Source: Candidatus Zixiibacteriota bacterium
Lineage (GTDB): Bacteria; Zixibacteria; MSB-5A5; UM-FILTER-46-8
Length of the DNA: 40,277 bases
Direction of reading: 5' to 3'
Assembly: GCA_026983835.1 (NCBI GenBank)
Contig: JALSTH010000100.1
Location: 1-40,277, forward strand
The notes beneath the pieces were generated by a model, which had not been told where the DNA came from, made no database searches, and saw only the letters and a list, made by a program, of their open reading frames with translations. Position numbers and translations under genes: made by a program. Positions 1 to 40,277 of the stretch are shown here, in pieces. Positions within the stretch are counted from its first letter, which is position 1, and each line of letters opens with the position of its first letter.

Positions 1-1
1 T

Positions 2-214
2 GTCGCCCGCGAAATAAAAAATAAAGATAAATCTATCCCTTTAGTCCTTATCAGCGGTTGGGGAGCGCAACTCGATGAGGAAACTCTGCAGGATAGCGGA
101 GTTGATTTGGTCGTTGCCAAACCTTTTAAGTTAGAAAAGCTCATAGATGTGGTCAGCAGGGCTTTTTTGATAAAAGAGGGAAAACTCAAATATAACTCTC
201 CGTTAAGTTTATAA
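2..214 (+). CDS. Response-regulator receiver domain, C-terminal part (5' truncated)
   Basis: The gene runs in from before the window. The visible 70 residues read like the last third of a CheY-type receiver: a hydrophobic strand (PLVLISG), a loop, then VDLVVAKPF, where the Lys-Pro pair is the conserved Lys of the phosphorylation site. A final amphipathic helix follows (KLEKLIDVVSRAF). Only a short tail follows this helix, so the receiver is the C-terminal domain. The protein could be a hybrid kinase or a REC-tailed protein. The output domain and the phospho-acceptor Asp are outside the window, so the pathway cannot be named. Confidence 0.75.
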   Translation, partial: VAREIKNKDKSIPLVLISGWGAQLDEETLQDSGVDLVVAKPFKLEKLIDVVSRAFLIKEGKLKYNSPLSL

Positions 215-355
215 AGTTCTGATTCGGCGTCCACATTTTTAGCCGAAAGGGATATTTTTCCCTTTATAAATCCAAAAAATAAAGTTATCTTAATCCACTG
301 CGAATTAACCTATGCATATTTGGTTCGTAATTATATTTTTATGGAGAACGGATAA

Positions 356-1273
356 ATGCGAAAAAAAATACTGATTATAATATCGCTTGTCTCGATAATC
401 GGATTTAACCTCCAAATCGTAAAAGCCGAACAGCCAATCGATAACAACGATAAAGTGAGCCCAAAGATGAGTGAAACCGCCATAGATTCCTTAACTGCGG
501 AGCAATGGTATAAGAAAGGGAATCAAGCCGGGGCGACGAATCAATATGATGAAGCGATTGGATATTTCACCCGGGCGATTGACATTGACGGGAATTTCAT
601 CGATGCCTATAAAAAACGAGGGTTGGCTTATGCTTTCATTCGTGATTTACATTCGGCGGTGGACGATTTCAGCAAAGTCATCGAACTGAATCCAAATGAT
701 GCGCAGGCATATAAAAGCAGAGGGATGGCATACAGCGGTTTGCGAAAATATGATTTAGCCCTTGCCGATTACAACACCGCAATTTCCCTCGACCACAATT
801 ATGCTCTCGCCTATAAAAGCAGAGCCTCTCTTTTTACCAAATTAAAAAGATACCCCGAAGCTATCGACGATTATAATGTTGCGATTAAACTAATCCCCAA
901 TGACGCCGAGGCTTATAAAAATCGAGCATCCTTGTTTGTGCTTCTCCATGAGTTCGGAAAAGCATTGGCCGATTATAACAGATCGATTGAGCTTAATCCC
1001 CGTGATGCTCAACTGTATTATAATCGGGGGTCGCTGCTTGGTGACTTGGGGGAATACAACAAAGCAATAGAGGATTTCAATAAATCTATCGAGCTGAACC
1101 CGAGAAATCCGCTGCCGTATTACTCCCGTGGATTGGCATATAAGAATAAAAATAAGTTCCAGCAGGCAGCCGATGATTTCAATGATTACCTGAAGTTCGG
1201 CGGCAGCAGAAGGGACAATGCGGAAAAGGTAAGGCAGTGGATTATAGATATGGGATATACCCCCGATTATTAA
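356..1273 (+). CDS. Exported tetratricopeptide-repeat protein (7 TPRs)
   Basis: This is a 305-residue protein. Residues 1-24 form a Sec-type signal peptide: basic MRKKK-like start, hydrophobic core, and a likely cut near VKA-EQ. From about residue 48 to 285 there are seven consecutive 34-residue TPR units, each with the pattern AxxYxxRGxxY...YxxAIxDFxxAIELNPxd. They should form one superhelical scaffold in the periplasm. No catalytic domain is present. The ATG has a Shine-Dalgarno GGAGAA 8 bases upstream. The gene ends 6 bases from the convergent lyase gene. The partner is unknown; TPR scaffolds of this kind bind other proteins in envelope complexes. Confidence 0.85.
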   Translation: MRKKILIIISLVSIIGFNLQIVKAEQPIDNNDKVSPKMSETAIDSLTAEQWYKKGNQAGATNQYDEAIGYFTRAIDIDGNFIDAYKKRGLAYAFIRDLHSAVDDFSKVIELNPNDAQAYKSRGMAYSGLRKYDLALADYNTAISLDHNYALAYKSRASLFTKLKRYPEAIDDYNVAIKLIPNDAEAYKNRASLFVLLHEFGKALADYNRSIELNPRDAQLYYNRGSLLGDLGEYNKAIEDFNKSIELNPRNPLPYYSRGLAYKNKNKFQQAADDFNDYLKFGGSRRDNAEKVRQWIIDMGYTPDY

Positions 1274-1279
1274 GGGTTT

Positions 1280-2656
1280 CTACTCCACTTCCTCGAATTT
1301 GCAGGTGAAATGGCGCAGGAATGGGGGCTGATAGGTTATCCTCAACCCCTTTACGGTTTTCGGTTCGCTTACAATCTTCTCAAAAACCGAAGCAACATAA
1401 TCCATCTGGGAATTAGTATAAACCCGCCGTGGAATCGCCAAACGCACCAAATCCAACGGTGGATAGATTTCCTTCTTTTGCCCGGCATCATATTTCCCGA
1501 ACATCACATTCCCTATTTCCACCGATCTGACTCCACCCTCGCGATACAAAGCCACAGTCAGCGCCCAAGCGGGATAATTCTCCCGTTTGATATGTTTTAT
1601 CATCTTCCCGGCATCGACAAAAACCGCATGTCCGCCGGTAGGCTTAATAATAGGCACCCCATAATTGAGCAGCTTGTCCCCTAGGTATTTTACCTGCTTT
1701 ATCCGATATTCGAGGTAATTTTCATTGGTGACCTCTTCCAACCCTCTGGCGACAGCCTCCAAATCCCTGCCAGCCAATCCGCCGTAGGTCCGATATCCTT
1801 CGATAAGGATAAGCTTATTCGTCAATTTCGTTGCCCAAGAATCATCATTCATTGCCACAAATCCGCCGATATTGGCAAGCCCATCCTTTTTAGCGGACAT
1901 TGTGCAACCGTCGGCGTAAGAAAACATTTCCCGAGCTATTTCCCTGATGCTCTTGTCGGCATAACCCTTTTCACGCATTTTTATAAAGTAAGCGTTCTCG
2001 GCAAAACGAGCGGCATCGAAGAAAAAGGGAATATCGTATTTATGGAGTGTTTCGGAAACCTGCCTGATATTTTCCATTGAAGCAGGCTGACCGCCTCCGG
2101 TGTTGTTGGTGATAGTTATCATCCCCAAAGGGATTTTTTCCGTTCCCACGCTTTTGATTTGCGCTTCCAATTTTTCAATATCGATATTCCCCTTGAAAGG
2201 ATATTCGACTTCAGGATGTTTTCCCTCCTCGATAACCAAATCAACCCCGATTCCCCCATTGGATTCGATATTCGCCCGTGTCGTGTCGAAATGGTTATTC
2301 GAAGGGATATAATCACCTTCGGATAATATAGTCGAAAAAAGCAGATTTTCCGCTACCCGTCCTTGATGCACGGGTATTATATGCTTAAATCCGGTCAGCT
2401 CTTTTATTGTTTTCTCGAAATGGAAATAATTGCGGCAGCCGGCATAGGATTCATCCCCAACCATCATTCCAGCCCATTGATTATCCGACATAGCGGATGT
2501 CCCTGAATCGGTAAGTAAATCGATAAAAATATCCTCAGCCGAAATCAAAAAGATATTGTAATTGGCTTTCTTTATCCGCTCTTCCCTCTGCTTTCGGTCA
2601 AGCAATTTAATAGGCTCGACAACCTTTATTCTAAATGGTTCGATAGGAGCTAACAA
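1280..2656 (-). CDS. tnaA: Tryptophanase-like PLP-dependent beta-eliminating lyase
   Basis: The protein belongs to the tryptophanase/tyrosine phenol-lyase family: EPFRIKVVEP, FIDLLTDSGT, PVHQGRVAEN, and the PLP-lysine motif MSAKKDG with the second Lys at residue 257. Numbered from the TTG at 2656, it aligns without visible gaps to tyrosine phenol-lyase numbering. Position 381 is then Ile (VRSVEIG) rather than the substrate-binding Arg of phenol-lyase, and position 124 is Asp (FDTT) rather than Thr. Both fit tryptophanase, which makes indole, pyruvate and ammonia from tryptophan. The start at 2656 is chosen because GGAGGGG lies just upstream. A TTG at 2668 would place that site inside the gene. 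It is the last gene of the - strand run and lies 44 bases or more after the HD gene. Confidence 0.85.
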   Translation of the reverse strand: MLAPIEPFRIKVVEPIKLLDRKQREERIKKANYNIFLISAEDIFIDLLTDSGTSAMSDNQWAGMMVGDESYAGCRNYFHFEKTIKELTGFKHIIPVHQGRVAENLLFSTILSEGDYIPSNNHFDTTRANIESNGGIGVDLVIEEGKHPEVEYPFKGNIDIEKLEAQIKSVGTEKIPLGMITITNNTGGGQPASMENIRQVSETLHKYDIPFFFDAARFAENAYFIKMREKGYADKSIREIAREMFSYADGCTMSAKKDGLANIGGFVAMNDDSWATKLTNKLILIEGYRTYGGLAGRDLEAVARGLEEVTNENYLEYRIKQVKYLGDKLLNYGVPIIKPTGGHAVFVDAGKMIKHIKRENYPAWALTVALYREGGVRSVEIGNVMFGKYDAGQKKEIYPPLDLVRLAIPRRVYTNSQMDYVASVFEKIVSEPKTVKGLRITYQPPFLRHFTCKFEEVE

Positions 2657-2658
2657 AT

Positions 2659-2665
2659 CCCCTCC
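2659..2665 (-). promoter_or_regulatory. Shine-Dalgarno site deciding the lyase start
   Basis: GGAGGGG reads towards the TTG at 2656. There is no ATG in frame nearby. The alternative TTG at 2668 has no purine-rich sequence upstream, so the internal site favours 2656. Confidence 0.55.
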
Positions 2666-2712
2666 CAATTTATGAAAGTAAATTAATGCCAGATTTTATA
2701 TGTTATCCCCAT

Positions 2713-3252
2713 TTAATACCTTTTCATCATCACCCATGGGTCGAAATTAACGAAATCGGCATGATTGATGATAATTGCCTCAACGGAACGAAAACCCTTA
2801 TCTCCTTCGTGCGAATGTACCGCTATGATATGTTGTATCTCCACCGGGAGATTATGGGCGAACGCCAACGATGTCCCGGAAAAAGGATGCCGCAGATATT
2901 TCCCTTCGGATGATTTGACATACCCGCCATTTCCCCTGCCATATTCAAGCAATTTGCCTACATCGTGCAACAAACCTCCGGCGATTAATATATCGAAATC
3001 TATCGATAATTTTTCCCCATAATAATCCTCCAACACCTCAGCTATTTTTATCGCTATATCAGTAACCGCACGAGTATGTGTTATCAGAGAAATATCCGTA
3101 TCCCCCGCCAAAAGGGAGAACGGTATTTCCTCCAATTCGCTTTCCTCCCAACCACCCAATCTCAGCGCATCGTTCCAGACCTCATTTATTTTGGTTTTGA
3201 GGTTTTCATCTTTAATCCGATCGACTTCCGGAAAGTATTTCCCAATATTCAT
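2713..3252 (-). CDS. HD-domain metal-dependent phosphohydrolase
   Basis: This 179-residue protein has the HD-domain signature in order: His in LITHTRAV (about residue 60), the HD pair in LLHDVGKLLEYG (about residues 97-98), then RHPFSG, HSHEG and NHADFVNFDP. These supply the usual histidine/aspartate metal ligands. The family hydrolyses phosphomonoesters or nucleotides; the substrate is not readable here. It starts 24 bases after the asparaginase stop, so it is probably co-transcribed with the amino-acid catabolic genes on either side. A role in nucleotide or signal-nucleotide turnover is possible but unsupported. Confidence 0.8.
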   Translation of the reverse strand: MNIGKYFPEVDRIKDENLKTKINEVWNDALRLGGWEESELEEIPFSLLAGDTDISLITHTRAVTDIAIKIAEVLEDYYGEKLSIDFDILIAGGLLHDVGKLLEYGRGNGGYVKSSEGKYLRHPFSGTSLAFAHNLPVEIQHIIAVHSHEGDKGFRSVEAIIINHADFVNFDPWVMMKRY

Positions 3253-3275
3253 TCTTGAAATCAGCTAATTACGGT

Positions 3276-4286
3276 TTAGAATTCCCTGTTTATTTCAAAT
3301 CTCGCCCTTATCCGTCCGACCGGCTTCTTATGATGGCTCAATATCTCGGGACTGACGAACTTCTCCAAATCGGCGACCGCTTCCTCGCTTAAAAATCCCG
3401 CTTGATGAAGAAATTCAATCGTTGCCGGACGCACCGCTCTGGTTGCTCCATCCTCGATTTTAACCGCCCCACCTAAACGCATATCCGGAATCCCGAACAT
3501 CTGTACACCCTCGGCACCTGATTTGGAAATAATCTTCCCGCCGGAGGCTTTCGCCAATTCATAATCAAAACGGCCCTCCCCCGAAATCATTTCCGGGTTC
3601 TCGCGCATCGCCAAAGTAATTGTCGAATAAACCTTCGCTATTTCGCGGGGAACCGTATTGGGAGAGAGGAGCTGAGCCATACCCCAAGCTATATTCCGCA
3701 GGGGCATCGCGAACACCGGTGCCCCGCAACCATCAATTCCGCGCCCTATCTTTTCTTGAGGATAATGGCAAACATCGGCGACGGATTTTAATATCATCTT
3801 TTGAGCCGGATGATCGAAGTCGAGATAATTTTCGATATCCCAACTTTTAAAAACGGAGAATGCCAACATCGAAGCGTGTTTCCCCGAACAGTTGTTTTGC
3901 AGGGGAGTAAACACATCGGAAGGACGGGGAGTAATACCTTTTACCGTGTAAAAATGCGGTATATGAACTCCGCATTGGAGGTTTTTCTCCGAAAGTCCTA
4001 TCTTTTCCAATATGCCCTGTATCGTCTTGGTATGAACTTCCTCGCCGGAATGGGAACCGGCCATAATCGCAATTTCACGCGAGGTGAAACCATATTTCCT
4101 TGCCGCTCCACTTTCTATCATCGGGATAACCTGAAACGGTTTAGCCGCCGAGCGCAGAAATGTGTAGAATTCCACATCCCCTATATAGTAAAGGACCTTC
4201 CCCTCGACATCCGAAATCACCGCTGAGCCGCGGTGAATCGATTCTATGCTGTCACCGCGATAAACATAAACAAGTTTATTCGGCAC
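3276..4286 (-). CDS. L-asparaginase, Rhizobium-type (Asparaginase_II family)
   Basis: This 336-residue protein resembles the Rhizobium etli inducible asparaginase family, not the bacterial type I/II enzymes. Hallmarks are VYRGDSIESIHRGSAVI at the N terminus, RSAAKPFQ carrying the Ser-x-x-Lys pair, AGSHSGE, NCSGKHASML, GIDGCGAPVFAMPL and a late SKSGAEGVQ. Members of this family use serine/lysine pairs and bind zinc, and hydrolyse asparagine to aspartate and ammonia. The start is a GTG with only a weak upstream GAAGAG. It fits the family's usual N terminus, and no upstream ATG is in frame. It lies 74 bases after sucD, the largest gap in this run. Confidence 0.85.
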   Translation of the reverse strand: MPNKLVYVYRGDSIESIHRGSAVISDVEGKVLYYIGDVEFYTFLRSAAKPFQVIPMIESGAARKYGFTSREIAIMAGSHSGEEVHTKTIQGILEKIGLSEKNLQCGVHIPHFYTVKGITPRPSDVFTPLQNNCSGKHASMLAFSVFKSWDIENYLDFDHPAQKMILKSVADVCHYPQEKIGRGIDGCGAPVFAMPLRNIAWGMAQLLSPNTVPREIAKVYSTITLAMRENPEMISGEGRFDYELAKASGGKIISKSGAEGVQMFGIPDMRLGGAVKIEDGATRAVRPATIEFLHQAGFLSEEAVADLEKFVSPEILSHHKKPVGRIRARFEINREF

Positions 4287-4329
4287 AACAGCTTTTTTCT
4301 CTTCGTCGTCTGCAAATGTGAATTTTATT

Positions 4330-4350
4330 TTATTTGAGTTCGTCTGGCAT
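4330..4350 (-). other. Six-codon mini-ORF with overlapping strong SD
   Basis: Between sucD and the asparaginase gene, GAGGAGGG (4351-4358) directly abuts an ATG that opens a six-codon frame (MPDELK) ending 43 bases before the asparaginase GTG. The spacing between SD and ATG is too short for efficient initiation. The site may be a translational standby or leader element, or chance. Confidence 0.25.
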
Positions 4351-4360
4351 CCCTCCTCAA

Positions 4361-5227
4361 TTATACTTTTAACTCAGAAAGTATCTTCGGAATATCAAGA
4401 AAAGTTTTGGCGATATGAGCTCCTGCGGCACCTAAAACTTTCAATTTGGATTCCGCAGTCCCCATAGTACCTTCCACTATCGCCCCGGCATGCCCCATCC
4501 TTTTACCCGGAGGGGCATACACGCCACCTATCATTGCTATAACCGGAGTGCTCATCATCGTTATCTGTTCGGCAGCCATTTCCTCATAGACCCCACCTAT
4601 CTCCCCAGTCATTACGACAGCTTTCGTCTTCTCATCATCCTCGAAAAGCTGAAGGATTTCAGCGAAAGTGGAGCCCAAAACGGGATCGCCGCCCAAACCT
4701 ACACAGGTGGTTTCCCCATAACCGGTGCGGGTTAATGTATCAGCGATATAATATGTTATCGATCCGGAACGGGATAGTGTCCCCACCCGTCCGGGTGTAA
4801 AGGCGATATCGGGCATAATCCCCAAATTCGCCTCTCCGGGGGTCATAATACCGGGCGTATTACCGCCTAAAACCCGCGCCCCGTATTTAACCGCTTCCTT
4901 GCGGATACGGAGCATATCGTGAATGGGGATATGTTCCGGCACAACCACAACAAATTTTATCCCCGCCCTGATTGCCTCTATCGCTGCTTCTTTAACGAAT
5001 TTTGCCGAGAGAAAAATCACCGATGTGTCGGCTCCGGTTTTCTCGACAGCTTCCGCGCAGGTATCGAAAACAGGCTTACCTTCCACCGATTGCCCACCCT
5101 TACCCGGACTTATCCCCCCCACGATATTCGTCCCGTACTCTATCATTCTCTTGGTGTGGAATGAGCCCGCACCGCCGGTTATCCCCTGCACGATTACCTT
5201 TGAATCTTTATCAACCAATATCGCCAT
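4361..5227 (-). CDS. sucD: Succinyl-CoA synthetase alpha subunit
   Basis: This 288-residue protein has the CoA-binding Rossmann start (VIVQGITGGAGSFHTKRMIEYGTNIVGG), the GTLSRSGSITYYIADTLTRTGYG segment, and MGHAGAIVEGTMGTAESK with the histidine that is phosphorylated in catalysis. With SucC it interconverts succinyl-CoA and succinate with formation of ATP or GTP. Length matches the usual 285-295. The ATG immediately follows the stop of the PrcB-domain gene, with AAGG inside that gene as ribosome site, so translation is probably coupled. Related enzymes use other dicarboxylates, and the partner beta subunit is somewhat divergent, so substrate is inferred. Confidence 0.9.
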   Translation of the reverse strand: MAILVDKDSKVIVQGITGGAGSFHTKRMIEYGTNIVGGISPGKGGQSVEGKPVFDTCAEAVEKTGADTSVIFLSAKFVKEAAIEAIRAGIKFVVVVPEHIPIHDMLRIRKEAVKYGARVLGGNTPGIMTPGEANLGIMPDIAFTPGRVGTLSRSGSITYYIADTLTRTGYGETTCVGLGGDPVLGSTFAEILQLFEDDEKTKAVVMTGEIGGVYEEMAAEQITMMSTPVIAMIGGVYAPPGKRMGHAGAIVEGTMGTAESKLKVLGAAGAHIAKTFLDIPKILSELKV

Positions 5228-5692
5228 TTATTTCTCTATACCTTCTGAAACCGTATTAAATACTATCTTCTTCTCTGTTTTCGGAAACTTTATTATCTCA
5301 TAAGGGTAGGTCATCACCGTTAACATCCCGCCGCTCTCATCGTAAAGCACATTTATGACTACGCTGTCGGCAAAGGCTGTTATATTACCGACCTTGACGG
5401 AATAGCCCGATGAGTTCCTTTGTCCCATCATAACGCAAGCCGCTATCTCCTTATTGAAATCGATATCCGGCAGCGGAGGTTTCGGTTCGATGGAACGATG
5501 CGTCAAATCCCAAATATATCGAAAATCCTTATCCGTTTTCATAACCAAATTCATCTGTTCGGAACCGCCTCCCTGCGTTGACGAGTCCAAAATCTCAAAC
5601 TTGACAGGCTCACCCTTTTCCCGTTTCCCCATAGACAGGAACATCATCGATGCCAAAAGTAGGATTATCGATACGCTAAACGCTTTTTTCAT
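5228..5692 (-). CDS. Exported PrcB-C domain protein inserted between sucC and sucD
   Basis: This is a 154-residue protein. Residues 1-20 form a hydrophobic signal segment (MKKAFSVSIILLLASMMFLS) without a clear lipobox Cys. The rest resembles the PrcB C-terminal domain: ACVMMGQRNSSGYSVKVGNI, then a strand pair ending in MTYPYEIIKFPKT. PrcB from Treponema is a lipoprotein that stabilises the PrtP protease; many homologues have no known partner. Its ATG overlaps the sucC stop as ATGA and uses AAAGGG at the end of sucC. Its stop touches the sucD ATG. An exported protein between the two subunits of a cytoplasmic enzyme is odd. Confidence 0.7.
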   Translation of the reverse strand: MKKAFSVSIILLLASMMFLSMGKREKGEPVKFEILDSSTQGGGSEQMNLVMKTDKDFRYIWDLTHRSIEPKPPLPDIDFNKEIAACVMMGQRNSSGYSVKVGNITAFADSVVINVLYDESGGMLTVMTYPYEIIKFPKTEKKIVFNTVSEGIEK

Positions 5693-6879
5693 TTTTTCCC
5701 TTTCGCTAATTCAACAGCCCGTTTGGCGATCTCTTCGATAGGAGTCTCTATTCCATGAAATTCGATATTCCGAAAAAGTTCGGGGGTTTCATTTTTTGCT
5801 TCGTTGAAAAGCCTAACCCCCTCCTGCCACATATTCCCGGTCATCCGAAGGACCATTGGTTTGGATAATCCGTGTTCCTTCAAAAAAAGAATTACCCCCT
5901 TGGCAAAATCATCGCAACGGGAAATGCCGCCGAATCGAGCGCCGAAAATCGCTTTTACATTTGGATTCTCATCCAAGAGGATAAGCATCTTGGCAATCCT
6001 TTCGGGGGAAGGTCCGCCACCGGAATCCATAAAATTGGCTGGCTTCCCACCGTAATAATGAATGAAATCATTCCCCATTATCCCGAATCCCGCTCCGCCC
6101 GGAAACATCCCGATATCGCCGTCCAAGTCGAGATATGGTATCCCCCATTCACGAGCCTTTTTCTCACGGGGAGTCAGCTCCCCTTCCTCATGGCGTTTCT
6201 CAATGCCCCGCTTCGCTAAATCGGGATGACGAAACAGCGCATCATCATCAAGCGATATCCGAGCATCCGCCGCCATAAAACCGCCATTCCTCAACTTCAC
6301 CAATGGATTTATTTCCACTAATTTGGCGTCATAATGAGTAAACAAACGGTAAAGGTTGGTGGAAAATGAAGAAAACTCCCGCAGTTGGGGAGAAACTATG
6401 CCCAACTTCTTCGCCAAAGCAAAACCATCGAAAGAAAAAATAGGCTCGTCTATCTCAAATTCTTTCCTGAAAATCCTTTCGGGGTTATTTGCCGCAACTT
6501 CTTCGATATCAACTCCACCCTCGGAGCTGGCTATCATCACCAATTCATATTTTGTACGGTCAATGGTCATCCCCAAATAATATTCGCTTTCGATATCCAA
6601 AAGCGGCTCGATTAATAATTTCTCTACCGAGTATCCCTTAATCTTCTTCCCGAAAAGCTCTTTGCTGATTTCAAAGACATCATCTTTGGAAGCAGCCGTC
6701 TTAATCCCGCCGGCTTTACCTCTGCCGCCGGTAAGCACTTGCGATTTAAGGACTACCCTATAGTTGTACAGTTCAGCTGCCGCAACGGCTTCCTCAGGAT
6801 TATGGGCTACTTTTCCTCCCGGAATAGGAATTGAAAACTCGGCGAAAAGCTCTTTTGCCTCATATTCGTATAATCTCAA
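5689..6879 (-). CDS. sucC: Succinyl-CoA synthetase beta subunit (ATP-grasp)
   Basis: This 396-residue protein starts MRLYEYEAKELFAEFSIPIP and has the ATP-grasp nucleotide region (SQVLTGGRGKAGG), VEINPLVKL, ADARISLDDDALFRHP, and the C-terminal loops GGKPANFMDSGGG and FGGISRCDDFAKG typical of the beta subunit. Two loops differ from the common form: FPGGAGFGIMGND replaces the usual VNGAGLAM, and IFGARFGGI replaces VNIFGGI. Substrate preference could therefore differ from succinate. The start is TTG with GGAGGA 6 bases upstream. It is first in the - strand run and lies below the candidate promoter at 6970-6998. Confidence 0.9.
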   Translation of the reverse strand: MRLYEYEAKELFAEFSIPIPGGKVAHNPEEAVAAAELYNYRVVLKSQVLTGGRGKAGGIKTAASKDDVFEISKELFGKKIKGYSVEKLLIEPLLDIESEYYLGMTIDRTKYELVMIASSEGGVDIEEVAANNPERIFRKEFEIDEPIFSFDGFALAKKLGIVSPQLREFSSFSTNLYRLFTHYDAKLVEINPLVKLRNGGFMAADARISLDDDALFRHPDLAKRGIEKRHEEGELTPREKKAREWGIPYLDLDGDIGMFPGGAGFGIMGNDFIHYYGGKPANFMDSGGGPSPERIAKMLILLDENPNVKAIFGARFGGISRCDDFAKGVILFLKEHGLSKPMVLRMTGNMWQEGVRLFNEAKNETPELFRNIEFHGIETPIEEIAKRAVELAKGKK

Positions 6880-6969
6880 TTAATTCCTCCTGATATCGGA
6901 ATTTATTTCGGTTGGATACTTTTTTGCTAACCGCAATATAATCCGAACCCAAATAAAAAATTCAAAACT

Positions 6970-6998
6970 TATATATAGATATTGTCTCCCTTTGGCAA
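6970..6998 (-). promoter_or_regulatory. Candidate sigma70 promoter of the sucC operon
   Basis: On the - strand TTGCCA (6993-6998) is followed after 17 bases by TATATA (6970-6975). A perfect 6-bp inverted repeat with a 4-base loop (TCCCTT/AAGGGA, 6987-7002) covers the -35 box and could be an operator. No experimental support is visible. Confidence 0.45.
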
Positions 6999-7126
6999 GG
7001 GAATAATAAAAAACAGCCACCCCTAAAAAAAGATTTTTACGAAATTTTATCTAACTTACAAAACCGAAACAGGGCAGTTTATGGCGAGAATATTACTGAA
7101 TCATCGGGATTTTGGTTATTGTAATT

Positions 7127-7366
7127 CTAATTTTGACTAAGGCATTTGATAATCTCGCTAACGCTCGGGACTCTCCCCGATGAAATCAATCGCCCATCGA
7201 TAATCAAGCCGGGGACTAAATTTACCTTATACCTCAGGTAATCCGAAGCATTGCGTGATTTCTCCAAATCGACTCTAATACCAGTTCGTTTAACGGCTTT
7301 TTCGACATTAACCTCCAACATACGACATTTCGTGCATCCAGCACCAAGGATCAGGACTTTTCTCAT
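7127..7366 (-). CDS. Small thioredoxin-like (redox-active disulfide) protein
   Basis: This 79-residue protein has the fold order of the short thioredoxin/glutaredoxin-like family: strand KVLILG, active site GCTKC (residues 9-13 region, CxxC), helix LEVNVEKAVKRTG, strand VDLEKS, then the cis-proline loop VNLVPGLIIDGRLISSGRVPS. It probably reduces or oxidises a partner disulfide in the cytoplasm; there is no signal peptide. AAAGGAAA lies just upstream of the ATG. It stands alone between the suc promoter region and a long spacer, so no partner is indicated. Confidence 0.8.
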   Translation of the reverse strand: MRKVLILGAGCTKCRMLEVNVEKAVKRTGIRVDLEKSRNASDYLRYKVNLVPGLIIDGRLISSGRVPSVSEIIKCLSQN

Positions 7367-7762
7367 AAAGTTTCCTTTTTCGTTAATTCCATTTAACTGT
7401 TTAAAATCGTTTATTGTTTATGTTAATTAATCCAATTTCCCAATCTTTTGTTCTCTGATCCGTTTGGCAATATTCTATATGAGTTGGGCAGACTCCCTGC
7501 CTGATCGAACACTTTCCTATCCATTAAGAAAATTATTCCCCTTGCATTAAATTTCTATTACAATATTTCCGTAATGTCAAGCCTTGTATATAAAAAAAAA
7601 CAGCTTTTTTATCTAAAATCTCCCAAACAATAAATAAATTAAGGGACACCAGTTTCGTTTCGAGCCGCCATTTTTTCGCATTCATACCCTTTTTGTTGAC
7701 ATTGAATAAAGGTTGATATTAAATTGGAAAATGGTAATCAACAACAAGTAAGGAGGTTTTGA
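7367..7762. other. AT-rich intergenic spacer with divergent promoters
   Basis: No credible reading frame, tRNA or conserved RNA was seen in this 396-base spacer. It separates two divergent genes. The right end holds the promoter at 7696-7724 and a full TAAGGAGGT ribosome site at 7749-7757. A short hairpin (GGCAG/CTGCC near 7490) and an A9-CAGC-T6 tract (7592-7610) have no clear role. Confidence 0.5.
7696..7724 (+). promoter_or_regulatory. Candidate sigma70 promoter of the UPF0173 gene
   Basis: A consensus TTGACA (7696-7701) is followed after 17 bases by TTAAAT (7719-7724), about 39 bases before the ATG. The downstream TAAGGAGGT is fully complementary to the usual 16S rRNA end. Confidence 0.5.
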
Positions 7763-8446
7763 ATGCTAAAACTTACATATCACAGCCATTCCTGTTTTAG
7801 TCTAAGCGATGGTGATAAGAACATCATTATCGACCCATTTCTAACCGATAATCCGCTGGCGGAGATAAAACGGGAGGAGGTCAAGGTCGATGCCGTGTTG
7901 CTTACCCATGGGCATGGCGATCATTTGGGTGATGGAATTGATATTGCCAAAGCTAACGATGCTTTAATTATCGCTCCCTTTGAATTGGCGACCTATTGCG
8001 AGGGCAAAGGTGCCAAGGTTCACGCGATGCATATCGGGGGTAGTTATGATTTCCCCTTCGGAAGGGTAACTTTGACCATCGCCCATCACGGTTCGGGGCT
8101 ACCGACGGAAAATGGTATTATTTACTTGGGGAGCCCTTGCGGTTTTGTGGTTCGGATGGATAATAAGAATATCTACCACGCCGGTGATACGGGACTGTTT
8201 TATGATATGAAGCTTATCGGGGAGCTTTATCCTTTGGATTTGGCGCTGTTGCCCATCGGCGGGAATTTTACAATGGGGATAATGGAAGCGCTAAAGGCGG
8301 TTGAATTGCTATCGCCCAAAGCGGTTATTCCTATGCATTATAATACATTCGATGTAATCGAACAAAATCCTGAGGATTTCACCTCCCGTCTTCCATCATC
8401 GGTAAGCAGCAAAATCCTTAAACCCGGAGAGAACTACGAGTTTTGA
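7763..8446 (+). CDS. UPF0173 metal-dependent hydrolase (metallo-beta-lactamase fold)
   Basis: This 227-residue protein has the full metallo-beta-lactamase metal set: LTHGHGDHLGD (HxHxDH), AHHGSGLP, HAGDTGLFYDM and MHYNTF. The N-terminal LTYHSHSCFSL and IIIDPFLTDNPLA are typical of the UPF0173/YtkL group, whose physiological substrate is unsettled. The protein is cytoplasmic, with no signal peptide. The start follows a perfect ribosome site and a good promoter. The next gene starts 22 bases after the stop, so it may head the run that extends through the peptidase, acyltransferase and comEC. Confidence 0.88.
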   Translation: MLKLTYHSHSCFSLSDGDKNIIIDPFLTDNPLAEIKREEVKVDAVLLTHGHGDHLGDGIDIAKANDALIIAPFELATYCEGKGAKVHAMHIGGSYDFPFGRVTLTIAHHGSGLPTENGIIYLGSPCGFVVRMDNKNIYHAGDTGLFYDMKLIGELYPLDLALLPIGGNFTMGIMEALKAVELLSPKAVIPMHYNTFDVIEQNPEDFTSRLPSSVSSKILKPGENYEF

Positions 8447-8468
8447 CACTCGAAAGATCTTAATTACA

Positions 8469-9347
8469 ATGGCGGCAATATTATTTCTAATATCGCCGCT
8501 TAAAAATATTAGAGCCTTAACGATTACCGGAAATATCAAGGAAAATAAAACCCAAAGGCAGGTAGAGGAATATGCGCGGGAAGTTGCGGTTGCCGGTGGA
8601 GGACTGTTCGCAAACTGTCTGCCGGATACCGTAACGGTAATGATTGCGAACACAAACGAAGATTTTCAAAGATTAACCTCTGGCAGGCTTCCCGAATGGG
8701 GTATCGGCGCCGCTGATTTATCGAGGATGAGAATTATAATAAAAAATCCCTCCCGCTTTTCATACGGCCAAAGCTTTGGGGAGGTCGTTCGCCACGAATT
8801 CGCACATATTTATCTTCAGAGTTGCTGTTCGGGATGTCGATGGCCCCGCTGGTTTCAGGAAGGGTGCGCAATGCTGTTTTCGGGCGAATGGCGGGTCGGC
8901 AGGGATATCACCGTAGGAAGAGCCGCCGCCTTTTCTCATCTGCCATCCCTTAAGGAACTCGAAAATGTCAACAGCTTCTCGCAGGCGAAAGCTTCATTGG
9001 CGTACTCGATGTCTTTTCTGGCGGTCCGCCATTTTATCGACCAATTCGGCAGACAGGGACTAATCGAGCTTTTCGCAAATATGAGGGCAGGACAACTTTT
9101 CCCAACCGCATTTTATAATACGACCGGGATGAGTTATGATAAATGGGATAACGACTTTAGGAATTATCTCAAGAGAAGATACTTTTTTATCTTTTGGTTT
9201 GGAGATTTTCCTGTCTTTTGGGTTTCGATGGTTTTATTTTTCGTGGTGATTTATATTTTAAAACGACGGCAGATGAAACGCAAAACCGACAAATGGGAAA
9301 AAGACGAAAATTACGATTATTTCGATTATGGCCCACCACCGGATTAA
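8469..9347 (+). CDS. Membrane-anchored gluzincin-type peptidase (MA-like, HExxH)
   Basis: This is a 292-residue protein. It has a short hydrophobic N terminus, a peptidase-MA-like domain with HEFAH (about residues 113-117) as zinc/catalytic motif, a downstream glutamate in WFQEGCAMLFSG as probable third ligand, and a C-terminal membrane helix (about 236-260) followed by a charged cytoplasmic tail. The segment between the two motifs is unusually cysteine-rich (SCCSGC), which could hold a disulfide or extra metal. It is probably a periplasm-facing protease of unknown target. Its last 20 bases overlap the acyltransferase start, which indicates coupling with an envelope-lipid gene. Confidence 0.75.
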   Translation: MAAILFLISPLKNIRALTITGNIKENKTQRQVEEYAREVAVAGGGLFANCLPDTVTVMIANTNEDFQRLTSGRLPEWGIGAADLSRMRIIIKNPSRFSYGQSFGEVVRHEFAHIYLQSCCSGCRWPRWFQEGCAMLFSGEWRVGRDITVGRAAAFSHLPSLKELENVNSFSQAKASLAYSMSFLAVRHFIDQFGRQGLIELFANMRAGQLFPTAFYNTTGMSYDKWDNDFRNYLKRRYFFIFWFGDFPVFWVSMVLFFVVIYILKRRQMKRKTDKWEKDENYDYFDYGPPPD

Positions 9348-10224
9348 GCATTACATAGAATATATCCCTATGATGGTAACGCTCAATCTCCTGAGGCTAT
9401 TACCATATAGATTCGGGGTAGCCTTTGGGGCATTCCTCGGGAGTGTGGCTTGGCATATCCTCAGGATCCGTCGACGCGTCTCTATGGAAAACCTGCGCCG
9501 CTGTTTTTCGGATCGATACACCAAAAAAGAACTCGCCAAGATCGGACTTGAATCCTATAAGAATTTCGGCAGATCAGTGCTGGAATATGCCCTTATAACC
9601 AAGCTAAAAGGTGGACGGATAGCCCAATATGTGAAAACTGAAAATAAGGAAATTTTCGATAGTATGATCGGCGAAGGGAAAGGATGTATCGGCGTCGGCG
9701 GGCATTTTGGAAGTTGGGAGGTGAGCGGAGCCAACCTAAGTTATCTTTGGCCCGGCTATATCGATTATCTGGTAGGCGAACAGCACAACCTCTTGGTGGA
9801 TGACCTGATGAATAAAAACCGACACTTGATGGGAATTGGAACGATAAAGATGGGTGTTGCCGCCAGAGCAGTTTTGTCATCGGTCCGCAAAGGTAAAATG
9901 GTGGCGATGCTCTCCGATCAGGATGCCGGTAGGGGGGGGGTGATAATCAAATTATTCGGCCTGCCAGCCTCGACCCCAAAAGGCCCCGCCGCTTTCGCCC
10001 TGAAGGCAAAGGTACCCATAGCGATGGGAATTATTATTAGAGAAAAGGGGCCATATCATCGCTTTATATGTGAAAAGCCTATCAGGGTAAAACCGAGTGG
10101 AAATAAAGAGGAGGATATCAGACTGCTAACCCAACAATATACCGATGTCCTCGAAAAATATATACGCCTTTATCCCGACCATTGGTTTTGGGCGCACAGG
10201 CGCTTCAAATCCACTTTGAAATAA
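9328..10224 (+). CDS. LpxL/HtrB-family lipid A (lauroyl-type) acyltransferase
   Basis: This 298-residue protein has an N-terminal membrane-associated helix (YRFGVAFGAFLGSVAWHIL), RRRVSMENLRRCF, and the catalytic GGHFGSWEVSG, where His and Glu form the HX4E pair. Later conserved segments are MLSDQDAGRGG, PASTPKGPAAFALKAKVPI and DHWFWAHRRFK. It would transfer a fatty acyl group to lipid A or a similar envelope lipid at the inner membrane. Codons for AGRGGV contain nine consecutive G (9932-9940). A gain or loss of one G would shift the frame after the active site and truncate the protein. Start chosen at the ATG overlapping the peptidase gene; an ATG at 9370 is possible. Confidence 0.85.
   Translation: MAHHRIKHYIEYIPMMVTLNLLRLLPYRFGVAFGAFLGSVAWHILRIRRRVSMENLRRCFSDRYTKKELAKIGLESYKNFGRSVLEYALITKLKGGRIAQYVKTENKEIFDSMIGEGKGCIGVGGHFGSWEVSGANLSYLWPGYIDYLVGEQHNLLVDDLMNKNRHLMGIGTIKMGVAARAVLSSVRKGKMVAMLSDQDAGRGGVIIKLFGLPASTPKGPAAFALKAKVPIAMGIIIREKGPYHRFICEKPIRVKPSGNKEEDIRLLTQQYTDVLEKYIRLYPDHWFWAHRRFKSTLK
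9932..9940 (+). repeat. G9 homopolymer inside the acyltransferase gene
   Basis: Nine G in a row lie within the coding sequence. Runs of seven G or C occur elsewhere in the window (sucD, glnQ-like, the solute-binding protein gene), but this is the longest I see. Tracts of this length can slip during replication and switch genes on or off. Confidence 0.8.
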
Positions 10225-10239
10225 AACTCTATTAGGATT

Positions 10240-12537
10240 ATGAGATACCCTGCCGTTATCGCCCTGTTATTCTTGGTGGCTGGCATCGTGGGAGCCTACT
10301 TCCTGACGATTCCCCCTTGGATACCGATAATGATAACCGCAGCGCTTATACTAATATCCTTGATTCTACTGTATTCAGGCGAACGGCGATATCTGAATAT
10401 CTCCGTTGCCTTACTTTTGATAAGTTTGGGATTTGCCCGAACACAACTGTTTACCAGCCAATACCCGGCTAATCATATTTCAAAATTTACATCCTTAAAT
10501 ACCAAATTGCGCTTTGCCGGAAAAATAGCTTCCGAGCCGGATATCAGGGATTCATACACATATCTGACCCTATCGGTTGATTCCCTCTATATAAGGAATA
10601 AATCAATCCCGACAACCGGTAAGGTTTTAGTAAAGATCCGCCCCGCAACCGGCAAGTTTCAATACGGGGATTATGTTTCGGTTTACGGATATCTGAACAA
10701 TCCCCCTAAACCGGGCAATCCGAACCTCTTCGATTATCGCGGTTATCTCAATCGAAAAGGGATATACGGCTACTGCTCGGTCAAGGGTGATTACAATGTA
10801 AATATAATCAAACATTCAGGATATAACGATTTCATCTCGGCAATAATTTTACCGGTGCGCCGATACCTTTTGTCGGTTTTCTCCCAGCTTCCACATAAGG
10901 AAAACGGGGCATTATTGGCAGGATTTTTAATCGGGGAGAAAAGGGGGATTCCTGTTAAGATCAGGAACGATTTCATCCGCTCCGGGACGATGCACCTTTT
11001 AGCCGTCTCCGGTTCCAATGTGGCTCTTGTCAGTTCGCTATATTTCGTTTTTCTGATGTTTATCCCGATAAAGAAGCGTTGGAAACTGCTGGGAAGTATC
11101 CCTGTTTTGATAATCTTCTCTTTTGTCGCCAACAATGAGCCCTCCGTAGTGCGGGCTACGATAATGGTTATAATCGGGATTTCCGCCTATATATGGAGAC
11201 GCAGGGTAAACCCTTTGAACATAGCCGCCTCGGCTGCGCTTTTGATTTTATCGGTTTATCCATTATGGCTTTTCGATGCCGGTTTTCAGCTATCCTTTGC
11301 CGCCGTTTTCGGGATAGTGCTCTGCCTTAAAATGAGAATATTTAAATCCATAAACGGGGAAACCATCTGGGGAAAGTTTAAGGGATATATTATCCGAATA
11401 ATCTTGATAAGTGCGGCCGCTTTCTTGTTTACCGCTCCGATTATCGCTTATTATTTCAACCGAATAGCGACCTATTCATTAATCGCCAATATTCCCGCCG
11501 CAATGCTTATTTCAATAATCACATTTTTGGGTGGAGTGAGTATAATCGTTTTCCCTTTGGGCGGATGGTTGGCTCAGGGCGTTTTGCTGCTGACAGATAT
11601 TTCAATAACTGTTATATTGGACATAGTCGCCTTTTTCTCCTCTCTGCCCTACGCCAACCCGCTGATACCTTCGCCCTCGCTTTTGACCATCTTTATTCTT
11701 TACCTAATTCTCCTCGTCCCGTTGATAATCTCGTGGCAACCCCGTTTAGGCAAAATATTCCTGATATTATTCCTGTTTTTACTGAATGTCGATATATGGG
11801 GAGCGAATTACAGGATGACGCAAAAGCGTTGCTCGGTTGAGTTTTTAGATGCGGGTTATTCCAATGCGGTGTTTGTAAGCTTACCGAATAGCAGTAATAC
11901 GCTTATCTATGCCGGCGATAAGCGAACCTATAAGTCGATAGGCGAAAAATATATATTGCCCCACATTTTAAGGGAAGGATACCGCAAAATAAATAATCTG
12001 ATATTAACGGAAACCTCCGAGTGGTCTTTTAACGGATTGGATAGTTTGTTGAAGGAAAATATAATCCAAAAGGTGTGGATACCATATAATTCCACAATCA
12101 AAGAAAGTATCACAAATACTGGATATGGAGGAAGGATAAGCGAGTTTGATGCAGGGGAAATGCTTTCCGAAAAGGACGATAAAATTAAATACATCATTAT
12201 AAAACCCGATAATAATTCAAGGAAAGCGGAAACGGATGACGACCATTTTGCCATAATGATTGAAGTCTTTGGCAGGGGCGTCCTTTTTGACGGCAAAACT
12301 CCGCCCGATACCGCAAGCGCTCATTTTCAGGAAGCGGAGATAATGCAATTGGATGAATCTTATGCAAAATGGGCGCTGAAGCGAGAAAACGATTGGGTAA
12401 TACCGGTAATAATAAGCGGAAAGCCCTTCCTTTATTGGCTCGAAGGAAGGGAGGCGGATTACTCATCGATAAAGAGGATCCGTTATAGCGGCGCACAACG
12501 ATATATTGTGAAGCCTGAGGGAATAACATCTTTTTGA
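10240..12537 (+). CDS. comEC: ComEC/Rec2-type DNA uptake channel with degenerate hydrolase tail
   Basis: This is a 765-residue protein. Domains in order are two or three N-terminal membrane helices; a soluble OB-like DUF4131 region (about 75-195, ending GNPNLFDYRGYLNRKGIYGYC); the polytopic competence domain (about 215-500, with HLLAVSGSNVALVSSLYF, the diagnostic loop, and AGFQLSFAAVFGIVL); and a C-terminal metallo-beta-lactamase-like region (about 525-750). ComEC carries single-stranded DNA across the inner membrane in transformation. In the last region the usual GQGD is GYSN and the HxHxDH motif is LTETSEWSFNGL, so nuclease-type metal binding is lost. Neighbouring pilus motors fit a DNA-uptake role. 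Confidence 0.9.
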   Translation: MRYPAVIALLFLVAGIVGAYFLTIPPWIPIMITAALILISLILLYSGERRYLNISVALLLISLGFARTQLFTSQYPANHISKFTSLNTKLRFAGKIASEPDIRDSYTYLTLSVDSLYIRNKSIPTTGKVLVKIRPATGKFQYGDYVSVYGYLNNPPKPGNPNLFDYRGYLNRKGIYGYCSVKGDYNVNIIKHSGYNDFISAIILPVRRYLLSVFSQLPHKENGALLAGFLIGEKRGIPVKIRNDFIRSGTMHLLAVSGSNVALVSSLYFVFLMFIPIKKRWKLLGSIPVLIIFSFVANNEPSVVRATIMVIIGISAYIWRRRVNPLNIAASAALLILSVYPLWLFDAGFQLSFAAVFGIVLCLKMRIFKSINGETIWGKFKGYIIRIILISAAAFLFTAPIIAYYFNRIATYSLIANIPAAMLISIITFLGGVSIIVFPLGGWLAQGVLLLTDISITVILDIVAFFSSLPYANPLIPSPSLLTIFILYLILLVPLIISWQPRLGKIFLILFLFLLNVDIWGANYRMTQKRCSVEFLDAGYSNAVFVSLPNSSNTLIYAGDKRTYKSIGEKYILPHILREGYRKINNLILTETSEWSFNGLDSLLKENIIQKVWIPYNSTIKESITNTGYGGRISEFDAGEMLSEKDDKIKYIIIKPDNNSRKAETDDDHFAIMIEVFGRGVLFDGKTPPDTASAHFQEAEIMQLDESYAKWALKRENDWVIPVIISGKPFLYWLEGREADYSSIKRIRYSGAQRYIVKPEGITSF

Positions 12538-12548
12538 GCGATTAATTT

Positions 12549-13748
12549 ATGCTTACCACAAAACTTAAAAAAGAGCGGGGATTCAATGGGAATTTGAGCT
12601 CCATCCCGCTTTTGGATATTTTTCAACTTCTCTTCAGCGGAAGGAAAAGCGGTGTGTTGGAGATCGTGGATGGAGAAAGTAAGACCAAGATTTACCTCAA
12701 ATCCGGATTGATAATCGCCGCGGAATCCACTATGGATAAAGACCTGTTGGGTAATCTATTTATTAAGCGCTGTCGTCTGCCTAAAAGAGAGTTGAATCAA
12801 GCTACCAACCTCCACCGAAAAACGGGGAAGCCTTTGGGGGAGATATTGATCGAGATGGAGATTTTAAGCGAAGTGGAGATAAACAGCGCCTTGAAAATAA
12901 AGGTGGAAGAGATTATTTACGATCTGTTCGGCTGGAAATCCGGGAATTTCCAATTCCACGAGGGGGATGTCTCGCCAAGACCTGAATTGGAGAACCCGTT
13001 AAATCCGATGAATGTTATAATGGAGGCTACGAGGAGACTTGATGAGTGGGCTCAAATTCAGGAGGATCTGCCTCCGGAAAATTCGATTTTATTCCCGATT
13101 ATCCCTGAGGATTTCGCAGAGAACGATATACGGATTACAAAAGATGACTTCGCAATTATCACCTCCATCAATGGGAAAAAGAGCCTCCGCCAAATCTTAA
13201 CCGATAGTCCCTACGATAGATTCACCACGGCCAAATCGATACACCGTTTCATTACAATGGGGCTTTTGGGTTATTCCAAATCCGAAATAGAAGACAACGA
13301 TAACATCGAGGAAAATCCTCAATCGGTTTTAGAGGAGATTTTAAGATTTCATAAGGATATCTACGAGTTGGTATCGGGTTTCTTTTCCGAATATATGGGT
13401 GAAGCGGGAGCGGGGATTCTTACGAAAGTATTCAAAAAACGCCGATATAAAAATTCGATTTTGGACAAAGCGACATCCTCCAACGGGAATACAATCGATT
13501 TTTCCAAAGTATCGGAAGGGGATAAAAGTCTAACAGACCTCGCATATCTCTATAAAGTTTCGATTTCCTTTTATGCCTTATCGAAAGCGTATTTGGAAGC
13601 GGTAAGGGAATTCTTAGGCGGGGATATTTTTAATGAAGCGACATCCCGTCTTAAAAAGCGGAATTTAAGGCGATTCGAGAGCAGACGGCAACAGCTGATG
13701 GCGTTTGGCGTCGAAGAGGAGATATTTAAACTTCTGAATATAAAATAA
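12549..13748 (+). CDS. PATAN/DUF4388 domain protein
   Basis: This is a 399-residue protein. The first half (about 12-155) is a DUF4388/PATAN domain: FNGNLSSIPLLDIFQLLFSGRKSGVLEI, IYLKSGLIIAAES, LGEILIEMEILSE, and IIYDLFGWKSGNFQFHEG. The second half is helical with no motif I recognise. PATAN domains occur in cyanobacterial response regulators that bind the pilus motor PilB and set motility direction; in other bacteria they accompany GTPase and roadblock genes. Here it heads the run that ends with PilB, PilT and PilC, 11 bases after comEC. It has no receiver domain, so its input is probably protein contact rather than phosphorylation. Confidence 0.8.
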   Translation: MLTTKLKKERGFNGNLSSIPLLDIFQLLFSGRKSGVLEIVDGESKTKIYLKSGLIIAAESTMDKDLLGNLFIKRCRLPKRELNQATNLHRKTGKPLGEILIEMEILSEVEINSALKIKVEEIIYDLFGWKSGNFQFHEGDVSPRPELENPLNPMNVIMEATRRLDEWAQIQEDLPPENSILFPIIPEDFAENDIRITKDDFAIITSINGKKSLRQILTDSPYDRFTTAKSIHRFITMGLLGYSKSEIEDNDNIEENPQSVLEEILRFHKDIYELVSGFFSEYMGEAGAGILTKVFKKRRYKNSILDKATSSNGNTIDFSKVSEGDKSLTDLAYLYKVSISFYALSKAYLEAVREFLGGDIFNEATSRLKKRNLRRFESRRQQLMAFGVEEEIFKLLNIK

Positions 13749-13766
13749 CAAAGCTTAGAGGGGGTT

Positions 13767-14156
13767 ATGCCGAAAATAACATATAGATTGGGATTGGCGA
13801 TGATAACCTTGGGTTGTCTTTTCGGTTGCTCCGATGCCAATGCCTCTCCTTCTGATTTAAACCCCTTGATGGAAGGCTATGGTGTGATTTATAATCTCCT
13901 ATTGCTCATAATCTCCCTGCTCGGATTTGTTATCGCTCTTAAAATCAGTAAGGCGTTCCGAAGGGGGCGACTTTTTGCCCCTTGGGTTTTGATAACTTCA
14001 GCCTTCGGTTTATTCGCAGCCGACTCCATGCTCGCCTTAATCGGCAGGCTCAACATTTCTGCGGGCTTTAATTCTTTCTATTCTATTTTATGGGTATTGG
14101 GTTTTGTTATGCTCCTTGTGGCGGGATATCTTTACAAAAAGGCGGTTTTGAGATAA
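13767..14156 (+). CDS. Small three-helix membrane protein
   Basis: This 129-residue protein is not assigned to a family. It has a hydrophobic N terminus with TLGCLFGCSD that resembles a lipoprotein signal (Leu-Phe-Gly-Cys). Three membrane helices follow (about 42-62, 72-94, 102-124) separated by the basic loop KISKAFRRGR. AGAGGGGG precedes the ATG. It sits 18 bases after the PATAN gene and 13 bases before the TPR-roadblock gene, so it belongs to the polarity run. It may give a membrane site for its soluble neighbours. Confidence 0.65.
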   Translation: MPKITYRLGLAMITLGCLFGCSDANASPSDLNPLMEGYGVIYNLLLLIISLLGFVIALKISKAFRRGRLFAPWVLITSAFGLFAADSMLALIGRLNISAGFNSFYSILWVLGFVMLLVAGYLYKKAVLR

Positions 14157-14169
14157 TGGGGGATATGGT

Positions 14170-15030
14170 TTGGATGAATTAGACCGCAGGATTGAAAAAT
14201 GCAAACGCATCCTTAAAGGTAATCCCAATTCACAGATATTTGCCGCTTTGGCGGATTGCTACCTAAAAAAGGGCGAACCCCGAAAAGCATACGATATCTG
14301 CGCCAATGGCTTAAGGAAATATCCCAATTACGGCTCAGCTCATCTGGTTATGGCTAAAATAGCCCTATCCATATCTAAAATAGAGCTTGCGAAAAAGAGC
14401 CTGCAAACGGCTATTGCGTTTAACGGTCGAAACAGGGCTATCGATTATTGGGAGTGCAAAATAGCCATTGAAGCGGGAGAATTGCGAAAGGCGGGGGATC
14501 TGATTTCGAAAATCAAAAGATGGAATCGGAATAACTCGGTGATAGCGGAGTTGGAATATATGCTTTATGAAGCACAGAAAACCGATGATAACCCCAACAG
14601 GAAGCCCCAAAATATCCATTATGGCGCACAAAATAAGGTATCCGCTATAAACCAAAAGGACACCCTTGCCGATAATGATAAAAACCGGCATATCACCGTT
14701 GATTCGATGATAAAATCGATTGCTTCTCTGCCATCGATGGAATATGCGATAGCGTTCAATTTCAACGGCGATGTCCAAGCATCTTATGGTGAAAACGGGA
14801 AAATCGAAACGGCGGCGGAATTTGGGAAGGCGGCCGTTCATGGATTACGGCACGGGTTAAGCAAAGCCGGATTCGGGGAACTGAAAGGTTTTCTTTTAGA
14901 GGCGGATGATCGGACTGCTTTTCTGCAAAATATGGGAAATTTCTATCTGCTTTGTGAAGGCGATTCAAAGATAAATCTTGGAGTTATCGGATTACAAATC
15001 TCGGAGATGCTTAAACAGTTGAAAGGATGA
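14170..15030 (+). CDS. TPR-roadblock/LC7 fusion protein
   Basis: This is a 286-residue protein with two parts. Residues 1-145 contain TPR-like helix pairs (LDRRIEKCKRILKGNPNSQIFAALADCYLKKGEPRKAYDICANGLRKYPN and following units). Residues 175-286 form a roadblock/LC7 fold (SIASLPSMEYAIAFNFNGDVQAS ... FGELKGFLLEADDRTAFLQNMGNFYLLCEGDSKINLG ... GLQISEMLKQLKG). Roadblock domains dimerise and act on Ras-like GTPases such as MglA; TPR proteins can be MglA effectors that activate pili. The start is TTG behind GGGGGAT, because the nearby ATG frames stop at once. It lies four genes upstream of mglA. Confidence 0.75.
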   Translation: MDELDRRIEKCKRILKGNPNSQIFAALADCYLKKGEPRKAYDICANGLRKYPNYGSAHLVMAKIALSISKIELAKKSLQTAIAFNGRNRAIDYWECKIAIEAGELRKAGDLISKIKRWNRNNSVIAELEYMLYEAQKTDDNPNRKPQNIHYGAQNKVSAINQKDTLADNDKNRHITVDSMIKSIASLPSMEYAIAFNFNGDVQASYGENGKIETAAEFGKAAVHGLRHGLSKAGFGELKGFLLEADDRTAFLQNMGNFYLLCEGDSKINLGVIGLQISEMLKQLKG

Positions 15031-15040
15031 TAGGAACTCG

Positions 15041-15964
15041 ATGAATTCAAAAGAAATCATAATGATCTCCTTGGTATCGCTGTTTTTGGGAGTAATGTTT
15101 AGCTTCTTTTATCCGGGCGGAGCGGACCTTCCGAGGCCGTTTCCTCCCGTCTTATGGTTTCTCATAGAGTTCTGCTATTACGCTTTCGTCATAGCCTTAT
15201 TCGATGAAAACACTAATTTCAACGACCATCTTTTCTATGCGGTGGGAAGTTTTCTGTTTCGGGTGACAACATCCTTGGCTTTCGCCGCAGCTTTGGCAAC
15301 CGCCGGAAACGCTGATTTTAGAACGGCAATCAGATTGGGGATAATCGATTATGTTCCGGAGGTTTTTCCTCTGGTCATAGTTTCCCCCTGGGTGTTATTA
15401 ACTCTGACAAAGGGCGGTTCATCCACAATTACCGAAAGAGGCACCTCGAGGGTTTTACAAAATACCGCCGGCAGGTTTGCTTATGCCGGTAATCCGTCGA
15501 AGGAAAATCCCCAAAAGGAATCAACACCGTCAGGCAATCGGCGGGAGGAGGAGATATCCTCCTCCCACCGAATAACTTCATTTAACGATGCGCTCGAATA
15601 TTTACGCGGTTTTCGGGGGGTAAAGGGAATTATCCTTACGAACACCGAGGGAACTTTAATCGACTGTCGAGGATATTCGCATCACCAGGCCGAAGAATGG
15701 GCGGCTTACGGGGCGGAATTGTTCTCTTATCGGAAGAATATAATCGCATTCGGAATCGGGTCGGAGACGGATATGGATTTGGATTACCTTGAGTTGGCTT
15801 CCTCGAGGCGGAGAATTTCGGTTTTTAGGATTTATGAACTGTTATTGATAGTATTCTCCGAGAGGAAATCGGACGAACTGGTAAAGGTGGGCGCTTTGCG
15901 GACCGCCGAGATATTGTCAACGATATATAAAAATTACGAAATGAAAATAAGCTCTTCGGCATAA
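15041..15964 (+). CDS. Membrane-anchored roadblock/LC7 protein
   Basis: This 307-residue protein has four N-terminal membrane helices (about 8-24, 34-52, 62-86, 100-122). A polar linker follows (about 125-180, rich in Ser, Asn, Glu). The C-terminal roadblock/LC7-like domain (about 182-305) contains NDALEYLRGFRGVKGIILTNTEGTLIDCRGYSHH and ELLLIVFSERKSDELVKVGALRTAEI. The topology places the roadblock domain in the cytoplasm. I infer a membrane receptor for an MglA-type GTPase or for the other roadblock proteins. It starts 10 bases after the TPR-roadblock gene, with TAGGAA as ribosome site. Confidence 0.75.
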   Translation: MNSKEIIMISLVSLFLGVMFSFFYPGGADLPRPFPPVLWFLIEFCYYAFVIALFDENTNFNDHLFYAVGSFLFRVTTSLAFAAALATAGNADFRTAIRLGIIDYVPEVFPLVIVSPWVLLTLTKGGSSTITERGTSRVLQNTAGRFAYAGNPSKENPQKESTPSGNRREEEISSSHRITSFNDALEYLRGFRGVKGIILTNTEGTLIDCRGYSHHQAEEWAAYGAELFSYRKNIIAFGIGSETDMDLDYLELASSRRRISVFRIYELLLIVFSERKSDELVKVGALRTAEILSTIYKNYEMKISSSA

Positions 15965-15975
15965 AGGGGATTAGT

Positions 15976-16329
15976 ATGTATGCAACATTAACCGAGCTCA
16001 ACAAAACAAGCGGGATTAAGGGGAGTATGCTGGTCGGGGCCGATGGGATAATAATAGCCGCCGACCTCGAATCCGATTTGGAGGACGATACTGTCGGCGC
16101 TTTATCCGCCTCGATATTGGCGGGTGTCAAAAAAGCGATAAAGCGGCTTAATTATGGTGCATTGAAACAAATAATGGTGGAAGCGGAGAAGGGGAAAATA
16201 TTCCTCGCCGAATGCAGGTTGGGAATTTTAGTCGTCTTAACCGAGACGGAAGTAAACATCGGGCTTATCCGTCTTGAAATGAAAGCGGCTTTGAAAAAGG
16301 TGGAAAACCAAACTGTATCCGTCAACTGA
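15976..16329 (+). CDS. Stand-alone roadblock/LC7 protein
   Basis: This 117-residue protein is a single roadblock/LC7 domain: LNKTSGIKGSMLVGADGIIIAADLESD, LSASILAGVKKAIKRLNYG, IMVEAEKGKIFLAECRLGILVVLTETEVNIGLIRLEMKAAL. It lacks the C-terminal acidic helix present in MglB at 17767, so it is probably a different partner. It may pair with one of the two fused roadblock proteins upstream. AAAGGGGAT precedes the ATG. It ends 33 bases before mglA. Confidence 0.85.
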   Translation: MYATLTELNKTSGIKGSMLVGADGIIIAADLESDLEDDTVGALSASILAGVKKAIKRLNYGALKQIMVEAEKGKIFLAECRLGILVVLTETEVNIGLIRLEMKAALKKVENQTVSVN

Positions 16330-16362
16330 CAAAGTTAATAAGCATAAATTAAAGGTGATAGT

Positions 16363-17754
16363 ATGGTTACTATAAATTACGCATTTAAAGAGGTCATCTG
16401 CAAAATAGTTTATTATGGTCCGGGGCTTTCCGGGAAAACGACTAATCTCCAATATGTTTTCGACAAGGTTCCGTCAAACGCCCGTGGAGAACTCATCTCT
16501 TTGGAGACCGAAGCGGACAGGACCTTATATTTCGATTTCCTTCCGATAAATTTGGGCAGTATTCAGGGGTTGGCGACGAAGTTCCAGCTTTACACGGTCC
16601 CGGGACAGGTTTTTTACAATGCGACGCGAAAATTAGTCCTCCGCGGGGTCGATGGCTTGGTCTTCGTGGCGGATTCCCAAGCCGCAAAAATGGATGAAAA
16701 TATCGAGAGCTTAAATAACCTAAAGGAAAACCTTATCGAGTATGGATACAATTTCGATGAGATCCCTTTGGTAATACAATATAACAAGCGCGATCTGCCC
16801 TCTATCGAACCGATAGAACATTTGCAATCGGTTTTAAACCCTAAAAATACCCCTTATTTCGAGGCTGTGGCGACAAGAGGCTTAGGCGTTTTCGACACGC
16901 TGAAATCAATTTGTAAGATGGTGTTGGACAACGCAAAGGAACAATCCAAGATGAGGGATATCGGAGAAACGACAGTTGCTCGGAAAGAAGAACATTTCGA
17001 CGCTCGGCCCAAAGTTTCACAGCAAAATCGGGAAACCGTAAAAACCGTACGGAATCAATCGAACCGCACCAAAAGCGGTCCCGGATTCAAGCCCGGGGTA
17101 ACCGTGATGACAGACCCATCGGCAAATAAGAAAAAAGCGATAAGTGAGGAAATCGCCCCAACGGTGGATAATCGAGAAATAGATGATCTGAATACCAATT
17201 CTACCGGACAGGGAGCCGTTAGGAAAAGAATGGAAAAACAAATTACCCCGACGGACGCAGATTCCCATCCAACCGATTTCTCCGAAGAGATAAATCCCGA
17301 TGGGAAAGAACAAAAAACCCAACCTCCACCTTTTATCCCCGGTTTCGAAAGGGGAGAAGCGAAACTCGGTGAAGACGAAAAGATCGATAAAAGGGACACA
17401 TCAAACACCGCAATCGATACCGATGCTGACTATCGAACAGGGAGATCGTCCGAGGGAGCAATTGCCGGTGAACCTCCACCCATACAAAACGAAAACAAGG
17501 AAGAAACTTCTATGAATGATACTGCGGTGATAAAAGAATCCCTCCCTCCGAAATCCGATAATCGAAGGGGGAAAACTAATACTGATGATAAATTTGAAAA
17601 GGCAGGCGACATCACAGGAGAAGGATTCGATACTGTCACTTCCAAAAATAAAATAGCAAATGGCCAAAAGCAGAATATCCGACCCAATCTTGAACCGAAA
17701 AAGAATAAGCGGGGAGGATTGTTCGGGTGGATAAGAAAACTCGGCGGCAAATAA
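16363..17754 (+). CDS. mglA: MglA-type Ras-like GTPase with long disordered C-terminal tail
   Basis: This is a 463-residue protein. Residues 1-195 match MglA, down to Myxococcus numbering: P-loop GPGLSGKTT at 19-27, ETEADRT with the intrinsic arginine finger R53 and T54, TVPGQ with catalytic Q82, and NKRD at 141-144. MglA-GTP marks the leading cell pole and activates type IV pili or gliding complexes. Ordinary MglA is about 195 residues. Here about 268 residues follow, rich in Lys, Glu, Asp, Asn, Pro and Thr with no predicted fold. The end, GGLFGWIRKLGGK, looks like a basic amphipathic membrane-binding helix. AAGGTGAT precedes the ATG. It sits 12 bases upstream of mglB. Confidence 0.92.
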   Translation: MVTINYAFKEVICKIVYYGPGLSGKTTNLQYVFDKVPSNARGELISLETEADRTLYFDFLPINLGSIQGLATKFQLYTVPGQVFYNATRKLVLRGVDGLVFVADSQAAKMDENIESLNNLKENLIEYGYNFDEIPLVIQYNKRDLPSIEPIEHLQSVLNPKNTPYFEAVATRGLGVFDTLKSICKMVLDNAKEQSKMRDIGETTVARKEEHFDARPKVSQQNRETVKTVRNQSNRTKSGPGFKPGVTVMTDPSANKKKAISEEIAPTVDNREIDDLNTNSTGQGAVRKRMEKQITPTDADSHPTDFSEEINPDGKEQKTQPPPFIPGFERGEAKLGEDEKIDKRDTSNTAIDTDADYRTGRSSEGAIAGEPPPIQNENKEETSMNDTAVIKESLPPKSDNRRGKTNTDDKFEKAGDITGEGFDTVTSKNKIANGQKQNIRPNLEPKKNKRGGLFGWIRKLGGK

Positions 17755-17766
17755 GGAGGTAATAAA

Positions 17767-18249
17767 GTGAACGGCGAAAATCAGGTGTTTTACGAAAACG
17801 ACATAAAAGCGATCGATAAGTTGCTCTCTAAATTGATTAACGAGGCGGAAGCCAAATGCGCCCTGTTGGTCAATAAAGATGGTCGATTGATAACGCGTCA
17901 GGGCTTCACCAATACAATCGATATAACAGCCCTTTCGGCACTCCTCGCCGGCAGTTTCGCCTCCACGAAGGAGATAGCTCGACTTGTCGGCGAACCGGAA
18001 TTTTCGGTTTTGTTCCACCAGGGGAAAAGGGATCATATACATATAAATCTTGTGGGCGAAAACAGCATATTGGTGGTCATTTTCGATGACCGAACCACTA
18101 TCGGGATGGTGCGGTTAATAACCAAAGAGATAACTTATAAATTACTGGCGATAATCGAAAAATCCGGAGATGGACAATCTCGGGACAAAATGGATGAGCA
18201 ATTTACTTCGATGGCGGAAGACAAATTAAACGATATTTTCAAAGATTAA
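17767..18249 (+). CDS. mglB: MglB roadblock-type GTPase-activating protein
   Basis: This 160-residue protein has nearly the length of Myxococcus MglB (about 159) and matches it along the whole sequence: FYENDIKAIDKLLSKL, AKCALLVNKDGRLITRQG, IDITALSALLAGSFASTKEIARLVGEPEFSVLFHQG, ILVVIFDDRTTIGMVRL, and a C-terminal acidic helix ending DKLNDIF. MglB homodimers stimulate GTP hydrolysis by MglA and act with it in setting polarity. The start is GTG behind a full TAAGGAGGT at 17752-17760, 6 bases away. Gene order is mglA-mglB, the reverse of Myxococcus. Confidence 0.9.
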   Translation: MNGENQVFYENDIKAIDKLLSKLINEAEAKCALLVNKDGRLITRQGFTNTIDITALSALLAGSFASTKEIARLVGEPEFSVLFHQGKRDHIHINLVGENSILVVIFDDRTTIGMVRLITKEITYKLLAIIEKSGDGQSRDKMDEQFTSMAEDKLNDIFKD

Positions 18250-18273
18250 TCCGATTACAGAGAGCTTGTCTTA

Positions 18274-19989
18274 ATGATGCAAATTTCGGGAAACACATCG
18301 AATATCGAATTAGGCAATCTTTTGGTCAACGCGGGAGTAATAACCAAAGACCAACTAGAGGAAGCATTACAAATACAGGAAAAGGAAGAAAAAAAGCTCA
18401 GTGAAGTATTGGTTAAAATGGGTGCTATTCCTAATGAGGGAGTAGTCACAAAATATATTGGGAAACAATTAAATATAGGCTCAATCCGATTAGAAGACCT
18501 TGAGCTTAACCCCGAAATAGTAAAACTTATCCCCAATGACATTGCGCGGAAATTTAATGTCATAGCCGTCTCCAAATTGGGAAGGACCTTGATAGTCGCT
18601 ATTTCCGACGCAAGCAATATCTATGTGTTGGATGCCATAAAATTCATTACCGGGCATACAATTCAGCCGGTTATCGCTTCCGAGGAATCCATTTCCAAAG
18701 CGATAGAGCAGTATTACTTGGAACAGAGTGGCTTGGAGGAAGTTATACGGGGGTTGGGGGATGACGAATTGGAGTTGGTGGAAACCGAATCGGATACCGC
18801 CGAGTTAGACCTTCAAGCGATGGTGGAGGACAAGCCTTTAGTTAAGCTCGTCGATTCGATTATCGCCGAGGCAATTAAAAAGAACGCTTCCGATATCCAT
18901 ATAGAATGCTACGAAAGGAGAATAAGGGTCCGCTACCGCATCGACGGTGATCTGCAGGAGATGGCTCCCATACCTTTCAAATACCGCGCCGCCATAATCT
19001 CCCGAATCAAGATTATGGCTGAACTCGATATCTCCGAGAGAAGACTTCCGCAGGATGGCAGGATAAAGGTTAAAATGCAGGATAGACATATCGACCTGCG
19101 CGTTTCTATTCTACCCACAATCTTCGGCGAAAAGGTTGTGATGAGGATATTGGACCCGAAAAGCCTTATGGTCGATATGACAAAATTGGGGATGCCTCAA
19201 CGGGCATTAGATAATTTCAAAAGGGCGATTCATTTGCCCTATGGCATCATATTGGTAACGGGACCCACCGGCTCGGGTAAAACCACTACCCTGTATTCCG
19301 CACTGAAAGCCCTGAACACCGTTAATGTCAACATTATGACTTCCGAAGATCCGGTCGAGTTTAATTTCGATGGGATAAACCAAGTAGCGGTCAGAAGCAA
19401 TATCGGATTGACTTTCGCCGCTGCCCTGCGGTCGTTCTTGCGTCAAGACCCGGATATAATTATGGTCGGTGAGATAAGAGATGAGGAAACCGGGGAGATA
19501 GCGATTAAAGCCGCCCTGACGGGACATTTGGTTTTTTCGACTTTGCATACCAATGATGCCCCATCGACAATTATGAGATTAATCGATATGGGGATACCTG
19601 ATTACTTGGCGGCTTCGGCCGTAAAATTGATTATGGCGCAGCGTATCGTTAAGAAAATATGCCCGTCCTGTAAATATGAGCTAAAGAAAAAACCGGAAGG
19701 ATTGTCGAAATTGGGTCTCACCCCAGAGGAGATAGAAGCAATGCCGGTTTATGCCGGTAAGGGTTGCCCAAGGTGCAACGGGACCGGATATTCGGGACGA
19801 ACCGGGTTGTACGAGGCAATGCCGATAAGCCTTGAAATAGAGAGGATGATTATCAATAAAGCTTCTCCCGAGGAAATCAAGGAGCAAGCTATAAAAGAGG
19901 GTATGATTACTCTCCGCCAAGCCGGCATCGAGAAAATCAGACAGGGAATTACTACTTGGGAAGAGGTAGTTGGCGAAACCGTCGGTTGA
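18274..19989 (+). CDS. pilB: Type IV pilus extension ATPase
   Basis: This 571-residue protein has an N-terminal MshEN-type domain (LGNLLVNAGVITKDQLEEALQIQ ... LIPNDIARKF), the secretion-ATPase core with Walker A GPTGSGKTT at residues 330-338, the Asp/His boxes, and the tetracysteine zinc site C463, C466, C498, C501 followed by GYSGRTGLYEAMP. All are typical of PilB/GspE. It powers pilin polymerisation at the inner membrane. MshEN domains often bind cyclic-di-GMP; I cannot confirm all ligand residues. It begins 24 bases after mglB with a weak ribosome site, which ties the motor to the polarity genes. Confidence 0.93.
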   Translation: MMQISGNTSNIELGNLLVNAGVITKDQLEEALQIQEKEEKKLSEVLVKMGAIPNEGVVTKYIGKQLNIGSIRLEDLELNPEIVKLIPNDIARKFNVIAVSKLGRTLIVAISDASNIYVLDAIKFITGHTIQPVIASEESISKAIEQYYLEQSGLEEVIRGLGDDELELVETESDTAELDLQAMVEDKPLVKLVDSIIAEAIKKNASDIHIECYERRIRVRYRIDGDLQEMAPIPFKYRAAIISRIKIMAELDISERRLPQDGRIKVKMQDRHIDLRVSILPTIFGEKVVMRILDPKSLMVDMTKLGMPQRALDNFKRAIHLPYGIILVTGPTGSGKTTTLYSALKALNTVNVNIMTSEDPVEFNFDGINQVAVRSNIGLTFAAALRSFLRQDPDIIMVGEIRDEETGEIAIKAALTGHLVFSTLHTNDAPSTIMRLIDMGIPDYLAASAVKLIMAQRIVKKICPSCKYELKKKPEGLSKLGLTPEEIEAMPVYAGKGCPRCNGTGYSGRTGLYEAMPISLEIERMIINKASPEEIKEQAIKEGMITLRQAGIEKIRQGITTWEEVVGETVG

Positions 19990-20051
19990 TATAATATCAA
20001 TCCGATTTCAGTCGATATATGCTATAGGAAAACTGTTTTTAAGAGGGTAAA

Positions 20052-21152
20052 ATGGTCGGTTTACAGGAACTGTTAAAAAAGATGATAGATAAAAACGCAT
20101 CCGATCTGCATCTTACCGTAGGGAGCTCCCCACAATTGAGAATCGACGGCCAATTAACCAAAACCGATTACGAAAGACTTAACCCCGAAACCACCCGAAG
20201 GTTGGCATACAGTATTATGACTGAAAAACAAAAGCTCCTTTTCGAAAAAAAGTCCGAGTTGGATCTTTCCTTCGGCGTGGAAAACCTCTCCCGTTTCAGG
20301 GTAAATATTTTTATGCAGAGGGGAAATGTCGCCATAGCGATTCGCCAAATACCGTTTAGGATTCGCACCTTCGATGAATTGGGATTGCCGAAAGTCGTGT
20401 CCGACTTGGCTAATCTCCCGCGTGGATTGGTACTTGTAACCGGGCCCACCGGTGCGGGGAAATCGACAACTTTAGCAGCCATAATCGATAAGATAAACAG
20501 GGAGAGACATGAACATATAATCACGGTGGAAGACCCGATAGAGTTTCTCCATAAACATAATAACTGTATAATAAATCAACGAGAGGTCTATGCGGATACC
20601 GAGTCATTCGCCAGCGCCCTGAAATATGCGATGCGTCAAGATCCCGATGTCGTACTGATAGGAGAGATGCGCGATCTAGAAACTATGCAATCGGCACTCA
20701 CCATATCCGAGACCGGGCATTTGGCTTTCGCCACCCTGCATACCAATTCCTGCGCCGAATCGATTAACAGGATAATCGATGTGTTTCCGATGAATCAGCA
20801 GGAACAGATTCGGGTTCAGCTGTCATTCACCCTGCAAGCGGTCATAGCTCAACAGCTGATTCCAAAAGTCGGTGGAGGGCGGGCTTTGGCATTGGAGATA
20901 CTTATATGCACACCGGCGATAAGAGCGGTTATCCGAGACGATAAGGTCCATCAGGTTTACAGCCTTATGCAAGCCGGACAGAAATACGGAATGAAAACGA
21001 TGAACCAATCATTGTTTGAATTGTATTCCCAGAGAAAAATAACGCTCAACGATGCGATGGGAAGAAGTTCCAATCCGCAGGAGTTGAGCGAAATGATTTC
21101 GCGCCGCGGAGGCCAAATGGTCGGGAGCGGCACAGCATTTAATAAATTTTAA
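20052..21152 (+). CDS. pilT: Type IV pilus retraction ATPase
   Basis: This 366-residue protein has the usual PilT length. Features are LLKKMIDKNASDLHLTVGSSPQLRIDG, the Walker A GPTGAGKST at residues 131-139, VEDPIEFLH, RQDPDVVLIGEMRDLETMQSALTISETGHLAFATLHTN, and SINRIIDVFP. It depolymerises the pilus for twitching and for DNA uptake. TAAGAGGGT precedes the ATG. A 62-base gap separates it from pilB and pilC follows after 14 bases. Confidence 0.94.
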   Translation: MVGLQELLKKMIDKNASDLHLTVGSSPQLRIDGQLTKTDYERLNPETTRRLAYSIMTEKQKLLFEKKSELDLSFGVENLSRFRVNIFMQRGNVAIAIRQIPFRIRTFDELGLPKVVSDLANLPRGLVLVTGPTGAGKSTTLAAIIDKINRERHEHIITVEDPIEFLHKHNNCIINQREVYADTESFASALKYAMRQDPDVVLIGEMRDLETMQSALTISETGHLAFATLHTNSCAESINRIIDVFPMNQQEQIRVQLSFTLQAVIAQQLIPKVGGGRALALEILICTPAIRAVIRDDKVHQVYSLMQAGQKYGMKTMNQSLFELYSQRKITLNDAMGRSSNPQELSEMISRRGGQMVGSGTAFNKF

Positions 21153-21166
21153 GAGGGTGAACGCTG

Positions 21167-22369
21167 ATGCCTCAATTCGATTACAAAGGCAAAACATTGG
21201 GGGGAGCGGAAGTCTCCGGGGTTTTAACCGCAAAAAACAAACAGGAGCTGGAGCGGGTGCTCCGCCGACGGAAAATATTGGTTACTCAAGTAAACAAGAA
21301 ACCGTCTCAAATAAATATCAGCTTTGGCAAAAAGAAAATAAAAAAGATCGATATATCCAGATTCACGCGACAATTCGCCACTATGATCTCAGCTGGTTTG
21401 CCTATGGTGCAATGTCTGGAAATTTTAGCCCAACAATCGGAAAACCCCGAGATGCGCAGAGTAATCAACGAGATTAAGGAATCGGTTCAGGGCGGAGCCA
21501 CGCTATCGGAATCATTAGGCAAGCATAAGAAGGTTTTTGACGATTTATATGTCAATATGGTGGAAGCCGGGGAGATAGGCGGAGCATTGGATGTAATCCT
21601 GGTGCGATTGGCAATATTCAGGGAAAAAGCGGATGCGCTTGTGCGTAAGGTTCGGGGTGCAATGATTTATCCGATCGTTGTACTTACCGTTGCGTTGGGG
21701 GTCACTTTCGGTATGCTCACATTTATTGTTCCGGTATTCGCCAAGATGTTCGCCGGGTTAGGAGCGGAACTCCCTGCTCCTACCGTTTTCGTCTTAAACT
21801 TAAGCAATGCGCTCAAAGCGAATATCCTTAATATCGGTATCGTAATAGTGGCTCTAATATTCCTGTTCAAATGGTACAGCCGCAAACCCAAAGGTAAATT
21901 GACAATCGATAAAATAAAGTTGAAAATTCCGCTTTTGGGAACTCTGATTAGAAAAAGCTCCGTCTCGAGGTTTACAAGAACCCTGGGAACCTTACTCTCT
22001 TCCGGCGTAGCCATATTGGATGCGCTCGATATCACCGCTAAAACGGCGGGCAATTCCGTCGTGCAGCAAGCTATTAGACGATCCGTAGTCTCGATCGCCG
22101 AAGGTGAAACGATTACCGCGCCGTTAAAGGAATCGGGGGTATTCCCGCCTATGGTTACCCAGATGATATCCGTAGGGGAAAAAACGGGAGGCCTCGATGA
22201 GATGCTGTCTAAAATAGCCGACTTTTATGATGAGGAAGTGGATGCGGCGGTAGCAGCCCTCACTTCGGTAATCGAGCCGGTGATAATTGTTTTTCTCGGT
22301 GCCGTGATGGGAGGAATCCTAATAGCTATGTACTTGCCGATGTTCGATATTATCGGCAAAATATCGTAA
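21167..22369 (+). CDS. pilC: Type IV pilus inner-membrane platform protein
   Basis: This 400-residue protein belongs to the PilC/GspF family. Two cytoplasmic helical repeats (FTRQFATMISAGLPMVQCLEILAQQ near 65 and FTRTLGTLLSSGVAILDALDI near 268) carry the family signature. They alternate with membrane helices near 165-190, 220-238 and 365-388. PilC is the rotor-like platform that PilB and PilT turn. TAAGAGGGTGA lies just upstream. No pilin or pilMNOPQ genes are in the window. Confidence 0.93.
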   Translation: MPQFDYKGKTLGGAEVSGVLTAKNKQELERVLRRRKILVTQVNKKPSQINISFGKKKIKKIDISRFTRQFATMISAGLPMVQCLEILAQQSENPEMRRVINEIKESVQGGATLSESLGKHKKVFDDLYVNMVEAGEIGGALDVILVRLAIFREKADALVRKVRGAMIYPIVVLTVALGVTFGMLTFIVPVFAKMFAGLGAELPAPTVFVLNLSNALKANILNIGIVIVALIFLFKWYSRKPKGKLTIDKIKLKIPLLGTLIRKSSVSRFTRTLGTLLSSGVAILDALDITAKTAGNSVVQQAIRRSVVSIAEGETITAPLKESGVFPPMVTQMISVGEKTGGLDEMLSKIADFYDEEVDAAVAALTSVIEPVIIVFLGAVMGGILIAMYLPMFDIIGKIS

Positions 22370-22388
22370 ACCGCATAAATATGCCAAG

Positions 22389-24191
22389 ATGAAAGGGGAG
22401 AAGCACAACAACACAACGGGATCCAACAGCTTGACATTACTGCTTCTCCCCCGTTTCATTGCCTTTATCTCCCTGTTCGGAAGCGCTATTTTTATCCTCA
22501 ACTCGAAATTGTTCGTCTTCAAATTACTGCTCCTTTATGGGGTGGCATCACTTGTCTATTTGACCCTGTTATTTTTGCGGAAGAAAATAATCCGCCTTCA
22601 TTTACAAAACATACTAATCATCCACATACTTTTCGAAGTAATTATCTCCGGAGTGATGGTATATCATTCCGGCGGCGGCAACAGCCCGTTAGTCCTTTTC
22701 TTTATCCTAAGCATAGCTTCGGCTGCAATGGTTTATCAGTTGTCCGGGGCTTTATATATAACTTTATCATCGGTTATAAGTTATTTGACCGCCACCTATT
22801 TCGCACGGCAGGATTTATTCGTCAACTTATCATTTTTTAGATTATGGGAGAACATCGCCGGCAACAAATCGCTGTTTTTCACAATAATGCTGAATATCGT
22901 CTTGTTCACGATAGTCGGCATCATTTGCGGCTATATCGCTTATCATTTGAAAAAGGGGGGAGCCCTTTTGAAGAATACCGAGAGGGAGCTGAAAAAAGCC
23001 CGCTCCCTGACGATGGATATTCTTGAAAGTATGGGAAGCGGTTTGATTTGTATCAATGATTTTAGTGAACTGTTGATGATTAACCGAACTGCAAAAGCGA
23101 TATTAGGGTTAAATATGGACGATCAGGGGGGAGGACATTTATTCGATTATTTTCGGGGACGGCTGTTGCCATTGGCGAAATTCCTCCATAACTCGCTTAG
23201 CCATCCCCTCCATTCCAAACAATTCGAGCTGATAATCCACTCACCTGACGGGGCGAAAATTCCCTTGGGGATTTCGGTTTCACCGTTATCCGAAGGCGAA
23301 CATGGGGGCAAGGGGATTATCGCGGTCTTTAACGACCTCACGGAATCGATAAATATGCAGCTTAAATTGAGGACTTACGACCGCTTGGCGGCGGTAGGAA
23401 AACTCTCCGCCGGAATAGCGCACGAAATTCGCAATCCCCTAACTTCGATTTCCGGCTCGGTGGAAATTCTCAAAACGGAATTGGAACTACGGGGATCAAA
23501 CGCAAAGCTGATGGAAGTCATCATAAGGGAAACCGAAAGGCTGGACAGAATTATCGCTGAATTTTTAACTTATGCCCGCATAAAACCCTCAAAACCGACA
23601 GTTATCGACCTTATCTCCATTATCCGGGAGGTTATAGGGTATTTTCATCATCAAAGCGAATATGCGGCAGATATCCGTCTCCAAGAGGGGTTTCAACAAC
23701 AGCTGATGATTTACGGGGACAGAGAAAAATTAAAACAGGTATTTATCAGAATTATCTTAAATGCGATACAATCCTCGACGGCAAATACCCCTAAAATGGA
23801 GATAGGGCGGAAGGTCGATTTAGGCAAAAGACAGTTTATTATAACTGGTGATTTCAACAACCCGATCAGGGAATTTCGCAGAGCGGATGAGGAAAGGGTA
23901 TTGGATTCGGGGGAATACGAAACGGTTTCAATACGGGACTACAGCGGGGGGATCAGGGCGGATAGGATAGAGAAGATATTCCAACCCTTTTATTCCACCC
24001 GTCAGGGAGGGAGTGGGTTGGGGCTTCCCATCGTGCAACGGTTAATGGAATCTATGGAAGGTGTTATAATATTTGAAACCACCGAAGGCGACGGCTCGGT
24101 TTTCACAATATGCTTAAAAAGGGTTAAAACGGGTAGCTCCCCAAAATCGGTCTTTGCCGAAACAAAGGGTCTGTTATCTGTCGGTTCTTAA
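22389..24191 (+). CDS. PilS-like membrane sensor histidine kinase
   Basis: This is a 600-residue protein. About six membrane helices (residues 15-190) form a PilS-type sensor. A PAS-like domain follows (about 205-325, MDILESMGSGLICINDFSELLMINRTAKAILG). The dimerisation/phosphoacceptor box is GKLSAGIAHEIRNPLTSISG (His near 345). A HATPase domain ends in GGSGLGLPIVQRLMESMEG. In pilus systems PilS senses pilin in the membrane and signals to the sigma54 activator PilR. No PilR gene is adjacent; the next gene runs the other way and overlaps the 3' end by 18 bases. Position right after pilC supports a pilus-linked role. Confidence 0.85.
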   Translation: MKGEKHNNTTGSNSLTLLLLPRFIAFISLFGSAIFILNSKLFVFKLLLLYGVASLVYLTLLFLRKKIIRLHLQNILIIHILFEVIISGVMVYHSGGGNSPLVLFFILSIASAAMVYQLSGALYITLSSVISYLTATYFARQDLFVNLSFFRLWENIAGNKSLFFTIMLNIVLFTIVGIICGYIAYHLKKGGALLKNTERELKKARSLTMDILESMGSGLICINDFSELLMINRTAKAILGLNMDDQGGGHLFDYFRGRLLPLAKFLHNSLSHPLHSKQFELIIHSPDGAKIPLGISVSPLSEGEHGGKGIIAVFNDLTESINMQLKLRTYDRLAAVGKLSAGIAHEIRNPLTSISGSVEILKTELELRGSNAKLMEVIIRETERLDRIIAEFLTYARIKPSKPTVIDLISIIREVIGYFHHQSEYAADIRLQEGFQQQLMIYGDREKLKQVFIRIILNAIQSSTANTPKMEIGRKVDLGKRQFIITGDFNNPIREFRRADEERVLDSGEYETVSIRDYSGGIRADRIEKIFQPFYSTRQGGSGLGLPIVQRLMESMEGVIIFETTEGDGSVFTICLKRVKTGSSPKSVFAETKGLLSVGS

Positions 24192-25439
24192 GAATACCGT
24201 CAATCCGATAAGAAAACTTACGACTCCAATCCCGAATAAAACTCCCAAAGGCAGAAGCATCTCGCCAAAGGAAAAATTCCGCCATATCGCTCCCTCGAAT
24301 GCCAAAATACCCCATTTAACCGGGCTGATATTACTTAAAAGCTGTAACCATTTCGGCAGGAACATCAACGGAACCATAGCCCCGCCTATCATCGCAAAGA
24401 CAATAAATATCCCCCATCCCGCACCGCTTACCGCCCTCTCGGTTTTCCCGAAGACGCTCACGAGCATCATAATACCCATAAAACAGAACCCATTGAAAAC
24501 GGCTGCCAATAGAATTTTTGAGGGATGATTCAACCGCACCCCAAAAAATAAATTGCCGACAATCAACAACAGCAAACTCACCGAAACCGCAGTGATAAAG
24601 GTAGCCAACCCTTTTCCCCCCAATATCTGCCCAAGCGAAATAGGGGCTATTTTAAGGCGTATCAGGGTTCCGGAGGTTCTCTCTTTCACCACCAAAATGG
24701 CAAATGCCGATGCACATCCTATAAGCCCCCATAATATCGCCGCGGGGAAAAATATCTCGAAAGAATTCTTGGGAGAATCATCGATTGAGGTTTCCACATC
24801 CTCCACCGGAACAGACCCCATCTCCGCCATCGGACCTTGGGCATAAACGGAGGAATCGACATTGGACAGAAAATATTCCAAATCGCCGAACAGACTATCC
24901 AATAAACCCTGTTGCTTGGTATCCAATCCTGATGATTCTTTAAGCGACAACCGTTTCTTCTTGACAATTTTCAGGGCGGAATCGGGAGAAGCATATCTGC
25001 TGAATGCCGCAGAGTAAAGTTTCTGGGTTAATATCCCTTGAAGGAACCCCGCTTCGGCTTTCCGCGAAGGGTCCATCCCCACTTCAATAGGTATATTACC
25101 GCCGAAAGGAAAAGCCTCCGATTCGCCGAATCCCTTCTTAAGGATTATATAAGCCGCTGTCTTGCCTTTGCGTACCCTACCAACCGCATCGTCCTTATCG
25201 GTCATCAATATCGACAAGGACTCCGATTTTTTGAGCTCCCCGATGAAATTTTGTGAGGCGCTCGTTGAATCCTCATCCACTACTGCCACGCTGATAGCCG
25301 AACTCCCCCCATCACCCGAAAATATGATTCCAAAAAATAGTGCGAATAAGAAAGGAAAAGCCAATACCCAAAACAACCCGAACCTGTCCCTGATTAATAT
25401 CCGTAAGTCCTTTAATGCCAATGTAATAATAGGTCCCAT
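24174..25439 (-). CDS. ABC-2 type exporter permease
   Basis: This is a 421-residue protein. One membrane helix lies near residues 20-40 (FGLFWVLAFPFLFALFFGIIF), followed by an extracytoplasmic domain of roughly 190 residues and five C-terminal helices (about 230-415). The loop VKERTSGTLIRLKIAPIS is the ABC-2 signature that touches the ATPase. It exports an unknown substrate (drug, lipid or polysaccharide). The ATG overlaps the ATPase stop as TGATG, so the two are translationally coupled. Confidence 0.87.
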   Translation of the reverse strand: MGPIITLALKDLRILIRDRFGLFWVLAFPFLFALFFGIIFSGDGGSSAISVAVVDEDSTSASQNFIGELKKSESLSILMTDKDDAVGRVRKGKTAAYIILKKGFGESEAFPFGGNIPIEVGMDPSRKAEAGFLQGILTQKLYSAAFSRYASPDSALKIVKKKRLSLKESSGLDTKQQGLLDSLFGDLEYFLSNVDSSVYAQGPMAEMGSVPVEDVETSIDDSPKNSFEIFFPAAILWGLIGCASAFAILVVKERTSGTLIRLKIAPISLGQILGGKGLATFITAVSVSLLLLIVGNLFFGVRLNHPSKILLAAVFNGFCFMGIMMLVSVFGKTERAVSGAGWGIFIVFAMIGGAMVPLMFLPKWLQLLSNISPVKWGILAFEGAIWRNFSFGEMLLPLGVLFGIGVVSFLIGLTVFLRTDR

Positions 25440-26329
25440 CAGTCGCGTAAACTCCTGCCGGTCAAATTTAGAAAAACAGCTTCCAAATCGGACTTCACTA
25501 TTTTTATCTCTTTGAATTTAATGTTTTTTTCCATCAAGCGGGCTAAATCTTCAAGCGGATGCTCGGTTTCAAGTCGGAGCTTGGTTTTACCGATCAAGCC
25601 GGGTATCCTTTCCATATCAGAGGGGGGCGATTGTAGTTCCGCTTCGATTACTGACATCCCGCCGTATTCCTCTATCAAAGCCTCAACGGTATCCAAAGCC
25701 AACAATTTACCATAATCTATTATGCCCACTCGCTCGCAAAGCCTTTGCGCTTCTTCGATATAATGAGTTGTATAGACTATGGTTTTCCCTTCGGATTTCA
25801 ACTGCTCTATTCGGTCGAAAATCTGATTGCGGGATTGGGGATCGACTCCTACCGTCGGTTCATCCAAAAAGAGTATGGGTGGATTGTGGATTAAAGCACA
25901 GACAAGGTTTAAGCGGCGTTTCATCCCGCCCGAATAGGTCTTTACCAACTCGCTCCGTTTATTTTGTAGCCCCGCAAAATCCAAAGTCCAGTCGATTTGT
26001 TTTTTAAGTTTTACCCCCCTTAATCCATAGAGTTTTCCGAAAAATGCCAAATTCTCCTCACCGGATAATTCATCATAAATGGCTAATGATTGGGGAGCGT
26101 ATCCGACCAAACGGCGGATATCCGAGTTTTTACGGTTATCCGTCCCCTTTATTAATATTTTTCCCTCGTCGGGTTTAAGTATTCCTGTAAGCATATTTAT
26201 TGTGGTGGTTTTACCGGCGCCATTGGGACCGAGCAAGCCGAAGGTTTCCCCGGGGCGTATTTCAAAGCTTATTCCATCGACCGCGGGAATATCCCCATAA
26301 TACTTTTTTATATTTTCAGCTTTAATCAT
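25439..26329 (-). CDS. ABC-2 exporter ATP-binding protein (CcmA/NatA type)
   Basis: This protein of about 296 residues has all ATPase motifs: Walker A GPNGAGKTT, Q-loop near GYAPQSLAIYDEL, signature YSGGMKRRLN, Walker B ILFLDEPTVGVD and the switch histidine in VYTTHYIEEA. The C-terminal extension is common in NatA-like exporters. The ATG at 26329 is used. An upstream in-frame TTG at 26377 falls at the -10 box of the promoter at 26374-26402, so it could not be in the mRNA. It works with the permease that follows. Confidence 0.9.
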   Translation of the reverse strand: MIKAENIKKYYGDIPAVDGISFEIRPGETFGLLGPNGAGKTTTINMLTGILKPDEGKILIKGTDNRKNSDIRRLVGYAPQSLAIYDELSGEENLAFFGKLYGLRGVKLKKQIDWTLDFAGLQNKRSELVKTYSGGMKRRLNLVCALIHNPPILFLDEPTVGVDPQSRNQIFDRIEQLKSEGKTIVYTTHYIEEAQRLCERVGIIDYGKLLALDTVEALIEEYGGMSVIEAELQSPPSDMERIPGLIGKTKLRLETEHPLEDLARLMEKNIKFKEIKIVKSDLEAVFLNLTGRSLRD

Positions 26330-26373
26330 AAATTCATTTATCCGATGATTGTTAATGCGAGTAATTGCTCCAA

Positions 26374-26402
26374 ACAATATCGGGTTTACCCTGTGATGTC
26401 AA
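26374..26402 (-). promoter_or_regulatory. Candidate sigma70 promoter of the ABC-2 exporter pair
   Basis: On the - strand a perfect TTGACA (26397-26402) is followed after 17 bases by TATTGT (26374-26379). Transcription would begin near 26367, about 38 bases before the ATPase ATG. Confidence 0.6.
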
Positions 26403-26500
26403 TAGCATACTTTACTGATACGGAAATCGATTAAAAAAGTTACGATAAATGTTCAATCACGGTTTATCTTACAACCCTGTAAAAGGGGAAACGGAATAAT

Positions 26501-27223
26501 TCATTTTGCGATTTTGAGAAATTCCTTGATTATTTCGCTTCGAGGCGAGTTCAGGAAATTATCCGGCGGCGCCGATTCGATTATCCTGCCGTTATACATA
26601 AAATGCATCATCGAAGCGACATCCCGCGCAAAATCTATCTCATGGCTTATCACCACCATAGTCATTCCCTCCCCCGCTAATTTCCGTATCACTCTAAGCA
26701 CCTCCGCCGTCATCACCGGATCCAAAGCGGAAGTAGGTTCGTCAAAGAGCATTATCTTGGGCTTCATACACAATGCACGCGCAATAGCCACCCGTTGAGC
26801 CTGCCCCCCCGAAAGTTCCGCCGGTAAGGAATTCTCCTTCTCCGACAATCCAACCTTGCGCAACAACTCTCGGCTTATCTCCAACGCCTTCCTCACCCTC
26901 CGTTTACGGACCACCCTTTGCGCCAACATCAAATTCTGCAGAACGCTCAAATGGGGAAAAAGATTATAATGCTGGAAAACCATCCCGATTTCGCTTCTTA
27001 TCTCGGCGATACTTTTACGGTTTCGAGCGAGATAAACATTATCGATGATGATTTCGCCCGAATCGATCCTCTCCAAACCGTTCAGGCAGCGGAGGAATGT
27101 GCTTTTGCCCGATCCCGACGGTCCCAAAAGCACCGAGACCTCCCCGGAGGCAACCTCCATCGATACTCCATCCAAAACCTTCAACTTCCCAAAATTTTTG
27201 TACAGATTTTTAGCGGTTATCAT
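26501..27223 (-). CDS. Polar amino-acid ABC transporter ATP-binding protein (GlnQ type)
   Basis: This 240-residue protein has the standard length for GlnQ/HisP-type ATPases. Walker A is GPSGSGKST, the Q-loop is GMVFQHYNLFPHLSVLQN, the signature is LSGGQAQRVAIARAL, Walker B is IMLFDEPTSALDP, and the switch histidine lies in VVISHEIDFA. It drives uptake of a polar amino acid together with the permease and binding protein upstream. Its ATG overlaps the permease stop (TAATG). Confidence 0.92.
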   Translation of the reverse strand: MITAKNLYKNFGKLKVLDGVSMEVASGEVSVLLGPSGSGKSTFLRCLNGLERIDSGEIIIDNVYLARNRKSIAEIRSEIGMVFQHYNLFPHLSVLQNLMLAQRVVRKRRVRKALEISRELLRKVGLSEKENSLPAELSGGQAQRVAIARALCMKPKIMLFDEPTSALDPVMTAEVLRVIRKLAGEGMTMVVISHEIDFARDVASMMHFMYNGRIIESAPPDNFLNSPRSEIIKEFLKIAK

Positions 27224-27902
27224 TATCGATTGACCCCAAGCCCCTTTATACGGTATTTCTTCTCAATATAAGAAACCAATTTCGCCAAACTCAAGGTCAT
27301 AGATAAATAAATCAACCCTACGACCAACCAGGTTTCAAAATCAACGAAAAATTGGGAATAATATTCCCTGCCCGCACGGGTCAGCTCGCGCAACCCGATA
27401 ATCGATACCAACGAGGAATCCTTGAGGGCGGCGATAAATTCATTTGCCACCGGTGGTATAATCATACGGCCCGCTTGTGGGAGGATGACATATCGCATAG
27501 CCTGACCACGACTCATCCCGAGCGAGAGAGCGGATTCCAATTGCGCCTTCGGAACAGAACCGATGCCCGCCCTGATTATCTCCGCCAAATAAGCCGAATA
27601 ACAAATCGAAATCGCTGTGACGCCGGCGTAAAATCTGTCTAAATTCAAAATCTTTCCCAAGCCGAAATAAATAAAAAATATCTGCACCAACAAAGAACGC
27701 CACGAATAACATCCGTGTAAATACCGAAGAATTTGCTTAATAATTTTATGCGGGAAACACGCCCTACCGCAACTATAAGACCTAAAATCAAGGCGATGAT
27801 AAATGACGATACCGTAATGTAAATAGTCATCGGCACCGCAGGGAGCAGATATTTTAATATATCAAACAGAGTGCCAATTCCCGAACTGACCTGCCCAAAC
27901 AT
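27223..27902 (-). pseudogene. Polar amino-acid ABC permease with a one-base frameshift
   Basis: The gene reads in two frames. The first (from ATG 27902) encodes a HisM/GlnP-type N terminus through YTDVIRG and then departs from the family. The second resumes with LLVQIFFIYFGLGKIL and continues through the permease motif AAxxLGMSRGQAMRYVILPQA to its normal end. The family reads RG[TV]PLLVQ here. Restoring one base in GTTCTTTG near 27699-27705 (for example GTTCCTTTG) gives RGVPLLVQ. This is a single-base loss, either an assembly error or a very recent mutation. The rest is intact, about 226 residues with five membrane helices, and the neighbours are whole. Confidence 0.85.
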
Positions 27903-27914
27903 TTTCCCTAACCT

Positions 27915-28691
27915 TTACCGGAACCATTTATCCTGCAATTCCCGCAGTTTCCCCGAAATACGCATCATCGACAGAACGCTGTTGATTCGCAGAAGAAGCC
28001 TCTTGTCCGTCGGACATACCGCAATCCCATACCGTTCGCTGGTTAACGGTTTCCCGACTATTTTAGCCCCGCCTTTTAGGGCGATTATCCTCTTGGTGGT
28101 AGGTTCGTCATTGATGACGGCGTCGATATGCGAATTTTCCAAGTCGAGAAAGGCCGCACCGATATTGTCAAATGAAATTACTTCGGCATCGGGAATCCTT
28201 TTAGCCACTATCTCCCCCGTTGTCCCTAACTGAACGCCTATCTTTGCCCCTTTCAAATCATCCACTCCCTTTATGTCCCGCCTGTCGGTGCGGACAGCTA
28301 TGACCTGACTGGCGTAGTAATATGGATCGCTGAAAGCGACAACTTTCTCTCTTTCCCCTGTAATAGTCATCGCTGAGATTATGACCTCGTATTTGTGCTC
28401 CAAAAGGCCGGGTATTATCCCATCGAAAGGGGTAACGATAAATTTCGGTTTTACTCCTATCTCATCGCATATCGAACTTATCAAATCGATATCGAAACCG
28501 ACCAATTTACCGGTGTGAATATCTTTGGTCTCAAACGGCGGATAAGTGGCATCGGTACCGATACGCAACACACCTTCGGATATAACCTTATCCAAAGTAT
28601 CGTTATATTTATCCCCCCCACACCCCAGAAGCGGAAGCAATACCGCAAGACAGACAGCAATTAGCGGAAAAAAGAGGGATTTTTTGTTCAC
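27915..28691 (-). CDS. Amino-acid ABC transporter substrate-binding lipoprotein
   Basis: This 258-residue protein has a lipoprotein signal (hydrophobic core then LLGC, Cys near residue 24). A family 3 solute-binding fold follows: GVLRIGTDATYPPFETKD, GKLVGFDIDLISSICDEIGV, GIIPGLLEHKYEVIISAMTITGEREKVVAFSDPYY and GAKIGVQLGTTGE. It captures a polar amino acid outside the inner membrane for the permease/ATPase pair downstream. Specificity cannot be read with confidence. The start is GTG. The promoter at 28701-28728 lies directly upstream. Confidence 0.92.
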   Translation of the reverse strand: MNKKSLFFPLIAVCLAVLLPLLGCGGDKYNDTLDKVISEGVLRIGTDATYPPFETKDIHTGKLVGFDIDLISSICDEIGVKPKFIVTPFDGIIPGLLEHKYEVIISAMTITGEREKVVAFSDPYYYASQVIAVRTDRRDIKGVDDLKGAKIGVQLGTTGEIVAKRIPDAEVISFDNIGAAFLDLENSHIDAVINDEPTTKRIIALKGGAKIVGKPLTSERYGIAVCPTDKRLLLRINSVLSMMRISGKLRELQDKWFR

Positions 28692-28700
28692 GGCTGACCT

Positions 28701-28728
28701 ATATTAAAAATAATGCGCTTGATTTCAA
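28701..28728 (-). promoter_or_regulatory. Candidate sigma70 promoter of the amino-acid ABC operon
   Basis: On the - strand TTGAAA (28723-28728) and TATA-like TAATAT (28701-28706) are separated by 16 bases. It is followed within about 10 bases by the GTG start, so the leader would be very short. Confidence 0.4.
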
Positions 28729-28838
28729 TTCGACATAGCCGACTTATTGCGGATAATAAAACCAAAAGCTCCGATTATGGCAACAGATTAAAGCAAACCC
28801 AATTTCGGAGAATAAGGAAATTATTTATGGCTGATTTG

Positions 28839-30263
28839 TTATGGGAAAGTGGTTTCCGAATCGGCGGCGCTTTCGGAGATGGGCTCTCTATGAGAACGCT
28901 CCAAATCATAAAATGACGCATATTCGCGGACGAATGCCAGTTTGACCGTTCCTGTGGGGCCATTTCTTTGCTTGCTGATGATAACCTCCGCCAAATTCTC
29001 CAGAGAGTTCCCGTCTTTATCGAAAGTCTTTCCATAAAATGCCGGGCGATAAATGAACATTACAACATCAGCGTCCTGCTCGATGGAACCGGATTCCCTC
29101 AAATCGGAGAGTTGAGGCCTTTTTTCGCCACCGCGCTTTTCCACATCGCGGCTCAGCTGGGACAGTGCGACGACCGGCACATCCAGTTCTTTCGCCATAG
29201 CTTTTAGTGAACGGGATATATAGCTTATTTCCTGATTGCGGTTTTCGGCGGAGCGCGGACCCCTCATCAATTGGAGGTAATCCACAATTACCAACGCTAA
29301 CCCATAATGGGATTTCAAGCGCCGTGCTTTGGCTTTCATCTCCAAAACGCCGATATTCGCCGAATCATCAATAAAAATCGGAGCATTCATAAGGGGAGTC
29401 GCACTATCCAAAAGCGATTGAATCTCGTGCTTTCTCAATCCCTTACGAAGTTTCAGGCTCGATATCTTAGCCTGACTGCAGATAATCCGTTGCACCAATT
29501 GTTCTTTGCTCATCTCCAAGCTGAAAAACCCAACTACTCCCCCCCTTAGGGCGACATTGGTCGCAATTGCTAGGCTGAGGGCTGTTTTCCCCATGGAGGG
29601 CCTGCTGGCTATAATTATCAAATCCGATTTTTGAAATCCCGCCGTCAGGGTATCCAAATCACCGAAACCACTGGGGACACCGGAAAGCTCACCATCCCTT
29701 TCGCTGTAATCAGCGATAATATCGAAAGCATGAGGAAGCAATTTGGGCAGTTGGACAAAGGTCTGTTTGAGCCGTCCTTCCCTGATGGCGAAGATTTTAT
29801 GTTCGGACCTATCGAGGAGGTCGTCCACATCCTGAATGGGGCCATAACATTCGGAAATAATGGAAGTGGCTGCCGTAATTAATTGATTGAGTGTTGATTT
29901 CTCTAAAACTATACGACAATGGTCGGTGACCAATCCTGCGGTAGCCACCGATTCGGTTAAGGAGGTTATATATCCTCTGCCGCCGACATCCTCGAGTTCC
30001 CCTTCCTTTATCAGCTCATCGGTGACAGTCATCAAATCAGTGGCCTCCCCTTTATCGAAGAGCCTTACAATCGCCCTGAATATCTTTCGGTGTGCTTCCC
30101 TATAAAAATCATCGGCTGTAATCAGCTCCAATGTCTGCGGAACCGCCTCATTGTATATCAGCATAGCCCCTAAAATCGCTTGTTCGGCATCAATCGCTTG
30201 TGGAGGAATTTTATCCTTGACCAGCCCCTTTATGAGTGAAGACTTACTTTTTCTCTCAGCCAT
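28839..30263 (-). CDS. dnaB: Replicative DNA helicase
   Basis: This protein of about 474 residues has the DnaB N-terminal domain (PPQAIDAEQAILGAMLIYNEAV) and the RecA-like C-terminal helicase with SGFGDLDTLTAGFQKSDLIIIASRPSMGKTAL (Walker A), ALVIVDYLQLM (Walker B), and VPVVALSQLSRDVEKR and LSDLRESGSIEQDADVVMFIYRP (later motifs). It is the hexameric replicative helicase. The start at 30263 (MAERKSK) is preferred because AGAGGGG precedes it; a start 30 bases earlier would overlap the glycosylase gene. No intein is seen. Confidence 0.94.
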   Translation of the reverse strand: MAERKSKSSLIKGLVKDKIPPQAIDAEQAILGAMLIYNEAVPQTLELITADDFYREAHRKIFRAIVRLFDKGEATDLMTVTDELIKEGELEDVGGRGYITSLTESVATAGLVTDHCRIVLEKSTLNQLITAATSIISECYGPIQDVDDLLDRSEHKIFAIREGRLKQTFVQLPKLLPHAFDIIADYSERDGELSGVPSGFGDLDTLTAGFQKSDLIIIASRPSMGKTALSLAIATNVALRGGVVGFFSLEMSKEQLVQRIICSQAKISSLKLRKGLRKHEIQSLLDSATPLMNAPIFIDDSANIGVLEMKAKARRLKSHYGLALVIVDYLQLMRGPRSAENRNQEISYISRSLKAMAKELDVPVVALSQLSRDVEKRGGEKRPQLSDLRESGSIEQDADVVMFIYRPAFYGKTFDKDGNSLENLAEVIISKQRNGPTGTVKLAFVREYASFYDLERSHREPISESAADSETTFP

Positions 30264-30289
30264 ATCAAAACCCCTCTTCGAATACGATA

Positions 30290-30949
30290 TCAATCGAACT
30301 TTTCATCCGGCAATCCATTTATCTTAAGGTAATAACGCCTGAGCCTTTTCACATCCTCCCAAGTAGCCCGTTTGTATTGCTGAAATCTCAAAAGCGCCGC
30401 CGGATGGTAAGTCACAAATACCCTTATACCTTTATAGCTGTAATCGTTCTCCCGCATTTTCCCCAACGGAGCTTTGGTATCCAACAGAAATTGAGCGGCG
30501 ATACGCCCCAAGCAACAAATAATCTGTGGTTTGATGAGCTCTATCTGTCTGTCCAAATATGGCATACATTTTTCCGCTTCATCGGGGAGGGGATCACGGT
30601 TATTGGGAGGACGGCACTTAAGGATATTGGCGATATATACTTCCTCGCGGGTGAAATTAACAGCCGATAGAATCTTATCCAGCAATTTCCCCGCTCTGCC
30701 AACAAAAGGTATCCCCTGCAGATCCTCATCCCTTCCCGGAGCTTCGCCGATCAACATTAACTTTGCATGAGGATCGCCATCGCCGAATACGAAATTGGTT
30801 CTCGTTTTTCCCAATGAGCATTTCTGACAATTTTTTATTTTTTCCCGATACTCATCCAAAGTCATAAAAATGTCCTGCGGTTCGGATAAATATATCTCCC
30901 TTTCCCCGGATTCCAAAAGCTGTTTGATATATGCGCCTTTGGGAGTCAT
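30290..30949 (-). CDS. Family 4 uracil-DNA glycosylase (iron-sulfur)
   Basis: This protein of about 219 residues has the type 4 UDG signature: GEAPGRDEDLQGIPFVGRAGKLLD, four cysteines for a 4Fe-4S cluster (KNCQKCSLG, and later LKCRPPNNRDPLPDEAEKC), CLGRIAAQFLL, and the C-terminal YHPAALLR. It removes uracil from DNA after cytosine deamination. Its coupling with dnaB downstream and coaBC upstream looks like housekeeping clustering. A TTG at 30961 is an alternative start. Confidence 0.92.
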   Translation of the reverse strand: MTPKGAYIKQLLESGEREIYLSEPQDIFMTLDEYREKIKNCQKCSLGKTRTNFVFGDGDPHAKLMLIGEAPGRDEDLQGIPFVGRAGKLLDKILSAVNFTREEVYIANILKCRPPNNRDPLPDEAEKCMPYLDRQIELIKPQIICCLGRIAAQFLLDTKAPLGKMRENDYSYKGIRVFVTYHPAALLRFQQYKRATWEDVKRLRRYYLKINGLPDEKFD

Positions 30950-30965
30950 CTTTTTAATCAATCCT

Positions 30966-32174
30966 TTATTCCCTGCCTGCTTTTGATTTCAGAATAGCTG
31001 AAACCCTTTTTAGTATCTCCTGCGCCAATCTCCGTTTGGACATAAGCGGGAGGCTTTCGATCTTTCCATCGGCGTATATAAAATCCACCCGATTGGTATC
31101 GATATTAAACCCCGCTCCGGACTCCTTAGGATTATTCAAAACGATAAAATCCAAATTTTTGGCGGCGAGTTTTTTCCTGGCGTTAATTAAACCGTTTTCG
31201 GTTTCCAAAGCAAAACCTATTATCACCTTATCGGCTTTATGCAAAGCCAAGGAGCTGAGAATATCCTCCGTTGGCTTTAGCCTAAGGTTCAAATCGTCCC
31301 CCAATTTTTTAATTTTGCCTTCGCTCGGTTCCACGGGGGTATAATCGGCGACCGCAGCCGCCATTATCAATACATCACATTCATCAAAATTACCCCTGAC
31401 CCCTGAAGCCATTTCGGCGGCGGTATTGACTTTAATGACCTCAACACCTCTCGGATTCGGTAATTCGCTCGGTCCGGCAATTAGTTTCACCTCCGCTCCC
31501 AACGCCAAAGCCTCGATAGCCAAAGCGTAACCCATTTTACCAGAAGAACGATTCGAGATATACCGTACGGCATCGATCGGTTCCTCAGTGCGGGAAGCGG
31601 TGATAAGCATTTTTATTCCCCTTAATTCGCCGTTTGCGGATAAAATCGACAAGGCCGTTTCATAAATCTCCGAAGGTTCAGCCATTCTTCCTCTGCCGAT
31701 CCATCCACAAGCCAAATCCCCGGTTTCGGGACCGATGAAATAAAATCCGAACGATTCCAATTTACGGACATTCTCCCGAACCGCCGGATAATCCCACATA
31801 TTGGAATTCATAGCCGGAGCGATAAGTATCGGACATCCCGCAGCCGCAAAAACGGTCGAAAGCAGATCATCGCATATACCCGATGATGCCTTGCCTAAAA
31901 AATTCGCCGTTGAGGGAGCAATGATAAAAATATCCGCCCAGTCGGCTAAATCTATATGGTGGGTGGAAAAATGCTTGTTTTTGGGAAACATCTCCACCGA
32001 CACTTCATTGCCCGATAAGGTTTCCAAAGTAAGGGGGGTGATAAATTCACGGGAGGCTTTAGTCATTATGACCCTGACCTCGAAATCCCTCTTGACAAAC
32101 ATCCGCACCAATTCCGCGGATTTATAAGCCGCTATACCCCCTGTTATTCCCAACAGAATTTTGCGCTTTTCCAC
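30966..32174 (-). CDS. coaBC: Bifunctional phosphopantothenoylcysteine synthetase/decarboxylase
   Basis: This is a 402-residue protein. Residues 1-185 form the flavin-dependent CoaC decarboxylase: GGIAAYKSAEL, the catalytic His region FSTHHIDLADWADIFIIAPSTAN, PAMNSNMW and the substrate-clamp Cys in DLACGWIGRGRMAEP. Residues 190-402 form CoaB: ITASRTEEPIDAVRYISNRSSGKMGYALA and AAAVADYTP. Together they convert 4-phosphopantothenate plus cysteine to 4-phosphopantetheine for coenzyme A. The start is GTG. No strong promoter was identified in the 173-base spacer upstream. Confidence 0.94.
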   Translation of the reverse strand: MEKRKILLGITGGIAAYKSAELVRMFVKRDFEVRVIMTKASREFITPLTLETLSGNEVSVEMFPKNKHFSTHHIDLADWADIFIIAPSTANFLGKASSGICDDLLSTVFAAAGCPILIAPAMNSNMWDYPAVRENVRKLESFGFYFIGPETGDLACGWIGRGRMAEPSEIYETALSILSANGELRGIKMLITASRTEEPIDAVRYISNRSSGKMGYALAIEALALGAEVKLIAGPSELPNPRGVEVIKVNTAAEMASGVRGNFDECDVLIMAAAVADYTPVEPSEGKIKKLGDDLNLRLKPTEDILSSLALHKADKVIIGFALETENGLINARKKLAAKNLDFIVLNNPKESGAGFNIDTNRVDFIYADGKIESLPLMSKRRLAQEILKRVSAILKSKAGRE

Positions 32175-32347
32175 TACACCATTACCCTAAAAATCGATTA
32201 TTCGGGGAGAAAAATTTATCAAGGCATAAACCCATTTTCCTCTCGCCGGCGAAACAATAATCGGGGAATTATAACCGTTAACACAATTTCAAGATTCGAA
32301 AGCGGGAATACGGACACATTCCGATAGCAACGGATTAAGTTTTGAGC

Positions 32348-32827
32348 TTAATTGACTTTTAGATCACCGTTTTGTTCTGTCCCGTAAATATCGAAATCGG
32401 ACAACCCTTCTTGCGCACTATCGACCAAGAACGACCATGCCAAATTGCGCACTGCGGCGGCTCCCAGTTTGCCGTTAGGACCCAAGATTGCCCGTTCGAT
32501 TATCATCTCTATTTGATTATCATCAATTACGCCCAATTTTCTCATTTGAATCAATGTCCCGTACCCATTGGTGGTAAAATGGTCGCGCTCATAATCGGAA
32601 AGGATACGGTGGTAGCTCCCGGAGTAGTTTGTTTTTTTACCCTCGACGACAAATTCCGGCTGATAAAATTGCTCCAATACCCACAGATAAGCGCTGTTTA
32701 TTTCGTTGTCGGTGAATCCCTGACTCCTTAAGTCTTCAGCCATTTGTTTGAGGCCGTCCAAGCGTCCGTTATTTTCTTCCAAGTGCCGCATAAAATAGAT
32801 AACAATTTCCAAAATTCTTTCGCCCAA
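32348..32827 (-). CDS. Smg/DUF494 family protein
   Basis: This 159-residue protein matches the Smg (DUF494) family in its N-terminal segment (ILEIVIYFMRHLEE) and in the helix-turn-helix-like part (MAEDLRSQGFTDNEINSAYLWVLEQF). The family's molecular role is not established. It is often found next to dprA or topA, but here it is next to coaBC. The start is TTG behind GAGGT. A well-formed promoter lies at 32862-32890. Confidence 0.8.
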   Translation of the reverse strand: MGERILEIVIYFMRHLEENNGRLDGLKQMAEDLRSQGFTDNEINSAYLWVLEQFYQPEFVVEGKKTNYSGSYHRILSDYERDHFTTNGYGTLIQMRKLGVIDDNQIEMIIERAILGPNGKLGAAAVRNLAWSFLVDSAQEGLSDFDIYGTEQNGDLKVN

Positions 32828-32861
32828 TTTTAACCTCGTATGGAGTTTTTAGTTCGTAATT

Positions 32862-32890
32862 ATTATAACAACTTTGCTTTCCATAAGCAA
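32862..32890 (-). promoter_or_regulatory. Candidate sigma70 promoter of the Smg/DUF494 gene
   Basis: On the - strand TTGCTT (32885-32890) is followed after 17 bases by a consensus TATAAT (32862-32867), about 35 bases before the TTG start. Confidence 0.6.
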
Positions 32891-32936
32891 GATTTTTATA
32901 CCCTCGCATCAAATTTAAATCTATATGGAATTACAC

Positions 32937-33959
32937 TTACTGGCTCAAAGAATCAGGTAAGGATTTATCCACTATCGTATTGCCGGACACTATCGAATCC
33001 CCTAATTCCGCCTTGATTTTCTCCGCTAAAACTTTGGAAAACAGTTGAGCCCCTTTATGATTAAAATGGCTCATATCGGAAAAATATTCATTATGCCCAT
33101 AAAACAGGGTATCAAAGGACATATCCCAAAACGGAACATTATAATCGGCGGCGATCTTTTTAATTACCTTATATGATTTTAACTTGTAATCCAATTCCGC
33201 CCTCGGATATTTATATCGCGGCAAAATAACAACAAAGGGTTTGGCTCCGACCTCAATGGATTTTGTAATTATACCGGTATATGCTTCCACTAAATTGGGG
33301 TCTAAATCAGCAATTATTTTCCCCTCCATATCCGCAGGTTGATTAGCAACATCGATATCAGGTCTTACGACCTTATGTCGGGGAACATATCCTTTCCAAT
33401 CTTTCTTGGGTTTGTGCCTCTCTTTAAGCGACTTAAGTATTGTGGAATTAAAAGGATAAACCCTTGAAATAAGCTTGAATTTCTCAAAACTACCTCTCAA
33501 ATCCACAAAGCGCCGAATCTCGGGGTGAGAACGATAATATGGCAATAAGCAAGAGAGTTTATCATAACCATTACTCCTCTTGGCAAGTCCGTTTGGAGGC
33601 ATATCCACTATAACTATTTTAGGGTTATGTCGCTTCAAAATCGCACTTAATACCGCATAAGAAAATATTATACTCTGCGCCCCTCTAGCCGCATTATAGC
33701 TCGAATATCCCAATATATCGGTGAATATTTCGGGGATACATCCATGATGTATTCTTGAATCCCCTAATAATAAAATATCCTCATTAGCCTTATCCATCGC
33801 ATAATTTAGGGAATAGTCATCACCTGATTGCTGCGAGAAATATAAATACTTAAGTAAACTACCGCCGATAAAATCCAAGACCAATAGAATAACGATAAAA
33901 AGGACCAGTTTATAAGCTAAATAAATCTTAGAATTGGAAGTAGATAAACTGCCCGCCAT
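32937..33959 (-). CDS. Membrane-anchored SGNH/DltD-like accessory acylation protein
   Basis: This protein of about 340 residues has one N-terminal membrane helix (LAYKLVLFIVILLVLDFIGG) and a periplasmic SGNH-hydrolase-like domain: ILLLGDSRIHHGCIPEIF (GDS nucleophile block), VIVDMPPNGL, and FSDMSHFNHKGAQLFSKVLAEKI (Asp-x-x-His block). Such proteins act with MBOAT transferases to pass acyl groups onto polysaccharides or other envelope glycans. The ATG at 33959 has GGAG seven bases upstream. It overlaps the 3' end of the MBOAT gene by 32 bases, so the two are coupled. Confidence 0.8.
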   Translation of the reverse strand: MAGSLSTSNSKIYLAYKLVLFIVILLVLDFIGGSLLKYLYFSQQSGDDYSLNYAMDKANEDILLLGDSRIHHGCIPEIFTDILGYSSYNAARGAQSIIFSYAVLSAILKRHNPKIVIVDMPPNGLAKRSNGYDKLSCLLPYYRSHPEIRRFVDLRGSFEKFKLISRVYPFNSTILKSLKERHKPKKDWKGYVPRHKVVRPDIDVANQPADMEGKIIADLDPNLVEAYTGIITKSIEVGAKPFVVILPRYKYPRAELDYKLKSYKVIKKIAADYNVPFWDMSFDTLFYGHNEYFSDMSHFNHKGAQLFSKVLAEKIKAELGDSIVSGNTIVDKSLPDSLSQ

Positions 33960-35361
33960 CAAAAACTCCAACAGCCAAAATTATTAATACGAGAAAAGCA
34001 TACGACAAATGCCTTATTATAGGAATACGATTATCGAAAAGAGAAAACTTGTTATCAAAGAATTCTTGTTTTATCTCCACCATCATTAAAAAACCGATCC
34101 CGAATAATCCATATAAAAGCATAGTTGTTTGCGCTACATACAAACTACCCTTCAACAGGAAAACTTTTTCGGCGATTTGAAACGCATCGGAGAGGGAATT
34201 TGCCCTGAAAAACATCGCCAACAAGGAAAATAATGTAAAAGTAATAAGTATTCTTATGAAATTGTGAAAACGCGGGAATCTATCAAGACGGATTAAGTGT
34301 ACGAACCATTGACGGATTCCGGCAAACACCCTTGAGGATGCCAAACAAATGCCGTGAATTGCCCCCCAAATTATAAAAGTCCAATTTGCGCCATGCCATA
34401 AACCACTAATGGTAAATACCACAATTACATTGAAAAGCCAACGCGATTGGCTCACCCTGCTCCCACCCATAGGAATATATACATAATCCTTAAACCAGGT
34501 CGTTAACGAGATATGCCATCGCCTCCACACCTCCGGAAACGATTTTGCCAAAAACGGACGACGGAAATTCTCCATCAAATCATACCCCATAATTCGGGCG
34601 CTTCCTATAGCAATATCGGAGTAGGCGGAGAAATCGCAATAGACTTGAAATGAAAAAAACAAAGTTGCCAATAAAAGAGTAATACCGGAATGCTCGGATT
34701 GATTGTTATAAACGGAATTTACTATAATAGCAAGCCTATCCGCTACCACCAATTTTTTGAAATATCCCCATATAATCTGTTTCATCCCAGATGAGAAGTT
34801 CTCATAGGAATACTTCTTTTTCTCAAACAATTGGGGAAGCAGACGGGTCGAGCGCTCAATCGGCCCCGCAACCAATTGCGGGAAGAAGGAAACATATAAC
34901 GCAAACATTCCCAAATGCCTCTCCGGTTTTTTTACTCCTCGGTAAACATCTATTGAATAGCTGAGGGTTTGAAAAGTATAAAATGAAATCCCGACAGGGA
35001 GAAGTACTTTCAATTCAGGGATATTGAGCATTAAATTGTAGTGGCTGAACAGTGCCCGAAAGGATTCATTGAAGAAGTTAAAATATTTAAAAGTTCCCAG
35101 CAAACCGAGGTTGGTTATCAAACTTAAAATAAGGTATTTTTTCCTTTTCCTTTTATCATCGGTCTGCCCCATTTTCAAGCCGGCGGTATAATCGATTAAG
35201 GTAGAGGTAATTATCAAAATGATATACTCCACCTTCCAACACATATAGAAATAATAACTCGCAGCTAACAATAATATCCAGCGATAGCGATGGGGAAGAG
35301 AGAAATAAAGCATCACAACTATCGGGAAAAAGATTATATAATGTATTGAATTAAAAAGCAT
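33928..35361 (-). CDS. MBOAT-family O-acyltransferase (AlgI/DltB type)
   Basis: This 477-residue polytopic membrane protein begins MLFNSIHYIIFFPIVVMLYF and has the AlgI-like core PVGISFYTFQTLSYSIDVYRG, VAGPIERSTRLLPQL, RRWHISLTTWFKDYVYIPMGGSR, and FTISGLWHGANWTFIIWGAIHG, which contains the invariant membrane His. Members move acyl groups (usually acetyl) across or within the membrane to an exported glycan. The acceptor is unknown because no glycan biosynthesis genes are in view. The SGNH partner overlaps its 3' end. The ribosome site is weak. Confidence 0.92.
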   Translation of the reverse strand: MLFNSIHYIIFFPIVVMLYFSLPHRYRWILLLAASYYFYMCWKVEYIILIITSTLIDYTAGLKMGQTDDKRKRKKYLILSLITNLGLLGTFKYFNFFNESFRALFSHYNLMLNIPELKVLLPVGISFYTFQTLSYSIDVYRGVKKPERHLGMFALYVSFFPQLVAGPIERSTRLLPQLFEKKKYSYENFSSGMKQIIWGYFKKLVVADRLAIIVNSVYNNQSEHSGITLLLATLFFSFQVYCDFSAYSDIAIGSARIMGYDLMENFRRPFLAKSFPEVWRRWHISLTTWFKDYVYIPMGGSRVSQSRWLFNVIVVFTISGLWHGANWTFIIWGAIHGICLASSRVFAGIRQWFVHLIRLDRFPRFHNFIRILITFTLFSLLAMFFRANSLSDAFQIAEKVFLLKGSLYVAQTTMLLYGLFGIGFLMMVEIKQEFFDNKFSLFDNRIPIIRHLSYAFLVLIILAVGVFDGGQFIYFQF

Positions 35362-35500
35362 AGTCTTAAAACGAGGACATATTAATGATTTATTTGATAA
35401 ATAATTACGAAGTTCAAAATCAATCCCATAATATTTAATTTTCCATCAAAATCAAGTATTTTTTGCTGATGTATAGACTGTTTTTCATTGAAGATGAAGT

Positions 35501-37276
35501 TTATTCCTTAAAACTCAGATGAATTCGGAAAATACTTCCTTTCCCGGGAGTACTGTCAACGCTTACCCTACCTCCGTGAATTAGAGCTATATGCTTCACT
35601 ATCGCCAGCCCCAAACCCGTCCCTTCCTTTTTTATATCTCTGGTTTCATCGGCTCTATAAAACCGCTCAAAAATACGAGAAAGGTGCTTTTTCCCAATTC
35701 CAATACCCTCATCCGCTACGGAAATAACTACTTCATTATCCATCTTCGCGGCTTTTATAATTACCTCAGAATTCCTGTTGCTATAATTGATTGCATTATC
35801 TATCAAATTGATAACCGCACCTTCTAAAAGAGATGGGATTAACCGCACTTGAAGTGTCTCATCGCATATCAATTTAATATCAATACCCTTCTCGTTAGCC
35901 TTGCTTGAGCAACTCCGCACCGCAGAGATCAATATCTCCTTTATCCATCTGCTTTCGAAAGATTCAAAGGCTTCCTGCGGCTGTTGTTCCAATTTCGATA
36001 AAGTCAAGAGATCGCCTATAATATCGTTTAAATTATTCGTCCGTCTTTCAATTATCTCCAAAAACCTAACCGCCTCGTCACGGTTATCCAAAGCACCATT
36101 TTTAAGTGTTTCAACAAATCCCTTAATCGAGGTTATTGGGGTCCTTAACTCATGGGAGACATTAGCCACAAAATCCCGCCGTATTTTTTCCAAGCGATGG
36201 ATATTGGTTATATCATGCAGAACAATTACCGCGCCTAATTTATTACTATCGGCATCCTTCAACAATGTTCCGTGCGCTTGAAGGTATTTATCCTTGTCAT
36301 CGTATAGGATTATCTCCCCCTCGATCGGCGTTTTACTCGATAAGGATTTAGTAATAAATTTATGAAGATGTGGATTTCTTATAATTTCCTGAATTGATGC
36401 TCCCCGTATATTTTCCGCGGAAATTTCAAACATCGAAGCGGCGGTTTTATTTATGTCGATGATTCGTTCTTCGGTATCCACCGCCAAGACTCCCTCTACC
36501 ATACTCGATAAAACTGCTTCCTGCTCATTCCTCTGCCTGACAATGGTTTTTATCCTTTCCTCCAATTGTGCCGCCATAGAGTTCATCGCTTCCGCAAGAA
36601 GGTTTATCTCCTCAGTTCCCCCCGTTGGAAAACGATATGATAATTCGCCCTCCGCAAGCTTGCCGGCAACCTTTTTCATCTCGACTAACGGGCTACTTAT
36701 CTTATATGAAACTATCATACTTACGCCGGCTCCCAAAATAATAATTATCAATCCCGCTATGGTCATCTCGATATAGATTTCCCGCAGAAGGTCATTTATC
36801 GATTTCGTCGGGATGGAAGCATAAGCGATGCCTATAATTCCCGAATTAAATTTTATGGGAATTGCCACGGAAATCATCTCCCCCCTGATAATTGGGCTAT
36901 AACGCTTGGAAATGCCCGTCTTATCATTAAGGGCGGAGACTATCTCCGGACTATTCAAAATTGAGGAAGTCTGAACCCCCGTTCCATAGGAATTCCCCAA
37001 TACTTTCCCGTCGATGGAGAACACCGCCAAATAAACTCCATTTCCCCCGCTCAGCTTTCGGCAAAGCGAATCGATTTCCGCTGCATTACGATTGACTACC
37101 AATCCCCCTGCGGAATCCCCCAACAGCTCGGCAGTGATTTTAAGGTCGGATACGGTTTGTCTGTAATAGTATTTCTTTACAACCCTCGTAGCTAACACCA
37201 ACACCGCAAAAATAGAAATGACGAATATCAAAAGATAGGAAGTGGATAACTGCCAAACAAGTTTTCTGCCTGCCAT
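35501..37276 (-). CDS. phoR: PhoR-type sensor histidine kinase
   Basis: This is a 591-residue protein with a membrane helix (about 10-30), a periplasmic sensor domain (about 35-165), a second helix (about 168-190), HAMP (LVEMKKVAGKLAEGELSYRF), PAS (AVLSSMVEGVLAVDTEERIIDIN), HisKA with FVANVSHELRTPITSIKGF and HATPase ending in EGTGLGLAIVKHIALIHGGRV. This is the PhoR/WalK-like layout. With PhoB it would respond to phosphate shortage, though the periplasmic domain is larger than in Escherichia PhoR and the signal may differ. The start is 3 bases after phoB. No pst genes are in the window. Confidence 0.9.
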   Translation of the reverse strand: MAGRKLVWQLSTSYLLIFVISIFAVLVLATRVVKKYYYRQTVSDLKITAELLGDSAGGLVVNRNAAEIDSLCRKLSGGNGVYLAVFSIDGKVLGNSYGTGVQTSSILNSPEIVSALNDKTGISKRYSPIIRGEMISVAIPIKFNSGIIGIAYASIPTKSINDLLREIYIEMTIAGLIIIILGAGVSMIVSYKISSPLVEMKKVAGKLAEGELSYRFPTGGTEEINLLAEAMNSMAAQLEERIKTIVRQRNEQEAVLSSMVEGVLAVDTEERIIDINKTAASMFEISAENIRGASIQEIIRNPHLHKFITKSLSSKTPIEGEIILYDDKDKYLQAHGTLLKDADSNKLGAVIVLHDITNIHRLEKIRRDFVANVSHELRTPITSIKGFVETLKNGALDNRDEAVRFLEIIERRTNNLNDIIGDLLTLSKLEQQPQEAFESFESRWIKEILISAVRSCSSKANEKGIDIKLICDETLQVRLIPSLLEGAVINLIDNAINYSNRNSEVIIKAAKMDNEVVISVADEGIGIGKKHLSRIFERFYRADETRDIKKEGTGLGLAIVKHIALIHGGRVSVDSTPGKGSIFRIHLSFKE

Positions 37277-37279
37277 CGG

Positions 37280-37960
37280 CTAACCTTTGAATCTATAACC
37301 GATCCCGCGGACAGTCTCGATAAGTTTACCGAAGGAACCCATTTTTTTCCGAAGGCTGACCACCTGAACATCGACGGATCTATCCGTAACAATGTATTCG
37401 TCACTATGAACCCCATTAACAATCTGGTAACGGGTGAATACCCAGCCCGGTTTACGCGCTAAAAGGTGAAGGATACGAAATTCGGTCAGAGTCAGGTTAA
37501 TCGGCTTTTCATTTATAAAGACCTCGTGTCGTCCCGGATGGATAGTCAAAGCTCCGATACTAAGGGGAGATTTATCGTCCACTGACTTCGACCGACGCCG
37601 CAGGACAGCTCTTATGCGAGCGATTAGGACATTGAGACTGAACGGCTTGGTTATATAATCGTCCGCCCCCAACTCCAACCCGGCGACGATATCCGTTTCT
37701 TCCCCTTTGGCGGTAAGCATTACTATAGGGATATGCGATGTTCTTTCATCGGACTTTAACGCCTTACACACATCAAGCCCGCTTAAATCCGGGAGCATCA
37801 AATCCAAGAGGATTAAGGATGGTTGATCCGTTTTGGCGTATTCAAGAGCGGTTTCGCCCGAGACAGTAGTAATTACTTGATACCCTTCCCGTTGGAGGTT
37901 GTATTTTAAAAGCTCAAGTATATCGCTGTCATCCTCAACCACCAAAATCTTATTTTTCAT
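37280..37960 (-). CDS. phoB: PhoB-type response regulator (OmpR family)
   Basis: This protein of about 226 residues has a receiver domain (ILVVEDDSDILELLKYNL; phosphorylated Asp in LILLDLMLPDLSG near residue 51; Lys in DYITKPFS) and a winged-helix DNA-binding domain (LTLTEFRILHLLARKPGWVFTRYQIVNGVH ... RSVDVQVVSLRKKMG ... IETVRGIGYRFKG). The start at ATG 37960 is supported by GGAGGA 8 bases away, rather than a start 18 bases earlier. A promoter and a repeated TGTAAA element lie upstream, which fits autoregulation. It is co-transcribed with phoR. Confidence 0.93.
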   Translation of the reverse strand: MKNKILVVEDDSDILELLKYNLQREGYQVITTVSGETALEYAKTDQPSLILLDLMLPDLSGLDVCKALKSDERTSHIPIVMLTAKGEETDIVAGLELGADDYITKPFSLNVLIARIRAVLRRRSKSVDDKSPLSIGALTIHPGRHEVFINEKPINLTLTEFRILHLLARKPGWVFTRYQIVNGVHSDEYIVTDRSVDVQVVSLRKKMGSFGKLIETVRGIGYRFKG

Positions 37961-38002
37961 TATAAATTCCTCCGACAAACCCGGTTTTTACTGGTTATGA
38001 CA

Positions 38003-38031
38003 AATATATAACCCGATAACTACATATTCAA
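38003..38031 (-). promoter_or_regulatory. Candidate promoter of phoB-phoR
   Basis: On the - strand TTGAAT (38026-38031) is followed after 17 bases by TATATT (38003-38008), about 43 bases before the phoB ATG. Confidence 0.45.
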
Positions 38032-38045
38032 AGCAAATAAGAATA

Positions 38046-38073
38046 TTTACACTCATTTTTTGTAAACTGTAAA
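38046..38073. promoter_or_regulatory. TTTACA/TGTAAA repeat element upstream of phoB
   Basis: On the + strand TTTACA (38046-38051) faces TGTAAA (38061-38066), with a second TGTAAA at 38068-38073 spaced 7 bases from the first. It sits 14 to 42 bases upstream of the phoB -35 box, where an activator would bind. It resembles PhoB/PhoP-type repeats only loosely. Confidence 0.35.
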
Positions 38074-38126
38074 ACTCCACTATTTTGGAAAATCCGTCCC
38101 GTATCCCTTTCTTTAACCTTATGCAA

Positions 38127-38155
38127 TTGCGCAACGGCGGATTTTTATTTATAAT
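38127..38155 (+). promoter_or_regulatory. Candidate promoter giving a leaderless mRNA
   Basis: TTGCGC (38127-38132), a 17-base spacer and a consensus TATAAT (38150-38155) end just 6 bases before the ATG at 38162. The usual start of transcription would fall on that A. Confidence 0.55.
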
Positions 38156-38161
38156 GGCGGT

Positions 38162-38893
38162 ATGAATATCTTCATAATGTCGGACATACATTCCAATTTG
38201 GAAGCTCTGAAAACCGCTTTGGAATATTATCATAATTTTAATAAAGACAAAAAATTGATATGCCTCGGCGATATTGTCGGCTACGGCCCCGATCCCGCCG
38301 AATGCCTCGATCTAATCCTTGCCGAAACCGATTTCATCTGTCTGGGAAACCATGATTATGCGGTTATCGAACCCGCCGAAGAACTTTTTATGAATACCTT
38401 CGCAATCGCCGGAGTTCGCTATTCCCGAAGCAAATTGTCTTTCGAGCAAGTGAAAACAATCGAAAACTTCCCTTATATCATTCCCGATTCCGAAAACAGC
38501 GATGACATATCCTATTCTCATTCCACCCCGACGAATCCCGAACGATGGGATTATATCGTTGATGAGCAGGATGCGCGGAGATATTTGATAACGATGAAGC
38601 CGAAGCTTTGCTTTGTGGGGCATTCCCATATACCGGGAGTCTATTCAACGGGGAAAATAAAAGTTTCCGGCGGCAAAACCCTGATTGACAAAAACGCCAA
38701 AACGATTATAAATGTGGGAAGTATCGGTCAACCGCGGGACGGCGATGCGCGATTATCGTTTTTTTTATTCGATGATGAGGATTGGAGCGCTGAAAATATC
38801 CGCCTTGAATATGATACAAAAAAGACTGTCGAAAAAATTAAAAAAGCATATTTGCCGGATTATCTTGGGAAAAGATTATTGAAAGGGTATTGA
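38162..38893 (+). CDS. Calcineurin-type metallophosphoesterase (YfcE-like)
   Basis: This 243-residue protein has the five metallophosphoesterase motifs: SDIHSNLEAL, CLGDIVGYGPDPAECLD, CLGNHDYAV, YSHSTP and VGHSHIPGVY. These are typical of the bacterial YfcE/Ap4A-hydrolase-like group that cleaves phosphodiesters or phosphomonoesters in the cytoplasm; substrate unknown. The first Met fits the family N terminus. There is no usable ribosome site, and the promoter's -10 box ends 6 bases upstream, so the mRNA may have no leader. Confidence 0.9.
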   Translation: MNIFIMSDIHSNLEALKTALEYYHNFNKDKKLICLGDIVGYGPDPAECLDLILAETDFICLGNHDYAVIEPAEELFMNTFAIAGVRYSRSKLSFEQVKTIENFPYIIPDSENSDDISYSHSTPTNPERWDYIVDEQDARRYLITMKPKLCFVGHSHIPGVYSTGKIKVSGGKTLIDKNAKTIINVGSIGQPRDGDARLSFFLFDDEDWSAENIRLEYDTKKTVEKIKKAYLPDYLGKRLLKGY

Positions 38894-38980
38894 TTTAAGC
38901 AATTATTTTTATAGATTGACATCGAAAACAATAAATAGAAAGTATCAAAATAGAAAAGCAATTAAAAATTGGGAGATTTT

Positions 38981-39859
38981 ATGTCCAGAGATATTCTATG
39001 CGGACTTATACAATGCCAGGTCCCATCCTTCGAAGAGGGTGATTCGATACAGGATATAAAGCAAAGGTCAATTGAAAAGCATATTCCGTTAATCGACAAG
39101 GCTGGCGAATCGGGGGTAAAAATCCTCTGTTTGCAGGAGATATTTTACGGTCCTTATTTCCCCGCGGAGCAAAATTCCAAATGGCTGGAGCTTGCCGAAA
39201 AAGTCCCCGATGGTCCCACTATCAAGATGATGTCGGAGTATGCCCGTAAATATGGGATGGCTATGATTGTTCCCATTGTGGAAGAGGAGTTGCCCGGCGT
39301 TTATTACAATACGGCCGCGGTTATCGACAACGACGGAAAATACCTCGGCAAATATCGTAAGGTCCATCTTCCCCACCTTTATCCCGGCTTTTGGGAAAAA
39401 TACTATTTCAAGTCGGGTAATTTGGGTTATCCGGTATTTAAAACACAATATGCCGATATCGGGGTGTATATCTGTTATGACCGCCATTTCCCGGAAGGGG
39501 CGAGGATATTGGGTTTGAAGGGGGCGGAGATAGTGTTCAATCCCTCGGCGACGGTAGCGGGATTATCGGAGTATCTTTGGGAATTGGAGCAACCGGCACA
39601 CGCAATCGCCAACGGCTATTTTCTCGGGGCGATAAACCGTGTCGGCACCGAACACCCCTGGGATATCGGCGAGTTTTATGGCAAGAGCTATTTTTGTAAT
39701 CCCCGCGGCCAGATAATTGCTCAAGGTAAGCGGGACACGGATGAACTCATCACCGCCGAAATAGATCTCGAGTTCATCACGGAAGTTCGGAAGGTATGGC
39801 AGTTCTATCGGGACCGTCATCCGGAGACATATTCGGATATAATCAAATTACTGCCTTAA
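38981..39859 (+). CDS. Carbon-nitrogen hydrolase, probable beta-ureidopropionase
   Basis: This protein of about 292 residues belongs to the nitrilase superfamily with the Glu-Lys-Cys triad: Glu in CLQEIFYGPYF, Lys in YRKVHLPHLYPG and Cys in VYICYDRHFPEGAR. Family relatives hydrolyse N-carbamoyl-beta-alanine or N-carbamoylputrescine. The dihydropyrimidinase gene 78 bases downstream favours beta-ureidopropionase, the last step of reductive uracil/thymine breakdown. The ATG at 38981 has GGGAG close upstream. A TTGACA at 38916-38921 may be part of a promoter, but no good -10 follows. Confidence 0.88.
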   Translation: MSRDILCGLIQCQVPSFEEGDSIQDIKQRSIEKHIPLIDKAGESGVKILCLQEIFYGPYFPAEQNSKWLELAEKVPDGPTIKMMSEYARKYGMAMIVPIVEEELPGVYYNTAAVIDNDGKYLGKYRKVHLPHLYPGFWEKYYFKSGNLGYPVFKTQYADIGVYICYDRHFPEGARILGLKGAEIVFNPSATVAGLSEYLWELEQPAHAIANGYFLGAINRVGTEHPWDIGEFYGKSYFCNPRGQIIAQGKRDTDELITAEIDLEFITEVRKVWQFYRDRHPETYSDIIKLLP

Positions 39860-39937
39860 TCGATGAACGAAAGCCCTTATCACAAGTTTAATGATAAAAG
39901 TTTCAACATACCATAAGACGAAAAGCAGAGGTCGGCA

Positions 39938-40277
39938 ATGGATCTGATTATTAAAAACGGAACAATCATAACAACCGAAGGGGACTATAACGCCGATATC
40001 GGAATAAGGGACGGCAAAATATCCGCTATCGGAGAACATATTGAAAGCGGGGATGCCGATATAATCGAGGCGGAAGGGTTATTGGTGATGCCGGGCGCTA
40101 TCGATGTGCATACACATTTCCAATTGCCGTTTTGCGGGACCGTCTCCGCCGATGACTTCGAGAACGGCACCAAGGCGGCCGCCTGCGGCGGTGTAACTAC
40201 GATTATCGATTTTGCGATGCAGACAAAAGGGGGAACTCTTTCGGATGCCCTCCAAAAACGCCGTGCCGAAGCTGACG
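39938..40277 (+). CDS. Dihydropyrimidinase/hydantoinase (3' truncated by window end)
   Basis: The first 113 residues are visible: MDLIIKNGTIITTEGDYNADIGI, the amidohydrolase metal motif PGAIDVHTHFQLPF (HxH) and GGVTTIIDFA. These are typical of D-hydantoinase/dihydropyrimidinase, which opens the dihydrouracil ring to N-carbamoyl-beta-alanine, the substrate expected for the preceding amidase. The metal-bridging Lys and the C-terminal half lie beyond the window. GAGGT precedes the ATG at a suitable distance. Confidence 0.88.
   Translation, partial: MDLIIKNGTIITTEGDYNADIGIRDGKISAIGEHIESGDADIIEAEGLLVMPGAIDVHTHFQLPFCGTVSADDFENGTKAAACGGVTTIIDFAMQTKGGTLSDALQKRRAEAD

Follow-up and report, generated by a model that had tools for sequence, protein, structure and literature searches.

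Across almost every known member of the uncultured phylum Zixibacteria, a block of seven genes, extending from a PATAN protein to MglB, lies within a run of type IV pilus and DNA-uptake genes. We consider it probable that this block constitutes a single membrane-tethered GTPase switch, equipped with a roadblock platform and acting on the adjacent pilus motor, and it points to an undescribed bacterial control of where and when pili work.

Gene Content of the Run

The source genome is a Zixibacteria MAG, and the window (the whole 40,277-nt stretch of contig JALSTH010000100.1 that was analyzed) encodes a run of twelve genes, all on the forward (+) strand, with comEC first and pilS last. The gene for ComEC, the DNA-uptake channel protein (10240..12537; Pfam Competence, 1e-51, and DUF4131), ends 11 bp before the start of the PATAN gene. 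An earlier note on this DNA had described eleven same-strand genes, and all eleven ORFs are indeed present on one strand at the positions given there: PATAN, a small membrane protein, a TPR-roadblock fusion, a membrane-roadblock fusion, a free roadblock, MglA, MglB, pilB, pilT, pilC, and pilS. The gaps from PATAN to pilS are 18, 13, 10, 11, 33, 12, 24, 62, 14, and 19 bp, in agreement with its statement that most are below about 60 bases; its start for the run has to be moved upstream, given that comEC at 10240 comes first. The presence of comEC within the run strengthens the link to DNA uptake. The earlier note had overlooked this gene, as well as the 268-aa tail of MglA with its membrane-targeting-like end, and the loss of the block from a genome in which pilBTC stays. 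A promoter and terminator scan returned counts close to the shuffled expectation, and the operon limits were not marked by it.

The motor encoded by the run is that of a type IVa pilus. The extension ATPase PilB (18274..19989; TIGR02538, 707 bits against a cut-off of 676) and the retraction ATPase PilT (20052..21152; TIGR01420, 498 bits against a cut-off of 319) both exceed curated cut-offs, and are followed by the platform protein PilC (21167..22369; T2SSF, 1e-66) and a PilS-like membrane sensor kinase (22389..24191; HisKA, HATPase_c, and PAS domains). The genes pilM, pilN, pilO, and the secretin are located on another contig of the same genome, and the earlier note's description of the switch as self-contained was therefore overstated. 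Besides those of the run, the genome encodes two PilB-like ATPases and another PilT.

Conservation and Loss of the Seven-Gene Block

The 12-gene order is kept in two sets of zixibacterial loci (80 and 53 loci), with almost no exceptions when a pair of genes is scored only where both are on the contig; this arrangement is beyond chance, and the relatives bear out the gene order on which the earlier note had staked its reading. The comEC and PATAN genes adjoin in 57/61 and 40/42 loci, respectively, and mglA and mglB, 12 bp apart in the window, adjoin in 65/65 and 51/51. MglA is present in 104 of the 111 zixibacterial genomes that are at least 80% complete, and the phylum search usually gave one match for each genome.

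One zixibacterial genome (G005) is without exactly the seven PATAN-to-MglB genes, while a peptidase gene, lpxL, comEC, pilB, pilT, pilC, and pilS are all retained. The precision of this loss, with the pilus genes kept, indicates that the block is a discrete cassette. In a tree of PilB, PilT, and PilC, G005 is nested in the phylum as sister to the family of the source genome (support 72%), a position that fits the loss of one unit. We also considered whether residues changed only in the PilB of G005 could map an interface with the cassette; there are seven of these, compared with at most five in any other genome, but they are scattered, and the numbers for PilT and PilC are also raised, so the mapping was rejected in favor of a general rate effect.

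Versions or parts of the cassette occur in other lineages, some beside pilBTC and some not. In a different phylum-level lineage (genome G268, locus L170), the genes for a TPR-roadblock, a roadblock, a tailed MglA, and MglB are found with pilB, pilT, pilC, and pilS, and the tail of this MglA ends in RRGFFLWRLFRFWRSKK. A scan of named genomes for relatives outside the phylum, for which the TPR-roadblock protein was the one query, returned records that are almost all labelled Zixibacteria, GN15, or "bacterium"; a few others carry the labels Ignavibacterium or Calditrichota, which may be wrong for these MAGs.

A Tailed MglA With a MinD-Like End

MglA (463 aa; 16363..17754) is comprised of a Group-1-type G domain (aa 1-195) and a long tail. 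Residues 3-193 match the M. xanthus MglA structures in the PDB at 5e-77, and the homology with MglA from M. xanthus and T. thermophilus is further evidenced by a PDB match at 1e-72; the intrinsic Arg53, Thr78, and Gln82 are all retained. MglB (17767..18249; Robl_LC7, 1.6e-13, above cut-off) is by family the putative roadblock GTPase-activating protein, with a match to the MglB model NF052242 (5e-23) that falls below the cut-off of that model.

A usual MglA has ∼195 aa, and the protein from the source genome extends for another 268. Across the phylum the tail is hypervariable, with a length of 104-454 aa and an abundance of P, A, E, and S, and it is predicted from composition to be disordered (16948..17691 in the window). 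It terminates in a basic/aromatic motif, commonly KKRGFFKRLFGIK, in 89 of 90 distinct proteins; in the window this end is EPKKNKRGGLFGWIRKLGGK (17692..17751). Only 1.4% of shuffled tails and 1/2948 internal windows pass the same basic/aromatic test, and the motif is found in none of the 31 tail-less MglAs of other phyla (0/31). Nine of ten residues match the end of E. coli MinD (KKGFLKRLFGG), and the form common to both is KKxGF(F/L)KRLFG. MinD binds the membrane via such a C-terminal helix (PMC13246001), and the end of the MglA tail is likewise a short basic/hydrophobic sequence of predicted membrane-targeting type; to judge from this likeness, MglA seems to have acquired a membrane anchor of its own. 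Shuffling the residues of the tail end gives hydrophobic moments as high as that of the native order, and an amphipathic helix is therefore not singled out. A second conserved stretch, M-A-P-S-x-R-R-like, is located upstream of the end. Twenty zixibacterial genomes yielded no MinD above the family cut-off, so the motif is not common to a resident Min system, and a resident MinD was rejected as its source.

Roadblock Proteins and the PATAN Protein

Three roadblock proteins of distinct architecture had been claimed for the run, and these are supported by profile and structural comparison; with MglB, the number of roadblock proteins rises to four. The TPR-roadblock fusion (286 aa; 14170..15030; TPR_19, 7e-10) has ∼eight short helices (aa 2-139) followed by a roadblock domain (aa 177-283), and the PDB matches to its AlphaFold model (pLDDT 89.6) are MglB and other roadblocks. 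The membrane-roadblock fusion (307 aa; 15041..15964) has a hydrophobic helix bundle (aa 3-129), a linker, and a roadblock domain (aa 181-306), and its model (pLDDT 81.8) matches p14/MP1, Ragulator, and MglB. The third is a free single-domain roadblock (117 aa; 15976..16329; Robl_LC7, 8e-15, above cut-off). Pfam detected no roadblock domain in either of the two fusions, but HHalign comparison with the free roadblock gave 99.3% for the TPR-roadblock and 97.3% for the membrane-roadblock, whereas controls without a roadblock did not exceed 2.3%; together with the similarity of the models to solved folds, this indicates that the Pfam-invisible domains are real.

The PATAN (DUF4388) protein (399 aa; 12549..13748; PF14332, 4.7e-33) has no receiver domain by Pfam. 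A helical insertion within it (12747..12896; NF053729 match) is a homolog of the PilB N-terminal, MshEN-type repeat (HHalign 98.3%, E 2e-14; controls <1%). The tandem RLGxx... motif of MshEN, with its conserved Arg and Gln, is present in neither PilB nor the PATAN insertion: E or L occupies the first residue, the second PilB motif is mostly without G, and the arginine for c-di-GMP is not retained in the insertion. Control by c-di-GMP through this domain of PilB or PATAN was therefore rejected, as the homology is real and the binding arginines are absent. The small membrane protein (129 aa; 13767..14156) has no Pfam match, and its position is conserved in the phylum.

Proposed Mechanism and Alternatives

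In the switch model, the cassette would control the adjacent PilB/PilT/PilC motor, presumably in space, and its output would be DNA uptake (comEC), twitching, or both. The disordered tail and MinD-like C-terminal anchor would tether MglA to the inner membrane, and MglB would act as its GAP. The three additional roadblock proteins (membrane-embedded, TPR, and free) may pair with one another or with MglB, and a platform at the membrane for sensing, loading, or reading MglA-GTP would be built from these pairs. The effector would be the TPR-roadblock protein, in the role of SgmX, the TPR protein by which, along with PilB, MglA-GTP leads to pilus extension in M. xanthus (PMC7519303). The PATAN protein would relay the state of the switch to PilB by a putative contact; the earlier note's statement that PATAN regulators contact PilB in cyanobacteria is borne out by PixE, which interacts with PilB1 (PMC7690835). 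Several observations count against the switch model: the persistence of pilus genes without the cassette in G005, relatives of the cassette located away from pilBTC (L180 and L181), a tail-end moment no higher than shuffled, the further PilB-like ATPases and second PilT, and the location of the PATAN-PilB similarity in a domain whose c-di-GMP residues are degenerate.

Two of these, the relatives at L180 and L181 and the retention of pilus genes in G005, could also suggest that the cassette is a general polarity or surface-signaling system, beside the pilus genes through shared regulation only and without direct action on PilB, and MglA also controls gliding in Myxococcus (PMC9481161). We regard this as unlikely because the genes are linked throughout the phylum at distances of tens of bases, because linkage to pilBTC recurs in another lineage (L170), and because a genome usually has a single MglA match. 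The run might instead serve competence only, with the switch gating pilus retraction and ComEC in time and without a spatial or polarity role: comEC is first in the run in almost all loci, it stays beside pilB after the loss of the cassette, and the tailed MglA of another lineage (L183 and L186) has a comEC-like gene next to it. The presence of comEC is no proof of competence, however, and control by MglA/MglB is spatial where best studied, in M. xanthus (PMC7519303), so that a purely temporal role seems improbable.

The tail end itself could be a short motif that binds a protein (PilB, PilM, or one of the roadblocks) or a nucleic-acid contact rather than a membrane anchor. The M-A-P-S-x-R-R-like stretch preceding it, the result of the moment test, and the lack of a MinD above cut-off in the 20 genomes would be consistent with this; the match of 9/10 residues to the end by which E. 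coli MinD binds membranes, in a family whose ends are known membrane binders (PMC13246001), argues for an anchor, and we consider the short-motif explanation rather doubtful. Under the switch model, pilus biology would gain a genetically linked control cassette with parts that are testable singly, and G005, as a natural loss of exactly these seven genes, offers a ready comparison.

Comparison With Known Systems

A literature search found no paper describing the PATAN/roadblock/MglA/MglB-pilBTC system, as the earlier note had supposed, although part of the association was noted before: PATAN genes occur occasionally near Group 1 and 5 mglA (PMC4316618, citing Makarova 2006). The available part of that survey describes no pilBTC operon or roadblock set alongside them, and GTPases >240 aa were left out, so tailed MglAs were set aside. 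At 463 aa, the MglA described here exceeds this single-domain limit, which is a survey filter and not a functional criterion; by sequence, its G domain is still classed as MglA.

Among the nearest known systems is the MglA/MglB polarity module of M. xanthus, with SgmX and PilB, which shares a Group-1-type MglA with MglB, a TPR partner, and PilB/type IV pilus output (PMC7519303, PMC11580455). However, M. xanthus MglA is tail-less (195 aa), SgmX has 14 TPRs and no described roadblock compared with the ∼eight short helices and roadblock of the zixibacterial protein, and in the Zixibacteria three extra roadblock proteins and PATAN share one run with pilBTC. The nucleotide state in M. xanthus is set by RomR/RomX, MglB, and RomY (PMC9481161); RomR, RomX, and RomY are not among the genes of the zixibacterial run. 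The run also bears on the action of MglA/MglB beyond Myxococcus, in bacteria that need not have RomR, SgmX, or Frz. M. xanthus SofG (239 aa), by which PilB and PilT are positioned, is likewise a member of the MglA family that exceeds MglA in length (PMC4316618), but no cognate GAP is known for it. In cyanobacterial PixE-PilB1, a PATAN/DUF4388 protein likewise stands next to, or acts on, a type IV pilus motor (PMC7690835), but PixE is a PATAN-CheY-like response regulator. The actinobacterial conservon, a four-gene set of CvnA kinase, CvnB roadblock, CvnC, and CvnD GTPase, differs in order and content, and in the zixibacterial run the kinase comes last, after pilC.

MinD belongs to the unrelated ParA/MinD-type ATPases, whereas the zixibacterial end is carried by a Ras-like GTPase on a long, disordered tail. 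It has been proposed that the C-terminal extensions by which small GTPases are anchored in membranes originated in eukaryote evolution (PMC10933270, for Rabs), and these anchors would have a bacterial parallel in an MglA that bears a conserved MinD-like end throughout a phylum. Ragulator/LAMTOR, which serves the Rag GTPases, likewise combines several roadblocks with a small GTPase, and p14/MP1 and Ragulator are among the best PDB matches to the membrane-roadblock fold; that system is eukaryotic and acts on other GTPases, and the resemblance is one of folds only. We tentatively put forward, as an idea with somewhat less than even prospects, that a bacterial Ras-like GTPase independently gained the Ras-like layout, in which a G domain is joined to a hypervariable disordered region and a basic membrane anchor, and that the four roadblock domains with which it works, including one embedded in the membrane, would be the bacterial counterpart of a Ragulator-type platform, gating the motor of the type IV pilus for DNA uptake throughout the phylum.

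Operon Content and Extent

All eleven open reading frames claimed by the earlier note were found in the window, which is contig C100 of the draft genome (2.53 Mb, 134 contigs), and they match its description: PATAN, small membrane protein, TPR-roadblock, membrane-roadblock, free roadblock, MglA, and MglB (here called the seven-gene cassette), followed by pilB, pilT, pilC, and pilS. The proposed start of the run at PATAN does not hold, since comEC (Competence and DUF4131 domains) precedes it, ending 11 bp from PATAN. Lipid A acyltransferase-like, peptidase-like, and metallo-beta-lactamase-fold genes lie 5′ of comEC. Pfam matches in the run are DUF4388, TPR, Robl_LC7, T2SSE, and T2SSF; PilB and PilT both exceed curated cut-offs, and the PilS-like kinase has PAS, HisKA, and HATPase domains. 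The remaining pilus machine (PilM, PilN, PilO, an AMIN-domain protein, and the secretin) is carried on contig C25.

Two further PilB-like ATPases occur in this genome, one on contig C84, adjoining PilC-like and pseudopilin-like genes (type II secretion-like), and one on contig C56, in an extended 727-aa frame; contig C56 additionally encodes the genome's only other PATAN protein. Separately, an amino-acid-type ABC transporter permease gene (window 27223-27902, minus strand) appears to be broken into two ORFs that overlap in different frames, pointing to a frameshift or assembly error.

Conservation and Probable Loss of the Cassette

Nearly all operon relatives in the named genome collection are labeled Candidatus Zixiibacteriota, a phylum given no named lower taxa in the NCBI taxonomy. 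Gene order was counted in two sets, 53 same-class and 80 named loci, which share organisms and are not independent; loci holding both genes of a pair served as the denominator. The order described earlier is kept among relatives, where neighboring pairs from PATAN to PilS are adjacent in all loci, or in all but one or two. In same-class and named loci, respectively, adjacency is 51/51 and 65/65 for MglA-MglB, 49/49 and 63/63 for MglB-PilB, and 40/42 and 57/61 for comEC-PATAN. Cassette-type MglA occurs in 104 of the 111 genomes with completeness of at least 80%.

Several genomes lacking a full match are fragmented, with cassette parts on short contigs in G008, G039, and G126. Another, G093, lacks the entire locus, including comEC and its PilB, an absence that may stem from loss or from a gap in the assembly. 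In the related genome G005 (completeness 96%), MglA has no match and the TPR-roadblock no strong one; the locus runs peptidase, acyltransferase, unassigned ORFs, comEC, pilB, pilT, pilC, and pilS. Here comEC and pilB are separated by 290 bp, and the whole seven-gene stretch from PATAN through MglB is missing. Loss of the cassette is more likely here than ancestral absence, because the PilB/T/C tree nests G005 within the phylum, adjoining the window's family, albeit with weak support (72). PilB, PilT, and PilC of this locus (L243) lie on a long branch, and at columns that are otherwise conserved they have changed more often than those of most relatives.

Among 160 genomes outside Zixibacteria, drawn from different phylum-level lineages, 70 gave an MglA match. 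G268 encodes TPR-roadblock, roadblock, tailed MglA (a G domain with a long C-terminal tail), MglB, pilB, pilT, pilC, pilS, and a PilR-like regulator, while in G231 PATAN, a TPR-roadblock-like protein, a short roadblock, roadblock, tailed MglA, and MglB are followed by the contig end. Neither G358 (PATAN, TPR-roadblock, roadblock, tailed MglA, and MglB) nor G194 (TPR-roadblock, roadblock, tailed MglA, and MglB, with PATAN apart) has pilBTC at the locus. The cassette thus extends beyond a single phylum, and not every copy is linked to pilBTC. More roadblock-like proteins and an apparent receiver-PATAN fusion lie 5′ of the G268 cassette (L170 12868-15664), so this lineage may have a still larger roadblock set. 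In another lineage (L183 9919-14110 and L186 1119-4884), a ComEC-like gene comes after the gene for a tailed MglA whose end is basic and contains phenylalanine; a PATAN gene lies close by, and the remaining cassette is absent.

Roadblock and PATAN Proteins

Pfam gave no roadblock match in the TPR or membrane protein of the run. By profile comparison, their C-termini match the free roadblock family at 99.3 and 97.3%, respectively (non-roadblock comparisons ≤2.3%), and AlphaFold models of the proteins of named relatives (mean pLDDT of 89.6 and 81.8, in that order) match solved roadblock domains of MglB, a Streptomyces roadblock, p14/MP1, and Ragulator. The roadblock domains claimed for both proteins are thus upheld, and the run therefore encodes four roadblock proteins, MglB included. 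In some zixibacterial families (L036, L037, L038, L040, L067, and similar), the membrane-roadblock is just 133-160 aa long, a size consistent with loss of its membrane part.

The PATAN protein has a helical insertion that shares homology with the MshEN-type repeat at the PilB N-terminus (98.3%, profile comparison). This common domain might enable PATAN to imitate PilB or to bind it. The c-di-GMP motif arginine is absent from both the insertion and the repeat.

The MglA Tail

MglA is 195-197 aa in M. xanthus, T. thermophilus, and B. bacteriovorus, according to a 2014 survey of prokaryotic Ras-like GTPases (PMC4316618). Zixibacterial MglA extends for another 104-454 aa, a stretch rich in P, A, E, and S whose length varies, as does its sequence apart from the end. 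A net charge of at least +4 with at least two F or W in the last 24 residues was found in 89 of 90 distinct complete zixibacterial tails, in 1.4% of shuffled tails, in 1/2948 internal tail windows, and in 0/31 tail-less MglAs from other phyla. The commonest end, KKRGFFKRLFGIK, is identical at 9/10 aligned positions to the membrane-targeting E. coli MinD end KKGFLKRLFGG (MG1655 record); the window's MglA ends in KKNKRGGLFGWIRKLGGK. A hydrophobic-moment test did not separate tail ends from shuffled residues, and the predicted membrane binding therefore rests on likeness to MinD.

The basic/aromatic end also occurs in other-lineage cassettes (L170 and L174) and is absent from the tailed MglAs of G358 and G194. 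In L173, L177, L179, L184, L189, L193, and L197-L199, also from other lineages, a conserved beta-like end (e.g., VPVELERDGERVRLKLRINVE) replaces it, and there are therefore at least two kinds of tailed MglA. The 2014 survey left out sequences >240 aa (PMC4316618), which may be why the tailed class went undescribed.

Proposed Mechanism and Relation to Known Systems

In systems already established, GTP-bound MglA stimulates the extension of pili by way of the TPR protein SgmX and PilB localization, with MglB as the GAP (PMC7519303). Full MglB activity requires a partner, and roadblock proteins are often found in heteromeric complexes with GEF or GAP function (PMC9481161); PixE, a PATAN-type protein, is an interaction partner of PilB1 (PMC7690835). 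Given these precedents, the best reading, which we consider moderately probable as a whole and less so at each single step, is that an MglA switch would be tethered at the membrane, the roadblock proteins would form a partly membrane-embedded platform, and the PATAN or TPR protein would touch the PilB motor, with ComEC produced from the same operon. Our literature search returned no description of a fixed operon joining the cassette with comEC and pilBTC, of membrane-roadblock or TPR-roadblock fusions, or of a MinD-like tail on MglA. MglA, MglB, PATAN, and roadblock proteins are already known components, and we class the system as a variant of the MglA/MglB switch.
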